This document shows positions 1 through 64,000 of a stretch of 64,000 nucleotides of DNA, piece after piece. This DNA is from Mycolicibacterium sp. HK-90 (GTDB lineage Bacteria; Actinomycetota; Actinomycetes; Mycobacteriales; Mycobacteriaceae): the NCBI RefSeq assembly GCF_030486405.1, contig NZ_CP129613.1, forward strand, positions 6,014,001-6,078,000. The letters run 5' to 3'. Position numbers and translations under genes: made by a program. A model generated the notes under the pieces. It worked only from the letters and a program-made list of their open reading frames with translations, was not told where the DNA came from and searched no databases. Position 1 is the first letter of the stretch, and every line of letters begins with the position of its first letter.

Positions 1-851
1 TGCCGCGCCGTGCGGCCCACCTCGGCCAGCCGACTGCGGACCAGTTCCGGCCCGGCGGCCAGGTATTCGCCCAGGGCCACCGAGTAGCCGATGCGGGTCG
101 CGGCGTTGTGCTCACCGTGTTCGAAGCTCTGCAGCACCGTCACCGGCACATCCCAGTCCGGCGGTGGCAGGCGTCGCTGCAACCGACCGGCCAAGGCAGC
201 ACCCACTGCCAGGAAACCCACCCCGCGCGGCCCGGCCAGCCATTTACGCGATGACGAGTAGATCGCGTCGGCGCCGACGTGGCAATCCAGATGGCCGAAC
301 CCCTGCGCGGCGTCCACGACCAGAGGGACACCCGCCTCGCGGCACACCGCGGCGATCTCGGCGAGCGGCTGCGCCAGCCCGCGGTGACTGGCCAGTGGCG
401 TGAAGTGCACGAGCGCCGGAGGATCGGTGGCCAGCATGCGGGCGGCCTCGTCGACGACGACCCGGCCATCCCCGTCGACGGGCATTGCGCGCACCTGAAA
501 ACCGTTGGCCGCCATGACCGCGAGGTTCGGCCCGAACTCACCAGGCAGGCAGGCCAGGGTGCGCTGCCCCGGCCAGCTGCCCAACAGCAGATCCAACGAA
601 TGATTGGAGCCCGTCGTGTACACCACGTCGGAGGCCTCGAGTCCGGTCAGCGCGGCCACCGCCGCGCGCCCGGCGGCCAGCACCGGCGCCGCCGCCTCGA
701 CGGCCACGTACCCACCGACCTCGGCCTCATGACGGGCATGTGCGGCAACGGCATCAATCACCGCGAGGCTCTGCCGTGAGCACGCACCGCTATCCAGGTG
801 CAGCCCGGCGACCTTGGGGCGGGCCTCGGCCCACAGCTGGGGGAGGCTCAT
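1..851 (-). CDS. egtE: EgtE, PLP-dependent ergothioneine synthase (3' end outside window)
   Basis: Last step of ergothioneine synthesis: PLP-dependent C-S lyase that converts hercynylcysteine sulfoxide to ergothioneine in the cytoplasm. The reading frame starts at ATG 851, and its first 4 nt overlap the egtD stop (ATGA). 283 codons lie in the window; the family is about 370 aa, so the C-terminal quarter is missing here. The fold-type I aminotransferase pattern is visible: an Asp-Ala-Ala motif ([10 protein letters not shown]) followed by [11 protein letters not shown], whose Lys (about residue 203) is the expected Schiff-base lysine. It is the last gene of egtABCDE. Identity is secure from operon position and the PLP lysine motif; the end cannot be judged. 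Confidence 0.9.
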
Positions 852-1813
852 TTCACCGCCAAGGACAGACCGAAGTCACCGGCGGCGTCGGTCCACCAAT
901 GTGTCTGGCGTAGACCGGCTTTCGCCAGTTCCTCGGCCACCCCGTCAGATCGGAACTTACAGGACACCTCGGTGAGCATCTCTTCACCGGCAGCGAACTC
1001 CACGGCGAGGTCCAACGCGGCGATCCTGACCCGCTGAGGTGCACCAGCCCGCAGCCACATCTCGATGCGCTCCTCGTCGGCATTCCACTTCGCCACATGC
1101 TCGAAGGCGTCGAGATCGAAATCCGCGTCGAGCTCACGATTCACGACGGACAGCACGTTGCGGTTGAACGCCGCGGTGACGCCGGCGCTGTCGTCATAGG
1201 CACGGACCAACCGTTCGGTGTCCTTCACCAGGTCGGTGCCCAACAGCAGGCTGTCACCGGGTTGCAGGGTTTCGGCCAGCGACGCCAAGAACTGCGTGCG
1301 AGGCGCGGGCGTGAGGTTGCCGATCGTCGAGCCGAGGAACGCGACCAGGCGGCGCCCGACGGCGGGGATCTTGCCCAGGTGCTCCTCGAAATCGCCACAT
1401 ACCGCGTCGATTTCGACTTCTGGATATTCTCGGCCGATCGCGGCACCCGCCGCGCGCAACACACCGGCGTCGACGTCGAACGGGATGAAACGACGCAATT
1501 GGCCGGTGTCACGCATCGCGTCGAGCAGCATCCGGGTCTTCTCCGAGGTGCCACTGCCCAGTTCGACGAGGGTGTCGGCACCGGCGGCCGCGATGATCTC
1601 CGGCGAGCGGTCGCGCAGGATCTGCGCCTCGGTGCGGGTCGGGTAGTACTCCGGGAGCCGGGTGATCTGGTCGAAGAGATCACTGCCGACGGCATCGTAG
1701 AACCACTTGGGCGGCAGCATCTTCGGCGACTGGGTCAGCCCGTCATGGACATCGCGGCGGAGTGCGACGGCCGCGGAATCGGCTGCGAGGTAGTTGGACA
1801 GCGTGAGCGTCAT
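848..1813 (-). CDS. egtD: EgtD, L-histidine N-alpha-methyltransferase
   Basis: Uses three SAM molecules to trimethylate L-histidine to hercynine, the first committed step of ergothioneine synthesis. At 321 aa it matches the M. smegmatis enzyme as I remember it. The SAM-binding loop [10 protein letters not shown] is at residues 84-93. Tyr39 (KWFYD), Tyr56 (PEYY) and Glu282 (TEVSCKF) match known histidine-binding residues of EgtD. The start ATG at 1813 overlaps the egtC stop by 4 nt, and its stop overlaps the egtE start by 4 nt, so the genes are translationally coupled. No oddities seen. Confidence 0.97.
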
Positions 1814-2505
1814 ACCGAACCTTTCAGTGGGGTGAGCTCGACGTCGGCGCCGGCCACGGTGACCAGGTGGCGGTCCGGGATGTCGGACCAGCCGGGATCG
1901 TCGTCATAGGGTTCGCTGGCGAGCACGACACCATCCGGCTGCCGCAGCATCGACAAGGTGTCGCCCCATGTGGTGGCGATCATGCGAGAGCCGTTGGCGG
2001 CCAGGATGTTCAGCCGCGCGTTGGGATCGAGGGCAGCCACCTCGACGATGGTGTCGCCCAGCACGTCCATGCCGCGCGCGAAGATCATCGCGGCCAGAAT
2101 CGCGCTGTCCACGGCGGATTCGGCGGCCGCCGTCAGCGGCAGCACCGCCCGGTCCACCACCCCGTTGTGCGACAGCAGCCACCGGCCGTCGGTGAACGGG
2201 GCCGAGGCCGAGGGCTCGATCGGCATGCCGATGGTGGCCGAACGCACGGCGGCGACCACACACCTACTGCTCAGCACCGGTGCCACCGAGGCGAAGGAGG
2301 CCTCACCCCACAACGGCTTGTCACTGCGCCAGCGACGCACCACCCCGGCGTCGTCGAAAAACCCTGCGCCCCAACCATCGGCGTTCATCAGCCCGTGCTT
2401 CTGCCGACGCGGCGCATAGGACTGGACCAGCAGGCCCTGCGGTGGGTCCAGCATCAACGAGGCCACCGAACGCGGTGCCCCGAGCCACCCGAGATGCCGG
2501 CACAT
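1810..2505 (-). CDS. egtC: EgtC, gamma-glutamyl hercynylcysteine sulfoxide hydrolase
   Basis: Class II glutamine-amidotransferase-fold (Ntn) hydrolase that removes the gamma-glutamyl group from the EgtB product. The start was set at ATG 2505 because the second residue is then Cys ([11 protein letters not shown]), the N-terminal nucleophile exposed after Met removal. Upstream in-frame codons would bury it. This gives 231 aa, normal for the family. The start shares one base with the egtB stop (TGATG). The [12 protein letters not shown] segment fits the glutamine-pocket region of the family. Confidence 0.95.
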
Positions 2506-3779
2506 CACGCGTCCCACGCCAGGCGCACGCCCGAGAAGATCTGGCGCCGGATCGGATGGTCCCAGTTGCGAAAGCTCGGCCGCAGAATGTCCGCGGACAC
2601 CGCCCACGAACCTCCGCGCAGCACCCGGTAATCGCCGTCGAAGAACGGCTCGGTGTAGCGGTCGTAGACCATCGGGGTGAAGCCGGGCCACGGCCGCAGC
2701 GGCGAGGTGGTCCACTCCCAGACGTCGCCCAGCATCTGCTCGACGCCGTAGGCCGACGCACCGGCCGGGTACGCCCCCACCGGGGCGGGCCGACGAGCCT
2801 CGCCCCCGAGGTTGGCCAGTGCCTCGGTGGGTTCAGAAGTGCCCCACGGGAATCGGCGCCGAACTCCGGCTGCCGGATCCCACGCGCAGGCCTTCTCCCA
2901 CTCGATCTCGGTGGGCAGCCGCGCCCCGGCCCAGGCCGCGTAGGCCTCGGCTTCGAAGAACGTGACGTGCTGTACCGGTTCGTCGGCGGGGACGGTCTCG
3001 ATGTGGCCGAACCGCGTGCGGGTGCCGTCCGGCCCCCAGAACTCGGGTGCGGTCAGGCCCGCCTCCTGGCGATGCGCCCAACCACGTTCCGACCACCAAC
3101 GGGACTGCCGATAGCCGCCGTCGTCGATGAACTCGCGCCATTCGGCATTGGTGACCGGCACCCGACCGATGCGGAACGATGCCACGTCCACCTCGTGTGC
3201 CGGACGTTCGTTGTCGAGCGAATGCGGTTCGGCCAGTTCGTCCACCCCGAGCACAAACGGCCCGCCCGGAATCAGCACCGAGGTGCCGGCAAGCCCGGGC
3301 CGTCCGGGGGGCAGCGCCGACCCGCCGTCGAGCAGCGGCGGCCCGGACCGCAGGTTCAGCGCCTGCAGCATGGTCTCGTCGTGTTGGTTCTCGTGACTGA
3401 CGATCAGGCCGAAGTTGAACGCAGAATCATCGGCGTCGAGAGCGTCGAGGGCATCGAGCGCGCGGGACCGCACTGTCGCGCAGTAGCTGCGCGCATCGGT
3501 GGGCGGCAACAGCGGCAGGTCGACGCGACTGGAGCGCGAGTGTACGAAGGCGTCGTAGAGCCGGTCGACGTCCGGGGCCAGCATTCCCGGCCGGTCCGGA
3601 TCGCCGCCCCGCAACAGCCACAGCTCCTCCTGCTGACCGATGTGGGCGAGATCCCAGACCAGCGGGCTCATCAACGGGCTGTACTGACGGTGCAGTTCAG
3701 CGTCGTCGAAGTCGACCAGGCGCAGTGTGCGCTCCCGCGCCCGGGTGAGCTGCTGCGCCAGCGTCTCTCGTGTGGTCAA
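2505..3779 (-). CDS. egtB: EgtB, iron-dependent hercynine sulfoxide synthase (TTG start)
   Basis: Non-haem iron oxygenase that joins gamma-glutamylcysteine to hercynine with O2, forming the C-S bond and sulfoxide. It has an N-terminal DinB-like domain, then an FGE-sulfatase domain (ending [10 protein letters not shown]...[10 protein letters not shown]). Candidate iron ligands are His46 (WDLAHIGQQ) and His129/His133 (SHENQHDE). No ATG or GTG fits: the best start is TTG at 3779, overlapping the egtA stop by 4 nt (TTGA) behind a GAAAGGCGAG ribosome-binding stretch. This gives 424 aa, close to known EgtB. Longer in-frame extensions run through egtA and are not credible. Confidence 0.94.
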
Positions 3780-5047
3780 AGCTCGCCTTTCACCAGTTGG
3801 CTCACCGCAGAAGCGATTCCGTGGCCCACCACCCAGTCCGAGAAATCGTCGGCCGGGCAGCGTCCCTCCTGGACCGAACGCGTCAACAGCCGCATCGATT
3901 CCGCCAACTCCGCCGGTGCCCGCTCGGCGGCCGCCGAAACGCATGCGATGGCCGATTCCTGCAACCGCCGGTCGGCCAGGCCGATCCGGGCCGCCCGGTC
4001 CCAGGCGGTGGCCACCGGCGCGGTGGCCTCGGTGGCGATCGCGGCCGCATCCGGATCGTCGAGCAGGGTGGTGAGCGTGAACACCACCGCCGGCCACAGG
4101 GCATCCGGCACGCTGTCGAGATAGCGGATCTCCAACCAGCGCCGGGGCCGTACCGGCGGAAACAGCGTGGTCAGGTGGTACTCAAGATCGGCCTCGGTGG
4201 GGCGACGACCGCCGAGGACCGCGCGCCCGTCCGCCCAGTCGGCGAACGGCACCCAGTTGGTCACCGGAACCGAATCAGGGCTGTTGACCAGCATCACCGG
4301 CGCGCGCAGCGCATACCGCGCCCAGTCACTGGCCGGATCGTCGCCGTCGGCACCGAGCACCGGCCCGCAGCGCGCGGAATCCAGCTGCCCCCAGACCCGC
4401 TGCCGCGAGGACTTCCAGCCGGTGAACTGCCCGCCGAGCATCGGCGAATTGGCCGTGACGGCGATCATCGTGGGCCCGAGCGCATGGGCCAGACGTACCC
4501 GTTGTGCCCACTCGTCACGCGGGCCCGCGTCGAGGTTGACCTGTACCGACGCCGTCGACGTCATCATCGCGGCGCCCGGCTCGGCAGACCCGCTGGCCGC
4601 GAAGAACTGTTCCATGGCCTGATAGCGCGGGCCCGGATTGACCCGCTGGGTCGGGCGAATCGGATCGGCGCCGAGCAGAACCAGGCCCAGGCCCCGGCGG
4701 ACAAACTCGGTCCGCAGGACGGCCCGGTCGGCCGTCAGCGCGGCGATGGCCGCCGAGGGGCCGGTGGCCGGAGGCCCGGACAGTTCGACCGCGCCCCCGG
4801 GTTCGACGGTGATGCGGCTGCCACCGGGCAGCCGGGGCACCGTCGCGATGGCGTCGGAGAGCTCGTCCCAACCCGGCCGGCGCAACGGGTCATCGAGGTC
4901 GAAGCAGTGCGCCTCGATCTCCAGGCCCACCAGCCCTACCGGCCCGTCATGCAGGCAGCCCGCCTCGATGAACGCAGCGGCCTGCTCGGCGCTGCTGAAC
5001 TCGACGGGAGGCTGACAAGCGGCATCAGCCGTGATGGGTACTGCCAT
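3776..5047 (-). CDS. egtA: EgtA, glutamate-cysteine ligase
   Basis: ATP-dependent ligase that forms gamma-glutamylcysteine, the sulfur donor for EgtB. Mycobacteria make mycothiol rather than glutathione, so the product serves ergothioneine. It is 423 aa, normal for actinobacterial EgtA. The family's central active-site region is present ([20 protein letters not shown], then [10 protein letters not shown]). ATG 5047 follows GGGAGGGGG at a good distance. It is the first gene of egtABCDE; the 74-bp gap upstream must hold the promoter, but I see no convincing hexamers there. Confidence 0.95.
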
Positions 5048-5121
5048 GGCACCCCCTCCCGGTCGTCACCGGTTTCAAACGGCTCGGTCGTGTTCCATCA
5101 TCCAGATCGGACCGACACGTT

Positions 5122-5775
5122 TTACTGCCCCAGCGTGTTCTGCATGGCGCCGGCGAGGACGTTGACCGCCGGGCCGGCGTTGCCGGATTGGCACACCTTG
5201 GCTTGCAGCAGCACGTTTTCCCGTTTGCGGGTGGTGTTGAAACAGCGGCGGTCGGTGCCGGCTTCCTGTTTCACCCAATCGGCATTGGTATCGCTCGCCG
5301 CCCCGCCCGTGAACGTCCACACCTCGTTGACGAAGTTGTCCAGATGCATCGCGGTGGTCTGGCCCGAGCAGCCGTTGGTGCGGTCGACCACCCGGCGGAA
5401 CGCGCGGTCGGCGGCCTCGGGGGTGGCGAACACCCCGATGGCCTGTTTGACGAAATGGTTGTCGTCATCGGCCGCGGTCTTGGTGGTGGCGCCGTTGAAC
5501 GACGCCAGGTCCGGGTCGTTGTACACCTCGGGCAGGCCGATGTCCGCCCAGTTGTTGCACACCGGGTTGTCCACCGAGAACCCCTGGAACGGGACGGTGA
5601 ACTGAGATTCCCACCCCATCGGGGCGCCGATGATGTTGCCCACCGAACCTTTGGGCATGACGGCATAGGACACGACACCAGGATCCGAGGGGCGCGCACC
5701 AGCAGGTGCAGCCAATGCCAGCGCGAGACCGGCCAGCCCGAAACCGACAGTCAGGGCACGCATGCCCACGATCAT
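5122..5775 (-). CDS. secreted PknH-sensor-domain-like protein
   Basis: Exported protein of 217 aa (205 if ATG 5763 is used). A signal peptide is visible (MRALTVGFGLAG...APAGARP) and four or more Cys in the mature part could form disulfides, as in the extracellular sensor domain of the Ser/Thr kinase PknH. It is the positional counterpart of Rv3705c. The start at 5775 lies 5 nt after the stop of the lipoprotein gene (TGACTGGCATG), so the two are probably co-translated. The ligand is unknown. It could also be a lipoprotein-processing product, but no lipobox is seen. Confidence 0.75.
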   Translation of the reverse strand: MIVGMRALTVGFGLAGLALALAAPAGARPSDPGVVSYAVMPKGSVGNIIGAPMGWESQFTVPFQGFSVDNPVCNNWADIGLPEVYNDPDLASFNGATTKTAADDDNHFVKQAIGVFATPEAADRAFRRVVDRTNGCSGQTTAMHLDNFVNEVWTFTGGAASDTNADWVKQEAGTDRRCFNTTRKRENVLLQAKVCQSGNAGPAVNVLAGAMQNTLGQ

Positions 5776-5780
5776 GCCAG

Positions 5781-6311
5781 TCAGTGGACCGTCCGGGTGC
5801 AATAGGTGCGCGCCGGCGACGGGTACGGCCAGGCGTAGTGGCCGATTTCGGCAGGACAGGCCGACCGATCCCGCACATCCAACCGCTGCGTCACCTGAAC
5901 CAGCACACCCGGCCCGCGGTCGGTACGCGCGGCGCAGTCGGCCAGCTCCACCATGCCCGCAGGCATGCCCAATTCGTAGCAGTGGTCGGCGACCAGATTC
6001 GGGACCAAGCAGAGGCGGGCGGTCGACGGATCGGCCACGTCTGCGGGCAGATGCTGGTATTCGGCGCTCGGGCACGCGCCGGTGCCGTCGGCGATGGCCC
6101 CGACGGTGTAACTCGGGTCGACGGTGCAGGACACCTTGTCGGCCCGGGCCGCCTCAGGGTCGGCCGGGGTGGTGGCCGGGACGCTCACGCAATCGCCGAC
6201 CGCGAAAACCATGGCAGCGCCACGCTCGGGTTGGCCGTCACCGACGCTGCAGCCGGCCGCCAGCGCCGGCACTGCGAGAAGTGCGGCAACCAGGAGCCGA
6301 TTGCGCGTCAT
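5781..6311 (-). CDS. putative lipoprotein
   Basis: Hypothetical lipoprotein of 176 aa. The start ATG 6311 gives a classic type II signal sequence: Arg-containing n-region, hydrophobic core and lipobox LAAGC with Cys21. The mature part is Cys-rich (DCVSVP, KVSCTVD, GACPSAEY, RLCLVP, DHCYEL, ADCAA, SACPAE, TYCTRT), suggesting several disulfides and a compact extracytoplasmic domain. It is upstream of, and nearly contiguous with, the PknH-sensor-like gene. The pair may be an envelope sensor module, but no function can be assigned. Confidence 0.75.
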   Translation of the reverse strand: MTRNRLLVAALLAVPALAAGCSVGDGQPERGAAMVFAVGDCVSVPATTPADPEAARADKVSCTVDPSYTVGAIADGTGACPSAEYQHLPADVADPSTARLCLVPNLVADHCYELGMPAGMVELADCAARTDRGPGVLVQVTQRLDVRDRSACPAEIGHYAWPYPSPARTYCTRTVH

Positions 6312-6370
6312 GGTTAGGGAGAATCTCACGATTCCGGGTACTCCACCCAAGCGTTGCCCGAAAAGCCAGG

Positions 6371-6403
6371 CGCCCCGGCCACCAAGGGGAAGTGGCCGGG
6401 GCG
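6371..6403 (-). terminator. probable terminator of the fur-type gene
   Basis: Perfect 12-bp inverted repeat CGCCCCGGCCAC / GTGGCCGGGGCG with a 9-nt loop, directly downstream of the FurA-like gene and followed on the minus strand by a short T-run (GGCTTTTCGG). Fits an intrinsic terminator separating this gene from the lipoprotein gene. Confidence 0.7.
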
Positions 6404-6424
6404 TCCATTGGGCTGCAGAGTGGT

Positions 6425-6862
6425 CTAACCGGCGGTGGGCACCTGGCAATCGGCGCAGATACCCCAGAACACGACCTCGGCCTCGTCGACCGCGAAGCCG
6501 GCCAGGTCAGAGGGTTCCAGGCAGGGCGTCTCCCCCACGGCGCAGTCGACGTCGGCAACTACCCCGCACACCCGGCAGACCAGGTGGTGGTGGTTGTCAC
6601 CGGCGCGGGTCTCATAGCGCGCCGAGGAGCCGGCCGGTTCGATGCGACGGACCAGACCCGCGTTCACGCAGGCCCGCAGGACGTCGTAGACCGCCTGGGT
6701 GGACACCGAACCGAGGTTTTCCCGAGCGAGACCGGCCACGTCGTCTGCAGTCGAATGCGGATGGTCGGCGAGCGCCTGGAGAACCGCGACCCGCGGCGCG
6801 GTGACGCGCAGCCCGGCAGCCCGCAACAGAGCCTTGGGGTCGTGGGCATGCACCGTGGTCAC
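6425..6862 (-). CDS. FurA-type ferric uptake regulator family repressor
   Basis: Fur-family metalloregulator of 145 aa, DNA-binding and cytoplasmic. A winged helix fills residues 10-80 ([15 protein letters not shown]...STQAVYDVL). The dimerisation half has HHH at 91-93 and two CxxC pairs, Cys96/Cys99 and Cys136/Cys139, forming the structural zinc site. The sequence resembles mycobacterial FurA ([28 protein letters not shown]), but FurA is normally followed by katG and here it is not. GTG 6862 is the start; a palindrome 17 bp upstream is the likely autoregulatory operator. Metal specificity cannot be told from sequence. Confidence 0.88.
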
Positions 6863-6878
6863 GGCTCCAGTATGCGCG

Positions 6879-6902
6879 CTCTTTGGAGTCAGTCCAAAAG
6901 AG
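6879..6902. promoter_or_regulatory. candidate Fur operator upstream of the fur-type gene
   Basis: Inverted repeat TTGGA-GTCAG-TCCAA, extended on both sides by CTCT / AGAG with one extra base on the right, lying 17 bp upstream of the GTG start. Position and symmetry fit autoregulation by the Fur-type protein. The TGACTCC half resembles the FurA-binding region upstream of furA-katG as I remember it. Confidence 0.6.
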
Positions 6903-6912
6903 CGGACTGTGA

Positions 6913-7329
6913 TTATGGTCGCGCGGGCGCTGCCGGTGTCGGCGGGGTCTCAGGCCGCTCCGGGCGACTGCCCGGCCCGTCAGGACCGCCCGGGCCCCAA
7001 TTCGGGCCGCCGAACGGCGGCATCATGCCATGACCGGGCCCCATCGGCGGACCGCCACGGTGGAACATCATCATGCCGCCACGGTCATGGCCGCCCCGGT
7101 GATGATGGCCGTCGCCGCCGGAGTGGGCGCCGAGGAAGAAGCCGGTGCCGAAGACCACGGCGGTGATGAAGACGATGCCGGAGACGATGCCGACCCAGGC
7201 GAGCACCTGCAGGAGCCGGCTCGGCCTGTTCTCGACGGGCGGGGCCACCACCGGTGCGGCGGGTGGTGCGGCCGCGGGCTCGGTTGCCACCACTGGCTGG
7301 GTTGCGGGTTCGGGCGAGGTATCAGTCAT
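6913..7329 (-). CDS. Pro/His/Gly-rich single-pass membrane protein
   Basis: 138 aa, no known function. The N-terminal 35 residues are Ala/Pro-rich. One transmembrane helix follows at about residues 43-68 ([22 protein letters not shown]). The tail is rich in His, Met, Gly and Pro ([20 protein letters not shown]...), low in complexity and potentially metal-binding. It may correspond to the proline-rich Rv3706c. It lies upstream of the Fur-type gene on the same strand, with the candidate Fur operator between them. A role in metal handling is only a guess from composition. Confidence 0.7.
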
Positions 7330-7403
7330 GCCACGAGCATGGAAGCGTTGCTGAGGTGCTGATCAAGAATCGGCTATGAATCAGCTGTGAAAGACCCGGG
7401 GAC

Positions 7404-8528
7404 TCACTGGTCCCAGGGTTTGATCGGGTTGACCGCGAACTGGATCACCCGATATGGCGTGCCGCCGCGGGCCATGGTGTTCCACTGGCTGACGAACACC
7501 AGCACCTTGTCCAGGGTGGATCCCGGTGAGATGTAGCCGCCGTAGGGCTGCGCCAGTTGATTGACCTCCGGCGGCGGCAACGAGTCGACGGGATCCGGCC
7601 AGGCGCTGGCGAACACGACCGTGGTGACCGGGGCCTCCCCCAGCCCCGTCGGGCCGTCGGCGACCCGCATCTCCATGTTCCCGTTGCCGGCATTGAAGTA
7701 CGACAGCACGGCTTTCCCGTCGATCTGCCGAATGCTCACCTCCCCCACGCGATCGGGGAACAACGGGGTCGGTGGCTTGCCCCAGCCGGCGGTGCTCGAC
7801 CAACCCTGCCAGCCGGCCCGATCGGTGAAGGTCTGCGGGGTGGCCCGGTACAGGAACGTCGGGCTGCTCCGGTCGAAATTGTTGGCCAGGATGTACACCC
7901 AGCCGCTGGGCGAATCCGGCGCGGGGATCGGGTCGTAGTAACCGCTGATCTGCGACTGTGCGCCGCCCTGGTACTTCGCGTCCCGTACCGAACCCGGTAC
8001 CGTCGGCCAATTCGGCTTGGCCGCATCGGCTTTCACCAAGCGGGAACTGTGCGGCTTGAGGTTGTAGGTGGTGGTGATCATCATGTAGTTCTCGCGGTTG
8101 ATGGACACCACACCGGCGGGCAACTGGGAGGAGCCCGGCGGTGCCTGGTCGGCCAGCAGGGGCTTGTCCACTCCGCTCACGCCCCGGTAGCGCACGCCGG
8201 CCGGATCGTCGATCGAATCGGCGTCGACGTGCAGAGCCACCGGCGAATACCACCCACCGAAACCCACCGCCTGCCCGGCGAAACTGTCGCCGCAGACCTG
8301 GAGCACCCGGCTGGGAAATTCCATGAACTCACACAGATCGGTGGCGCCGATCCCGTAATCGGCGGTGGGAGTACCGGTTCCGGCACTCGGTCCGACCCGC
8401 AACACCTGACCGGGCGCCAGTGGGGGCAGCACAGGATCGGGAAACCACGGCTCGGCGTGTGCGGTGGGCGCCTGCCACGCGGCCACGGCAAGCACCGCGA
8501 CCGCGGCGAATCTGCGGGCTGGGCTCAC
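7404..8528 (-). CDS. secreted DUF4185 protein (Rv3707c-like)
   Basis: Exported protein of 374 aa with a signal peptide (about residues 1-25, cleaved near TAHAEP). The mature part is the DUF4185 type, predicted to form a beta-propeller-like domain. Visible landmarks are DYGIGATDLCEFMEFP, repeated Trp/Gly turns, and a C-terminal SPGSTLDKVLVFVSQWN. The start is GTG 8528, 7 nt after the asd stop, so it is probably the last gene of an ask-asd transcript, the same order as Rv3709c-Rv3707c. Its biochemical role is unknown; some family members are annotated as glycan-acting, which I cannot confirm. Confidence 0.8.
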   Translation of the reverse strand: MSPARRFAAVAVLAVAAWQAPTAHAEPWFPDPVLPPLAPGQVLRVGPSAGTGTPTADYGIGATDLCEFMEFPSRVLQVCGDSFAGQAVGFGGWYSPVALHVDADSIDDPAGVRYRGVSGVDKPLLADQAPPGSSQLPAGVVSINRENYMMITTTYNLKPHSSRLVKADAAKPNWPTVPGSVRDAKYQGGAQSQISGYYDPIPAPDSPSGWVYILANNFDRSSPTFLYRATPQTFTDRAGWQGWSSTAGWGKPPTPLFPDRVGEVSIRQIDGKAVLSYFNAGNGNMEMRVADGPTGLGEAPVTTVVFASAWPDPVDSLPPPEVNQLAQPYGGYISPGSTLDKVLVFVSQWNTMARGGTPYRVIQFAVNPIKPWDQ

Positions 8529-8535
8529 CCGCGGA

Positions 8536-10850
<2,315 letters not shown>

Positions 10851-10924
10851 TGTCTAACCCTTCAGAACGCGGGGATGAGTCCCAAACAGGATAAGGGAGA
10901 CGCGCACGCGATTTTCCCCGCCGG

Positions 10925-10930
10925 TAGCTT
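10925..10930 (+). promoter_or_regulatory. -10 box, leaderless nitroreductase gene
   Basis: TAGCTT seven bases upstream of GTG 10938, with no Shine-Dalgarno sequence. It fits TANNNT and a leaderless transcript beginning at the start codon. Confidence 0.5.
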
Positions 10931-10937
10931 GGCTGAC

Positions 10938-11537
10938 GTGCCTGACACGCCGAGGGGCCGGTCGGCCGCCACCAGTGTGCCGATCCATCCCGATCTCGCC
11001 GCCCGCTGGAGCCCCCGGGCCTTCGATCCCGACGCTGTCATTACCGCTGACCAGCTCACCGCGGTGTTGGAGGCGGCGCGGTGGGCCGCCAGTTGGGGCC
11101 ACCGCCAGCCGGTGCGGTTCGTGGTGGGCACTCGCGGGGACGAGACATTCACCACACTGACGGGCCTGCTCAAACGCGGTAACAGCTACGCGCATGCGGC
11201 CTCGGCGCTGATCCTGGTGGGTGCCGACGAAGGCGAGGATGAGCGCACCGCGTTGTACGCCGCGGTCGATGCCGGGGCGGCGATCGCACAGCTGACCGTC
11301 GAAGCCGTGTCCCGCGGACTCGTGGTCCACCCGATGGCCGGCTTCGACGTCGAGGGCGCGCGGAGCGCGTTCGGCATTCCGGACGGGGTACGGCCGCTGG
11401 CCGTGGTCGCGGTCGGGACGTTGGGCGACTACGCCGAAGTCGACGAGGCGATCGTCGAACGCGACAGCCGGCCGCGCGACCGGCTACCGCTCGAGCAAAT
11501 CGCGTTCCACGGGCGGTGGGGAATGCCGTTCGGCTGA
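10938..11537 (+). CDS. nitroreductase-family FMN oxidoreductase
   Basis: 199 aa from GTG 10938, chosen because a -10-like TAGCTT sits 7 nt upstream and the family fold begins soon after (HPDLAARWSPRAF). ATG 10875 would add 21 residues. The FMN-binding N-terminal motif RWSPRAFDPD...LTAVLEAARWAASWGHRQPVRF is clear, as is the C-terminal GRWGMPFG. Such enzymes use NAD(P)H to reduce nitroaromatics, quinones or enones; the substrate is not deducible. It runs divergently from ask and may be co-oriented with, but is separately controlled from, the GalU-like gene. Confidence 0.8.
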   Translation: MPDTPRGRSAATSVPIHPDLAARWSPRAFDPDAVITADQLTAVLEAARWAASWGHRQPVRFVVGTRGDETFTTLTGLLKRGNSYAHAASALILVGADEGEDERTALYAAVDAGAAIAQLTVEAVSRGLVVHPMAGFDVEGARSAFGIPDGVRPLAVVAVGTLGDYAEVDEAIVERDSRPRDRLPLEQIAFHGRWGMPFG

Positions 11538-11581
11538 CAGGCCCACCGGCTAGTTTTGGTGGAGCACCGGGAGAGGAACAC

Positions 11582-12535
11582 ATGGCACGACAGGCCATCC
11601 GCAAGGCCGTCATCCCGGCGGCCGGCATCGGTTCGCGTCTGCTGCCGCTGACCAAGGCAACCCCGAAGGAGATGCTGCCGGTCGGCGACAAGCCGGTCAT
11701 CGAACATACGGTTCGCGAACTCGTCAATTCCGGCATCACCGACATCACCATCGTGGTTTCCGGCGGCAAGTCGTTGATAGAGGAGCACTTTCGTCCGAAC
11801 ACGACTCTGGTCGATCAGCTGCGAGCCGACGGCAAGGACGCCTACGCCGACGCGGTCGAGGAGGTCGGCGAGTTGTCTGCGCGTGGCCACATCACCTACC
11901 TCCACCAGCACGGCCCGTACGGCAACGGCACCCCGGTTCTCAATGCCTCACGCTCGTTCGGTGACGAGCCGGTCCTGGTGCTCTGGCCCGACGACGTCTT
12001 CGTCGCCCAGGTACCCCGCGCCCAACAACTGATCCGGGCCTATGAGCAGGCAGCGTCCCCGGTGCTGGCACTGATGCCGATGCCTCCCGAGCAGTCGCGC
12101 CGGTACGGCGTGCCGATCATCAAAGAGGATCTGGGCCAGGGGCTCCTGCGGATCTCGGGCATCGTCGAGAAACCCCAACCGGACGAGGCCCCTTCGGACT
12201 ACGCCGCGATCGGTGGCTACGTCATCACGCCCGGCGTCATCGACGAGCTCCGTGAGCAGACCAACCGCTGGCATGAGGGAACCCAGACCGGTGAGATCTA
12301 CCTGACCGACGCGATCAACGCCTACGCCAAGGACCATGCCGCGTATGGCCAGGTGATCCAGGGCCACTGGTACGACACCGGCAATCCGTCCGACTACCTG
12401 GTCGCGCAATTCGCTTTCGCCCTGGCGCATCCCGAATACGGACCGGTGCTACGGGATTTGGCATCCCATGTCGACGGGCCGCTGCTGCGTGCGCTCGCCC
12501 ACGAGATCGACGGCCCCCGGCAGGCACCGGCGTAG
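11582..12535 (+). CDS. GalU-like nucleotidyltransferase
   Basis: 317 aa from ATG 11582, behind GGGAGAGG. The N-terminal signature (AAGIGSRLLPLTKATPKEMLP, around residues 13-33) is that of UTP-glucose-1-phosphate uridylyltransferases, which make UDP-glucose. Mid-sequence, where GalU enzymes usually read PLGLGHAV, this one has YLHQHGPYGNGTPVLNA, so sugar or nucleotide specificity may differ. Mycobacteria have another galU (Rv0993), which makes this a probable paralogue. It ends 20 nt before the convergent GntR gene. Confidence 0.75.
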   Translation: MARQAIRKAVIPAAGIGSRLLPLTKATPKEMLPVGDKPVIEHTVRELVNSGITDITIVVSGGKSLIEEHFRPNTTLVDQLRADGKDAYADAVEEVGELSARGHITYLHQHGPYGNGTPVLNASRSFGDEPVLVLWPDDVFVAQVPRAQQLIRAYEQAASPVLALMPMPPEQSRRYGVPIIKEDLGQGLLRISGIVEKPQPDEAPSDYAAIGGYVITPGVIDELREQTNRWHEGTQTGEIYLTDAINAYAKDHAAYGQVIQGHWYDTGNPSDYLVAQFAFALAHPEYGPVLRDLASHVDGPLLRALAHEIDGPRQAPA

Positions 12536-12555
12536 CCGCCGATGGGCCGGCGGGT

Positions 12556-13272
12556 TCACGTCCAGAGGGCCTCCAGCGAGGTGACCGACCGGTCCAAGGC
12601 CCGGGCACTCAGTGCCCGCAGGGCGCGCCGTTCGACCACCTCGAAGCTCGCGCCGACGTGCTCGTGCAGTGCGGTGCGGCCGGCGTCGAGTTCATCGTCG
12701 AGTAGTAGGTCGACGATCTGCAGGTGCTCGGTGATGGTGGCGGCCACCCGCTCCTCGGTGACGAAGTCGTACATCCGGATCAGCCGGATCCGGCGATTGA
12801 CGTTGTCGAGCGCACTCACCATCGCCGCGTTGCCCGACGCGGTGCACAGTGCGATGTGGAACGACTCGTCGAGCAACACCATGTCCGCCTCCGCCGGCGG
12901 CGGGCAGGCCGCCAGGTCGGCCCACTGTGCACGCACCGCGGCCAGCCGTTGCTTGTCGTAGTGCAGTTGAGCGGTTTCCAGGATGCGGGCGATCCCACGC
13001 AACTCGATCGTGATGCGCAGCTCGTAGAGGTCTCGGACACCGGCGATGTTCAGTGCCACCGGGTAATACCCGTCGGGCCGGCGTTCGAGCATGCCGTCGG
13101 CGTGCAACCGGACCAGCGCCTCGCGCAGCGGTGTACGGCTGACGTTGAGTTCCTCGCACCACTGGGACTCGACCAGGCGGGTCCGGTCGTCGATCTCGCC
13201 GGCCATGAGCTTCTTGCCGAGGTCCACGTAGACGCGGTCGCGTAGAGATACCGGCTCCTGCACCCGGGTCAC
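12556..13272 (-). CDS. GntR/FCD-family regulator of the permease-biuret hydrolase operon
   Basis: 238 aa transcription factor. A winged helix lies at residues 8-75 ([22 protein letters not shown]) and an FCD ligand-binding domain follows at about 85-220 with acidic and His residues for metal or effector ([24 protein letters not shown]). The start GTG 13272 overlaps the stop of the isochorismatase-fold gene by 4 nt (GTGA). It is therefore the third gene of the operon it most likely controls through the 18-bp palindrome at 15276-15293. The effector may be the operon's substrate or product. Confidence 0.88.
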
Positions 13273-13955
13273 TGCAGCTCCTTGAGTGCGGCCACCACGT
13301 CGGCGCTGGGGGCATGGGCACCGAACACCCCACCCTGCATGGTGATCATGTTCAGTGCCGCAACGTGATTGGTGTGGTCGGTCGCGCCGGTGGCATCCGA
13401 TACCACCAGGCATTCGTAGCCCCGGTCGTTCGCGTCGCGCATGGTGGTGTGCACACACACGTCGGTAGTGATGCCGGTGAAGATGATGTGGGTGATGCCG
13501 CGGCCGCGCAGCACCAGGTCCAGATCGGTGGCGTAGAAGCTGCCCTTGCCAGGCTTGTCGATGACGGGTTCGCCTGGCAGCGCGGCCATCTCGGGTACCA
13601 GTTCCCACCCGGGCTCGCCGCGGGTCAGGATCCGCCCGCACGGACCGGCAGTTCCGATCTCGGCACCGATCTGCGCCGAGCGCCAGCGCTTGTTTGCGGG
13701 CAGGTCGGACAGGTCCGGGCGGTGGCCCTCGCGGGTGTGGACGATGAACAGCCCGGCCGCGCGGGCGGCGGCCAACACCTCCTGTGCGGGTCCCAGTGGC
13801 GTGCGCACCAGCGACAGGTCGTAGCCCATGGTGTCGACGTATCCACCCTCGCCGCAGAAGTCGACCTGCCAGTCGATGTTGATCAGAGCGGTTCGGCCAC
13901 GCGGGATGTCGCCGTCGTAGGGCCAGGCGTAGGGATCGGCCGGGATCGTGATCAT
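13269..13955 (-). CDS. biuH: probable biuret amidohydrolase (isochorismatase-fold cysteine hydrolase)
   Basis: 228 aa from ATG 13955, overlapping the permease stop by 4 nt. The triad is Asp28 (NIDWQVDF), Lys134 ([10 protein letters not shown]) and Cys167 ([11 protein letters not shown]). As I remember it, characterised biuret hydrolase (BiuH) has Asp36, Lys142, Cys175 and Gln215; the spacing here is identical, with Gln207 ([10 protein letters not shown]) at the equivalent place. Other blocks shared with BiuH are [33 protein letters not shown] and [12 protein letters not shown]. Expected reaction: biuret to allophanate plus ammonia. Alternatives are a ureidoacrylate or N-carbamoyl hydrolase, but the motif agreement favours biuret. 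Confidence 0.78.
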
Positions 13956-15271
13956 GCGGTCTCCCCCGCCAGGGCGGGCTGCGCCGCACGGACAGGCAGG
14001 TACGCGAGTGCCGTGAACGCGAGGCCGCCGACCACCATCGCCACCACGGCGTCGGACAGCTGGGGTGCGTAGAAGTGCGTCAGCAATGCTCCTCCGGCGC
14101 CGATCGCCCATGCCGCGAACGGTTTCCACGCCAGCGCCGCAGGAGCGCGACGGCGGGCGAACACCAGCTGATCGAGGATGAGCACGATCCCGATCGGCGG
14201 CACCAGCACCCCGAGGATGTTGAGCCAGGTGGCGAAGTACGACCAGATCCCGGCGACGGCGGCGACGGTGCCGACGACCCCGAGCACGATCGTCAACTGG
14301 CGCATGGTTTTTCCGGTGATGTTGCCGAACCCGACGGCACCGTTGTAGAGGCAGTGCGCGCACACGCTGCCGAGGTTGACGAAGACGAACACGATCGCCA
14401 ACGGCACCAGGATGCCACCGCCGCCGACCAGCACGTGCAGGAAATCGCCGCCGGCCGTGCCGGGCGCGGCACCGGCGCCGAGCGCCACGACGAGCGCGCC
14501 CGCCAACTGCGCGATCAGATAGGCGACCGGGAACGCGGCGAACGCGGCCAGCGCACCTTCCCTGCCATTGCGCGCCCATCGCGTGAAATCGGCTGTCATG
14601 GTGCCTGAATCGGCGAAGCAGGCGAACACCATCGTCACGGCGACACCGAAGCCGAAGGCGTTCACGCCGGCCTCGCCCCCGTAGGACAACGCCGAACCGA
14701 GCCCGTCCTGTGCGGCCGCCAGCACCACGGCAACCACGCCCAACGGAATGAACAGCGCCGAGGCCACCACCCCGATCCACGAGATCGCCCGGATCCCGAC
14801 GAAGGTCAGGGCCACGAACAACACCCCTGCCAACAGGGTGATCCACGGCGCGCTCCAGCCCATCGAGAGGTTGAGCGTGGACCCCACCATGCCGGTCTGG
14901 AAGGCGAACCAGCCGATGACCAACGCCGAGAGGAAGACAGAGACGATCCGGAACCCCTTGGTGCCGAATGTGTCTGCCGCCGTCAGGGCGAAATTCTTGC
15001 CGGAGCGGCCGGCCAGGTAACTCAGCGTGCCCACGTAGGCCATCAGGATCAGATCGCCGACCAGAATGGCGGCCATCCCGGCGACGAAGCCGAGGTTGTA
15101 GACCACGATCCCGGCGAACACCGCCGAGGTCATGATCATCGGGAAGCCGACCCACACCGCCGACACCGAGAACAGTGACTTGCGCGCGGACACCGGGACC
15201 GGTTCGTTCTCGTACTCATCCTCGAGCGCGGGGCCGAGGGCCGAATGCTGTTCGGCAGACGCTGTATCCAT
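13952..15271 (-). CDS. NCS1-type (cytosine/nucleobase-like) permease
   Basis: 439 aa inner-membrane transporter with about 12 predicted helices, of the CodB/NCS1 type ([18 protein letters not shown] at the first helix, [37 protein letters not shown] mid-protein). ATG 15271 was chosen because a perfect palindrome sits 5 nt upstream; an upstream in-frame extension has no support. It is first in the operon with the biuret hydrolase and GntR genes, so it probably imports biuret or a related ureide or pyrimidine. The substrate is inferred from context only. Confidence 0.85.
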
Positions 15272-15275
15272 GGCT

Positions 15276-15293
15276 GTATACCGTCCGGTATAC
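15276..15293. promoter_or_regulatory. GntR operator upstream of the permease gene
   Basis: Perfect inverted repeat GTATACCG-TC-CGGTATAC, 5 bp before the permease start on the minus strand. It contains TATAC, so it may overlap the -10 region, and bound repressor would block transcription. GTATAC half-sites are typical for GntR-family regulators, and the third gene of the operon encodes one. Confidence 0.8.
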
Positions 15294-15326
15294 GGATTTC
15301 TCCGGCGTTTCTGTTCGTGAAGGTTC

Positions 15327-15405
15327 GGTAACAGGGTCCTCACCGACCCGCTGCGGTGAGGTTTACCGCAATGCAACACGACGAGCTGGTCCACGTAACA
15401 GAAAC
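15327..15405 (+). promoter_or_regulatory. candidate GlnR-binding region upstream of amt
   Basis: Three AC-n9-AC pairs lie in the 188-bp gap before amt: 15331-15343 (AC AGGGTCCTC AC), 15365-15377 (AC CGCAATGCA AC) and 15393-15405. This spacing matches the mycobacterial GlnR consensus, and GlnR activates amt genes on nitrogen limitation. The pattern is short, so chance hits are possible. Confidence 0.45.
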
Positions 15406-15459
15406 GACGTCAACTCCCAGTGATCGGCCCGCCCGGGCCGCCACCCCCAGGAGATGTTG

Positions 15460-16713
15460 ATGGATACAGGAACCACGGCGTTCATGCTGTGTTGCATCAT
15501 CGGCCTCACGCTGATGATCCCCGGCCTTGCCCTGTTCTACGGCGGCATGGTCTCGGTCAAGAGCTCGACGAACATGATGATGATGACCTTCGGGGCGGTC
15601 GCCGTGGTCGGCCTGCTCTGGGTGCTGTTCGGGTTCTCCATGGTTTTCGGTACGTCGTACGGCGGATTCCTCGGCAGCGTCACCGAATTCGCCGGCATGA
15701 AAGACCTCATGGAGCCGATGACCACCGTCGCCGGGCTGCCGATCAGTTTGTTCTCCATTTTCCAGGCCCTGTTCGCGGCCATCACCGTGGCACTGATCTC
15801 CGGCGCGGTCGCCGACCGGATGAAGTTCGGCGCCTGGATGATCTTCGCCGCCGTCTGGGCGGTGCTGGTGTACTTCCCCGTCGCGCACTGGGTGTTCGCC
15901 TTCGACGGCGTGGTCACCGAGAACTCGGTCGGCGGCTGGATCGCCAACAAACTGCACGCCATCGACTTCGCCGGCGGCACCGCGGTGCACATCAACGCCG
16001 GAGCCGCCGCCCTGGCCGTCGCCATCGTGCTGGGCAAGTCGGCCATGTTCGGCCAGCTGCGCAAGCCGCACAACGTGCCACTGACCTTGCTGGGCGCCGG
16101 CATGCTGTGGGCCGGATGGTACGCCTTCAACGGCGGATCTGCCTTGGCCGCAGGCAATTCCGCGGCCATCGTCATGGTCACCACGTTCGTCGCCACCTGC
16201 GCGGCGGTGCTGGCCTGGCTGGCCGTCGAGAAGTACAAGACCGGCCACGTCACCGGTGTGGGCGCGGCGTCGGGTGCGATCGCCGGCCTGGTCGCCATCA
16301 CCCCGGCCTGCGGTGCGGTCACGCCGGTCGGCGCGATCTTCGTCGGCGGCATCGCCGGGGCGATCTGCGTCTACGCCGTGGGCTTCAAGGAGAAGCTCGG
16401 CTACGACGACTCACTCGACGTGGTCGGCGTGCACCTCGTCGGCGGCGTGGTCGGCACCCTGCTGGTCGGCTTCTTCGCCAGCGAGGGCATGCCGAATGCC
16501 ACCAACGGCCTGCTCTACGGCGGCGGTATCGACCAGTTGTGGCGCCAGGCCGTCGCGGCCGGGGCGGTGATGCTCTATTCGTTCGCGGTCGCGTTCGCCA
16601 TCGCCTACGTGATCAAGAAGACCATGGGTATCCGGATCTCCCCCGAAGAGGAGGAGAAGGGGATCGACTCCACGTTCCACCGGGATTCGGCCTACGAGCT
16701 CGAATTCGCCTGA
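15460..16713 (+). CDS. amt: ammonium transporter, Amt family
   Basis: Ammonium channel of 417 aa in the cytoplasmic membrane with 11 predicted helices. Amt signatures are visible: GLALFYGGMV near the N-terminus, DFAGGTAVHINAG (first pore His) and DSLDVVGVHLVGGVVGTLLVGFF (second pore His). Of two near ATGs, 15460 is preferred because AGGAG (15448-15452) is 7 nt away; ATG 15454 would be only 1 nt away. It sits just upstream of the gmaS-mgs operon and below candidate GlnR sites, linking the whole block to nitrogen starvation. Confidence 0.95.
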   Translation: MDTGTTAFMLCCIIGLTLMIPGLALFYGGMVSVKSSTNMMMMTFGAVAVVGLLWVLFGFSMVFGTSYGGFLGSVTEFAGMKDLMEPMTTVAGLPISLFSIFQALFAAITVALISGAVADRMKFGAWMIFAAVWAVLVYFPVAHWVFAFDGVVTENSVGGWIANKLHAIDFAGGTAVHINAGAAALAVAIVLGKSAMFGQLRKPHNVPLTLLGAGMLWAGWYAFNGGSALAAGNSAAIVMVTTFVATCAAVLAWLAVEKYKTGHVTGVGAASGAIAGLVAITPACGAVTPVGAIFVGGIAGAICVYAVGFKEKLGYDDSLDVVGVHLVGGVVGTLLVGFFASEGMPNATNGLLYGGGIDQLWRQAVAAGAVMLYSFAVAFAIAYVIKKTMGIRISPEEEEKGIDSTFHRDSAYELEFA

Positions 16714-16724
16714 CAGAGAAGATG

Positions 16725-16777
16725 ATCCCCGGCCCGGCTGCCGTGGACCGCTCCCGCGGCAGCCGGTGACCGGGGAT
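16725..16777 (+). terminator. hairpin after amt
   Basis: Two nested stems: ATCCCCGG / CCGGGGAT (16725-16732, 16770-16777) around CCGGCTGCCG / CGGCAGCCGG (16734-16743, 16757-16766). There is no T-tract, as is common in mycobacteria. It separates amt from the next operon. Confidence 0.7.
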
Positions 16778-16800
16778 TCCTCGGCTCGCCAAAGTTTCCT

Positions 16801-16813
16801 ACTGTGATACATT
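16801..16813 (+). promoter_or_regulatory. candidate promoter of the gmaS-mgs operon
   Basis: TGTGATACATT contains an extended -10-like TGN-TACATT about 33 bp before ATG 16846. No clear -35 element is visible, so an activator such as GlnR may be needed. Confidence 0.4.
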
Positions 16814-16845
16814 GATTCCCATAAAGAGACGAAAGTGCTGGTGAC

Positions 16846-18150
16846 ATGCCGTCCGATCTCGCCACCCTCGCCGAACAGTCCGGCACCAAGTTCATCCTCG
16901 CGCTGTTCGTGGATCTGCGCGGAAAGCCTTGCGCCAAACTGGTTCCCGTCCAATCCGTCGACCTACTGGCCACCGAGGGCGTCGGCTTCGCCGGTTACGC
17001 CGTCGGCGCGATGGGCCAGGAGCCGAAGGATCCGGACCTCATGGCCATCCCCGACCCGGCCTCGTTCACCCCGATCCCGTTCATCAAAGAGGGTCTCGCG
17101 CTGGTGCACTGCGACCCCCACGTCGAAGGACAGCCGTGGCCGTACGCCCCGCGGATCATCCTCAAGGGGCTGATCCAGCGCGCGGCCGATGCCGGATTCG
17201 AACCCTGGGTCGGCGCCGAGGTCGAGTACTTCCTCCTGCGCCGCACCGCCGACGGCGCCCTGGCCACCGCCGATGCGGCCGACACCGCCGCCCAGCCCTG
17301 TTACGACGCGCGTGGTGTCACCCGGATGTATGAGCACCTCACCGCGATCTCGACGGCGATGAACGCGCTCGGCTGGTCCAACTACGCCAACGACCACGAG
17401 GACGGCAACGGCCAGTTCGAGCAGAACTTCGAGTTCTCCGACGCTCTGACCACCGCCGACCGCGTGATCACGCTGCGCTACCTGCTGTCGATGATCGCCG
17501 CCGAACGAGACATGGTGGCCACCTTCATGCCCAAACCCTTCTCCGACCGCACCGGCAGCGGCCTGCATCTGCACATGTCACTGACCAGCGCCGGGACGCC
17601 GGTGTTCCCGGGTGACACCGACGACCGCGGGCTCGGCCTGTCCGAAACGGCCTACGGGTTCATCGGCGGCATCCTCGACCACGCCTGCGCGCTGCAGTCC
17701 GTCGTCGCGCCAACGGTCAACTCCTACAAGCGCACCGGCGCGACCTCGACCGCGTCGGGGGCGTCGTGGGCACCCCGCAAGCCGAGCTACGGCGGCAACG
17801 ACCGCACCCACTACATCCGGGTGCCCGACAGCCAACGCATCGAGTTGCGCGGCGGCGACGGCTCGGCCAACCCGTATCTGGCGATCGCCGCGGCGCTCGG
17901 CGCCGGCCTCGACGGGGTCAAGCGCAGCCTCGATCCGGGCGCGGTGGGAGCCCAGGGGCCGGCGGCACTGCCGCCCACCCTGCTGCACGCCGTCGAGTCG
18001 CTGGAGGCCGACCCGGTCGTCACCGGCGTGCTCGACATCGCGGGCGACGGCGTCGCCGCCTACTTCGCCGATGTCAAACGCGCCGAGTTCTTCGACTACC
18101 ACGGCACCGTCACGCCGTGGGAGGTCGACCAATACCTGACCGCTTTCTAG
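16846..18150 (+). CDS. gmaS: glutamine synthetase-like gamma-glutamylmethylamide synthetase (GlnT/GMAS type)
   Basis: 434 aa. The GS fold is clear: GAEVEYFLLRR (metal site), EDGNGQFEQNFEFSDALTTADR, GSGLHLHMSL (ATP/metal His), YGGNDRTHYIRVPDSQRIELRGGDGSANPYL (glutamate Arg and adenine region). It is shorter than GlnA, lacks the C-terminal adenylylation segment, and precedes MgsA/B/C-like genes as in methylotrophs. The GMAS reaction is glutamate plus methylamine plus ATP to gamma-glutamylmethylamide. It is first in a six-gene operon, 12 nt before the amidotransferase gene. A true glutamine synthetase or another polyamine/amine ligase cannot be excluded from sequence alone. Confidence 0.75.
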   Translation: MPSDLATLAEQSGTKFILALFVDLRGKPCAKLVPVQSVDLLATEGVGFAGYAVGAMGQEPKDPDLMAIPDPASFTPIPFIKEGLALVHCDPHVEGQPWPYAPRIILKGLIQRAADAGFEPWVGAEVEYFLLRRTADGALATADAADTAAQPCYDARGVTRMYEHLTAISTAMNALGWSNYANDHEDGNGQFEQNFEFSDALTTADRVITLRYLLSMIAAERDMVATFMPKPFSDRTGSGLHLHMSLTSAGTPVFPGDTDDRGLGLSETAYGFIGGILDHACALQSVVAPTVNSYKRTGATSTASGASWAPRKPSYGGNDRTHYIRVPDSQRIELRGGDGSANPYLAIAAALGAGLDGVKRSLDPGAVGAQGPAALPPTLLHAVESLEADPVVTGVLDIAGDGVAAYFADVKRAEFFDYHGTVTPWEVDQYLTAF

Positions 18151-18162
18151 AAGGGAGATCAC

Positions 18163-19032
18163 ATGTGCGGGATCGTGGGGTTACACCTGCGCACACCTGA
18201 GCTGTACCCGCGGCTGGGCGAGCTGCTTGCCGCGATGCTCGGCGAGATGTCCGACCGCGGTGCTGATTCGGCGGGAATCGCGGTCTACGGAGACCCGGAG
18301 TGGTCACCGTACGGGCAGGGCTGCGTCTCGGTCACCGACGTGATCGCAGCGCCGGACGTTGGCCCGGATGTGGATGTGGTCCAGGTCGATTCGACCTACC
18401 TGCTGTCGGCCGACATGAGTTCCGAGGAGCTGCTCGGCTTGGTCCGGGAGGCCTACCCGACCGCGCTGGTCTCCGGGTTCGGCCCCGATCTGGCCGTCCT
18501 CAAAGGCGTGGGCCATCCCCGCGCGCTCACCGAAGCCTGGGGGCTGACCAAGGCCCAGGGCTGGCAGGGCGTCGGACACACCCGGATGGCCACCGAGTCG
18601 GCCGTGATCCCCTCAGGCTGCCACCCCTACACCGTCGGGCCCGGACAGTGCCTGGTACACAACGGATCCTTCGCCAACCACGCCACGATCCGCCGCGAGC
18701 TGCGCCGGGCCGGTGTGGAATTCGACAGTGAGAACGACACCGAGGTGGGTGCCCGGTTCGTCGCCGAGCAGCTGGCCGCGGGCCGCGATGTGGCGACGGC
18801 GCTCAAGGAGCTCTGCGCGGTCTTCGATGGCTTCTACACCCTGCTGGTGTCCGACCACGATTCGTTCGCGGTGGTGCGCGATGCCATCGCCTGCAAGCCG
18901 GCGGTGATCGCCGAAACCGCCGACTGGGTGGCGATGGCCAGCGAGTACCGCGCGCTGGCCGGATTGCCCGGAGTCGAGCAGGCACGCATTTGGGAACCGG
19001 AGCCGGAGGTGGTCTACGCATGGAAACGCTAG
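18163..19032 (+). CDS. mgsA: N-methylglutamate synthase subunit A-like class II amidotransferase (GlxB/MgsA type)
   Basis: 289 aa Ntn glutamine amidotransferase. ATG 18163 is followed directly by Cys2 (MCGIVGLHL), the nucleophile, and preceded by AGGGAG. Further motifs are GADSAGIAVY, GVGHTRMATES and CLVHNGSFANH. In glutamate-synthase-like complexes this subunit removes an amine from glutamine, or methylamine from gamma-glutamylmethylamide, and channels it to the FMN subunit. The next gene starts 13 nt before this one ends, so subunit synthesis is coupled. Confidence 0.8.
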   Translation: MCGIVGLHLRTPELYPRLGELLAAMLGEMSDRGADSAGIAVYGDPEWSPYGQGCVSVTDVIAAPDVGPDVDVVQVDSTYLLSADMSSEELLGLVREAYPTALVSGFGPDLAVLKGVGHPRALTEAWGLTKAQGWQGVGHTRMATESAVIPSGCHPYTVGPGQCLVHNGSFANHATIRRELRRAGVEFDSENDTEVGARFVAEQLAAGRDVATALKELCAVFDGFYTLLVSDHDSFAVVRDAIACKPAVIAETADWVAMASEYRALAGLPGVEQARIWEPEPEVVYAWKR

Positions 19033-19706
19033 TTGGATTCGATTTGCGGACAACGCCGTTGCGTGAGGTCAACGCTGCGCTGCACAAGCCAGGTGTCGAG
19101 GGCGACTTCGTCATCGCCCATCCCGACGGTGCGCACAATGTGGCCGTCGGGCTCGATGCGCCGGTGCGCGTGACCGTCGAGGGTCATGTCGGCTACTACG
19201 CCGCCGGAATGAACCAGCACGCCGAGGTCACCATCAACGGCAACGCGGGCACCGGGGTCGCCGAGAACATGATGAGCGGCACCGTGCGCGTCACGGGGAA
19301 TGCCTCGCAGTCCGCGGGCGCCACGGCCCACGGTGGGCTGCTGGTCATCGAGGGCGACGCCGCCGCCCGCTGCGGCATCTCGATGAAGGGCGCCGACATC
19401 GTGGTGGGCGGCAGCATCGGGCACATGAGCGCGTTCATGGCTCAGGCCGGCCGACTCGTGGTCCGCGGCGACGCCGGGGAGGCCCTGGGCGATTCGATCT
19501 ATGAGGCCCGCATCTACGTGCGCGGCGAGGTGACCTCACTCGGGGCGGACTGTGTCGCCAAACCGATGCGGCGCGAGCACCACGCTGAACTCGCGGAGTT
19601 GTTGTCAGCCAGTGGCTTCAGCGACGACGACACCGCGGATTACACCCGCTACGGGTCAGCCCGAAACCTCTATCACTTCCACGTCGACAATGCGAGTGCC
19701 TACTGA
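19020..19706 (+). CDS. mgsB: N-methylglutamate synthase subunit B-like GXGXG domain protein (GlxC/MgsB type)
   Basis: 228 aa from ATG 19020. It is made of the glycine-rich right-handed beta-helix of the glutamate synthase alpha-subunit C-terminal domain (GNAGTGVAENMMSGTVRVTGNASQS..., GGLLVIEGDAAARCGISMKGADIVVGGSIGHMSA). It is a structural subunit with no active site of its own, expected to hold the amidotransferase and FMN subunits together. Its TGA shares a base with the ATG of the next gene (TGATG). Confidence 0.82.
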   Translation: METLVGFDLRTTPLREVNAALHKPGVEGDFVIAHPDGAHNVAVGLDAPVRVTVEGHVGYYAAGMNQHAEVTINGNAGTGVAENMMSGTVRVTGNASQSAGATAHGGLLVIEGDAAARCGISMKGADIVVGGSIGHMSAFMAQAGRLVVRGDAGEALGDSIYEARIYVRGEVTSLGADCVAKPMRREHHAELAELLSASGFSDDDTADYTRYGSARNLYHFHVDNASAY

Positions 19707-20998
19707 TGCGTGAATCCGCCACCTTCGATCGATCCACGATCGCCGACATCCAACGCGCCGCCGAGACCGGCATCTACGACATCCGCGGTTGGGGTGCCAA
19801 ACGGCGCCTCCCCCACTTCGACGATCTGCTGTTCCTCGGTGCCTCGATGTCACGCTATCCGCTGGAAGGCTACCGGGAACGCTGCGGCACCGACGTGATC
19901 CTCGGTGACCGACACGCCAAACACCCACTGCACCTGGACATCCCGGTCACCATCGCGGGCATGAGCTTCGGCGCGCTGTCCGGCCCGGCCAAGGAGGCGC
20001 TGGGTCGCGGGGCCAGCGAGGCCGGCACCTCGACCACCACCGGCGACGGCGGCATGACACCCGAGGAACGCGGACAGAGCAAGCACCTGGTGTATCAGTA
20101 CCTGCCCTCGCGCTACGGGATGAACCCCGACGACCTGCGCAAGGCCGACGCCATCGAGGTGGTGCTCGGTCAGGGCGCCAAACCCGGTGGCGGCGGAATG
20201 CTCTTGGGGCAGAAGATCTCCCCGCGGGTGGCCCAGATGCGCACCCTGCCCGAGGGCATCGACCAGCGCAGCGCCTGCCGGCACCCGGACTGGACCGGCC
20301 CGGACGACCTGACCATCAAGATCAACGAGCTGCGTGAGATCACCGACTGGGAGAAACCCATCTACGTCAAGGTCGGCGCCACCCGCACCTACTACGACGT
20401 GAAGCTCGCGGTGCACGCCGGGGCCGATGTGGTGGTGGTCGACGGCATGCAGGGCGGCACCGCCGCCACCCAGGAGGTGTTCATCGAGCACGTCGGCATC
20501 CCGACGCTGGCCGCGGTACCACAGGCCGTGCAGGCTCTCCAAGAGCTCGGCGTCCACCGGCAGGTCCAACTGATCGTGTCCGGCGGTATCCGGTCCGGCG
20601 CCGACGTGGCCAAGGCCCTGGCCCTGGGCGCCGATGCCGTCGCGATCGGCACCGCGGCCCTGATCGCTCTCGGCGACAACCATCCCCGCTACGCCGCCGA
20701 GTACGAGAAGCTCGGCAGCGCAGCCGGTTTCTACGACGACTTCCAGGACGGCCGCGACCCGGCCGGCATCACCACCCAGGACCCCGAACTGGCAGCCCGC
20801 TTCGACCCGGTCGAGGGCGGTCGTCGGCTGGCCAACTATCTGCGGGTGCTGACCATGGAGGCCCAGACCATCGCCCGGGCCTGCGGCAAGGCCCACGTGT
20901 GCCACCTGGAACCCGAGGACCTGGTCGCGGTCACCATCGAGGCCGCCGCGATGGCCCGGGTTCCGCTGGCCGGCACGAACTGGATTCCCGGCCAGTGA
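19706..20998 (+). CDS. mgsC: N-methylglutamate synthase subunit C-like FMN protein (GlxD/MgsC type)
   Basis: 430 aa FMN-binding glutamate synthase domain (TIM barrel): GMSFGALSGPAKEALGRGA, TGDGGMTPEE, KPGGGGMLLGQKISP, KVGATRTYYDVKLAVHAGADVVVVDGMQGGTAA, LIVSGGIRSGADVAKALALGADAVAIGTAAL. The C-terminal Cys pair ACGKAHVC could ligate an Fe-S cluster. Expected to reductively add an amine or methylamine to 2-oxoglutarate with GlxB/GlxC-like partners. The GTG of the FAD oxidoreductase overlaps its stop by 4 nt. Confidence 0.82.
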   Translation: MRESATFDRSTIADIQRAAETGIYDIRGWGAKRRLPHFDDLLFLGASMSRYPLEGYRERCGTDVILGDRHAKHPLHLDIPVTIAGMSFGALSGPAKEALGRGASEAGTSTTTGDGGMTPEERGQSKHLVYQYLPSRYGMNPDDLRKADAIEVVLGQGAKPGGGGMLLGQKISPRVAQMRTLPEGIDQRSACRHPDWTGPDDLTIKINELREITDWEKPIYVKVGATRTYYDVKLAVHAGADVVVVDGMQGGTAATQEVFIEHVGIPTLAAVPQAVQALQELGVHRQVQLIVSGGIRSGADVAKALALGADAVAIGTAALIALGDNHPRYAAEYEKLGSAAGFYDDFQDGRDPAGITTQDPELAARFDPVEGGRRLANYLRVLTMEAQTIARACGKAHVCHLEPEDLVAVTIEAAAMARVPLAGTNWIPGQ

Positions 20999-22182
20999 CC
21001 GTCACTGCGGACGTCGTCATCGTCGGCGGTGGGCTCGAGGGCGCGGCGGCGGCCTGGGCCTTGAGCCAACGCGGCGTCACCGATGTGACCGTCCTGGAGC
21101 GCAATACGGTCGGCTCCGGGATGACCGGGAAGTCCAGTGGGATCGTGCGCTGCCACTACGGGGTGAGCTCGCTGGCCGCCATGGCGACGGTTGGCCTCGA
21201 CCTCTTCGAGAATGCCGAGGAAGCGCTCGGTACCGACATCGGGTTCCGGCAGACCGGCTACGTCGTCGGGGTCGGCGAACCAAATGTCGGGAATCTCCGC
21301 AAGAGCCTGGCCGCCCAACGCGAGGTCGGGGTGCAGACCGAAGAGATCGACGCCGGCGAGGTGGCCAAGCTGTGGCCGTGGGCCGACCTCGAACCGTTCG
21401 CGGCGTTCGGCTGGGAGGCTCGCGGCGGGTACGGCGACGCCTACCAGACCGCGCAGGCCTTCGCGGCCTCGGCCAGGGCGGCCGGAGCGCGAATCCAACA
21501 GGGCGCCAACGTGTCCGGGCTGACAATCGACGGGGACCGGGTCACCGGTGTCGAGCTGGCCGACGGCTCACGCGTCTCGGCGGGCACCGTCGTCGTCGCC
21601 GCCGGGGTCTGGACCGGTCCGCTGTTACAGCCCTACGGCGTCGACGTCCCGATCCGGGTGCACCGCGAACAGATCGTGATGATCAAGCCGGGGGCGGACA
21701 TGGGCCCCGCGCCGGTGTTCTCGGATCTGGTCTCGCTGCAGTACATCCGGCCCGAACCCAACGGTGAACTGCTGTTCGGTAACTCCGATCTGGCCGAGTT
21801 GGAGCCTGCCGACCCGGACGATTACCTGAACCGGGCCACCGACGACTTCGTCGACCTCACCGTCGACAAGGTCGGCACCCGGTTCCCCGGCTTCCCCGAT
21901 GCGGCGATCACCGGCAGCTACGCCGGGTGCTACGACGTCACCCCGGACTGGAACCCCGTCATCTCCGCGGCCGGTATCGACGGGCTGATCGTGGCGGCGG
22001 GATTCAGCGGGCACGGCTTCAAGATCGCGCCGGCGGTCGGCCGGCTGGTCGCCGACCTGGTGACCGAGGGACGCAGCACCGACCCGCGGATACCCGAGTC
22101 GGATTTCCGCCTCGCCCGGTTCGCGGAGGACAATTTGCTCAAGAGCCGGTATCCGTACGTCGGTGCCGGGGAGATGCGCTAG
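20995..22182 (+). CDS. FAD-dependent amine oxidoreductase (sarcosine oxidase beta/DadA family)
   Basis: 395 aa from GTG 20995, overlapping the mgsC stop (GTGA). N-terminal dinucleotide fold VVIVGGGLEGAAAAW (Gly cluster 11-16) and C-terminal FAD contact GLIVAAGFSGHGFKIAPAVGRL. The family oxidises N-methyl amino acids or D-amino acids. In methylotrophs N-methylglutamate dehydrogenase is four subunits (SoxB/D/A/G-like); here only a SoxB-like protein is present, so it may act alone as an N-methylglutamate or sarcosine oxidase. The substrate is inferred from operon context. Confidence 0.78.
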   Translation: MTVTADVVIVGGGLEGAAAAWALSQRGVTDVTVLERNTVGSGMTGKSSGIVRCHYGVSSLAAMATVGLDLFENAEEALGTDIGFRQTGYVVGVGEPNVGNLRKSLAAQREVGVQTEEIDAGEVAKLWPWADLEPFAAFGWEARGGYGDAYQTAQAFAASARAAGARIQQGANVSGLTIDGDRVTGVELADGSRVSAGTVVVAAGVWTGPLLQPYGVDVPIRVHREQIVMIKPGADMGPAPVFSDLVSLQYIRPEPNGELLFGNSDLAELEPADPDDYLNRATDDFVDLTVDKVGTRFPGFPDAAITGSYAGCYDVTPDWNPVISAAGIDGLIVAAGFSGHGFKIAPAVGRLVADLVTEGRSTDPRIPESDFRLARFAEDNLLKSRYPYVGAGEMR

Positions 22183-22193
22183 ACAGGAGTGCC

Positions 22194-22838
22194 GTGAGCG
22201 ACCTGCCCCTGCTCCGCAATGCCGGCACGGCGCGCGAGCGCGATCCGCACGAGCCGGTCGAGGAACTGGAGTTCGAGGCGGCGATCGGGCGCAATGTGCG
22301 CCAACTGCGTCAGCAGCACGGACTGACCGTCGCGGACATGGCCGCCAGGGTCGGTATCTCGAAGGCCATGTTGTCGAAGATCGAGAATGCCCAGACCTCC
22401 TGCAGCCTGTCCACCCTGGCGTTGCTGGCCAAGGGTCTCGACGTCCCGGTCACCAGCCTGTTCCGGGGCGCCGACGTCGAACGGCCCGCGGCGTTCGTCA
22501 AGGCGGGCACCGGGCCGGAGATCGTGCGCAACGGCACCAAACAGGGCCACGAGTATCAACTGCTCAGCTCGCTGCGCGGGGAGCACAAGCGGCTGGAATG
22601 CCTGCACGTCACGTTGACCGAGAAGAGCCAGACCTATCCGTTGTTCCAGCATCCCGGCACCGAGTTCATCTACATGCTCGAAGGCGTCATGGACTACAGC
22701 CACAGCCGCTCGGTGTACCGGCTGCAGCCGGGAGACTCACTGCAGATCGACGGGGAAGGCGCGCACGGACCGGTGGACCTGATCGAACTGCCGATCCGGT
22801 TCCTGTCGGTGATCGCCTTCCCCGATGCGCAGGTGTGA
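22194..22838 (+). CDS. XRE-cupin transcriptional regulator
   Basis: 214 aa. A helix-turn-helix of XRE type spans residues 31-90 (IGRNVRQLRQQHGLTVADMAARVGISKAMLSKIENAQTS), followed by a cupin_2 sensor domain at about 130-205 (HPGTEFIYMLEGVMDYSH...LQPGDSLQIDGEGAHGP). GTG 22194 follows AGGAG. It is the last gene of the gmaS-mgs operon, 11 nt after the FAD gene, so it probably adjusts that operon to an amine or amino-acid ligand bound in the cupin. Confidence 0.85.
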   Translation: MSDLPLLRNAGTARERDPHEPVEELEFEAAIGRNVRQLRQQHGLTVADMAARVGISKAMLSKIENAQTSCSLSTLALLAKGLDVPVTSLFRGADVERPAAFVKAGTGPEIVRNGTKQGHEYQLLSSLRGEHKRLECLHVTLTEKSQTYPLFQHPGTEFIYMLEGVMDYSHSRSVYRLQPGDSLQIDGEGAHGPVDLIELPIRFLSVIAFPDAQV

Positions 22839-23057
22839 TCACTGGCCCTGCAGGATCGTCACCCGCTGCGGACCGTGGTGGTTGTGCCAGCCGGGCTTCA
22901 TGCCGGGTGCGGGCGTCGCGTAGGTGTCCGGGCTGTAGAGGTTTCCCGAGCCCTGTGGCCCCTGTGCGGCGGCCGTGCCGGCCAGACCGAGCGCGACGGC
23001 GCCGAGGAAGCCCGCGGACAGGATGGGCAGCGCGAGGGCCTTGGTGAACTTGGTCAT
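22839..23057 (-). CDS. small secreted protein
   Basis: 72 aa from ATG 23057 behind AAAGGA (spacing 8). Signal peptide MTKFTKALALPILSAGFLGAVALGLAGTAAAQ with an AxA cleavage site near residue 33, leaving a mature peptide of about 40 residues rich in Pro, Gly and His (HNHHGPQ). Conserved small exported proteins of this kind are common in mycobacteria; function unknown. Its stop abuts the convergent XRE-cupin stop. Confidence 0.75.
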   Translation of the reverse strand: MTKFTKALALPILSAGFLGAVALGLAGTAAAQGPQGSGNLYSPDTYATPAPGMKPGWHNHHGPQRVTILQGQ

Positions 23058-23232
23058 GATCTGAATCCTTTGTCTCAGTTGGGTTTTCGTTTTGCTTTGC
23101 GGCTTGTTCGGCCGCTGAGACAAGAGTGCGGTCGCGACAGCGAAAGATCTGTCCGGTGACCGGGTGATGGGCCGGGTGAATATGCGTTCCCCCGATCGGA
23201 GGAGTGCACGTCATCGGCGAGTTTTGGCCTGA

Positions 23233-25206
<1,974 letters not shown>

Positions 25207-25207
25207 C

Positions 25208-25239
25208 TGACGTCGGCGTAGATCCCTACGCCGACGTCA
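25208..25239. terminator. hairpin after leuA
   Basis: Perfect 14-bp stem TGACGTCGGCGTAG / CTACGCCGACGTCA with an ATCC loop, two bases after the leuA stop and just before the ribosome-binding site of the next gene. No T-tract. It may terminate or merely attenuate read-through into the SHOCT gene. Confidence 0.75.
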
Positions 25240-25256
25240 ACGGCAAGGAGCAACCC

Positions 25257-25643
25257 ATGGACTGGGGTCCAACATGGGATTTCCTGTGGCATTTCCTGAT
25301 CATCTTCGCCTGGATCGCCTACCTGCTGGTGCTGTTCCAGATCCTGACCGACCTGTTCTGGCGTGACCACAAGACCTCGGGCTGGGTCAAGGCGGTATGG
25401 GTGGTCTTCCTGATCCTGCTCCCGTGGCTCACCGCGCTGATCTACCTGATCGCCCGCGGCAAGGGCATGACCGAACGCGCGCAGGCAGCCGCGCAAGCGG
25501 CCAAGCAGGAGACCGACGCCTACATCCGCGAGGCGGCGGGCCGGTCCCCGGCGCAGGAGATCGCCGATGCCAAGGGTCTGCTGGATTCCGGCACGATCAG
25601 CCAGACCGAGTTCGATGCGTTGAAGGCGAAGGCGCTCAGCTAG
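25257..25643 (+). CDS. SHOCT-domain membrane protein
   Basis: 128 aa from ATG 25257 behind AAGGAG. Two transmembrane helices (about 8-31 and 43-66) resemble the phospholipase-D-nuclease N-terminal (PLDc_N) hairpin; a charged helix follows; the last 30 residues form a SHOCT motif (EIADAKGLLDSGTISQTEFDALKAKAL). Such proteins are small membrane anchors of unknown role, often multimeric. It follows leuA after the 14-bp hairpin. Confidence 0.85.
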   Translation: MDWGPTWDFLWHFLIIFAWIAYLLVLFQILTDLFWRDHKTSGWVKAVWVVFLILLPWLTALIYLIARGKGMTERAQAAAQAAKQETDAYIREAAGRSPAQEIADAKGLLDSGTISQTEFDALKAKALS

Positions 25644-25644
25644 C

Positions 25645-26658
25645 TCAGAACAACGTGTACTGATCGCTTTCGGCGGGGATGTCGCAGAACTCCTCGATGT
25701 CGGCACCACCGACGACATGGCCGAGCAGGCCCATGAACGTCTCGTCGTCGAGGAGCGGCACCCCCAGCTCGGCGGCCTGATAGCCCTTGCCCTGATCGGG
25801 TGCGGGCTCATTGCACAGCACCAGTGAGGTCTGCTGGTCCACCAGGTCCGTGTAGGCGAGCCCGGCGTGCAGGATGCGCTCGATGAGCTCCTCATGTGTG
25901 CGCGCCACCTCCGCCGACAGCGCCACCCGCATGCCCTGCACCAGCGGCCGCCCCGCCACGAACATCCCGGGGTTCGCGTACTCGCACGGCAGCCGCGAGG
26001 CCAGCACCTTCAACGGCCGCAGCTCCTCGTGGGTGATGTGGCCGTTGGGCCACCGGCGCCGGCTCACCTCGCGCAGCGGCAGCCAGACCTTACGGTCACG
26101 GGCCCGGGCCAGCGTGGGTTTGAGGATCTGGGCCAGCACCAGCGCGTCGTCGAGCGCATCGTGCGGCCGCATCTGCGTCACGCCCCAATGCGCCGCCAGC
26201 GTCTCCAAGCGGAGATTCTCGGTGCCCAGCGCCAGCCGGCGGGCCAGCTCGACGGTGCACATGACGCTGTCGATCGGCAGCTCCGCCCCGACCAACTCGG
26301 CCTCGGCGGCCAGGAAGCTGTAGTCGAAGCCCACGTTGTGCGCCACCAGCGTGCGCCCCTGCAGGATGTCGCTGAGCTCGTCCACGACGTCACCGAAGGT
26401 CGGCTGCCCCTCCAGCATCTCGGCCGTCAGCCCGTGCACGTGCGTCGGCCCGGGATCCACCCCCGGGTTCAGCAGGGTGGCGACGCTGCGCTCGACATTG
26501 CCGTCATCCCCGACCGCGAGCGCCGCGACGCTGACGATGCGGGCCTGCCCCGGCCGGAAGCCGGTGGTCTCGACGTCGACGACGGCCCAGCCCGCTCCCG
26601 GATCATCCGCCGGCCTGCCCCAGGTCGGCGGGGCCGTCGTGGACGGTGCGTGGCTCAC
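25645..26658 (-). CDS. DnaQ-like 3'-5' exonuclease with C-terminal BRCT region
   Basis: 337 aa from GTG 26658 (an in-frame ATG 26718 would add 20 poorly conserved residues). DEDD exonuclease motifs: VVDVETTGF (Exo I), HNVGFDYSFL (Exo II), HDALDDALVLAQIL (Exo III). The C-terminal 90 residues (TSLVLCNEPAPDQGKGYQAAELGVPLLDDETFMGLL) are BRCT-like. Positional counterpart of Rv3711c, annotated as a DNA polymerase III epsilon-type proofreader; in mycobacteria main proofreading is done by the DnaE1 PHP domain, so a repair role is more likely. Divergent from murT. Confidence 0.9.
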   Translation of the reverse strand: MSHAPSTTAPPTWGRPADDPGAGWAVVDVETTGFRPGQARIVSVAALAVGDDGNVERSVATLLNPGVDPGPTHVHGLTAEMLEGQPTFGDVVDELSDILQGRTLVAHNVGFDYSFLAAEAELVGAELPIDSVMCTVELARRLALGTENLRLETLAAHWGVTQMRPHDALDDALVLAQILKPTLARARDRKVWLPLREVSRRRWPNGHITHEELRPLKVLASRLPCEYANPGMFVAGRPLVQGMRVALSAEVARTHEELIERILHAGLAYTDLVDQQTSLVLCNEPAPDQGKGYQAAELGVPLLDDETFMGLLGHVVGGADIEEFCDIPAESDQYTLF

Positions 26659-26719
26659 ATCGTCAGGATGGCACGCGAGTCCGACAAGCCTGGGTCGGCG
26701 CCGCAGCGTGTCGTGCACC

Positions 26720-26725
26720 TAAAAT
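26720..26725 (+). promoter_or_regulatory. -10 box of murT (leaderless)
   Basis: TAAAAT six bases before ATG 26732 with no Shine-Dalgarno sequence. Confidence 0.6.
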
Positions 26726-26731
26726 CGCCGG

Positions 26732-27952
26732 ATGCTGACCGTCCGTGGGCGCGCCGCACTGGCCGCCGGAGCAACCGCACGCTGGGCGTCGCGGGTCACC
26801 GGCCGCGGCGCCGGTGCCATGATCGGCGGCCTGGTGGCGATGACCCTGGACCGCTCGATCCTGCGCCAATTGGGCCAGGGCCGCCGCAGCGTCGTTGTGA
26901 CCGGCACCAACGGCAAGTCCACCACCACCCGGATGACCGCGGCCGCGCTGGCCACACTCGGCCCGGTGGCCAGTAACTCCGAGGGCGCCAACATGGACGC
27001 CGGCCTGGTGGCCGCACTCGCCGGAGCCCGTGACGCCGAGCTGGCGGCCCTGGAAGTCGACGAGATGCACGTGCCGCACGTCAGCGACGCCGTGTCACCG
27101 TCGGTGATCGTCCTGCTGAATCTGTCGCGCGATCAGCTGGACCGGGTCGGTGAGATCAACCACATCGAGCGCACGCTGCGCGGCGGGCTGGCCCGGCATC
27201 GCGACGCGGTGATCGTGGCCAACTGTGACGACGTCTTGATGACCTCGGCCGCCTATGACAGCCCCAACGTGGTGTGGGTGGCGGCCGGCGGCAGCTGGTC
27301 GGGTGACTCGGTGAGCTGCCCACGCTCGGGCGAGATCATCGTGCGCGACGGTGCCGGCTGGTATTCGACCGGGACCGAATTCAAACGCCCGGATCCACAG
27401 TGGTGGTTCGACGACACCCACATCTACGGCCCGGACGGCCTCGTGCTCCCGATGACACTGGCCCTTCCGGGCGCGGTGAACCGCGGTAACGCGACCCAGG
27501 CCGTGGCGGCCGCCGTCGCCCTCGGTGCCGACCCGGCTGCCGCGGTGGCCGCGGTGGCGACGGTTGACGAGGTGGCCGGCCGGTACCGCACGGTTCAGAT
27601 CGGCTCGCACACCGCCCGGATCCTGCTGGCCAAGAACCCCGCCGGGTGGCAGGAGGCGCTGTCCATGGTCGACAAGCACGGCGCAGGCGTCGTCATCTCG
27701 GTCAACGGGCAGGTGCCCGACGGCGAGGACTTGTCGTGGCTGTGGGACGTCCGCTTCGAGCACTTCGAGGACACAGTCGTCGTCGCCGCCGGGGAGCGCG
27801 GAACTGATCTGGCCGTGCGGCTCGGTTACGCCGGCGTCGAACACTCACTGGTGCACGACACCATCGCCGCGATCGACTCCTGCCCACCCGGGCACGTCGA
27901 GGTGATCGCCAACTACACCGCGTTCCTGCAACTGAATCGGCGGATCTCATGA
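26732..27952 (+). CDS. murT: lipid II isoglutaminyl synthase, MurT subunit
   Basis: 406 aa Mur-ligase-like subunit that activates the D-Glu carboxylate of lipid II with ATP so that GatD-supplied ammonia amidates it. P-loop VVVTGTNGKSTTTRMT, Mur motif ALEVDEMHVPHV, LLNLSRDQLDR. The Cys4 zinc ribbon seen in staphylococcal MurT is reduced here to a single Cys (SCPRSGE). Overlaps gatD by 4 nt (ATGA). Counterpart of Rv3712. Amidation of peptidoglycan is essential for cross-linking in mycobacteria. Confidence 0.95.
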   Translation: MLTVRGRAALAAGATARWASRVTGRGAGAMIGGLVAMTLDRSILRQLGQGRRSVVVTGTNGKSTTTRMTAAALATLGPVASNSEGANMDAGLVAALAGARDAELAALEVDEMHVPHVSDAVSPSVIVLLNLSRDQLDRVGEINHIERTLRGGLARHRDAVIVANCDDVLMTSAAYDSPNVVWVAAGGSWSGDSVSCPRSGEIIVRDGAGWYSTGTEFKRPDPQWWFDDTHIYGPDGLVLPMTLALPGAVNRGNATQAVAAAVALGADPAAAVAAVATVDEVAGRYRTVQIGSHTARILLAKNPAGWQEALSMVDKHGAGVVISVNGQVPDGEDLSWLWDVRFEHFEDTVVVAAGERGTDLAVRLGYAGVEHSLVHDTIAAIDSCPPGHVEVIANYTAFLQLNRRIS

Positions 27953-28659
27953 GCGCAGTGCAGATCGGGCTCGTGCTCCCCGACGTGATGGGCACCTACG
28001 GCGACAGCGGCAACGCGGTCGTGCTGCGGCAACGGCTGCGGCTGCGCGGCATCGACGCCGAGATCGTGGAGATCACGCTGGCCGATCCGGTGCCAGACTC
28101 CCTGGACCTCTACACCCTCGGCGGGGCCGAGGACTATGCCCAGCGGCTGGCCACCAAGCACCTGATCCAACATCCCGGTCTGCAGCGCGCCGCCGAGCGC
28201 GGTGCCCCCGTGCTGGCAATCTGTGCGGCCATCCAGGTGCTCGGCCACTGGTATGAGACCTCGGCCGGAGAACGGGTCGAGGGCGTCGGGATGCTCGACG
28301 TCACCACCTCGCCGCAGGAGGCCCGCACCATCGGTGAGGTCGCGTCGAAGCCCCTGATCGACGGACTCAGCGTGCCGCTGACCGGTTTCGAAAACCACCG
28401 GGGCGGAACGGTTCTCGGATCCGACGCCCGACCGCTGGCCGCGGTCACCAAGGGTGCGGGCAACCGTCTGGGTGACGGCTACGACGGGGCCGTGCAGGGC
28501 AGCGTGGTGGCGACCTACCTGCACGGGCCGTGCCTGGCCCGCAACCCGGAGCTGGCCGATCATCTGCTGTCTCAAGTGGTGGGCGAGCTTCCGCCGCTCG
28601 AGCTGCCCGAGGTCGACCTGCTGCGGCGCGAACGGTTGGCGGCCCCGCGCCGGGTCTAA
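27949..28659 (+). CDS. gatD: lipid II isoglutaminyl synthase, GatD glutaminase subunit
   Basis: 236 aa class I (CobB/CobQ-like) glutaminase that delivers ammonia to MurT. Nucleophile Cys92 in LAICAAIQ and catalytic His192 in ATYLHGPCLARNP; the family uses a Cys-His dyad. ATG 27949 overlaps the murT stop, ensuring 1:1 synthesis. Counterpart of Rv3713. It marks the end of the conserved backbone before the second accessory block. Confidence 0.95.
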   Translation: MSAVQIGLVLPDVMGTYGDSGNAVVLRQRLRLRGIDAEIVEITLADPVPDSLDLYTLGGAEDYAQRLATKHLIQHPGLQRAAERGAPVLAICAAIQVLGHWYETSAGERVEGVGMLDVTTSPQEARTIGEVASKPLIDGLSVPLTGFENHRGGTVLGSDARPLAAVTKGAGNRLGDGYDGAVQGSVVATYLHGPCLARNPELADHLLSQVVGELPPLELPEVDLLRRERLAAPRRV

Positions 28660-28666
28660 CTCCCCT

Positions 28667-28725
28667 TCGAGTGGCCAGTTATCACACGCAGATCCCAAGT
28701 GTCCGTGACATAGGTGGCCACTCGA
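28667..28725. repeat. long-loop palindrome between convergent genes
   Basis: Perfect 11-bp arms TCGAGTGGCCA / TGGCCACTCGA separated by 37 nt, filling the gap between gatD and the convergent GntR gene. The loop has further partial symmetry (TATCAC ... GTGACATA). It may be a bidirectional terminator or a small dispersed palindromic element. Confidence 0.55.
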
Positions 28726-28728
28726 CAG

Positions 28729-29388
28729 TTAGATCGCGTCGCCCAAGCCTGCAAGCAACGCCTGCCGGCTGGCCCGCACATGCTCGCGCATGACACGTTC
28801 GGCGCTGTCACCGTCCTTGGCGATGATGAGGTCGAGCACGACATGGTGTTCACGGTCGGACTGCAGGGGGCGTCCCGGCTGACTCAACGAGGTATTGACC
28901 AACCGCGCGTAGGCCAGCTGATTCATCAGCATGCGGTAATGCGCTTCGAGCTTGTTGTTGTCGGCTCCGACGATCAGCAGGTCGTGGAACTCTTCCACCA
29001 GTTCGGCGTAGCGGGGCCGGTCGTCGTGCGCGACAGCCTCGTCGGCCTGCCGGAGGTTCTCCTCCAACTTGTCGATCTCGGGCACCCGTCCACGCTGCGA
29101 GAGCAACCGCGCGGCGGCGCCTTCGAGCAGTTCCTTCATCTGGAACAACTCGGTGATCTCGCGACGTGACGGCGTGGTGACGAACGTCCCGACCCGCGGC
29201 CGGATCTCGATGAGCCCCTCGGTCTGCAGCTGCTTGAACGTCTCACGCACCGGGGTTCGGGAGACCCCGAATTCCTCGGCGATGGCCAGCTCGGAGATGT
29301 TCACCCCCGGGGAGATCTCGCCCGCGATGATGCGGCGCCGGATCTCCTCGATCAACCGACCCTGTATCGAGCCGTTACTGCTGGTCAC
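28729..29388 (-). CDS. GntR/FCD-family regulator of the BCCT cluster
   Basis: 219 aa. Winged helix at residues 8-72 (ELAIAEEFGVSRTPVRETFKQLQTEGLIE), FCD domain at about 80-210 with typical metal/effector residues (EEFHDLLIVGADNN, DREHHVVLDLI). GTG 29388 behind GAGGAG. It is the last gene of the operon BCCT-SnoaL-flavin reductase-GntR (12 nt after the flavin reductase) and probably controls both divergent operons from the 31.9-32.2 kb region. Confidence 0.88.
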   Translation of the reverse strand: MTSSNGSIQGRLIEEIRRRIIAGEISPGVNISELAIAEEFGVSRTPVRETFKQLQTEGLIEIRPRVGTFVTTPSRREITELFQMKELLEGAAARLLSQRGRVPEIDKLEENLRQADEAVAHDDRPRYAELVEEFHDLLIVGADNNKLEAHYRMLMNQLAYARLVNTSLSQPGRPLQSDREHHVVLDLIIAKDGDSAERVMREHVRASRQALLAGLGDAI

Positions 29389-29400
29389 CGCTGCTCCTCA

Positions 29401-29901
29401 CTAGCCCAGTGCGGCCAGGTTGCCACCATCGAAGAACTTACCGGCGCTGTAGACCATGGGATGCCGATCGTCGACCTCGGCGTGCACCACCCGGCAGATG
29501 AACACGGTGTGGGTGCTGGCCTGCAGGCGCTCGCGGATCTCTACCTCCATACCCGCCGAGCTGCGGTCGATCATCGGACTGCCGAAAGGCCCTGCATGCC
29601 AGCCCAATCCACTGAACTTGTCGTCGGATTTCCCGGCGAACCGACCCACCACGTCGAGTTGGTCGGTGGACAAGATGTTGATCGCGAGATGCCCGGCGCG
29701 GAACAGGCAGTCGTGTGTCGACGACGTGTGCTGCACGGCGACCATGACCACCGCCGGATCCAGCGAGATGCTCGCGAACGCGTTGACCGCCAGCCCGCGG
29801 GGCTTCTCCCCGTCGAGGGCCGCGACGACGGTCACTCCGGTGACGAACTGCCGGTTGACCCGTTTCATCAGGTCGATGTCCGGCGTCACGGGTGCGATCA
29901 C
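29401..29901 (-). CDS. flavin reductase (HpaC/RutF-like), partner of the monooxygenase
   Basis: 166 aa. Flavin_Reduct fold: MKRVNRQFVTGVTVVAALDGEKPRGLAVNAFASISLDPAVVMVAVQ, SSTHDCLFRAGHLAINILS, C-terminal HTVFICRVVHAEVDD. Such enzymes reduce FMN or FAD with NAD(P)H and hand it to a two-component monooxygenase; the luciferase-like monooxygenase at 35766 is the obvious partner. GTG 29901 overlaps the stop of the SnoaL-like gene (GTGA). Confidence 0.88.
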   Translation of the reverse strand: MIAPVTPDIDLMKRVNRQFVTGVTVVAALDGEKPRGLAVNAFASISLDPAVVMVAVQHTSSTHDCLFRAGHLAINILSTDQLDVVGRFAGKSDDKFSGLGWHAGPFGSPMIDRSSAGMEVEIRERLQASTHTVFICRVVHAEVDDRHPMVYSAGKFFDGGNLAALG

Positions 29902-30326
29902 CGGTCCTGCCCCACCGCGATGATGCCGAGTGCGGTCAACAGCGCACGCGGATCCCAGGTGACGTGCTCCTCCACGATGCGGTCTCCCTCGAAACGCGCG
30001 AAGGTCGCCCCGCTGACCGCGACCTCTCGCTTGGTGGCCGGGACACCGAGGAACGAGTGTTCGTGACTGCCCGTGCTGTGCCAGCGGATCGCGGCCCGAT
30101 CCCCCTCCACCACGACGTCGTCGACAACAGTGAGCAGATCGGGGAAGGCCGAGCGGGTCGCGGTGATCGAGGCCTTGAACTCGTCACGCCCCAGGGTGTT
30201 TCCGGTTCCGCTGATGCGCTCGTATCTCTCGGCGAGCAGCTCATCGAACGCATCCACCTCGCCGCGGTCCCAAGCGGCTTCCCACGCGGCCTGGATGCGC
30301 AGGCGGCGGGACTCGTTGTCAGTCAT
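29898..30326 (-). CDS. SnoaL-like / nuclear transport factor 2-fold protein
   Basis: 142 aa from ATG 30326 behind GAGAGGA. Cone-shaped NTF2-like fold suggested by length and motifs (AAWEAAWDRGEVDAFDELLAERYERI at the N-terminus, AFPDLLTVVDDVVVEGDRAAIRWHSTGSHE, FARFEGDRIVEEHVTWD). Members include polyketide cyclases, isomerases and hydratases, so it could act on a ring-cleavage intermediate of the pathway. It lies between the BCCT transporter (14 nt) and the flavin reductase (4-nt overlap). Confidence 0.8.
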   Translation of the reverse strand: MTDNESRRLRIQAAWEAAWDRGEVDAFDELLAERYERISGTGNTLGRDEFKASITATRSAFPDLLTVVDDVVVEGDRAAIRWHSTGSHEHSFLGVPATKREVAVSGATFARFEGDRIVEEHVTWDPRALLTALGIIAVGQDR

Positions 30327-30340
30327 GGTCGATCCTCTCG

Positions 30341-31933
30341 TTACTTGTCGATGAGTTCTGCGATGGGAGTCTCCGGCGTGGCGTGGCGCTGGTCGGCGAT
30401 CAAGTCCTTCCAGAACGACACCGCCAGACACGCGATGATGATGAGGAACGGCAGGGAGGCGACGATCACGGTGTTCTGCAGGGCATTCAGGCCGCCGGCG
30501 AACATCAGCACCACGGCGGTGATGCCGGTCAGCACACCCCACAGGATCAGCACGCCGCGGCGCGGCGTCAGGGTGCCGTCGCTGGTCATCATGCTGAGCA
30601 CGAAGGTGTTGGCGTCCGCACCCGAGATGAAGAAGATCAGCACCAGCAAGATCGCCACAACCGAGGTGACCGAGGCGAGCGGGAAGTGCGCCAGGGTCGC
30701 GAAGAACGCGCTGTTGATGTCGTCGGCGGTCTGCTCGGCGATGTCACCACCCTCGAACATGTCAACGTGGATGGCGGTACCGCCGAACACCGTGAACCAC
30801 GTGAAGAACACCGCGCTGGGCACGACCAGGACGCCGACGATGAAGCCGCGGATCGTCCGGCCCTTGGAGATCCGGGCCAGGAACACACCGACGAAGGCGC
30901 CCCACGACACCCACCATGCGAGCATGAAGTAGGTCCACCACTGCATCCACTCGAGGTCGCCGAAGGCGGTGCCCTGCAGGCTCATCCGGAAGAAATCGGT
31001 CGCCCAGGTGCCGAGCGATTCGATGTAGAGGTTGGCAATGAAGACCGTGGGCCCGACGACGAGCATGAAGACGAACAGCGCAACGGCCATCGCCGTGCTG
31101 CCCTGGCTGAGGTATTTGATGCCCTTGCTCACCCCGGTCACCGCCGACATGGTGAAGATCGCGGTGACCGCAGCGATGATGACGACCTGAGCGACGTTGC
31201 TGACCGGAATGCCGAACAACGTGAACAGTCCGTTGTTGACCTGAAGCGCACCGAGTCCGAGCGATGTGGTGGTGCCGAACAGCGTGGCGAACACCGCCAG
31301 CACGTCGATGAGTTTCCCGATCGGCCCATTCGCCCGGTCGCCGATCAGCGGGACGAACAACTGGCTGACCAGGGTGCGCCGGCCCATTCGGTATGTGGAG
31401 TAGGCGATGGCCAGGCCGAACACCGCGAAGATCGCCCAGGCGTGCAGGCCCCAGTCGAAGTAGGAGTACTGCATGGCGCGCACCGCGGCTTGGGGGGTAC
31501 CGGGTTCGGCAAGCCCGTGCGGTGGCGCGGCCAGGTGCGAAACCGGTTCGGCCACACCATAGGACACCAGACCGATGCCCATCACCGCGCTCAAGATCAT
31601 CGCGAGCCAGGTGATGGTCTTGAACTGGGGGCGGTCGGTGTCCCTGCCCAGCCGGACGTCGCCATACGGGCTGAACGCCAGGAACACGAGGAATACCAGG
31701 ATACCGAGAGTCACCACCAGGTAGAGCCAGCCGAAGCTACCGGTCACCCAGTTCAACGACGACGTGGTCACCTTGTTGAGGTTGTCGGTGAACAGCACCG
31801 CCCATACGACAAAGACGGCGGAGATGGCCACCGAGGTCCAGAAGACGGTCCCGAGACGACCGGTCGGCCCGACCAGACCGTCGCGTTCGACGGTGACGGG
31901 CGTCACCGGCCCGGCACTGAGATCACTGGTCAT
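30341..31933 (-). CDS. BCCT-family transporter
   Basis: 530 aa with 12 predicted helices; takes up betaines, choline or carnitine-like quaternary compounds using sodium or proton gradients. The family signature is the Trp-rich QWWTYFMLAWWVSWGAFVGVFLARISKGRTIRGF (binding-site region), with GIGLVSYGVAEPVSHL near the third helix. First gene of the minus-strand operon. Its position next to an oxygenase pathway suggests it imports the pathway substrate rather than an osmolyte. Confidence 0.93.
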   Translation of the reverse strand: MTSDLSAGPVTPVTVERDGLVGPTGRLGTVFWTSVAISAVFVVWAVLFTDNLNKVTTSSLNWVTGSFGWLYLVVTLGILVFLVFLAFSPYGDVRLGRDTDRPQFKTITWLAMILSAVMGIGLVSYGVAEPVSHLAAPPHGLAEPGTPQAAVRAMQYSYFDWGLHAWAIFAVFGLAIAYSTYRMGRRTLVSQLFVPLIGDRANGPIGKLIDVLAVFATLFGTTTSLGLGALQVNNGLFTLFGIPVSNVAQVVIIAAVTAIFTMSAVTGVSKGIKYLSQGSTAMAVALFVFMLVVGPTVFIANLYIESLGTWATDFFRMSLQGTAFGDLEWMQWWTYFMLAWWVSWGAFVGVFLARISKGRTIRGFIVGVLVVPSAVFFTWFTVFGGTAIHVDMFEGGDIAEQTADDINSAFFATLAHFPLASVTSVVAILLVLIFFISGADANTFVLSMMTSDGTLTPRRGVLILWGVLTGITAVVLMFAGGLNALQNTVIVASLPFLIIIACLAVSFWKDLIADQRHATPETPIAELIDK

Positions 31934-31990
31934 GGGTGCTCCTCGACATCACAGGCCAAGAGGCCGAACCGGCCAGCGGCAAGCAGCTGT

Positions 31991-32013
31991 GGCATACAAC
32001 AGAATGTAATGCC
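31991..32013. promoter_or_regulatory. candidate operator in the divergent BCCT/AA_synth region
   Basis: Imperfect inverted repeat: GGCATaCA on the left, TGTaATGCC on the right, 58 bp upstream of the BCCT start in the 249-bp divergent intergenic region. It is the best symmetric site I see there for the GntR protein. The rest of the region (32014-32182) has AT-rich stretches suitable for promoters but nothing decisive. Confidence 0.4.
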
Positions 32014-32182
32014 GCTCACAGAGCACTGTCAACGGCCCCCGCGCCACAAGCCGTTCGACTGGACCGATATGCAGTGCAATCTAGGTATCCACCTGGTTAT
32101 TCATTCAATTTCCGCGCGCCGGGATGCGGCCGCAACGGGCGGCCCTTGACCAATCGCACGGGGAAGCCCTAGCGTTTCTGGC

Positions 32183-32803
32183 ATGCAAGACGCGGCGTCT
32201 CCGAGCGACATCGGCCTTCGCAAGCTGGTCGTCTACCGCGAGTCGGTGGTGACCGAGGCGGGCGAAACACCGGTTCGCCCCGCGCTGCAGGCCAGCGTCG
32301 CCGCGGTGATGCGCAACCCTTGGGTGGGAACCGGTCCGTCCCGCGATCTGTCGCCAGAGGTGACCCGGATCGCCCCGGCACTGGCTCGGTTGGTGACCGA
32401 GCGCCTCATCGACGCACTCGGCGGCGTCGATGCGATCGAGGCGTTCGGCAAAGCCGCGATTGTCGGAAGCACGGGCGAGATCGAGCACGGCGGCGCACTG
32501 ATCCACACGCCGTACTTCGGCAACCTGATGCGCGAGTTCCTCGACGGCGAGTCGATCATCTGCTTCGCCGACAGCCGCACCGAAGCCGGTGAGCCCCTTG
32601 TGGTTCCGATGTGGCACAAGACCAAGGCAGCCACGCGTAGCCACTATCAGACCGTGAGTACTCGCGTGCCCGACGGCCCGCGCGCCGACGAACTCGTCAT
32701 CGTCGCGGCCGGGTCGACCGGCCCCCGTCCGCATCCCCGCATCGGGGACCGCACCACCGACCCCGCCGTCACCGTCAAGAGTCTGGAGAGTGTCCTGTCA
32801 TGA
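32183..32803 (+). CDS. AA_synth (DUF1185) family protein, copy 1
   Basis: 206 aa. Family landmarks, shared with the next gene: KLVVYRESVVTEAG, RNPWVGTG, EAFGKAAIVGSTGEIEHGGALIHTPYFG, SHYQTVSTRV, DELVIVAAGS. The family is annotated as amino acid synthesis but has no established reaction. Being first in a catabolic operon suggests an enzyme (perhaps amidase or hydrolase) acting on an intermediate. It overlaps copy 2 by 4 nt (ATGA). Confidence 0.82.
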   Translation: MQDAASPSDIGLRKLVVYRESVVTEAGETPVRPALQASVAAVMRNPWVGTGPSRDLSPEVTRIAPALARLVTERLIDALGGVDAIEAFGKAAIVGSTGEIEHGGALIHTPYFGNLMREFLDGESIICFADSRTEAGEPLVVPMWHKTKAATRSHYQTVSTRVPDGPRADELVIVAAGSTGPRPHPRIGDRTTDPAVTVKSLESVLS

Positions 32804-33351
32804 AGCTGCGCAAGATCGTCACCGTCGTCGAGGAGATCCGCACCGAGGGCGGCCGCGAGGTCAACCCACCAGCCCGCGTCGCCGTCGTCGCTGCGGTAAT
32901 AGAAAATCCGTGGGCTGGTCAGGGTTTCGTGGAAGATTTGGCTCCCGGCATCGACGCAAACGCATCCGATGTGGGCGCACTGCTGGCGCCGCTCGTGCTC
33001 GAGGCCCTTGCGGAGCCCGCCGAGGCCTACGGCAAGGCCGCGATCGTCGGGCTCAACGGGGAGGTCGAGCACGGCTCGGGCCTGATCCACACGCTGAAGT
33101 TCGGCGACCACTTCCGCAAGGCTGCCGATGCCACCACACTGCTGCCCGCAGTCGAGAAGCGGGGCCCGGCAGGCGTCATCTTCGACATCCCACTCAAGCA
33201 CATCACTGACGCCACCATCCGATCGCACCATCAGACCGTGGAGGTGCGCATCGCCGACGCCCCGCACGCCGACGAGATCGTCATCGCGCTGGCGGCTGCC
33301 TCACAAGGCCGGCCTCAGCAGCGCCTGGCGCCGCTGAGCAGCGAGAAGTAA
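32800..33351 (+). CDS. AA_synth (DUF1185) family protein, copy 2
   Basis: 183 aa paralogue of the preceding protein: KIVTVVEEIRTEGG, ENPWAGQGF, EAYGKAAIVGLNGEVEHGSGLIHTLKFG, SHHQTVEVRIADAP. Both copies keep the AYGKAAIVG...GEVEHG core; the surroundings diverge, so they may form a heteromer or act on successive intermediates. It lies 7 nt before the hydrolase gene. Confidence 0.82.
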   Translation: MKLRKIVTVVEEIRTEGGREVNPPARVAVVAAVIENPWAGQGFVEDLAPGIDANASDVGALLAPLVLEALAEPAEAYGKAAIVGLNGEVEHGSGLIHTLKFGDHFRKAADATTLLPAVEKRGPAGVIFDIPLKHITDATIRSHHQTVEVRIADAPHADEIVIALAAASQGRPQQRLAPLSSEK

Positions 33352-33358
33352 CGGCCCC

Positions 33359-34090
33359 ATGGCTGCGCCGACGCTCGTGCTGTTGCACGGGGTGGGGCTC
33401 GACCACACCGTGTGGCAGCCGGTGACCGGACTGCTGGTCGACCGGTACACGGTGATCACGCCGGACCTGCCCGGGCACGGAGTCCGGCCGCCGGCCCCGG
33501 CGGGAGTGACGTTGTCGGAGTTGGCCGATGGCGTCGCCGGCGAAATCCCGGCCGGATCGCATCTGGTCGGCTTCTCCCTCGGCGCGCTCGTCGCGCAGCA
33601 TCTGGCGGTGCACCGGCCGGAACTGGTCTCGACCTTGACCTCGGTCGCTTCGGTATGTCAACGCACACCGGACGAGCGGGCCGCCGTGCTGGCCCGCCTC
33701 GAGACCGCGGCCGACGACATGGCGGCGAGTTCGGCCGCGTCCCTGCACCGTTGGTACGACGGAACCGGAGTCAGCCCCGAGCAAATCGCCCGGACCGAGG
33801 CCACCCTGCTGGCCAACGACCGGGCCAGCTTCCTGAACTGCTACCGGGTGTTCGCGACGGCCGATGCCGAGATCGGCCCGCAACTCGGACAGATCAACGT
33901 GCCCGCACTGGCTGTCACCGGCTCCGACGACCCCGGCTCCACCCCGGAGATGACCGAAAGACTCGCGGCGGCCATTCCCGACTGCGAAGCCGTCGTCATC
34001 CCCGGCGCGCGGCACATGCTTCCCGTGCAATGTCCTCGCGAACTCGCCGACTGCCTCATGTCATTCATCGGAAGGTCCGTACATGTCTGA
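33359..34090 (+). CDS. alpha/beta hydrolase (RutD / enol-lactonase-like)
   Basis: 243 aa. Oxyanion motif LLHGVGLDHTVW, nucleophile Ser73 in GFSLGA, later Asp in TGSDDPGS and His in GARHMLPVQCP. Resembles 3-oxoadipate enol-lactonases and RutD-like amidohydrolases. In this operon it would hydrolyse an ester, lactone or N-acyl intermediate after ring opening. Its stop overlaps the aldehyde dehydrogenase start by 8 nt. Confidence 0.87.
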   Translation: MAAPTLVLLHGVGLDHTVWQPVTGLLVDRYTVITPDLPGHGVRPPAPAGVTLSELADGVAGEIPAGSHLVGFSLGALVAQHLAVHRPELVSTLTSVASVCQRTPDERAAVLARLETAADDMAASSAASLHRWYDGTGVSPEQIARTEATLLANDRASFLNCYRVFATADAEIGPQLGQINVPALAVTGSDDPGSTPEMTERLAAAIPDCEAVVIPGARHMLPVQCPRELADCLMSFIGRSVHV

Positions 34091-35570
34091 TACCCCGAAA
34101 CTGCAGCACTTCATCGGCGGAAAGCCCACCGAGCCGAACTCCGCCGAGTATTTCGAGAGCACCAATCCGGCCACGCGAGAGGTGCTCTATCGAGCCGCGC
34201 GCGGCAGCGCCGCGGACATCGACGCGGCTGTGGCGTCGGCCACCGAGGCCTTCAACGACCCGCGGTGGCGAGATCTGAGCCAGACCAAGCGCGGGCACCT
34301 GCTGCGCCGTCTCGGTGACCTGATCGGTGAGCACGCTGAGGAACTCGCCCGCTCGGAGTCGCTCGACAACGGAAAGCTGCTGCGTGAGATGCGCGGCCAG
34401 CTCGCCACGCTGCCCGAGTATTACTACTACTACGCCGGTTTGGCTGACAAGATCCACGGCGACGTCATCCCTACCTCGGACCGTCAGGTGCTCAACTACA
34501 CCGTGCGTGAGCCGCTAGGGGTGGTCGGCGCGATCACTCCCTGGAACTCACCCCTGACGTTGACCACCAGCAAGCTCGCCCCGGCATTGTGCGCGGGGAA
34601 CACCGTGGTGATCAAGCCGTCCGAATACACGTCGGCGACCGTGCTGAAGCTGGCCGCGCTGGTCATCGAGGCGGGCTTCCCGCCCGGTGCGGTCAACGTG
34701 GTCACCGGGTTCGGTACCGAGGCAGGCCAGCCACTCGTGGATCACCCTGGGCTGGCAAAGATCTCGTTCACCGGCAGCACCGCGACCGGGTCGCGGATCG
34801 CGTCCGCGACGGCAGGCCGGTTCATCGGGTCGACGCTGGAACTCGGCGGCAAGTCCCCCAACATAGTGTTCGACGACGCCAACGTGGCCAACGCCGCCAC
34901 CGGTGTGGTGGCAGGCATCTTCGCGGCTGCCGGACAGACCTGCATCGCGGGCAGCCGCGTGTTCGCCCAGCGCGCCATCTACGACGAGCTGCTGGAGCGC
35001 GTCGCCGACCGGGCCCGCAGCATCCGGATGGGCAACCCGCTCGACGACGACACCGAGCTTGGCCCGCTGGCGTTCGAAGACCAGCGCGACAAGGTGGCGT
35101 CCTACGTCGACCTCGGCCGGGCAGAAGGCGCCCGGGTGCTCACGGGCGGGCAGGCCACCGACGGCGGTCTCGGCGGGTTCTTCTACGAACCAACGGTTCT
35201 GGTGGATGTCACCAATCAGATGCGCGTGGTTCGCGAAGAGATCTTCGGACCGGTCGCGGCGATCATGCCGTTCGATTCCGAGGACGAGGTCGTGCAGCTG
35301 GCCAACGACACCGAGTACGGTCTGGCGGCCGGCGTGTGGACGTCCAACCTGGCGCGGGCCCACCGGATGGCCGGCCGGCTCGACGCCGGCACCATCTGGG
35401 TCAACACCTACCGGGCCATGTCCCCGATGTCTCCCCGGCAGGGCTTCAAGAGCAGTGGCGTCGGCATCGAACATGGCACCGAGACCATGAAGGAATACAC
35501 CCGGCTCAAGAGCGTGTGGATCAACACCAACGAGGGGCCGGTTCCAGACCCGTTCGTGATGCGGAGCTGA
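34083..35570 (+). CDS. NAD(P)-dependent aldehyde dehydrogenase
   Basis: 495 aa class 1/2 aldehyde dehydrogenase. Catalytic Asn155 (ITPWNSP), Lys178 (VIKPSEYT), general base Glu253 (LELGGKSPN) and nucleophile Cys287 (GQTCIAGSR) are all present. Oxidises a linear aldehyde to an acid; semialdehydes are typical in ring-cleavage pathways of this layout. A single base separates it from the tautomerase gene. Confidence 0.93.
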   Translation: MSDTPKLQHFIGGKPTEPNSAEYFESTNPATREVLYRAARGSAADIDAAVASATEAFNDPRWRDLSQTKRGHLLRRLGDLIGEHAEELARSESLDNGKLLREMRGQLATLPEYYYYYAGLADKIHGDVIPTSDRQVLNYTVREPLGVVGAITPWNSPLTLTTSKLAPALCAGNTVVIKPSEYTSATVLKLAALVIEAGFPPGAVNVVTGFGTEAGQPLVDHPGLAKISFTGSTATGSRIASATAGRFIGSTLELGGKSPNIVFDDANVANAATGVVAGIFAAAGQTCIAGSRVFAQRAIYDELLERVADRARSIRMGNPLDDDTELGPLAFEDQRDKVASYVDLGRAEGARVLTGGQATDGGLGGFFYEPTVLVDVTNQMRVVREEIFGPVAAIMPFDSEDEVVQLANDTEYGLAAGVWTSNLARAHRMAGRLDAGTIWVNTYRAMSPMSPRQGFKSSGVGIEHGTETMKEYTRLKSVWINTNEGPVPDPFVMRS

Positions 35571-35571
35571 C

Positions 35572-35769
35572 ATGCCACTCGTCGAAGTCACCATCGCCGA
35601 GGGCCGTTCTGGCGAGCAGATCCGCGCCATGATGCACGAAGTGCACGAGGCCGTGCTGCGGACCGTGAACACGCAGCCTGAGCACATCCGCGTCATCGTC
35701 CGCGAGGTTACCCGGACTCATTGGGCAACAGGCGATCTCACCATCGCCGAGATGAAGGAGCAATCATGA
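35572..35769 (+). CDS. 4-oxalocrotonate tautomerase-family protein
   Basis: 65 aa, exactly the size of 4-OT subunits. The initiator Met is followed by Pro (MPLVEVTIAEGRSGEQ), which after Met removal is the catalytic N-terminal proline. Usually a hexamer that interconverts enol and keto acids. Overlaps the monooxygenase start by 4 nt (ATGA). Confidence 0.88.
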   Translation: MPLVEVTIAEGRSGEQIRAMMHEVHEAVLRTVNTQPEHIRVIVREVTRTHWATGDLTIAEMKEQS

Positions 35770-36809
35770 GATTTTCGTTGTTTGTGCACATGGAGCGGTG
35801 GGACGAGTCGGTCAGCCACCGTCAGCTCTTCGAGAACCTCGCCGAGCTGTCCCTGATGGCCGAGGCCGGCGGCTTCTCCACGGTGTGGATCGGTGAGCAC
35901 CACGCCATGGAGTACACGATCTCGCCGAGCCCGATGCCACTGCTGGCCTACCTGGCCGGTAAGACCTCGACGATCCGGCTGGGCGCGGGCACCATCATCG
36001 CACCGTTCTGGAATCCCATCCGGGCCGCGGGCGAATGTGCGCTGCTCGACGTGATCAGCAACGGCCGCATGGAAGTTGGCTTGGCCCGCGGCGCGTACCA
36101 GATCGAGTTCGACCGCATGATGCCCGGGCTGTCCGCCGCCGAGGGCGGCAAGCACCTGCGCGAACTGGTGCCCGCGGTGCGCAAGCTGTGGCAGGGCGAC
36201 TACGCGCACGACGGCGAGATCTGGCAGTTCCCGACGTCGACGAGTGTGCCCAAGCCCGTGCAGGAGCCGATGCCGCCCATGTGGATCGCGGCACGCGACC
36301 CCGATTCGCACGACTTCGCGGTGGCCCAGGGCTGCAACGTGATGGTGACCCCACTGATGAAGGGCGACGAGGAGGTCGTCGACCTCAAGCACAAGTTCGA
36401 TACCGCTGTCGGCAATCACCCGGAACTGCCCCGCCCCGAAATCATGGTGTTGCGCCACACCCACGTTCACGCCACCGAGGACCCTGACGGCTGGCGCCCC
36501 GCCGCCGCGGCGATCTCGAAGTTCTATCGCACCTTCGACGCGTGGTTCGGCAACAAGACCACTCCCGTCAATGGATTCCTCGAACCCAGCCCCGAGTCGA
36601 AGTTCGCCCAGCGTCCCGAGTTCGAACTCGAGTCCCTGCACCGGACCGCGATGATCGGCACACCGGACGAAGTCATCGAGCGTCTGCGGTCCTACCAGGA
36701 ACTCGGCATCGATGAGTTCAGCTTCTGGTGCGACAACAGCCTGCCGCACGACGAGAAGCGCAAGTCGCTCGAACTGTTCATCAAAGAGGTCGTTCCCGCC
36801 TTCCAGTAA
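35766..36809 (+). CDS. luciferase-like flavin-dependent monooxygenase
   Basis: 347 aa bacterial-luciferase-fold protein from ATG 35766 behind AAGGAG. Landmarks: FSTVWIGEHHAMEYTISPSP, IRLGAGTIIAPFWNPIRAAGECALLDVISNGRMEVGLARGAY, HTHVHATEDPDGW, IGTPDEVIERLRSYQELGIDEFSFW. EHH near residue 45 is typical of two-component FMNH2 monooxygenases such as those opening N-heterocyclic rings (PyrA, TgnA-like). The flavin reductase gene in the divergent operon is the likely reductase. Substrate unknown. Confidence 0.9.
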   Translation: MRFSLFVHMERWDESVSHRQLFENLAELSLMAEAGGFSTVWIGEHHAMEYTISPSPMPLLAYLAGKTSTIRLGAGTIIAPFWNPIRAAGECALLDVISNGRMEVGLARGAYQIEFDRMMPGLSAAEGGKHLRELVPAVRKLWQGDYAHDGEIWQFPTSTSVPKPVQEPMPPMWIAARDPDSHDFAVAQGCNVMVTPLMKGDEEVVDLKHKFDTAVGNHPELPRPEIMVLRHTHVHATEDPDGWRPAAAAISKFYRTFDAWFGNKTTPVNGFLEPSPESKFAQRPEFELESLHRTAMIGTPDEVIERLRSYQELGIDEFSFWCDNSLPHDEKRKSLELFIKEVVPAFQ

Positions 36810-36819
36810 GGAGCCAACA

Positions 36820-37155
36820 ATGAGCGGACTCCGCAGCGGTGTACGGATCAGCGCCGTCGACCTACAGGATGCCCAGCGCCGCGCCGCCATCCAGCGGGTC
36901 GCCGCGCCCGAGCAACCCGTGCTGCTCGACATCGAGGTGTTGATCGACCGAGACACCCGCGCGGCGTTCGACGCGCTCAGCGCTGCGCCCGCAAGCAGCG
37001 CGTTGCGTTACGTCGGCACGCCGCGCGGGCTCGCCGGCCTGATCGCCGACGTGCAGCGTCTCGGTATCGCCGACGGTGTGGTGCTCAAGCCTCTCAACGA
37101 CAGCCCGGTCACGGACCTCATGTTGGAGGAACTTGCGCCGGGGCTGTGCGCCTGA
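36820..37155 (+). CDS. small protein resembling a luciferase-like monooxygenase C-terminus
   Basis: 111 aa from ATG 36820 behind AAGGAG. The first 60 residues show no motif I know. The second half (RYVGTPRGLAGLIADVQRLGIADGVVLKPLNDSPVTDLMLEELAPGL) looks like the C-terminal helix-loop of luciferase-like monooxygenases (GTPEEVADRI..GADGFVL..). It is last in the operon, 10 nt after the full-length monooxygenase, so it may be an accessory subunit or a shortened paralogue. Confidence 0.65.
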   Translation: MSGLRSGVRISAVDLQDAQRRAAIQRVAAPEQPVLLDIEVLIDRDTRAAFDALSAAPASSALRYVGTPRGLAGLIADVQRLGIADGVVLKPLNDSPVTDLMLEELAPGLCA

Positions 37156-37185
37156 GCCGACGTGCGAGCGCGGCACGCAACCGCG

Positions 37186-37899
37186 TCAGCCGGCGAACGG
37201 GTCCGCAGCCGCGGCGATACGCGCGGCGGCATCGTCGAGAATCGCCTCCCCGTGGCCGAACCCGGCGCGCTGCGCACCCGTCGCCGCGAGTTTGGCGACC
37301 GACTCGGCCAGCTCCACGCGGTCGGTGTTGAACACCCCGAGTATCACCTGGCCGTTGAACTCCGCGACCACGTCACCGGTGAGCACCGCATCGGCAGCCG
37401 GCAGATACAGCGCGATGCTGCCCGGAGTGTGGCCGGGCACGCCGATCACCCGTGCCCCGCCGGCGAAGTCCAGCACGTCACCGTCGCCCACTGCCCGGTC
37501 CACCCGGCACGCCGGACCGTGCGGGGACGCATCGAAGTCGGGCCGCAGCGTCCGCTCCCCGTCCGTCAACACCGGCAGCGGCCCCGGTTCGTCACCGCGG
37601 ACGAACTCGGCATCGCCCTTGCCTGCAATGACCTCCACGTCGGACCAGTCGGCGATCTCGGCGGCCGCACCACAGTGGTCCTCGTGAAAATGGGTCAGCA
37701 CGATGCGCTTGACGTGAATCCGCCGCAGGCCCAGATCGGTGAGCGCATCAGCGATGAGCTCGGCGCTGTCCGGCCACCCGGTGTCGATCAAGGTCACACC
37801 GTCAGGCTCGATCCACAGATAGCTGTTGAGCAGGTGAGCCTGGCCGCCGGGAATCCGTAGCCGGTAGAGCGACTTCGCCATCTCGAGTAGGTCGGGCAT
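37186..37899 (-). CDS. metallo-beta-lactamase-fold hydrolase
   Basis: 237 aa. Zinc motif LTHFHEDHCG with His70, His72, Asp74, His75; further ligands in GVPGHTPGS and LTGDVV; C-terminal GFGHGEAI. Glyoxalase-II/lactonase-like size. The start could be ATG 37899 or 37881 (MAKSLYRLRIPGG); neither has a strong ribosome-binding site. Convergent with the catabolic operon and downstream of recR; substrate not deducible. Confidence 0.85.
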   Translation of the reverse strand: MPDLLEMAKSLYRLRIPGGQAHLLNSYLWIEPDGVTLIDTGWPDSAELIADALTDLGLRRIHVKRIVLTHFHEDHCGAAAEIADWSDVEVIAGKGDAEFVRGDEPGPLPVLTDGERTLRPDFDASPHGPACRVDRAVGDGDVLDFAGGARVIGVPGHTPGSIALYLPAADAVLTGDVVAEFNGQVILGVFNTDRVELAESVAKLAATGAQRAGFGHGEAILDDAAARIAAAADPFAG

Positions 37900-37977
37900 G
37901 CTTCGACGCTACCGACGTTCGAGCCGGGTCCGGCCTTGACTTCGCTCACAGCGCACTATTTCCGAACGTGCAGGTGA

Positions 37978-38589
37978 TCAAGCCATCGCGCGGCGGCCGG
38001 CCAACGCCCGGCCCAGGGTGAGCTCGTCGGCGAACTCGAGGTCACCGCCCATCGGCAGGCCCGAGGCGATGCGGGTGACGGTCAGGCCGGGGATGTCGCG
38101 CAGCATGCGGACCAGATAGGTGGCCGTGGCCTCGCCCTCGGTGTTCGGGTCGGTGGCGATGATCACCTCGGCCACGTCGACACCGTCGACGCGCTCACCG
38201 ATGCGGTTGAGCAGTTCACGGATGCGCAACTGGTCGGGCCCGACACCCGACAACGGGTCAAGCGCCCCGCCCAGCACGTGATAGCGCCCGCGGAATTCAC
38301 GGGTGCGCTCGACGGCCTGCACATCCTTGGGTTCCTCGACCACGCACACCAGCGAGGCGTCGCGGCGGGGGTCACGGCAGATGCGGCACCGTTCCTCATC
38401 GGAGACGTTGCCGCACACCGCGCAGAACGTCACGCCGTCCCGGATCCGGCCGAGGACCGCGGTCAGCCGGTCGATGTCCGGCGGCTCGACGCTCAGCAGG
38501 TGAAAGGCGATCCGCTGGGCACTCTTGGGCCCGATACCGGGCAGCTTGCCCAGCTCGTCGATCAGATCCTGGACCGGACCCTCAAACAT
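37978..38589 (-). CDS. recR: recombination protein RecR
   Basis: 203 aa. Helix-hairpin-helix [19 protein letters not shown], Cys4 zinc finger (Cys56, 59, 68, 71), Toprim domain [16 protein letters not shown], and Walker-B-like C-terminus. Works with RecO and RecF in daughter-strand gap repair. 11 nt downstream of the YbaB gene, the common bacterial pairing; counterpart of Rv3715c. Confidence 0.97.
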
Positions 38590-38600
38590 TGCGGTTCAAC

Positions 38601-38933
38601 TCAGAGTCCCGGGATACCGAATCCACCCATGCCGCTGGCCAGCGGGCCGAGCCGGCTCTGCGCCAGGGCGGTCACCTGGTTGGACGCGTCGGCCAGGGCG
38701 CCGACGATCAGATCCTGCAGCGTCTCAGGGTCGGCCGGATCGATCACTTTGGGATCGATGGCCACCGCGATCACCTCGCCGCTGCCCTTGACCGTGACCT
38801 GCACCAGGCCACCGCCGGCCTGGCCGTGCACCTCGGCGTTGGCCAGCGCCTCCTGCGCCTCCATGAGCTGCTGCTGCACCTGCTGCGCCTGCGCCAGCAG
38901 GGCCGACATATCGGGCGTGCCTCCGGGTTGCAT
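38601..38933 (-). CDS. YbaB/EbfC-family nucleoid-associated protein
   Basis: 110 aa from ATG 38933 (AAGGGGACC upstream). Conserved core [52 protein letters not shown]. The dimer binds DNA non-specifically and may help load RecR-associated repair. Counterpart of Rv3716c. The upstream in-frame extension over the amidase promoter is not credible. Confidence 0.93.
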
Positions 38934-39032
38934 GACTGGTCCCCTTGCCGTGTTGGTTGCGTCTTGGTCTCGACTTGGTTGCTCTCGCCTGTCGGCGGCG
39001 ATTCGGACTTCCAGCCTAGTCGGCGGGCGGGC

Positions 39033-39038
39033 TAGCGT
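39033..39038 (+). promoter_or_regulatory. -10 box of the amidase gene (leaderless)
   Basis: TAGCGT seven bases before GTG 39046, no Shine-Dalgarno sequence. Confidence 0.5.
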
Positions 39039-39045
39039 GGCGCCC

Positions 39046-39810
39046 GTGCGAGTCCCAGCCTGCGTGCGTGTCGGCACCGCGATAGTCAGCAGCGTCGTCG
39101 TCGCTGCGACTGCCCCGGCCATCGTCGACGCTCCCCCCGCCAGTGCCGCTCCCTCCAACATCGCCGGGATGATCGTGTTCCTCGATCCCGGCCACAACGG
39201 CGCCAACGACGCGTCGATCAGCCGCCAGGTGCCCACCGGCCGTGGCGGCACCAAGGACTGTCAGGCCAGCGGCACCTCTACCGACGACGGGTTCCCCGAG
39301 CACACCTTCGCCTGGGACACCACCCTGCGAGTGCGTGCCGCGCTGAACCAGATGGGCGTGCGCACCGCGATGTCACGCGGCAACGACAACGCGCTGGGGC
39401 CATGCGTCGACGAACGCGCGGCGATGGCGAATGCGTTGCGCCCCAACGCGATCGTGTCGATCCACGCCGACGGCGGGCCGGCCAACGGCCGCGGGTTCCA
39501 CGTGCTGTACTCGTCGCCGCCGCTGAACAACGCGCAGGCCGGCCCGTCGGTGCAGTTCGCCCAGACCATGCGCGATCAGCTGTCCGCGTCCGGCATCCCG
39601 CCGGCCACCTACATCGGATCCGGCGGTCTGAATCCTCGCTCGGACATCGCCGGGCTCAACCTGGCGCAGTTCCCGTCGATCCTCGTCGAGTGCGGCAACA
39701 TGAAGAACCCGGTCGACTCGGCACTGATGAAAACCCCGGACGGCCGGCAGAAGTACGCCGAGGCGATCGTCCGGGGCATCGCTGCATACCTGGGTACGCA
39801 GGCGCGCTAG
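39046..39810 (+). CDS. ami1: secreted N-acetylmuramoyl-L-alanine amidase (Rv3717-like)
   Basis: Zinc amidase that cleaves the muramic acid-L-Ala bond of peptidoglycan in the cell wall. 254 aa from GTG 39046 with a signal peptide cleaved near SASAAPSN. Amidase_3 residues: His50 (LDPGHNG), Glu85 (FPEHTF), His140 (VSIHADGG), catalytic Glu215 ([10 protein letters not shown]). Cys72 and Cys120 could form a disulfide. No separate binding domain, as in Rv3717. Tail-to-tail with the SRPBCC gene, whose stop overlaps in a CTAG palindrome. Confidence 0.93.
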
Positions 39811-40247
39811 CTGCCTTCGACTTCCTTCTTCAGGTTCGCCAGCACCTCGTCCTGGATCTTGCGCAGGCCCAGCGGTGCGAAGGTCTTCTCGAAGAAGCCC
39901 TTGATCCCGCCGGCGCCGGTCCAGGTGGTCTTGAGGTTGACCGACGACCCGGTCCCCGCCGGGGCAACGGTCCAGTTGGTCACCAGGCTGGAATTCGCGT
40001 CCTTCTCGATCACCGTGTGCCCGGCCACATCCACCGACGCCTTGACGTCACGCACGCGGGACTCCGTGGCCTGCAGCTTCCAGGTGGCCACGGTGCCGGC
40101 ACCCTGACCGCCCTCGAGCACCTGGTAATCGCGGTAATGCGAGGAAAGGATCTTCGGGCGCACGGTCTGGTAGTCCGCGATCGCGGCGAACACAGCGGCC
40201 GGTTCTGCGTTGATCAGAACCGTGCTGACCGCGCTGACCTGTCCCAT
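39807..40247 (-). CDS. SRPBCC (polyketide cyclase/START-like) family protein
   Basis: 146 aa, one helix-grip domain (SAVSTVLINAEPAAVFAAIADYQTVRPKILSSHYRDY, C-terminal GGIKGFFEKTFAPLGLRKIQDEVLANLKKE). Binds hydrophobic ligands; no catalytic motif. Counterpart of Rv3718c and divergent from bfaA, so a lipid-related role is possible but unproven. Confidence 0.85.
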   Translation of the reverse strand: MGQVSAVSTVLINAEPAAVFAAIADYQTVRPKILSSHYRDYQVLEGGQGAGTVATWKLQATESRVRDVKASVDVAGHTVIEKDANSSLVTNWTVAPAGTGSSVNLKTTWTGAGGIKGFFEKTFAPLGLRKIQDEVLANLKKEVEGS

Positions 40248-40299
40248 CAGTCAAACTCCTTAACTCGTGTCTGCGGTCGCATCGATGGCAACCTCCGAC

Positions 40300-40305
40300 T
40301 AGCGT
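40300..40305 (+). promoter_or_regulatory. -10 box of bfaA (leaderless)
   Basis: TAGCGT six bases before GTG 40312, followed by ATATGT; no Shine-Dalgarno sequence. Confidence 0.5.
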
Positions 40306-40311
40306 ATATGT

Positions 40312-41703
40312 GTGTCTGTTGTTACGACTGACGCACAAGCTGTCCATGCCCAGGGTGTGCAGCGCCTCTTGGACAGTTACCGCGCCATACCGCCCAATGC
40401 GACGGTTCGGCTTGCCAAGCCCACGTCGAACCTCTTCCGTGCGCGAGATCGCAACAAAGCCAAGGGCCTCGACGTCTCCGGTCTCACCAATGTGATTGCC
40501 GTCGACGCCGACGCCCGCACCGCCGACGTGGCAGGCATGTGCACCTACGAAGATCTGGTGGCCGCGACGCTCCCGCACGGCCTCGCACCGCTGGTGGTGC
40601 CGCAACTCAAGACCATCACACTGGGCGGCGCGGTCACCGGGCTGGGCATCGAGTCGACGTCGTTCCGCAACGGCCTGCCGCACGAATCGGTGCTGGAGAT
40701 GGACATTCTCACCGGGACCGGCGAGATCGTCACCGCAAGCCGGGACCGGTGCTCAGACCTCTTTCATGCCTTCCCCAATTCCTATGGCACCCTCGGCTAT
40801 TCGACCCGGTTGCGGATCGAGCTGGAACCTGTCACGCCGTTCGTCGAATTGCGGCACCTGCGGTTCCACTCACTGCCCGAACTGGTCGCCGCGATGGATC
40901 GGATCATCGAGACCGGCGGTCTGGACGGCACACCGGTCGATTACCTCGACGGCGTGGTGTTCAGCGCCGACGAGAGTTACCTGTGCGTCGGGTTCAAGAC
41001 GACGACACCGGGTCCGGTCAGCGACTACACCGGTCAGGACATCTACTACCGCTCGATCCAGCACCCGCAGGGCGAGAAGCACGACCGGCTGACCATCCAC
41101 GACTACCTGTGGCGGTGGGACACCGACTGGTTCTGGTGCTCACGGGCCTTCGGCGCCCAGAACCCGACGATCCGTCGCTTCTGGCCACGCCGACTGCGGC
41201 GCAGCAGCTTCTACTGGAAACTGGTCGGCTACGACCAGCGGTTCGACATCGCCGACCGGATCGAGAAGCGCCACGGCCGGCCACCGCGCGAGCGGGTGGT
41301 GCAGGACATCGAGGTGCCCGTCGAACACTGCGAACCGTTCCTCAAGTGGTTCCTGGACAACATTCCGATCGAACCGATCTGGCTGTGTCCCTTACGGTTA
41401 CGTGAAGACGACCGCAACGGTGCGGGTTGGCCCCTCTATCCACTGCGTACCCACCACACCTACGTCAACGTGGGGTTCTGGTCCTCGGTACCCGTCGGCC
41501 CCGAGGAGGGCCACACCAACAAACTGATCGAGACCAAGGTCAGCGAGCTCGACGGGCACAAGTCCCTGTATTCCGATTCCTACTACTCGCGTGAGGACTT
41601 CGACGAGCTCTACGGCGGCGAGGCCTACAAGACCGTCAAGAAGTCCTACGACCCCGATTCACGTCTGTTTGATCTGTATTCGAAAGCCGTCTTGCGCCGA
41701 TGA
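40312..41703 (+). CDS. bfaA: FAD-dependent 10-methylene reductase for tuberculostearic acid
   Basis: 463 aa FAD_binding_4 (DHCR24-like) oxidoreductase, equivalent to Rv3719 and to BfaA/TmsA. It reduces the 10-methylene group made by BfaB, giving 10-methylstearic (tuberculostearic) acid on phospholipids, with NADPH. FAD segment: TSNLFRARD, VIAVDADARTADVAGMCTYEDLVAATLPHGLAPLVVPQLKTITLGGAVTGLGIESTSFRNG. GTG 40312 appears leaderless. Followed by bfaB after 13 nt. The reaction assignment relies on published work on the mycobacterial pair, as I remember it. Confidence 0.88.
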   Translation: MSVVTTDAQAVHAQGVQRLLDSYRAIPPNATVRLAKPTSNLFRARDRNKAKGLDVSGLTNVIAVDADARTADVAGMCTYEDLVAATLPHGLAPLVVPQLKTITLGGAVTGLGIESTSFRNGLPHESVLEMDILTGTGEIVTASRDRCSDLFHAFPNSYGTLGYSTRLRIELEPVTPFVELRHLRFHSLPELVAAMDRIIETGGLDGTPVDYLDGVVFSADESYLCVGFKTTTPGPVSDYTGQDIYYRSIQHPQGEKHDRLTIHDYLWRWDTDWFWCSRAFGAQNPTIRRFWPRRLRRSSFYWKLVGYDQRFDIADRIEKRHGRPPRERVVQDIEVPVEHCEPFLKWFLDNIPIEPIWLCPLRLREDDRNGAGWPLYPLRTHHTYVNVGFWSSVPVGPEEGHTNKLIETKVSELDGHKSLYSDSYYSREDFDELYGGEAYKTVKKSYDPDSRLFDLYSKAVLRR

Positions 41704-41716
41704 ATGGAGAGCAGCG

Positions 41717-43030
41717 ATGACCACCTTCAAAGAACACTCGACGCACCCAGGAGACCACAAGCTCACCCTCGCCGAGATCCTGGAGATTTTCGCCTCCGGC
41801 TCGATGCCGCTGAAATTCACCGCCTACGACGGCAGTTCCGCGGGGCCGGAGAGTGCCACGCTCGGCCTGGACCTCAAGACCCCGCGCGGCACCACGTATC
41901 TGGCCACCGCCCCCGGCGATCTCGGGTTGGCCCGCGCCTACGTGTCCGGCGACCTGGAACCGCTCGGGGTGCATCCCGGTGACCCCTACCCGCTGCTGTG
42001 CGCGCTGGCCGAGAAGATGGCGTTCAAACGTCCACCGGCCCGGGTGCTGGCCAACATCGTCCGCTCCATCGGCATCGAACATCTCAAGCCCATCGCGCCG
42101 CCTCCCCAGGAGGCGCTGCCGCGGTGGCGCCGGATGATGGAAGGCTTGCGGCACAGCAAGACCCGCGATGCCGATGCGATCCACCACCACTACGACGTCT
42201 CGAACACCTTCTACGAATGGGTGCTCGGGCCGTCGATGACCTACACCTGCGCGTGCTACCCGGACGCCGATGCCGGCCTGGAAGAAGCGCAGGACAACAA
42301 GTACCGGCTGGTGTTCGAGAAGCTGCGGCTGCAACCCGGTGACCGACTGCTCGACGTCGGCTGCGGCTGGGGCGGCATGGTGCGTTACGCGGCGCGCCAC
42401 GGTGTCAACACGCTCGGGGTGACGCTGTCGCGCGAGCAGGCCCGCTGGGCGCGGCAGGCCATCGCCGACGAGGGGCTCAGCGACCTGGCGGAGGTGCGCC
42501 ACGGCGACTACCGCGACATCACCGAGACCGGATTCGACGCAGTGTCCTCGATCGGGCTCACCGAGCACATCGGCGTGCACAACTACCCGGCGTACTTCGG
42601 TTTCCTCAAATCGAAGATGCGACCCGGTGCGCTGCTGCTCAACCACTGCATCACCCGCCACGACAACAGATCCGGTGCCGCCGCAGGCGGATTCATCGAC
42701 CGGTACGTGTTCCCGGACGGGGAACTGACCGGCTCCGGCCGGATCATCGCCGAGGTGCAGGACGTCGGCTTGGAGGTCATGCACGAGGAGAACCTGCGCA
42801 ACCACTACGCGATGACGCTGCGCGATTGGTGCGCCAACCTGGTCGAGCACTGGGACGAGGCCGTGGCCGAGGTCGGGCTGCCCACCGCGAAGGTGTGGGG
42901 CCTGTACATGGCCGGGTCACGCCTCGGCTTCGAGACGAATGTCATCCAGCTGCACCAGGTTCTGGCGGTCAAGCTCGATGACCGCGGCAGCGACGGCGGA
43001 CTGCCGCTGCGGCCGTGGTGGACGGCCTAG
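41717..43030 (+). CDS. bfaB: SAM-dependent oleoyl-phospholipid methyltransferase (cyclopropane synthase family)
   Basis: 437 aa from ATG 41717 behind GGAGAG. CMAS fold: DAIHHHYDVSNTFYEWVLGPSMTYTCACYPD, SAM motif LLDVGCGWGGMVRYAARHG, GLTEHIGVHNY. Transfers a methyl from SAM to the oleate double bond to give 10-methylene stearate, then reduced by BfaA. Counterpart of Rv3720 and TmsB. Compared with mycolate cyclopropane synthases it has an N-terminal extension of about 130 residues. Confidence 0.9.
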   Translation: MTTFKEHSTHPGDHKLTLAEILEIFASGSMPLKFTAYDGSSAGPESATLGLDLKTPRGTTYLATAPGDLGLARAYVSGDLEPLGVHPGDPYPLLCALAEKMAFKRPPARVLANIVRSIGIEHLKPIAPPPQEALPRWRRMMEGLRHSKTRDADAIHHHYDVSNTFYEWVLGPSMTYTCACYPDADAGLEEAQDNKYRLVFEKLRLQPGDRLLDVGCGWGGMVRYAARHGVNTLGVTLSREQARWARQAIADEGLSDLAEVRHGDYRDITETGFDAVSSIGLTEHIGVHNYPAYFGFLKSKMRPGALLLNHCITRHDNRSGAAAGGFIDRYVFPDGELTGSGRIIAEVQDVGLEVMHEENLRNHYAMTLRDWCANLVEHWDEAVAEVGLPTAKVWGLYMAGSRLGFETNVIQLHQVLAVKLDDRGSDGGLPLRPWWTA

Positions 43031-43047
43031 ACGAGGGCCGACTCGCG

Positions 43048-45120
43048 TCAGCTCTCGATCTTGCGTGCGCCCAGCTCGTTCTGCAGCAGTTCCAGCGCAA
43101 CCTCCTCGGGGTCGCGACGCGGCCCGGCCTCGCTTTGCCCGGCTTCGGCGAGCATCTGCTCTTCCTCGTCCTCCTGGGACATCGGCTCGGGTTCCGGCTC
43201 CGGTTCCGGTTCGGGAATGACCCGGCCCGGGCGGGTGGGCACCCGTGGCGGAGGCTTCGCGGCCTTCGGCGGGGGCGGCGGGGCCGTCTCCGCGGTGCCG
43301 ACCTCACAGCGGATCTGCCAATCCACCCCGAGCGCATCCTTCAAGGCATCCCGGATCACGTCGGCATTGCGTGACTCGGTCAGCCGCTTCGCCAGTGGCG
43401 GTGAATCATGGGACAGCACAAGGGTTTTGTCCTCGACGGCCCGCACGATCGCCCCCGATAGCATGACCTCGGTGGTGCGGCTACGTTCGCGGACCTTCTC
43501 CCGCACCGTCGTCCACATGGACCGGACCGCGGCGGCGTTGGGCTCGCCACCGGCAGCCGCGGGCGCCGATACCGGCTCGGGCTCGGGCTCGGGGGCCGGC
43601 GGCTCGGGCTCGAAGTCGGGCTCGGGCGGGAGCGGCGGCTCGGGCTCGGACGCCGGAGCGGGCGTCGGCTCGGGCATCTGAGGCGGGGGCGGTGTGGAGA
43701 CCGGTTCGGGAGCGGCCACCGGCTGCGGCGCGGCGGCGGGTTCGGGAGCAGGCGTCGGGGCCGGCGCGGGTGGGGTGGGCGTCGGGGCCGGCGCAGGCGT
43801 CGGTGGCGTCGGGGCCGGCGCTGGTGGGGTTGGCGTCGGGGCCGGCGGGGGTGCCTCGGCGGCGGCCGGCGTCGCCTGACTGCGGCGGACGAAGGTCTTG
43901 GCCGGCTCGGCAGGCCGGGCCGCCGACGCCTGGGCCTCGCCGGCCGGGATCGACATGTCCAGCCGGGTCTCGATGCGTTCGATGCGCTGCAGCAGGGCCG
44001 ATTCGGTGTCGTGCGCCGACGGCAGCAGCAGCCGCGCGCACACCACTTCGAGCAGCAGCCGGGGTGCGGTGGCCCCGCGCATCTCACCGAGGCCGGCGTG
44101 CACCACCTCGGCGTAGCGCGTCAGCGTGGCCGCGCCCAGCTTGGCGGCCTGCTCACGCATCCGCTCCAGCACGTCGTCCGGGGCGTCCACCACACCCCGG
44201 GTGACCGCGTCGGGCACGGCCTGCAACACAATCAGGTCGCGGAAGCGTTCCAGCAGATCGGTGGCGAAGCGCCGCGGATCATGACCGGCGTCCATCACCG
44301 CCTCCACGGCACCGAACAACGCGGCCGCATCCCCCGCCGCCAGCGCCTCGACCGCGTCGTCGATGAGCGCCATGTCGGTGGCACCGAGCAGGGCCAGCGC
44401 CCGCTGATAGGTGATGTGATTGCCGCCGCCGGCCTGTTCCGAGCCGGCCAGCAGCTGATCGAGCACCGAGAGCGTGTCGCGGGGTGAGCCGCCGCCGGCG
44501 CGGATGACCAGTGGGTACACCGCGTCGTCGACGTTGACGTTCTCTTCGGCGCAGATGCGCTCGAGCAGCGGGCGCATGGTGCGCGGCGCCAGGAGCCGGA
44601 ACGGGTAGTGGTGCGTACGCGACCGGATGGTCGGCAGCACCTTCTCCGGTTCGGTGGTGGCGAAGACGAAGATCAGGTGCTCGGGTGGCTCCTCGACGAT
44701 CTTGAGCAGGGCGTTGAATCCCGCCGTGGTGACCATGTGCGCTTCGTCGATGATGAAGATGCGGTACCGGGATTGCGCGGGGGTGAAGAACGCCCGATCG
44801 CGCAGTTCGCGGGTGTCGTCGACGCCGCCGTGGCTGGCCGCGTCGAGTTCGGTGACGTCAAGATTGCCCGGACCGTTCGGGGCCAGCGCGACGCACGAAT
44901 CGCACACCCCGCACGGAGTCGGCGTGGGCCCCTGCTCGCAGTTGAGCGAGCGGGCCAGGATGCGGGCCGAGGACGTCTTACCGCAGCCACGCGGCCCGGA
45001 GAACAGATACGCGTGGTTGATCCGGCCCGCGGTCAGCGCAGTCGATAGCGGCTCGGTGACATGTTCCTGGCCAACGACTTCCGCGAAGCTTGCCGGCCGG
45101 TATTTGCGGTAGAGAGCCAC
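43048..45120 (-). CDS. dnaX: DNA polymerase III subunit gamma/tau
   Basis: 690 aa clamp-loader ATPase. Walker A GPRGCGKT (42-49), Cys4 zinc module (Cys61, 70, 73, 76), DEAH 125-128, SRC-like motif TTEPEKVLPTIRSR. Residues of about 410-525 are a Pro/Ala/Glu-rich linker of near-repeats (PAPTPTPPAPAP..., then EPEPP...) before a C-terminal tau domain (WTTVREKVRERSRTTEVML...). GTG 45120 with TAGCCT 6 nt upstream looks leaderless. No obvious slippery frameshift signal was identified, so a separate gamma form is not predicted. Confidence 0.96.
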   Translation of the reverse strand: MALYRKYRPASFAEVVGQEHVTEPLSTALTAGRINHAYLFSGPRGCGKTSSARILARSLNCEQGPTPTPCGVCDSCVALAPNGPGNLDVTELDAASHGGVDDTRELRDRAFFTPAQSRYRIFIIDEAHMVTTAGFNALLKIVEEPPEHLIFVFATTEPEKVLPTIRSRTHHYPFRLLAPRTMRPLLERICAEENVNVDDAVYPLVIRAGGGSPRDTLSVLDQLLAGSEQAGGGNHITYQRALALLGATDMALIDDAVEALAAGDAAALFGAVEAVMDAGHDPRRFATDLLERFRDLIVLQAVPDAVTRGVVDAPDDVLERMREQAAKLGAATLTRYAEVVHAGLGEMRGATAPRLLLEVVCARLLLPSAHDTESALLQRIERIETRLDMSIPAGEAQASAARPAEPAKTFVRRSQATPAAAEAPPPAPTPTPPAPAPTPPTPAPAPTPTPPAPAPTPAPEPAAAPQPVAAPEPVSTPPPPQMPEPTPAPASEPEPPLPPEPDFEPEPPAPEPEPEPVSAPAAAGGEPNAAAVRSMWTTVREKVRERSRTTEVMLSGAIVRAVEDKTLVLSHDSPPLAKRLTESRNADVIRDALKDALGVDWQIRCEVGTAETAPPPPPKAAKPPPRVPTRPGRVIPEPEPEPEPEPMSQEDEEEQMLAEAGQSEAGPRRDPEEVALELLQNELGARKIES
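43550..43860 (-). repeat. Pro/Ala/Glu-rich microrepeat in dnaX
   Basis: Imperfect short repeats of GGCGTCGGGGCCGGCG-like units (plus-strand reading) encode PAPTPTPPAP-type and then EPEPP-type linkers. Prone to length variation between strains. Confidence 0.7.
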
Positions 45121-45126
45121 GGGAGA

Positions 45127-45132
45127 AGGCTA
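45127..45132 (-). promoter_or_regulatory. -10 box of dnaX (leaderless)
   Basis: TAGCCT on the minus strand, six bases before GTG 45120, no Shine-Dalgarno sequence. The 61-bp repeat begins about 30 bp further upstream, next to where a -35 would lie. Confidence 0.5.
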
Positions 45133-45162
45133 CCGACTGCGTCTGACGACGCGCCGGTGCCC

Positions 45163-45223
45163 GTTGACTTTGAAACTACGCACACTGCTACCCGCACAAA
45201 TGCAGCGTCAGCTCGAAGTCAAC
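45163..45223. repeat. 61-bp direct repeat, left copy
   Basis: Begins GTTGACTT and ends AAGTCAAC (8-bp terminal inverted repeats). 53 of 61 bases match the right copy at 46209-46269, in the same orientation. It stands between the dnaX promoter and the DUF559-like gene. Confidence 0.85.
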
Positions 45224-45316
45224 CGAGGTTATGCACAGAGCGCGATTCATCCCAGGTCGCGACGCCGAGACCGGCACACACCCATGCTTGTCCCTGCGAC
45301 CGGCGACTCTCGCCGA

Positions 45317-46208
45317 ATGAGTGAGCCCTTCATCGGCACCGAAGCCCTGGCGGCCGGCATCGTCACCCGCTACCAGCTCAACCGCGACCACCGCAGAATC
45401 CTGCCGAACATCTACGTGGACAAGCGAACTGCCGTGTCGCTGCGGCAACGCACCACGGCGGCGTGGTTGTGGTCGGGCCGTAACGCGGTGATCGCGGGAG
45501 CCGCCGCATCGGCGCTCCATGGCCCGAAGTGGGTGGCCGACGACGTTCCGATCGAGTTGATCGTCGCCAAGACCAAGCCACCCGGAAAGGTGATCACGCG
45601 ACAGGACCTGATCTGCGACGGGGAGGTCATGCGCATCGACGGGCTGTCGGTCACGAGCGTCGAGCGCACTGCTTTCGACCTTGGGCGCCGCGGGTTGATC
45701 GGTGCGGCCGTCGCGCGGCTCGACGCACTTGCTCGAGCCACCGGATTGAAGGCCGACGACGTGCTGGCGCTCGCCGCGCGTCACCGCCACGCCCGTGGCC
45801 TGCGGCAACTCGAACGGGCGCTGGATCTATTCGACCCTGGAGGCCAGTCCCCGAAAGAAACCTGGCTGCGGCTGATGCTCATCGACGCAGGTTTTCCGCG
45901 GCCACAGACACAGCTACCGGTGCTCGGGCCCGACGGCTACCCGCGGTACTTCCTCGACCTGGGTTGGGAGGAACTGATGCTGGCGGTCGAATACGAGGGT
46001 GCGCAGCATGCCGATCAGCTCGGCTACGACATCACGCGTTCCGACTACATCACGCGAGTCGGCTGGACCCACGTCAGAGTGGCCGCGGGACACCGACGGC
46101 CCGCCATCATCCTCCGGGTGGGGCATGAATGGGATCGACTTTGGCGGCCAGAGCTCGGGATCGCGCCGCGTCGGCCACCGCTGGCCGGCCCCTCACTGGA
46201 ACTCGGCT

Positions 46209-46213
<5 letters not shown>
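45317..46213 (+). CDS. AbiEi-like N-terminal / DUF559-type nuclease-fold protein
   Basis: 298 aa from ATG 45317. The N-terminal region (GTEALAAGIVTRYQLNRDHRRILPNIYVDK) resembles the winged-helix domain of AbiEi-type antitoxins; RIDGLSVTSVERTAFDL is typical of the middle part. The C-terminus has a PD-(D/E)xK-like endonuclease pattern: Glu182 (SPKETWLRLML), Asp214 and Glu225/Glu227 (FLDLGWEEL...VEYEG), His231. A repetitive family in mycobacteria, function unknown (innate defence or DNA processing are possibilities). It is bracketed by 61-bp direct repeats, so the gene may be mobile or excisable. Confidence 0.75.
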
Positions 46214-47653
<1,440 letters not shown>

Positions 47654-47659
47654 ACTGCG

Positions 47660-47665
47660 AGTGTA
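47660..47665 (-). promoter_or_regulatory. -10 box of the SRP RNA gene
   Basis: TACACT on the minus strand, six bases before the GGACC 5' end at 47653. Confidence 0.55.
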
Positions 47666-47713
47666 ATACCCGGCTGTTCCCCCGGCGTTGACGGGAGCGG
47701 TTCAAGCGTCAGT

Positions 47714-47719
47714 TAGGAT
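47714..47719 (+). promoter_or_regulatory. -10 box of the tRNA-Ser gene
   Basis: TAGGAT seven bases before the first base of the tRNA, placing transcription start at or very near the mature 5' end. Confidence 0.55.
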
Positions 47720-47726
47720 TGCCGAC

Positions 47727-47812
47727 GGAGGATTCGCCTAGTGGCCTATGGCGCTCGCCTGGAACGCGGGTTGGGTTAACAGCCCTCAGGGGTTCAAATC
47801 CCCTATCCTCCG
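47727..47812 (+). tRNA. serV: tRNA-Ser (anticodon GGA)
   Basis: Acceptor stem GGAGGAT / ATCCTCC plus discriminator G; anticodon stem CTCGC / GCGGG with loop CTGGAAC, anticodon GGA; long class II variable arm; T-arm GGGG TTCAAAT CCCC. Reads UCC and UCU codons. CCA is not encoded. Confidence 0.95.
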
Positions 47813-47821
47813 CGCTCGGGT

Positions 47822-47870
47822 CCGGGGTGCGACCTGCTGAATCAACCCTGATCAGCGGTTCGCACCCCGG
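47822..47870 (+). terminator. hairpin after tRNA-Ser
   Basis: Outer stem CCGGGGTGCGA / TCGCACCCCGG, extended inward by GCTGA / TCAGC. It directly follows the tRNA and ends before the ribosome-binding site of the next gene. Confidence 0.75.
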
Positions 47871-47895
47871 CCCAATTAAGTACCCGAGGAGGAGT

Positions 47896-48651
47896 ATGGG
47901 CCGCACCGTCGCGGTGATCTGGCACGCGTCGTTTTCGATCGTGGCCGCCGGCCTCTATTTCTTTTTCGTCCTCCCTCGTTGGCCCGAGCTCACGGGTCAG
48001 ACCTCCCCGACGCTGGGGCTGATCCTGCGCATCGTCACCGGTGTGCTGATCGGCCTGGCGGCTCTGCCGGTGGTGTTCACGCTGCAGCGGACCAAGCGTC
48101 CCGAGCTGTCCACCCCGCAGATGGCGCTGCAGCTGCGGACCGCCTCGATCGCTCTGCACGTGGTGGCCGGAGTGTTGATCGCCGGCACCGCGATCGCCGA
48201 GATCTGGATGTCCCTGGACAGCTTCGGCCCATGGCTCTTCGGGATCTACGGCGCAGCCGCCGCGATCGCCCTGCTCGGCGTCTTCGGGTTCTACCTGGCC
48301 TTCGTCGCCGAACTCCCGCCCCCGCCGCCGAAGCCCGTCAAGATCCGGGAGACGACCGGGCGCCGGGGCCGCAAGGAGGCCGAGGCTGACGAGGCCGAGG
48401 CGACCGAAGTGGTCGAAGAAGCCGAGGCGACGGACGAGACCGACGAGTCCGAAGCGGCTGACGAGGTCACCGAGACCGAAGCGGCTGACGAGTCCGAAGC
48501 GACGGACGAGACCGAGGATGCCGACGAGGAAACCGCCGACGAGGCCTCCTCCGACGACGGCAAGTCCCTGCGTAACCGGCGGCCATCCAGCAAGAGCGCC
48601 ACCTCGCGGCGCGGCTGGCGGAAGCGCGGCGAAGTCTCCGTCGAGGACTGA
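47896..48651 (+). CDS. four-helix membrane protein with acidic repetitive tail (Rv3723-like)
   Basis: 251 aa from ATG 47896 behind GAGGAGGAG. Four transmembrane helices in the first 145 residues (VIWHASFSIVAAGLYFFFVL; ILRIVTGVLIGLAALPVVF; IALHVVAGVLIAGTAIAEIWM; LFGIYGAAAAIALLGVFGFYL), then PPPPPKPVK and a cytoplasmic tail of about 65 residues almost entirely Glu, Asp, Ala and Thr, built of near-repeats (EATDETDESEAADE...), ending in a basic stretch. Counterpart of Rv3723. Function unknown; the tail length probably varies. Confidence 0.85.
   Translation: MGRTVAVIWHASFSIVAAGLYFFFVLPRWPELTGQTSPTLGLILRIVTGVLIGLAALPVVFTLQRTKRPELSTPQMALQLRTASIALHVVAGVLIAGTAIAEIWMSLDSFGPWLFGIYGAAAAIALLGVFGFYLAFVAELPPPPPKPVKIRETTGRRGRKEAEADEAEATEVVEEAEATDETDESEAADEVTETEAADESEATDETEDADEETADEASSDDGKSLRNRRPSSKSATSRRGWRKRGEVSVED
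48375..48555 (+). repeat. tandem acidic-codon repeat
   Basis: Repeated units around GAAGCGGCTGACGAG and GAAGCGACGGACGAGACC encode the Glu/Asp/Ala tail. The units are imperfect, consistent with slippage. Confidence 0.65.
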
Positions 48652-48701
48652 CGCGCGCCTCTCGCGTCGACAGCGGGTACTTGGCCAGCCAAGATGGGTA
48701 T

Positions 48702-49724
48702 ATGAGCAAAGTGAGCTCACAGCCGATCAGAATGATTCTCGCGGCGGTACTGACTGCTGCGGCAGCCGTCGTCGCCCCACTAGCACCCGCCGGCGCCGCA
48801 CCCGGTGACCCCGAGGCGGTCGCCGCTCAGGTCGAACCGTCGGTGGCCCGCATCGACACGGTGGTCGATTACCAGCAGGCGTACGGCATCGGCACCGGCA
48901 TCGTGCTGTCCCCGGGCGGCGAGGTCCTGACGAATTACCACGTCGTCCAGGGCGCCAACACCATCAGCGCCACGGTCGGTGGCCAGAAGTTCCCGGCCGA
49001 CCTGGTCGGCTACGACCGTCAACACGACATCGCGGTGCTGCAGTTGCACGGCGCGGCCGGGCTGCCGCCGGCACCCATCGGCGATTCGACCGCGCTCGCG
49101 CCGGGCCACCTCGTCGTCGCGCTCGGTAACGCCGGGGGCACCGGCTCGCCGCTGACCCGCGAGGTCGGCACCGTCAGCGCATTCGGCCGGACGGTCAACG
49201 CCGAGGACGAACTGACCGGCGCCACCGATCAGATCAACGGCCTGATCGAGTTCGCGGCACCGGTGCGTGCCGGTGACTCCGGCGGCCCGGTGGTCAACTC
49301 GGCAGGACAGGTCGTCGGCATGACCACGGCCGCGTCGGTGAACTTCCGGATGGGGCCCGGCGGCAAGGGGTTCGCGATCCCGATCAATGACGCGATGGGC
49401 ATCGCCGGGCAGATCCGCTCCCGCACCCCGTCGCCTTCGGTCCACATCGGACCGCCGACCATGCTCGGTGTCGGTGTGCGTGCCGCGCAGCAGCAGAACG
49501 GCGGAGTGATCGTCCAGGACGTGGTCCCCGGCGGTCCGGCCGAGGCGGCCGGCCTGATCCCGGGCGATCTGCTGACGTCCATCGACGGCACCCAGCTGGA
49601 TTCGGCGCGCACGCTGACCCTGGTTCTCGATCGGCACTACCCCGGCGACGTCATCGGACTGACCTGGACCGACCGTGCCGGCCAGCAGCACAACGGCAAG
49701 GCCACACTGGCGGCTGGGCCGTAG
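48702..49724 (+). CDS. secreted trypsin-like PDZ serine protease (PepA/Mtb32A-like)
   Basis: 340 aa from ATG 48702 (48681 is possible). Signal peptide to about AGAAPGD. Catalytic triad His80 (LTNYHVV), Asp109 (RQHDIAVLQL), Ser193 (GDSGGPVVN). C-terminal PDZ domain (GGVIVQDVVPGGPAEAAGLIPGDLLTSIDGTQL). Closest family in my memory is the exported antigen PepA (Rv0125). No transmembrane anchor, so secreted to the envelope or medium. Followed after 3 nt by the PucR gene, perhaps read through. Confidence 0.9.
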   Translation: MSKVSSQPIRMILAAVLTAAAAVVAPLAPAGAAPGDPEAVAAQVEPSVARIDTVVDYQQAYGIGTGIVLSPGGEVLTNYHVVQGANTISATVGGQKFPADLVGYDRQHDIAVLQLHGAAGLPPAPIGDSTALAPGHLVVALGNAGGTGSPLTREVGTVSAFGRTVNAEDELTGATDQINGLIEFAAPVRAGDSGGPVVNSAGQVVGMTTAASVNFRMGPGGKGFAIPINDAMGIAGQIRSRTPSPSVHIGPPTMLGVGVRAAQQQNGGVIVQDVVPGGPAEAAGLIPGDLLTSIDGTQLDSARTLTLVLDRHYPGDVIGLTWTDRAGQQHNGKATLAAGP

Positions 49725-49727
49725 TCC

Positions 49728-51260
49728 GTGGTCACGCTCGACCGCCTGATCAACGTGCTGGGCGGCTACGGAGTGCGGCTGCGCGCCCCGGCACACGGAT
49801 CGGACCCGGCCCCGCGGTCGACCGAGCTGCGCAGCGTGGTGATGCACGAACCCGGCGGGGTCATCGGCGATGTCCTGCTGGCCGTCGGTGCCGAGTCGGT
49901 CGCCGAGGCGGTGCGATGGGCGACGGCGGCGCGTGCCGTGGTGGTGCTGGTCCGCGGCGCCGAGGGGCCCGACGACGAGTCGATGGCCGGCGTCCGCATC
50001 GCGGTGATGACGGTCGAGCCCGAGGTGTCCTGGAGTGAGCTCGCCGCCGTGGTCTACGGCGTGGTGCTGGAGGGCCGGGAAACCGAATCCGGCCGTGGCC
50101 CAACCGATTTGTTCGCGTTGGCCGACAGCCTTGCCGACGCGGTCGGTGGCGCGGTCACCATCGAGGACCGGCGCAGTGCGGTACTGGCGTACTCCCGGCT
50201 GCAAGAGCATGCCGACCCGGCCCGCGCCGAGACGATCCTGAGCCGACGGGCACCGCAGCGACTCCGGGCGCTGTTCGAAGGCCGCGGCGTGTTTCGGCAT
50301 CTGGCCGAATCCGACGATCCGTTGTTCGTCGCCGGCGACGAACAACACGGCCTGACCGGGCGGATGGTGGTGGCCGCCCGGGCCGGCCGGGAACTGCTGG
50401 GCTCAATCTGGGTGACGTGCGCCGAGCCGTTGCCCGACGCACGCCGGGCGGCCCTGGCCGACGGCGCCCGCATGGTCGCCCTGCACCTGCTCCGGTCACG
50501 GGCCAGCGCCGACCTGGAACGGCAGGTGGAATCGGAACTGGTGATCCGGTTGCTCGAGGGGGCCGCCGACGCGACGACAGCGGCCAGCCGGCTCGCGCTG
50601 CCGCAGACCCCGCTGCGGGTGATCGCACTGCGGGCCCACACCGCCGACGAGCGGCACGCCGCGCTGCTGTTGGCCTTCGAGCGGGCCACCGCCGGCTTCG
50701 GCTGGTCGCGGCCCGGACGCAGTGCGCTGGCCGGCAACACCGTCTACACCGTGCTGCCCGGCGCCGAGCCCGAGGCCGCAGGCAACTGGGTGTCCGGGTT
50801 GCGAGCCGCGCTGCCCGAACCCGTGACCGTGCTGGCCGGGATCAGCGGACCCGCCACCGCGGCCGAACTCGCGCTGGCCCGCAGCGAGGCCGACGAATGC
50901 CTGGCGCTGCACGAGCTGCGGCCCGCGGGCAGCGCGCCGGTGTACGACGAGGCCTGGGACGACATCCTGCTGCAGCGGCTGCGGATCGCGGCCCGCTCCG
51001 GCCGGGCCCCGCAGCGTGGGCCGGTCGCCGAGTTGCGGGCCCACGATCAGGCCAACGGAACCCAGTACGCGCCAACGCTGCGGGCCTGGCTGGAGGCGCA
51101 GGGCGATCTCGCCGCGGCCGGACAGGCGCTGGGCGTGCACGAGAACACCGTGCGCTACCGGCTGCGGAAGATGTCCGAACTGACGCAGCTCAACCTGGAC
51201 GATGCGCGCAAGCGGTTGGCGATGATGATCGAGCTCGCCGCGACCGAAGAACTGTCGTAA
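49728..51260 (+). CDS. PucR-family transcriptional regulator
   Basis: 510 aa from GTG 49728. N-terminal PucR-like ligand region, central GGDEF-like segment and C-terminal HTH_30 (LRAWLEAQGDLAAAGQALGVHENTVRYRLRKMSELT). Family members activate catabolic genes in response to the substrate. The adjacent DadA-like oxidase gene is the obvious target, with an inverted repeat in between. The GTG lies just 3 nt after the protease stop, and no better start is seen. Confidence 0.88.
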   Translation: MVTLDRLINVLGGYGVRLRAPAHGSDPAPRSTELRSVVMHEPGGVIGDVLLAVGAESVAEAVRWATAARAVVVLVRGAEGPDDESMAGVRIAVMTVEPEVSWSELAAVVYGVVLEGRETESGRGPTDLFALADSLADAVGGAVTIEDRRSAVLAYSRLQEHADPARAETILSRRAPQRLRALFEGRGVFRHLAESDDPLFVAGDEQHGLTGRMVVAARAGRELLGSIWVTCAEPLPDARRAALADGARMVALHLLRSRASADLERQVESELVIRLLEGAADATTAASRLALPQTPLRVIALRAHTADERHAALLLAFERATAGFGWSRPGRSALAGNTVYTVLPGAEPEAAGNWVSGLRAALPEPVTVLAGISGPATAAELALARSEADECLALHELRPAGSAPVYDEAWDDILLQRLRIAARSGRAPQRGPVAELRAHDQANGTQYAPTLRAWLEAQGDLAAAGQALGVHENTVRYRLRKMSELTQLNLDDARKRLAMMIELAATEELS

Positions 51261-51262
51261 CA

Positions 51263-51289
51263 CGACAATCTCCGACCGCCCGGTTGTCG
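51263..51289. promoter_or_regulatory. candidate PucR operator
   Basis: CGACAA (51263-51268) and TTGTCG (51284-51289) form an inverted repeat with a 15-nt centre, in the 74-bp gap between the PucR gene and the oxidase gene. Whether PucR binds here is inference. Confidence 0.45.
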
Positions 51290-51334
51290 GTGCGCTACAA
51301 ACCGCTCGGACCTGGCCGCACTCACCATGGACAC

Positions 51335-52591
51335 ATGGGTGTCGAACGCATTGATGGCGGACCACGGTCGGCGGTCGTCGTGGGTGCAGGCATCGTCGGC
51401 CTGTCCACCGCATGGTTTCTGCAGGAACGCGGGGTCGAGGTCACCGTGGTCGACCGCACCGGCGTCGCCGCGGGTGCGTCGTGGGGTAACGCCGGCTGGA
51501 TTTCGCCGACCCTGACCATCCCGCTCAACGACCCGGCCGTCCTGCGCTACGGCCTGCGCTCGCTTTTCGACCCGGCCGCGCCGCTGCACATCCCCTTCGC
51601 CTCGGGCCCGGGACTGTGGGCGTTCCTGGCCCGGTTCGCCATGAACTGCCGGCTCTCGTCGTGGACCAGGGTCGCCAAGGCCAACGTGCCGCTCAACGAG
51701 GAGTGCATCGAGGCCTACGACGTGCTGACCTCCAACGGGGTCACGGTGCCCACCACCGACGGGCCGATCACTGCGCTGTTCGAGACCGATCGCCAGGCCG
51801 AACACCTCATGACCGAACTGCGCCGGATGGCCGCGGCCGGCCAGACCGTGACGGTGACGGGACTGTCCGGTGCAATGCTGCGCGAGCATGTCCCGCTGGC
51901 GTCCGCGGCGATCACGGCGGGCGTCAGCGTGGAGGGTCAGCGCTTCGTCGACCCGGGCCGGTTCGTCCATGCGCTCGGCGATGCCGTCGTCGCCAGGGGC
52001 GGCCACCTGGTCACGGGCGAGGTCACCGGAATCCGGCCGGTGGGCACCGGCGACAGGGGTATCTACGTCGATCTATCTACGCGGTCCCTGAATGCCGAGA
52101 CCGCGGTGATCGCCACCGGAGCGTGGCTGTCGCGGCTGGCCAAGCCCTGGGTCCGCACGCCGGTGCGGGCCGGCCGCGGGTACTCGTTCACCGTGCCGGT
52201 GCGACGCCCGCTCCTCGGCCCCATCTACCTGCCCGAGGCGCGCGTCGCCTGTACGCCCTATCAAGGTCGGTTGCGGGTGGCCGGAACCATGGAGTTCCGC
52301 TCACCCGACGATCCGCTGCAGCCGCCCCGAGTCGACGCGATCATCGCTTCTGCGGCGCCGCTGCTCGACGGAGTGGACTGGGATGACCGCACCGACGTGT
52401 GGGTGGGTCCACGACCGGTTACCCCGGACGGCCGACCGCTGATCGGTGAAGTGGCCCAAGGCATCTACGTTGCGGGCGGTCACGGCATGTGGGGCCTGGC
52501 CCACGGTCCGGTCACCGGGCGGCTGCTGGCCGAATACATCACCACCGGAAAGCAACCCGAGGTGCTGCGGGAATTCAACCCGCTGCGCTGA
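51335..52591 (+). CDS. D-amino acid dehydrogenase-like FAD oxidoreductase
   Basis: 418 aa from ATG 51335. FAD motif AVVVGAGIVGLSTAWFLQERGVEVTVVDR, then GASWGNAGWISPTLTIPLNDP, a DadA hallmark, and C-terminal VGPRPVTPDGRPLIGEV...IYVAGGHGMWGLAHGPVTGRLLAEYI. Oxidises D-amino acids to keto acids, feeding electrons to the respiratory chain or O2. Controlled in cis by the PucR gene; 14-bp terminator hairpin downstream. Confidence 0.87.
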   Translation: MGVERIDGGPRSAVVVGAGIVGLSTAWFLQERGVEVTVVDRTGVAAGASWGNAGWISPTLTIPLNDPAVLRYGLRSLFDPAAPLHIPFASGPGLWAFLARFAMNCRLSSWTRVAKANVPLNEECIEAYDVLTSNGVTVPTTDGPITALFETDRQAEHLMTELRRMAAAGQTVTVTGLSGAMLREHVPLASAAITAGVSVEGQRFVDPGRFVHALGDAVVARGGHLVTGEVTGIRPVGTGDRGIYVDLSTRSLNAETAVIATGAWLSRLAKPWVRTPVRAGRGYSFTVPVRRPLLGPIYLPEARVACTPYQGRLRVAGTMEFRSPDDPLQPPRVDAIIASAAPLLDGVDWDDRTDVWVGPRPVTPDGRPLIGEVAQGIYVAGGHGMWGLAHGPVTGRLLAEYITTGKQPEVLREFNPLR

Positions 52592-52623
52592 CGATTCACG
52601 ACGTTGCCCTCACGGGCCGACAA

Positions 52624-52661
52624 GCCGTCAGGGGCGGCGCACGAGACCCGCCCCTGACGGC
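52624..52661 (+). terminator. terminator after the DadA-like gene
   Basis: Perfect 14-bp stem GCCGTCAGGGGCGG / CCGCCCCTGACGGC with a 10-nt loop, followed by ATTT. Confidence 0.8.
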
Positions 52662-52689
52662 ATTTCCGCATCATCGGAAGGACACTGAA

Positions 52690-53154
52690 ATGACTGTAAG
52701 CCAACGTATTTGGTTGTCCCCGCAAGCCTACGACCGGCTCCAGACGGAGTTGACGACGCTGCGGGAGCTGATCTCCACCGAAGCGGCTTCCGACTCCGAC
52801 GAGAACCAGGTGGCCATCCAGCGGGCCCGCCAGGCTCGCATCCAGCAGATCCACGACCTGCTGCTGAACGCCGTCGTGGGCGAGGATCCGCCGGACGACG
52901 GAGTGGCCGAACCCGGCATGGTGCTGACCGTGCGTTACGACGAGACCGGTGAGATCGAGACGTTCCTGCTCGGGATCCGCGGCGCCGAGTACGGCGACCT
53001 GGAGGTGTACTCGGTGCAGTCGCCGTTGGGCGAGGCCATCCTCGGCGCCCGCCCCGGCGAGCAGCGGCACTACCCGGTGCCCAGCGGGGCTGCCGTGCCG
53101 GTCACCTTGCTGAGCGCGGTGCCGTTCGGGATGCACTTGCCGGCCGCTGGGTAA
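52690..53154 (+). CDS. GreA/GreB-like transcript-cleavage-factor family protein
   Basis: 154 aa from ATG 52690 behind GGAAGGAC. N-terminal helical part (RIWLSPQAYDRLQTELTTLRELIS...DSDENQVAIQRARQARIQQIHDLL) and C-terminal FKBP-like domain (GMVLTVRYDETGEIETFLLGIRGAEYGDLEVYSVQSPLGEAILGARPGEQRHY). The SDEN stretch resembles the acidic tip of GreA, which enters the RNA polymerase secondary channel. A canonical GreA exists elsewhere in mycobacteria (Rv1080c), so this is a paralogue that may compete or act under stress. Confidence 0.85.
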   Translation: MTVSQRIWLSPQAYDRLQTELTTLRELISTEAASDSDENQVAIQRARQARIQQIHDLLLNAVVGEDPPDDGVAEPGMVLTVRYDETGEIETFLLGIRGAEYGDLEVYSVQSPLGEAILGARPGEQRHYPVPSGAAVPVTLLSAVPFGMHLPAAG

Positions 53155-53179
53155 GGCGCGCTCGCCTTACCCTGTTCGG

Positions 53180-53746
53180 ATGGCAGGCGAACGTAAGGGC
53201 ACGCCCGGCAGCTTGACCGCCGACGACTGGATCCAGGCCGGCTACGCGCTGTTGGCCTCCGAGGGGGTGCGGGCGCTCAAGATCGAACGACTCTGCCAGC
53301 AGATCGGCGCAACCCGGGGCAGCTTCTACTGGCACTTCACCGACATGAAGGGCTACCGGGCCGCGCTGGTCGCGTCGTGGAATGTCTTCCTGGAACAGGA
53401 CCGTCGTTCCCTGGCCGAGCTCGAGGATCTGCCGCCCCGCGAACGTCTCTCGGGCATGATGCAGCAGCTGCTCAGCCCGCGGCACTGGACGCTGGAGCGG
53501 GCGATGCGCGAGTGGGCCAGATCCGACGACATCGCCGCGGCCAACGTGCGGGCGGCCGATCACCGCGTGCTGGTCGCCGTCACCAAGGCCTACCTCGACT
53601 ACGGATTCAGCCCCGAGGATGCCACCCTGCGCGGCCAGGCCACCTTCACCACGGGCATCGGAGTGCTGCATCTCATGGACTCGGCCGAGGCCCTGACCGC
53701 AGCGGATCGCTACGAACGCTTCCTGGACCTGATGCTGGGGAGCTGA
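53180..53746 (+). CDS. TetR-family transcriptional regulator
   Basis: 188 aa. HTH at residues 14-60 (DDWIQAGYALLASEGVRALKIERLCQQIGATRGSFYWHFTDMKGYRAALV); the C-terminal ligand-binding part is variable. No divergent partner gene is adjacent, so its target is not evident. Convergent with polD1. Confidence 0.88.
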   Translation: MAGERKGTPGSLTADDWIQAGYALLASEGVRALKIERLCQQIGATRGSFYWHFTDMKGYRAALVASWNVFLEQDRRSLAELEDLPPRERLSGMMQQLLSPRHWTLERAMREWARSDDIAAANVRAADHRVLVAVTKAYLDYGFSPEDATLRGQATFTTGIGVLHLMDSAEALTAADRYERFLDLMLGS

Positions 53747-53767
53747 GACACTCCGAGCGCGACGCAG

Positions 53768-53796
53768 ACGTCGTGCGCGGCCGGCCGCAACGACGT
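53768..53796. terminator. bidirectional hairpin between TetR gene and polD1
   Basis: Outer arms ACGTCGT / ACGACGT and inner GCGGCC / GGCCGC lie in the 71-bp gap between convergent genes. Likely terminates both. Confidence 0.55.
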
Positions 53797-53817
53797 TTGT
53801 GTCACTTTCGACGGGGC

Positions 53818-54864
53818 TCAGGCCTTCGGATTGCCGTCCTCGTCCCAGTTCTCGGCGACCTTCTTGCTGGGCTGCACCCGCGGCGGCTCACCCGGCATCT
53901 TCGGATAGTTCGGCGGGTACGGCAGATCACCGAGGCCGCGATCCTCGTCGGCGGCCACCATTTCGAGCAACGGCTGCAGTGACTGCTTCGCCGAATCGAT
54001 ATCGGCCCACGGATCCGCGCGTCCGGCAAGGAAATCCGGCACTGTGGCGATCGTATAGTCGTCCGGGTCGGCGTCGCGCAGCTCGTCCCAGGTCAGCGGG
54101 GTCGAGACGGTGGCGATCGGCGTCTTGCGAGCCGAGTAGGGCGAGGCGAACGTGCGGTCACGGGCATTCTGGTTGTAGTCGATGAACAGCCGCTCGCCGC
54201 GTTCTTCCTTCCACCAGGACGTGGTCACCGCGTCGGGGGCACGGCGTTCCATCTCACGGGCCAGGGCGATCCCGGCCCGGCGGACCTCGATGAAATCCCA
54301 GTCCGTCTTGATCCGCAGGAAGATGTGCACACCGCGGCCGCCCGAGGTCTTCGGATAGCCGACCAGGCCGAGCTCGTCGAGCAGTGGTTTGAGCACATCG
54401 CAGGCGATGGTCCTGGCCTCTTTGAAACCGGTTCCCGGCTGAGGATCCAGGTCGATCCGCAGCTCGTCCGGATGTTCGGTGTCCGGGCACCGGACCTGCC
54501 ATGGGTGCAACGTGATGGTGCCCATCTGCGCGGCCCACGCGATGGCGGCCGGGTGGGTCACCTTGAGTGCGTCGGCGGTACGCCCCGACGGGAACGTGAC
54601 GACGCAGGTCTCCAGATAGTCGGGATGCTTCTGCGGCACCCGCTTCTGGTAGATCTCCTCACCCTCGATGCCGTCGGGAAACCGCTGCAGATGAGTGGGC
54701 CGGTCTCTCAGCAGGGCCACCATCCGGTCGGCGACGCTGAGGTAGTACTCCATCAGCTTCGCCTTGGTGCCGTCCTTGCCCAGCTTCGGGTAGTACACCT
54801 TGTCCGGGCTGGTGAACCGAACCTTGATCCCGTCCACATCGAGTTCGGTTGCCGCTGTTGCCAT
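53818..54864 (-). CDS. polD1: LigD-Pol-like primase-polymerase (PolD1 / Prim-PolC)
   Basis: 348 aa archaeo-eukaryotic primase-type polymerase resembling the Pol domain of LigD but free-standing, counterpart of Rv3730c. Catalytic Asp138/Asp140 in ELRIDLDPQPGTGF, then KTSGGRGVHIFLRI (nucleotide His), SWWKEERGERLFIDYNQNARDRTFASPYSAR (third Asp). Prefers ribonucleotides in known homologues and acts in NHEJ and base-excision gap filling. ATG 54864 lies 1 nt after the ligC1 stop behind GGGAGGGC. Confidence 0.93.
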   Translation of the reverse strand: MATAATELDVDGIKVRFTSPDKVYYPKLGKDGTKAKLMEYYLSVADRMVALLRDRPTHLQRFPDGIEGEEIYQKRVPQKHPDYLETCVVTFPSGRTADALKVTHPAAIAWAAQMGTITLHPWQVRCPDTEHPDELRIDLDPQPGTGFKEARTIACDVLKPLLDELGLVGYPKTSGGRGVHIFLRIKTDWDFIEVRRAGIALAREMERRAPDAVTTSWWKEERGERLFIDYNQNARDRTFASPYSARKTPIATVSTPLTWDELRDADPDDYTIATVPDFLAGRADPWADIDSAKQSLQPLLEMVAADEDRGLGDLPYPPNYPKMPGEPPRVQPSKKVAENWDEDGNPKA

Positions 54865-54865
54865 T

Positions 54866-55924
54866 TCAGCCCTCCCCCGCAAGCACATCGTGCAGGTCGT
54901 AGTTCAGTGGCACATCGAGCTGGTCGAACGTGCAGCCGGCGGGTTCGCGGTCGGGGCGCCAGCGCAGGAACTTCACCGCATGGCGGAATCGTCTCCCGTG
55001 CACGGTGTTGCCCTCCATCTGGTCATAGGCCACCTCGCATACCCGCTCGGGGCGCACCGGAATCCAGCGCTTGTCGGCCGCCGAGTTCCAGCGGCTCGGG
55101 TCGCCCTCCCGCACCTCGTCGCCTTCGCGCAGCGGCTCCAGATCCGCCAGCAGCTTGAGCCGGTCCTTGGCGGTGAACGACGCGGCGCCACCGACCATCT
55201 GGAGCTCGCCGTCGTCGCGGTAGAGGCCGAGCAGGATCGAACCGATGCCTTCGCCACTCTTGTGGATGCGGTAGCCGATGGCCACACAGTCCGCGTCGCG
55301 GTGGTGCTTGACCTTGACCATCTCCCGCTTGCCCGGAAGGTAGGCGCCGTCGAGTTTCTTGGCGATCACACCGTCCAGGCCCGCGCCCTCGAAGGTCTCG
55401 AGCCACTCGGCACCGAGCACCGGATCGGTGGTGGTTCGGGTGACGTGACACCACTGTTTGGATTTGACGGCCGCGACCAGCGCCTCGCGCCGGGCCCGGA
55501 ACGGCTCCTGCAGCAGGGACCGATCGCCCGTGGCGAGCGCATCGAATCCGATGAAGTGCGCGGGAGTCTGCTCGGACAGCATCTTGACGCGGCTGGCCGC
55601 GGGATGGACGCGTTGGGACAACGACTCCCAGTCGAGCCGGATCCGGCCGTCGATCTCCCGCGGCACGACCACCTCACCGTCGAGCACACAGCGGTCGGCC
55701 AGTTCGTCGCGCAAGGCGACGAGCAACTCGGGGAAGTACCGGCCCAACTCCTTGCCGCTGCGGGATTGCAGCACCACGTCGTCGCCGTCCCGGAACACCA
55801 GCGCCCGGAAGCCGTCCCATTTCGGTTCGTAGGACCAGACTCCCGCTTCGTCAGGCACCTTCACCTGCGCCTTGGCGAGCATGGGTTCCAGCGGCGGCAG
55901 TACGGGTAGGTCCACAATCACCAT
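54866..55924 (-). CDS. ligC1: ATP-dependent DNA ligase LigC1
   Basis: 352 aa minimal ligase: adenylation domain with nucleophile Lys35 in EPKWDGFR, motif III FIGFDALA, motif IV GLDGVIAKKLDG, motif V MVKVKHHR, then an OB domain. No binding or nuclease domain. Paired with polD1; in mycobacteria it supports base-excision and LigD-independent end joining. The 5' part overlaps the end of the frameshifted DUF899 reading frame only in a non-coding frame. Confidence 0.93.
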   Translation of the reverse strand: MVIVDLPVLPPLEPMLAKAQVKVPDEAGVWSYEPKWDGFRALVFRDGDDVVLQSRSGKELGRYFPELLVALRDELADRCVLDGEVVVPREIDGRIRLDWESLSQRVHPAASRVKMLSEQTPAHFIGFDALATGDRSLLQEPFRARREALVAAVKSKQWCHVTRTTTDPVLGAEWLETFEGAGLDGVIAKKLDGAYLPGKREMVKVKHHRDADCVAIGYRIHKSGEGIGSILLGLYRDDGELQMVGGAASFTAKDRLKLLADLEPLREGDEVREGDPSRWNSAADKRWIPVRPERVCEVAYDQMEGNTVHGRRFRHAVKFLRWRPDREPAGCTFDQLDVPLNYDLHDVLAGEG

Positions 55925-55972
55925 CCTGGTTCATCGATTCTCATGGATCTAGACCGCCGCGCCACCGCCAAC

Positions 55973-56703
55973 TCATCGCGCAATGCCGCCGTAGTGATCG
56001 TGAAGCCGCCACCAGTCATACGCGGGCCCCTGCGGCCGCCCGGGCGGAACGTCCTGCCAGGACTCCTGGCGACCCAGCGGCGTGATGTCGAGAAACGACC
56101 ACACCGGGCCGATCTCCTCGATCCCACGCCCGTTGACGAAGTACGAGCGATAGACCCTTCCCCGTCGCTGACGAACACGTTGAGCCCGAAGAACTCGTCG
56201 ACGCCGAAGTCGCGGGAGAAGTCGTCGCCGACCAGGGTGAAGAACGGAATGTGTTCCCACCCCATCCGTGCCTTGAGCCGCGCGATGCGGTCCTGCGGGG
56301 CGGCCGAGACGAAAACCAGGGTGGTGTCACGAGCGGCCAGGTGCGCCGGATGGACCACGGTGTCAGCGACCATCGAGCAGCCGGAACAGGCCCCGTCGGG
56401 CCAGTTCTCGACGTCGGGGGCGTGGAAGAAGCGGTACACGATGAGCTGACGCTGCCCGGCGAACAGGCCGAGCAGATCGACCTCGCCGGCAGGGCCCACG
56501 AAGCGGTAGTCACCGGATACGGGCGTCATCGGCAGCCGCCGACGCTTGGCGGCAAGGCTGTCCCGCGCCCGCATCAACGCCTTCTCTTCGATCAACAGCT
56601 CGTCACGGGCCGCCCGCCATTCCTCTGGCGAGACGATTTCCGGCAGGGCGGTCTCCTGCTCCATCGACGGTGACGGAATCCCGGGACCTTCCTGCGCTGG
56701 CAT
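55973..56703 (-). pseudogene. DUF899 thioredoxin-like gene, frameshifted
   Basis: ATG 56703 follows AGGAGG (spacing 9). The first frame encodes a normal DUF899 start (EIVSPEEWRAARDELLIEEKALMRARDSLAAKRRRLPM, YRFVGPAGEVDLLGLFAGQRQLIVYRFFHAP, SGCSMVADTV) and continues to FFGLNVFVSDGEG. There the conserved continuation (GRVYRSYFVNGRGIEEIGPVWSFLDITPLGRQESW, then YDWWRLHDHY) is found in another frame ending at 55973. The switch lies in a CCCC run (plus strand 56160-56163); one added base restores the frame. Either a real mutation or a sequencing error in a homopolymer. Function of the intact family is unknown (redox-like). Confidence 0.88.
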
Positions 56704-56901
56704 GGTCAAACACCTCCTGGGGGCCGGCCGATCCGACGGTTCGACCGGATCGGTCCGGCGGCGGGTGGGACCAGTCACGCTCTGCTTGACGCATACCCCA
56801 TTGGGCCGCCTGAAACCCGGTGCTCCCGCTCTTGTCTCGCGACTCGGCCGGACCTCATAGCGGTTATCGAGTAGCCACAAACCGCCGAATCCACACCCGG
56901 C

Positions 56902-57756
56902 CTAATGGTGATCTTCCGGCTGCAGCCAGGTGGCCAGATTGCGGACGTAGTCCTTGAACACCGCCAGGACCGACGGATCGGCCTTGATCTGCGTGCCACG
57001 TGGATCGGTGACGAACGACGGTGCCCCACAGTCCAGATCCCAGTTGTAATCGGCGAAGTGGTGGAACGTCGACTCGGCGACCGCCCGGCCCAGCGGCCGG
57101 CCGGCCGCGGTGCATTCCCCGTCGAGTGCCACCGCAAGATTGAACCGCCGGCCGGTCGCGGTGCTGCGGCCCCGGGCCACCACGGTCGCGCACGGAACCC
57201 CGGCCGAGACGGAGCCCTCGTGCGGGTGGGCCGGGAACCACTCGATACGGCCGCTGGAGGTCTTGTTGGTACGCAGCAGTTCGTGCACCGGCTCCGGAGC
57301 GAACACGGGCTGGTAGTCGCCGTTGGCCCCAGAGTGGTAGTTGGGCCACGAGATATGCGGATTGTCCTGGTCGTCGCACCGGGATGCCGCGTCGAGGGCG
57401 GGGTCGTGGAACTCGTTCACCTGCCCCAGCGAGCCGAGCCCCAACAGACAGCGGCCCAGATCCTGATGGTCCCGCGCGGTGAGCACCCCGCCACCCAGCT
57501 CCCGGAACCTGTTGATCGCCGCACATTCTTCAGGTGTCAGGCCCTGGCCGACCTCGACGGCCATCAGCCACAACTGGTCGAACCCGACCTCGTCGACTTT
57601 GCTGAGCACCGGATCCTGCTCGCTGACACCACATCGATTGCGCGTCAGTACCTCGTGCCCGGCTGCGCGCAGCTCCGCAGCCAGCAACGAGAATCGGTCG
57701 GCATCCCAATCGTCGGGATTCGCCGGGATCGTGGTCTGCAACAAAATGGTCGCCAT
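56902..57756 (-). CDS. GATase1/ThuA-fold hypothetical protein
   Basis: 284 aa. A flavodoxin-like start (ATILLQTTIPANPDDWDADRFSLLAAELRAAGHEV), then FDQLWLMAVEVGQGLTPEECAAINRFRELGGGVLTARDHQDLG, resembling the class I amidotransferase/ThuA superfamily in which a loop precedes a short nucleophile elbow; here the elbow reads TARDHQDLG, without the usual Cys. The second half is Trp/His-rich (WPNYHSGANGDYQPV, STFHHFADYNWDLDCG). I cannot assign a reaction. Next to the LuxR regulator gene on the same strand. Confidence 0.6.
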   Translation of the reverse strand: MATILLQTTIPANPDDWDADRFSLLAAELRAAGHEVLTRNRCGVSEQDPVLSKVDEVGFDQLWLMAVEVGQGLTPEECAAINRFRELGGGVLTARDHQDLGRCLLGLGSLGQVNEFHDPALDAASRCDDQDNPHISWPNYHSGANGDYQPVFAPEPVHELLRTNKTSSGRIEWFPAHPHEGSVSAGVPCATVVARGRSTATGRRFNLAVALDGECTAAGRPLGRAVAESTFHHFADYNWDLDCGAPSFVTDPRGTQIKADPSVLAVFKDYVRNLATWLQPEDHH

Positions 57757-57822
57757 GCCGTTCAGCCTGTCCGCGGCCGCCGAGCTTGGGACCCTTGAAA
57801 CCGCGTGGTCGAAGCCCGCGGC

Positions 57823-60615
57823 CTAGTTGCTCCACGACACGGATCGCAGTTGCCTGCGCGATTTCACGCCGAGCTTGACGAACACCTTGCGCAGGTGCCA
57901 TTCGACGGTGTGGGTGCTGATGAACAGCTGCGCACCGATCTCCTGGTTGGTCAGCCCGTCCCGGGCCAGTTGCGCGATCTGCGCCTCCTGCGCGGTCAAT
58001 TCGTCCCCTGAGACCAACGGTTGCTTACGCACTTTCTCGCCGGTCGCGGTCAACTCACGCCGGGCGCGTTCGGCGAAGGCCTGGGCGCCCATCTTGGTGA
58101 ACATCTCGTAGGCGGTGGTGAGGTGCTCACGCGCGGGGGTGCGCTGCTTGCAGCGGCGCAACCATTCCCCATAGCGCAGGTGGGTTCGAGCCAGCTGCAC
58201 CCCGACCCCGCACCGGCCCAACCGTTCGAGGGCCTCCTTGAACAGCGCCTCGGCGTCGGCATCGGCGGCGAGCAGGGCGCGTGCACTGGCCAAAGTGCCC
58301 AACCCCCAATCGGTTCCGCTGGCTCCGGCGCCGGCCTCCAACCGGCGCACGGCATCCTCGGCGGCGTCGCGCCGGCCGGTGCGCACACCGGCCTCGGTGA
58401 GCTCGAGCAGGCACCAGCCGTAGAACCCGACATCGTGGTATTCACAAGCCTTCTGGGCCGCGGCCAATGCCTCCTCGTACCGGCCCAGGCCGTTGTAGAG
58501 CACTGCGGCGGCATACCCGCTGATCCCCAGCAACCGCCCCTCGCCCTTGGCCGTGCCCTCGGCCATCCCGGCCTCGATCAGACCTCCGGCCTCGCTCACG
58601 TCGCCTCGCCAGGCCGCGAGTTCCACCTTGTGGTACTTCAACGGATGATGGCCGATCGCCGCCGAGATCGCATCTGCCTCTTCCATGAGCCGTGCAGCTG
58701 TGACGAATTCGCCTTCCTGCACGTGCACGCCGGCCTTGTAGGCGATCGCCGGCGCCAGGATGGCCAGGGCCCCGGTGGCGCGGGCGTAACCGATCATGTC
58801 CGTGGCCACCCGGTCGATCAACCCGTCGTCCCACATCTCGCCGGCGACGGATTCCTGCATGATCGGGAATGCCAGCGTCAACCAGTGCAGCGCCTTGCCG
58901 TCGTGGTGCCGGGCGTGCTCACACCACAGTTCGAGCGCGGTGCGCAGGTGATCGACCGCGGCGGGCAGCCCGTCGGTGACCAGCCTCGCCATCCCGATCA
59001 GCAGAAAATCGATGGGCCGCGTCGGGCTCACGATCCCCTCGACCGCTTTCAACGCGGCCTCGGCCGCACGGACCATCGCCCCGGGTTCGCTGCGTGAGGC
59101 ATACATCGCGGCGGCGAGCGCCTCGATGTAGGTCTCCCGGGCCAGCTCGTCGTCGAGACTCTCCAGCCGCTTGGCGGCGTCCAGCAGGAGTCCCGCGGCG
59201 TGCCGGACCGGCGGCGCCCCCGGCAGGCCACCGCGACTGCGGGTGAACTCCATCTGCGCGCGCAGCCGGCCCACCTGGGCCTGCTGCAGCTCGGTCAACG
59301 GGTTCAGTTCGGCCAGGGCGAGCATTTCGTAGGCGGCCTCGGGCGCGGCCGCCTCCCGCTTCGCCCCGGCCGCCGCGATGGCCCGCGCGCCACGGAGCCC
59401 GGCGTCGGCCGTCAGGATTGCCGCGCGCTCCAGAAACGTCGCCGCCGCGGCGATGCCGCCGCGGCTCTGCGCGCGCCACGCCGAGGCCTCCAGTTCGGCT
59501 GCCACCGCGTCGTCCGGCCCGGCCGCGGCGTTGGCGGCGTGCCAGGCCTTGCGATCCGGGTCCAGCTCTGGATCGGTGGCAACGGCCAACGCCCGGTGCA
59601 CGTCTCGCCGGTCGGCCAGGTCCGCCGCCCGGTAGGCAGCCGACCGAACCAGCGGGTGGTGAAAGCGCATGCGGGGTCCGTATTCGATGACTCCGGCGGC
59701 CTCGGCCGGTGCCAGCATCTCCATCCCGATGCCCAAATGCGCTGCGGCACGGGAGAACAGCACTGGGTCACCGACCGGATCGGCGGCCGCCAACAACACC
59801 AGCCTCCTGGTGTCGTCGGGCAGGGACTGAATCCGGCGGGCGAAGCCCTCTTCCATCTGCCCCACCAGCGGGCGTGCCGAACCGTTCCAGAAACCGCCGG
59901 CCAGCTCGGCAGCCGGAACGTTGCGCGGCACCTGGATCAGGGCCAGCGGATTGCCCCGGGTTTCGGCGATGACCCGATCGCGGACCCGCTCGTCGAGCCG
60001 GCCGACCACCACCGAATCGAGCAGGTCCCTGGCATCGCTGTCGGACAGGCCCTCGACCCGCAGTTCGGGCAGGCCGGGCAGGACGTCCGTGCCGTCGTGA
60101 CTGTCGCGCACCGCGAACAGCAGCACCACCGGTTCGGCCAGCAACCGCCGTGCGACGAAACCCAGGGTCTGCACCGAAACCTGGTCGAGCCACTGCGCAT
60201 CGTCGACCACACACAACAGCGGTGTGTCGTCAGCGGCGGCCGCCAGCAGGCTCAGCACTGCCAGACCCACCAGGAACCGGTCCGGTGCGGGGCCGACCCC
60301 GCGGCCGAACGCCACCGAGAGCGCCTCACGCTGGGGCTCGGGCAGCTTGTCGAGGTGACCGAGAAGTGGTGCGCACAGTTGATGCAATCCTGCGAAGGCC
60401 AGTTCCATGTCCGACTCGACCCCGGCCACCTGGGTCACCTGGAATCCGGACGCTTGCCCGACGGCATAGCCCAGCAGCGCGGTCTTCCCGACGCCGGCTT
60501 CGCCACGTACCACCAACACCGCACTGCCGCCCGCGCCGGCACCCGACACGAGCCGCCGAAGGGCCGCACATTCGCTGACACGGCCACGCAAGTGTGGGCC
60601 TGTGCCCGTCATCAC
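57823..60615 (-). CDS. large ATP-binding LuxR-family (LAL) regulator
   Basis: 930 aa. N-terminal AAA-like ATPase with Walker A GEAGVGKT (38-45) and Walker B LLCVVDDAQWLD; long helical-repeat middle (about 330-850, TPR-like); C-terminal LuxR helix-turn-helix (LTAQEAQIAQLARDGLTNQEIGAQLFISTHTVEWHLRKVFVKLGVKSRRQL). Activator of unknown regulon, typical of actinobacteria; the inducer probably binds the repeats. GTG 60615 (ATG 60612 also possible). Divergent from the deacetylase gene with a 78-bp shared control region. Confidence 0.92.
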   Translation of the reverse strand: MMTGTGPHLRGRVSECAALRRLVSGAGAGGSAVLVVRGEAGVGKTALLGYAVGQASGFQVTQVAGVESDMELAFAGLHQLCAPLLGHLDKLPEPQREALSVAFGRGVGPAPDRFLVGLAVLSLLAAAADDTPLLCVVDDAQWLDQVSVQTLGFVARRLLAEPVVLLFAVRDSHDGTDVLPGLPELRVEGLSDSDARDLLDSVVVGRLDERVRDRVIAETRGNPLALIQVPRNVPAAELAGGFWNGSARPLVGQMEEGFARRIQSLPDDTRRLVLLAAADPVGDPVLFSRAAAHLGIGMEMLAPAEAAGVIEYGPRMRFHHPLVRSAAYRAADLADRRDVHRALAVATDPELDPDRKAWHAANAAAGPDDAVAAELEASAWRAQSRGGIAAAATFLERAAILTADAGLRGARAIAAAGAKREAAAPEAAYEMLALAELNPLTELQQAQVGRLRAQMEFTRSRGGLPGAPPVRHAAGLLLDAAKRLESLDDELARETYIEALAAAMYASRSEPGAMVRAAEAALKAVEGIVSPTRPIDFLLIGMARLVTDGLPAAVDHLRTALELWCEHARHHDGKALHWLTLAFPIMQESVAGEMWDDGLIDRVATDMIGYARATGALAILAPAIAYKAGVHVQEGEFVTAARLMEEADAISAAIGHHPLKYHKVELAAWRGDVSEAGGLIEAGMAEGTAKGEGRLLGISGYAAAVLYNGLGRYEEALAAAQKACEYHDVGFYGWCLLELTEAGVRTGRRDAAEDAVRRLEAGAGASGTDWGLGTLASARALLAADADAEALFKEALERLGRCGVGVQLARTHLRYGEWLRRCKQRTPAREHLTTAYEMFTKMGAQAFAERARRELTATGEKVRKQPLVSGDELTAQEAQIAQLARDGLTNQEIGAQLFISTHTVEWHLRKVFVKLGVKSRRQLRSVSWSN

Positions 60616-60681
60616 ATCAGTACCACCGCGTCCGATTTTTGCCGAAACCCTACCAAGGGCGCGGGTGTCCGGCCTCGCCGG

Positions 60682-60687
60682 TAGGGT
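60682..60687 (+). promoter_or_regulatory. -10 box of the deacetylase gene (leaderless)
   Basis: TAGGGT six bases before ATG 60694, no Shine-Dalgarno sequence. Confidence 0.55.
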
Positions 60688-60693
60688 GCCGCC

Positions 60694-61566
60694 ATGACCA
60701 CCCCAGCGGCGCCCGTTCCGTGGCCCGACGGCGCCCGGTGCGCCGCCTCGTTCACGTTCGATGTCGATGCCGAGGCCGCGATGCTGGGCATCTCACACGC
60801 GCACGCGGATCGCATGTCGGCGATCAGCCACCAGGCCTACGGTCCACTGACCGCGATGCCGCGGTTGCTGAAAATGCTTGCCCGGCACAACATCACCTCG
60901 ACATTCTTCGTGCCCGGTTACACCGCGTTCCGCTACCCGGACGTGGCCAGGGCGATCGTCGACGCCGGCCATGAGATCGCCCACCACGGGTACCTCCACG
61001 AACCGTTGAGTGGCCTCACCGACACCGAGGAGGCCGCGATCCTCGACCGGGCGTCGGACACCCTGGAGCAGATCACCGGCGTGCGGCCCGTCGGCTATCG
61101 CGCCCCGATGTGGGAGCTCAATTGGCAGTCCCCAAAACTACTGCGGGACAGGGGTTTTCTGTACGACAGCAGTTTGATGGATACCGACCATCCGTACGAA
61201 CTCGCGGTCGACGGCGGCGGCTCGCTGGTGGAGATCCCGATCGGCTGGGGCCTCGACGACGTCCAGCAGTACTGCTTCGTGCCCGGGTTCTATGACACCG
61301 GGGTGATCGACAGCCCGCTGAAGGCGACCGAGGTGTGGCGCCTGGAGTTCGACGCGATCCGGGAGGCCGGAGCGGCGTGGGCGCTGACCAACCATCCGTT
61401 CGTGTCCGGGCGCCCGTCGCGGGCCAAGGCGCTGGACGACCTGATCTCCTACGTGCGCGGGTTCGACGATGTCTGGGTGACCAGCCTGGGCGCCATCGCC
61501 CGACACGTGCGCGGGCTGGGCCTGACCCCCCGCAGCATCGAACGCCCGGATCCCGCCGACTACTGA
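60694..61566 (+). CDS. polysaccharide deacetylase (NodB-homology) family protein
   Basis: 290 aa. NodB motifs: FTFDVDAE (Asp23/Asp25), GHEIAHHGYLHEP (His93 and His97/98 metal ligands), RPVGYRAPMWELN (Arg), C-terminal WALTNHPFVSGRP (His). No signal peptide, so cytoplasmic; many such proteins in actinobacteria are allantoinase-like (PuuE-type) or act on N-acyl amines rather than polysaccharide. Four bases before ligC2, in the same direction. Confidence 0.85.
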   Translation: MTTPAAPVPWPDGARCAASFTFDVDAEAAMLGISHAHADRMSAISHQAYGPLTAMPRLLKMLARHNITSTFFVPGYTAFRYPDVARAIVDAGHEIAHHGYLHEPLSGLTDTEEAAILDRASDTLEQITGVRPVGYRAPMWELNWQSPKLLRDRGFLYDSSLMDTDHPYELAVDGGGSLVEIPIGWGLDDVQQYCFVPGFYDTGVIDSPLKATEVWRLEFDAIREAGAAWALTNHPFVSGRPSRAKALDDLISYVRGFDDVWVTSLGAIARHVRGLGLTPRSIERPDPADY

Positions 61567-61570
61567 GCCC

Positions 61571-62650
61571 ATGCGCCTGCCCGTGATGCCGCCGGTGCCA
61601 CCGATGCTGTCGAAGCCGGTGGCCCAGATCCCCGCCGGCATGTCGTACGAACCGAAATGGGACGGCTTCCGGTCGATCTGTTTTCGCGACGGCGACGACG
61701 TCGAACTGGGCAGCCGCAATGAACGCCCGTTGACACGGTACTTCCCCGAACTGGTGGCGGCGGCCACGGCCGAACTGCCGGCACGGTGCGTGATCGACGG
61801 CGAGATCGTGCTCCCGCGCGGTGACGGTCTGGACTTCGAGGCGCTGCAGCTGCGCCTGCATCCGGCCGCGTCCCGCGTGCGCATGCTGGCCGAGCAGACC
61901 CCGGCGGCATTCGTCGCCTTCGACCTGCTCGCGCTCGACGACGTCGACTACACCGGCCGCCCGTTCGAGCAGCGGCGGGCCGCGCTCGCCGCGGCGCTGA
62001 CCGAATCGGGCCCGACGTTCCACCTCACCCCCGCCACCACCGACCTGCCCACGGCGCAACGCTGGTTCACCGAGTTCGAGGGTGCCGGACTGGACGGCGT
62101 CATCGCCAAGCCCCTGGACCTGCGTTATCAGCCAGACAAACGCGCCATGTTCAAGGTCAAGCATCAGCGCACCGCCGACTGTGTCGTGGCCGGGTATCGG
62201 CTGCACAAGTCCGGCGCCGATGCCGTGGGCTCATTGCTGCTCGGCCTCTACGCCGACGACGGCAGCCTCGCCTCGGTCGGAGTGATCGGCGCCTTCCCGA
62301 TGGTCACCCGGCGCACACTGTTCGCCGAGCTGCAACCGCTGGTCACCGATTTCGACGGGCATCCGTGGAACTGGGCCGCGCAGTTCGACACCGCCGAGGC
62401 GCTGCAGCAGGCCCAGCGAAGGTACGGCGGCTCGCGGTGGAACGCCGGCAAGGATCTGTCGTTCGTGCCGCTGCGCCCCGAGCGGGTGGTCGAGGTTCGC
62501 TATGACCACATGGAGGGGCAGCGCTTCCGCCACACCGCCCAGTTCAACCGCCTGCGCCCGGACCGCGAGCCCGGCTCGTGCACGTTCGAACAGCTCGAAA
62601 GCCCCGTCACATTCAGCCTGGGCGAAATTCTGCCCGGCCTTTCCCGGTAA
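61571..62650 (+). CDS. ligC2: ATP-dependent DNA ligase LigC2
   Basis: 359 aa second LigC paralogue. Nucleophile Lys29 in EPKWDGFR, motif III FVAFDLLALDD, motif IV GLDGVIAKPLDL, motif V MFKVKHQR, OB domain following (FVPLRPERVVEVRYDHMEG). ATG 61571 lies 4 nt after the deacetylase stop, an unusual operon partner. Same reaction as LigC1; in M. smegmatis the two are known as LigC1 and LigC2 and differ in importance. Confidence 0.92.
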   Translation: MRLPVMPPVPPMLSKPVAQIPAGMSYEPKWDGFRSICFRDGDDVELGSRNERPLTRYFPELVAAATAELPARCVIDGEIVLPRGDGLDFEALQLRLHPAASRVRMLAEQTPAAFVAFDLLALDDVDYTGRPFEQRRAALAAALTESGPTFHLTPATTDLPTAQRWFTEFEGAGLDGVIAKPLDLRYQPDKRAMFKVKHQRTADCVVAGYRLHKSGADAVGSLLLGLYADDGSLASVGVIGAFPMVTRRTLFAELQPLVTDFDGHPWNWAAQFDTAEALQQAQRRYGGSRWNAGKDLSFVPLRPERVVEVRYDHMEGQRFRHTAQFNRLRPDREPGSCTFEQLESPVTFSLGEILPGLSR

Positions 62651-62674
62651 CACCGAGCAAATTCAATGCGATAG

Positions 62675-62732
62675 TTGGTTATCCCGCGCCGGAGCGCCGG
62701 ACGGCGATCTGTTTGCGCAGTTCAATAACCAA
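62675..62732. repeat. inverted repeat upstream of the small secreted protein gene
   Basis: Perfect 8-bp arms TTGGTTAT (62675-62682) and ATAACCAA (62725-62732), 42 nt apart. Both lie within 75 bp of ATG 62750, so a regulator could bridge them. Short enough to be chance. Confidence 0.35.
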
Positions 62733-62749
62733 GCCGAGAGGCGGCTACC

Positions 62750-63109
62750 ATGTCCGGACAGAGCATTTCTTGCGCGATCAAGCAAACTCGATTTCGATGG
62801 GCCGCCGTGCCCGTCGCATTCGGCGCGATCCTGTTGGCGGCGCCAGCCGCCCAGGCCATTCCGGAAGGCACGATCAAGGCCGAATGCAAGGACGCCGGCG
62901 GCACGTACAACACCTCGACCTCCAACGGGCACCGGTACTCGAGCTGCGACTACAAGGACATCGACGGCGGCTGGCACAGCGATCAATACACCGACGGTGA
63001 GTACACCGGCACGATCGACATCGAGAAGGACGCGCCGCCGCCCACCGGCAAGACGTCGGTGGCGCCCGTCCCGCCGGTGCTCGATCCGGGGATGGCGCCG
63101 GCGCGCTAG
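62750..63109 (+). CDS. small exported protein
   Basis: 119 aa. Signal peptide with a long n-region (MSGQSISCAIKQTRFRW) and AxA site near AAPAAQAIPE (about residue 36). The mature part has two Cys (AECKDAG, SSCDYKD), probably one disulfide, acidic/aromatic middle (DYKDIDGGWHSDQYTDGEY) and a Pro-rich tail. GAGAGGCGG precedes the ATG. Function unknown. Confidence 0.75.
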   Translation: MSGQSISCAIKQTRFRWAAVPVAFGAILLAAPAAQAIPEGTIKAECKDAGGTYNTSTSNGHRYSSCDYKDIDGGWHSDQYTDGEYTGTIDIEKDAPPPTGKTSVAPVPPVLDPGMAPAR

Positions 63110-63141
63110 CCGAACCGCAGGCGAACAGCTCCGAACACCGG

Positions 63142-63168
63142 TTGACGACGACGACAATTGGGTATCGA
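63142..63168 (+). promoter_or_regulatory. promoter of the DUF1704 gene
   Basis: TTGACG (63142-63147), 15 nt, TATCGA (63163-63168), then six bases to GTG 63175. A complete -35/-10 pair for a leaderless transcript. Confidence 0.6.
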
Positions 63169-63174
63169 TAGCAG

Positions 63175-64000
63175 GTGGGTCGCACTTCGCCCCTTGCCCA
63201 GGAAGTCTTGAACGTCGACGAACGCCTGACGGAGATCGAGCGCGAGCTCAACTTCCTGCTCAACGTCACTCCGATCAACGGAGCCGAGGCGTGGCGGGAT
63301 TTCGCGCGCTCGGGGTTCGAGTCATCGCCCACCCTGCAGTCCAGACCGCTGGACTTCGACCCGGACCTGGTCAGGCGCGACCTCTACGACGTACCGATCG
63401 AGCTGGTGGAGAACCCGGCGCTCAACTCGCTGTTCCGGGCAAAACGCGACGAAATCGCCCGGCAGATCACCTTGCTCGAAGACCGGGGCACGTCGCGGTT
63501 CAGATACGGCGCGCTGCAGCTCTACGGAGAACCGGGTGACGCGCTGTGCACGACGGCCCGCTCGCTGCTCGAGCTCATCGATCCCCCACCGATCACGCCG
63601 ACCAGCGTCACCGCCACGGCGTTCGCGGAGGCGGCACGCGCCGAACTGGAGTCGGCCTACCCACAGTTTCCCGTAGCGGTCGAAGTGCGGGACGACGTCG
63701 CCGATCTGATGGTGTCGTTCGGGAGGCTCTACATTCCGGCGACTGCCACCTTCCGGACGAACCGGGTACAGCCGCTGATCCAGCACGAGGTCGGGACCCA
63801 CGTGCTCACCTACCGCAACGGCGAGGCGCAGCCCTTGGGTCTCCTGTCCGTCGGGCTACCGCTATACGAGGAGACGCAGGAAGGCCTGGCGGTGCTGGCC
63901 GAGTACGTCGTAGGGGGCCTCGATCCCCGCCGCATGCGTGTCCTCGCCGCACGAGTCGAGGCCGCGTCGATGCTGTTGGCTCACGCGGATTTCGTCGAGA
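63175..64000 (+). CDS. DUF1704 / QEGLA-motif metallopeptidase (MATCAP-like), 5' part
   Basis: GTG 63175 opens a frame through the window end (275 codons). It begins GRTSPLAQEVLNVDERLTEIERELNFLLNVTPIN. A metallopeptidase-like HEVGTH (IQHEVGTHVLTYRNG) is followed by EETQEGLAVLAEY, the QEGLA signature. The family is annotated as a flavohaemoglobin-expression modulator; eukaryotic members (MATCAP) are tubulin tyrosine carboxypeptidases. The bacterial substrate is unknown. C-terminus lies outside the window. Confidence 0.88.
   Translation, partial: MGRTSPLAQEVLNVDERLTEIERELNFLLNVTPINGAEAWRDFARSGFESSPTLQSRPLDFDPDLVRRDLYDVPIELVENPALNSLFRAKRDEIARQITLLEDRGTSRFRYGALQLYGEPGDALCTTARSLLELIDPPPITPTSVTATAFAEAARAELESAYPQFPVAVEVRDDVADLMVSFGRLYIPATATFRTNRVQPLIQHEVGTHVLTYRNGEAQPLGLLSVGLPLYEETQEGLAVLAEYVVGGLDPRRMRVLAARVEAASMLLAHADFVE

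What the first reader, a model, noticed from the sequence alone, without database searches (positions are those of the whole stretch)
28729..37155. Apparent uptake-and-ring-cleavage pathway for a quaternary or N-methylated compound
Two divergent operons contain a BCCT betaine-type transporter, SnoaL-like protein, flavin reductase and GntR on one side, and two AA_synth proteins, alpha/beta hydrolase, aldehyde dehydrogenase, 4-OT tautomerase and a luciferase-like monooxygenase on the other. The oxygenase, reductase, aldehyde dehydrogenase and hydrolase set is what trigonelline (TgnA-D) and pyridine (PyrA etc.) degraders use to open N-heterocycles with two-component flavin enzymes. A BCCT importer points to a charged quaternary substrate such as trigonelline, homarine or another betaine. 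The exact gene combination is not one I recognise as described in mycobacteria. It lies exactly between gatD and recR, which in M. tuberculosis are close neighbours.
Basis: partly seen in the sequence, partly recalled or inferred. Interest (0 to 1): 0.8.

Follow-up and report, generated by a model that had tools for sequence, protein, structure and literature searches.

The report
Trigonelline-type ring-opening operon in mycobacteria
This mycobacterium carries a two-part gene cluster that looks like a rebuilt version of the known bacterial pathway for importing and breaking open trigonelline, a plant betaine, though what it really feeds on has not been tested.

Summary
The genes are as described: GntR/flavin reductase/SnoaL/BCCT diverging from two AA_synth/alpha-beta hydrolase/aldehyde dehydrogenase/4-OT/luciferase-like monooxygenase (LLM), plus an unnamed 111-aa ORF. 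The LLM is 51% identical to an annotated Acinetobacter TgnB and forms a clade beside the TgnB clade. The set matches the tgn (trigonelline) operon of that plasmid and of Sinorhizobium pSymA. It is not peculiar to this genome: eight of its genes recur in at least 46 of 47 actinobacterial loci examined, and an LLM 81-83% identical sits in tgn-like islands of Pseudomonas. Yet it is sporadic: 10 of 198 genomes of the genus, own included. The transporter varies: BCCT in 23 loci, NCS1 permease in 18, both in 4, neither in 2; BCCTs also stand in 4 of 18 other proteobacterial clusters. Actinobacterial additions are SnoaL (fused to the reductase in Arthrobacter), a second AA_synth and usually a tautomerase. 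Best reading: uptake and ring cleavage of an N-methylpyridinium carboxylate, most likely trigonelline. Residue differences at the barrel mouth and disagreeing LLM and dehydrogenase trees leave another substrate possible. New variant of a known kind; no reaction was tested.

The parts
28729..29388 (-). GntR/FCD-family regulator
   Evidence: Pfam GntR 67 bits, FCD 88 bits; present in 46 of 47 actinobacterial loci
29401..29901 (-). Flavin reductase, TgnA-like (N-terminal domain only)
   Evidence: Flavin_Reduct 129 bits; 38% over 148 aa to annotated Acinetobacter TgnA
29898..30332 (-). SnoaL-like protein, probable partner of the reductase
   Evidence: SnoaL 101 bits; fused to the flavin reductase in Arthrobacter dokdonellae
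30341..31933 (-). BCCT transporter (530 aa)
   Evidence: PF02028 591 bits; TIGR00842 483 bits over its cut-off 408, but glycine-betaine equivalog NF047988 576 bits under its cut-off 650
31991..32001 (+). Candidate operator site GGCATACAACA in the divergent promoter region
   Evidence: motif G[GC]CAT[AG]CAA[CG]A in 30 of 47 upstream regions, 2.4/kb against 0.07/kb over whole loci; motif chosen from the same sequences
32183..32803 (+). AA_synth paralogue 1
   Evidence: PF06684 183 bits; 42-46% to AA_synth of the Acinetobacter, Sinorhizobium and Pseudomonas clusters
32800..33351 (+). AA_synth paralogue 2
   Evidence: PF06684 202 bits; 44-50% to the same AA_synth proteins
33359..34090 (+). alpha/beta hydrolase in the TgnD-like position
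   Evidence: Abhydrolase_6 86 bits; 31% to the hydrolase of the Acinetobacter tgn operon
34083..35570 (+). aldehyde dehydrogenase, TgnC-like
   Evidence: 46% to annotated TgnC; best match to TgnC in the own genome, 47% against 41% for the next
35572..35769 (+). 4-OT-type tautomerase with Pro after the initiator Met
   Evidence: PF01361 45 bits; found in 39 of 47 actinobacterial loci
35766..36809 (+). luciferase-like monooxygenase, TgnB-like oxygenase (347 aa)
   Evidence: 51% identity over 346 aa to annotated TgnB; tree; AF2 model pLDDT 89, luciferase fold
36820..37155 (+). unnamed 111-aa ORF, mycobacterial copies only
   Evidence: no Pfam or NCBIfam match; in 12 of 47 actinobacterial loci, all 12 mycobacterial

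Best explanation
It is an actinobacterial version of the trigonelline (tgn) catabolic operon. Proposed working: the BCCT imports a zwitterionic N-methylpyridinium carboxylate, most likely trigonelline (N-methylnicotinate). The flavin reductase (paired with SnoaL) supplies reduced FMN to the LLM, which uses O2 to cleave a ring C-C bond. The TgnC-like dehydrogenase oxidises the aldehyde/hydroxylactone formed. The alpha/beta hydrolase, helped by the AA_synth proteins and the tautomerase, breaks the N-formyl-enamine acid down to formate, methylamine, CO2 and succinate semialdehyde, and a succinate semialdehyde dehydrogenase encoded elsewhere finishes it. GntR controls both operons from the shared promoter region. 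Shown here: gene content, homology, recurrence of the set, transporter exchange and a shared upstream motif. Inferred: every reaction, the substrate and the regulation. The reaction scheme of the Acinetobacter pathway is recalled; its paper was not held. That its first step is ring opening by TgnA/TgnB is stated in PMC8269262 (passage read).
For: LLM 51% to annotated TgnB, with 89 of 347 residues invariant across 37 clade-A and 15 TgnB-clade sequences. Same operon content on the Acinetobacter plasmid with tgnA/B/C named and on S. meliloti pSymA; a strain without pSymA does not grow on trigonelline (PMC4207669, passage read). TgnC, TgnA and AA_synth homology and the TgnC best-hit test. Pseudomonas carries an LLM 81-83% identical to the window's in clusters with AA_synth, hydrolase, dehydrogenase, short reductases, GntR, NCS1 and a CMD 76-79% identical to that of the tgn plasmid, in 3 of 3 stretches checked. 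A gene annotated as succinate semialdehyde dehydrogenase beside the Arthrobacter copy and a 43% relative beside the Nocardioides copy. JGI names 4 of the 120 listed homologues trigonelline monooxygenase, oxygenase component; 11 others bear a general alkanesulfonate-monooxygenase-type JGI name.
Against: The window LLM lies beside, not inside, the TgnB clade. Barrel-mouth segments carry fixed differences (A74T, F115Y, M193Q) and frequent ones (Q112S, H235A). The dehydrogenase tree groups actinobacteria with Agrobacterium/Thalassospira rather than with TgnC (long branches flagged). The hydrolase is only 31% identical and GntR 26-36%. The C-terminal domain of TgnA and a clustered SSADH are missing here. 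The tgnB name on the Acinetobacter plasmid is an annotation, and the S. meliloti evidence is at the level of the replicon.
Confidence: 0.58

Rival explanations
1. Same chemistry, different ring: the cluster opens another N-methylpyridinium or pyridine carboxylate (for instance homarine or N-methylisonicotinate), and the extra AA_synth, SnoaL and tautomerase serve its different intermediate.
For: Position beside the TgnB clade, fixed barrel-mouth differences, genes seen only in the actinobacterial loci, discordant dehydrogenase tree.
Against: An LLM 81-83% identical stands in Pseudomonas clusters whose CMD, NCS1, AA_synth and GntR resemble those of the tgn operons; hand-picked barrel-mouth segments agree more between the clades than the rest (53 of 80 against 130 of 267 positions). 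PMC8269262 argues that TgnAB would be sterically hindered on homarine (passage read).
Confidence: 0.25
2. Pyridine-type (Pyr) or pyrazine-type (Tpd) pathway for an uncharged N-heterocycle.
For: Similar enzyme kinds by recall; NCS1 permeases without BCCT in 18 of 47 loci suit uncharged heterocycles.
Against: BCCT transporters in 27 of 47 loci and in four proteobacterial clusters; among the 60 plasmid records listed the only specific name is tgnB. PyrA and TpdA sequences were not obtained, so there was no direct test.
Confidence: 0.08
3. The LLM is an F420-dependent or other mycobacterial luciferase-like oxidoreductase and the neighbours are unrelated.
For: Mycobacteria have many F420-dependent LLMs (recalled); profile matches to such families.
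Against: All F420 family scores among the 25 of 28 families shown are under their cut-offs (e.g. TIGR03619 100 against 167); a flavin reductase is conserved in 46 of 47 loci; 51% to TgnB.
Confidence: 0.03

Closest known systems
Trigonelline (tgn) operon of Acinetobacter (annotated on plasmid NZ_CP094644; TgnB is UniProt Q6F9F6 according to a figure legend of PMC11354265)
   Same: GntR, AA_synth, hydrolase, flavin reductase, LLM and aldehyde dehydrogenase; NCS1 permease as in many actinobacterial copies
   Different: Two divergent operons; reductase without the C-terminal domain; SnoaL, second AA_synth and tautomerase added; BCCT here; no CMD, DUF1330 or SSADH in the cluster
S. meliloti pSymA cluster
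   Same: Same six core families; SSADH at the end of the cluster
   Different: ABC importer, 311-aa reductase; LLM 51% identical
Pseudomonas tgn-like clusters (L051, L130, L131)
   Same: LLM 81-83% identical; AA_synth, hydrolase, dehydrogenase, short reductases, GntR, NCS1
   Different: CMD in all three, no 4-OT, SnoaL or BCCT match in the stretches; a RibBA-type riboflavin gene in L131; in three genomes the dehydrogenase and AA_synth lie 12-18 kb from the LLM
Agrobacterium/Thalassospira LLM cluster
   Same: Reductase, dehydrogenase, LLM (45%), hydrolase, CMD, AA_synth; betaine-type ABC importer beside the Agrobacterium copy
   Different: Outlying LLM clade, other regulator; substrate unknown
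Pyridine (Pyr) and tetramethylpyrazine (Tpd) pathways (recalled)
   Same: Two-component flavin ring opening followed by hydrolysis
   Different: Not compared; sequences not obtained

Membership tests
Trigonelline tgn operon | TgnB oxygenase (LLM) | tested here: met
   51% over 346 aa, 364 bits; but in a clade beside the TgnB clade, not within it
Trigonelline tgn operon | TgnA reductase of about 310 aa | tested here: inconclusive
   N-terminal flavin reductase domain 38%; C-terminal 150 aa absent in the 166-aa protein; that domain shows no likeness to SnoaL by profile comparison
Trigonelline tgn operon | TgnC aldehyde dehydrogenase | tested here: inconclusive
   46%, and best match to TgnC in the own genome; the tree does not join it to the TgnC clade
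Trigonelline tgn operon | TgnD hydrolase | tested here: inconclusive
   31% to the operon hydrolase; alpha/beta hydrolases are many
Trigonelline tgn operon | TgnE succinate semialdehyde dehydrogenase in the cluster | tested here: not met
   none in the cluster; 44-46% relatives elsewhere in the genome; one beside the Arthrobacter copy
Trigonelline tgn operon | AA_synth and GntR beside the enzymes | tested here: met
   GntR similarity low (26-36%)
Trigonelline tgn operon | turns over trigonelline | not testable with these tools
   needs an assay
BCCT transporters | TIGR00842 above cut-off | tested here: met
   482.6 against 407.55 bits
Glycine betaine BCCT | NF047988 above cut-off | tested here: not met
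   575.5 against 650 bits
Uracil Rut pathway | RutF and RutD equivalogs above cut-off | tested here: not met
   RutF 57 against 255, RutD 54 against 239 bits
Pyridine Pyr pathway | PyrA orthology | not tested
   no PyrA sequence obtained

The most novel reading that the evidence does not exclude
The actinobacterial/Pseudomonas LLM clade is a functionally separate branch that opens a different N-methylated pyridinium betaine. In actinobacteria the SnoaL-reductase pair, the doubled AA_synth and the 4-OT (a possible decarboxylase/tautomerase of a formylsuccinate-like intermediate, standing in for the CMD of proteobacteria) form a new lower pathway, with BCCT and NCS1 carriers exchanged for the same solute.
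Probability: 0.25. Interest if true: 0.65.

Novelty: new variant of a known kind. Interest (0 to 1): 0.5.

Why it matters
Trigonelline accumulates in higher plants and was also measured in marine particles (PMC8269262, passages read). The finding predicts, from sequence, that scattered mycobacteria and other actinobacteria can use it or a close relative. It puts the poorly understood AA_synth family (PF06684) in a catabolic setting that recurs in Actinomycetota and Pseudomonadota. It also gives a natural experiment in which carriers of two families, BCCT and NCS1, replace each other beside one enzyme set, which makes their substrate assignment directly testable.

Tried and rejected
Chromosomal TgnB of A. 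baylyi ADP1 and PyrA were sought and not obtained: the trigonelline paper (PMC5948990) is not held, and no ADP1 record was among the rows listed. An annotated TgnB on an Acinetobacter plasmid was used instead. The idea that the TgnA C-terminal domain is a hidden SnoaL was tested by profile comparison and rejected (probability 0.1%); a NUDIX likeness was weak (3.1%) and is not claimed. The idea that the Pseudomonas dehydrogenase simply belongs with TgnC was weakened by the tree. GC content gave no island signal: 0.65-0.68 across the cluster against 0.64-0.71 around it. The palindrome at the AA_synth1 start (32177-32190) was set aside because it overlaps the start codon. F420 and Rut readings were rejected on cut-offs. 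Paper searches on homarine, trigonelline with BCCT, trigonelline with mycobacteria and pyridine with PyrA (most of these lists were cut to the best 10-20) listed no paper whose title describes this cluster; only listings and the cited passages were seen, and the library misses most subscription papers.

Rows dropped or chosen: LLM tree: 122 loci with a match; 10 duplicates and one row with a stop (L028) dropped; 37 of the 112 left (window included) chosen by hand. Residue comparison: 37 clade-A, 15 TgnB-clade, 2 outlying rows and L096. Dehydrogenase tree: 32 chosen loci plus window and two SSADHs. AA_synth comparison: identical rows counted once.
Full report
Observation. Searches confirm the two divergent operons at the stated place, with the small corrections given in the observation check. 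The window lies in a 6.49-Mb single-contig genome; the nearest LLM relatives are from Mycolicibacterium mageritense and M. brisbanense, 97% each.

Recurrence. A scan of genome contigs gave 487 relatives of the LLM, of which the best 80 were kept and read: 46 actinobacterial and 34 Pseudomonas or Paucimonas loci, all 81% identical or more. With an Arthrobacter dokdonellae plasmid this makes 47 actinobacterial loci, each read over at most 19 kb. Present in: LLM, hydrolase and dehydrogenase 47 of 47; GntR, reductase, SnoaL, AA_synth 1 and AA_synth 2 46 of 47; tautomerase 39 of 47. L034 is a truncated copy. The transporter is a BCCT (at least 60% to the window's) in 23, an NCS1 permease in 18, both in 4 and neither in 2; PF02133 was confirmed on seven actinobacterial NCS1 examples. 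The cluster is sporadic: 10 of 198 genomes of the genus, own included; 4 of 296 of the class, own included; 8 of 293 of the order of the L047 genome, that genome included. recR lies within the fetched flanks in 5 of 13 mycobacterial loci, so the gatD-recR site is shared by only some.

Kinship to tgn. A plasmid search with the LLM found 325 records at E 1e-60; in a spread list of 60 of 422 records at E 1e-25, identity falls from 43.6% to 32% or less with nothing between, so the family is well set apart. It includes an Acinetobacter plasmid whose genes are named tgnA, tgnB and tgnC: GntR, AA_synth, hydrolase, tgnA, tgnB, tgnC, cytosine permease, porin-like protein, SSADH, CMD. S. meliloti pSymA has GntR, AA_synth, hydrolase, reductase, LLM, dehydrogenase, ABC importer and SSADH, and a strain without pSymA does not grow on trigonelline (PMC4207669, passage read). 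Identities of the window proteins to the Acinetobacter ones: LLM 51%, dehydrogenase 46%, reductase domain 38%, AA_synth 42 and 44%, hydrolase 31%, GntR 36% over 81 residues. TgnC's best match in the own genome is the window dehydrogenase, 47% against 41% for the next.

Trees. Of 347 residues, 89 are invariant in 37 clade-A and 15 clade-B sequences, among them H8-M9-E10-R11, E44-H45-H46, R108, R177-D178, H182 and H231. Segments at the barrel mouth (picked by hand from the predicted strands) agree between the clade consensuses at 53 of 80 positions against 130 of 267 elsewhere (Fisher P 0.007), but some differ consistently. The dehydrogenase tree (35 rows) puts the actinobacterial proteins with the Agrobacterium/Thalassospira pair, and Pseudomonas with L096 and L097, with a long-branch warning. 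The two trees therefore do not agree on the nearest kin, which limits the claim to 'tgn-type'.

Pseudomonas. The LLM there is 81-83% identical to the window's. In three genomes (G001, G099, G256) AA_synth and the best TgnC relative lie 12-18 kb from the LLM on the same contig. Two of these were opened (L130, L131): both hold AA_synth, hydrolase, dehydrogenase, a short reductase, CMD (79% to that of the Acinetobacter plasmid), GntR, DUF1330 and NCS1. A RibBA-type riboflavin gene (Pfam check on L131) and, by eye, ABC importer genes lie between. In L051 the genes are compact, with CMD at 76%.

Transport. NCS1, by annotation or homology, is in 4 of 18 (L099, L104, L115, L120). The BCCTs of L096-L098 are 36-39% identical to the window's, while the own genome's second BCCT is 46%, which suggests separate recruitment (inference). 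The window BCCT is over the general BCCT cut-off and under the glycine-betaine one.

Added parts. SnoaL and reductase are one protein in Arthrobacter (SnoaL 12-132, reductase 164-304), so they probably work together. Both AA_synth paralogues keep polar residues that are invariant or nearly so (K79, E88, E90, H91, H97, R106, R141, H143, D153, R171, R175 in paralogue 2 numbering), so both look like enzymes. The solved AA_synth structures found are 2qtp and 3byq, without a named function. CMD was found in 6 of 9 proteobacterial loci (L095-L099, L101-L104), in 3 of 3 Pseudomonas stretches and in 1 of 47 actinobacterial loci, weakly; the tautomerase in none of those 12 and in 39 of 47. A shared decarboxylation or tautomerisation role is a hypothesis; it leans on the recalled fact that malonate semialdehyde decarboxylase belongs to the tautomerase superfamily. 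The hydrolase matches, weakly and among many others, alpha-(N-acetylaminomethylene)succinic acid hydrolase 3kxp (E 1e-10), whose reaction resembles that expected of TgnD (recalled).

Regulation. The motif G[GC]CAT[AG]CAA[CG]A occurs in 30 of 47 regions upstream of AA_synth 1 (46 loci and the window), 2.4 per kb against 0.07 per kb over the whole loci, whose count includes these hits. Window site 31991-32001. The motif was picked from the same sequences, so this is a lead, not a test.

Structure. AF2 model of the LLM: pLDDT 89, pTM 0.90. The best ten PDB matches are luciferases, RslO1, a 'novel monooxygenase' and a PKS/NRPS oxygenase domain at 21-25% identity, so no close solved relative shows the pocket.

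Verdict. A tgn-type uptake and ring-opening operon in an actinobacterial variant; trigonelline is the likeliest substrate, untested.

Noticed in passing
L129 (own genome 503000-522000), AA_synth at genome position 511132-511656: A third AA_synth gene followed by an amidohydrolase, SDR-like protein, tautomerase, dehydroquinase-II-like protein, DAO-type oxidase and an aldehyde dehydrogenase 45% identical to the SSADH of the tgn plasmid: possibly a second catabolic locus with AA_synth.
   Followed up: partly
window 36820-37155: 111-aa ORF with no family match, found in 12 of 13 mycobacterial loci and in no other of the 47 actinobacterial loci; by eye its end resembles the C-terminus of some LLM proteins, untested.
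   Followed up: partly
L100 1-3388: The Arthrobacter plasmid copy is flanked by NCS1, NUDIX, riboflavin kinase and SSADH genes; the Pseudomonas island L131 carries a RibBA-type gene: flavin supply genes sometimes travel with the pathway.
   Followed up: partly
L102 6205-8004: Mesorhizobium ciceri has a 600-aa protein annotated as hydrolase that matches both the hydrolase and the flavin reductase, apparently a fusion.
   Followed up: no
L034: The Streptomyces aurantiogriseus copy lacks reductase, SnoaL and both AA_synth genes and seems to have a shortened hydrolase: an apparent internal deletion.
   Followed up: no
L007 1300-1872, and L008, L011, L012, L013, L028, L041, L046: An isochorismatase-family relative lies near eight actinobacterial copies, all eight of which also have an NCS1 permease; a different isochorismatase-family gene follows the LLM in some Pseudomonas loci.
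   Followed up: no
window 37186-37899: MBL-fold hydrolase gene between the cluster and recR, also beside the cluster in L003, L004, L005 and L108; scores under the cut-offs of the 25 of 69 NCBIfam families shown.
   Followed up: no
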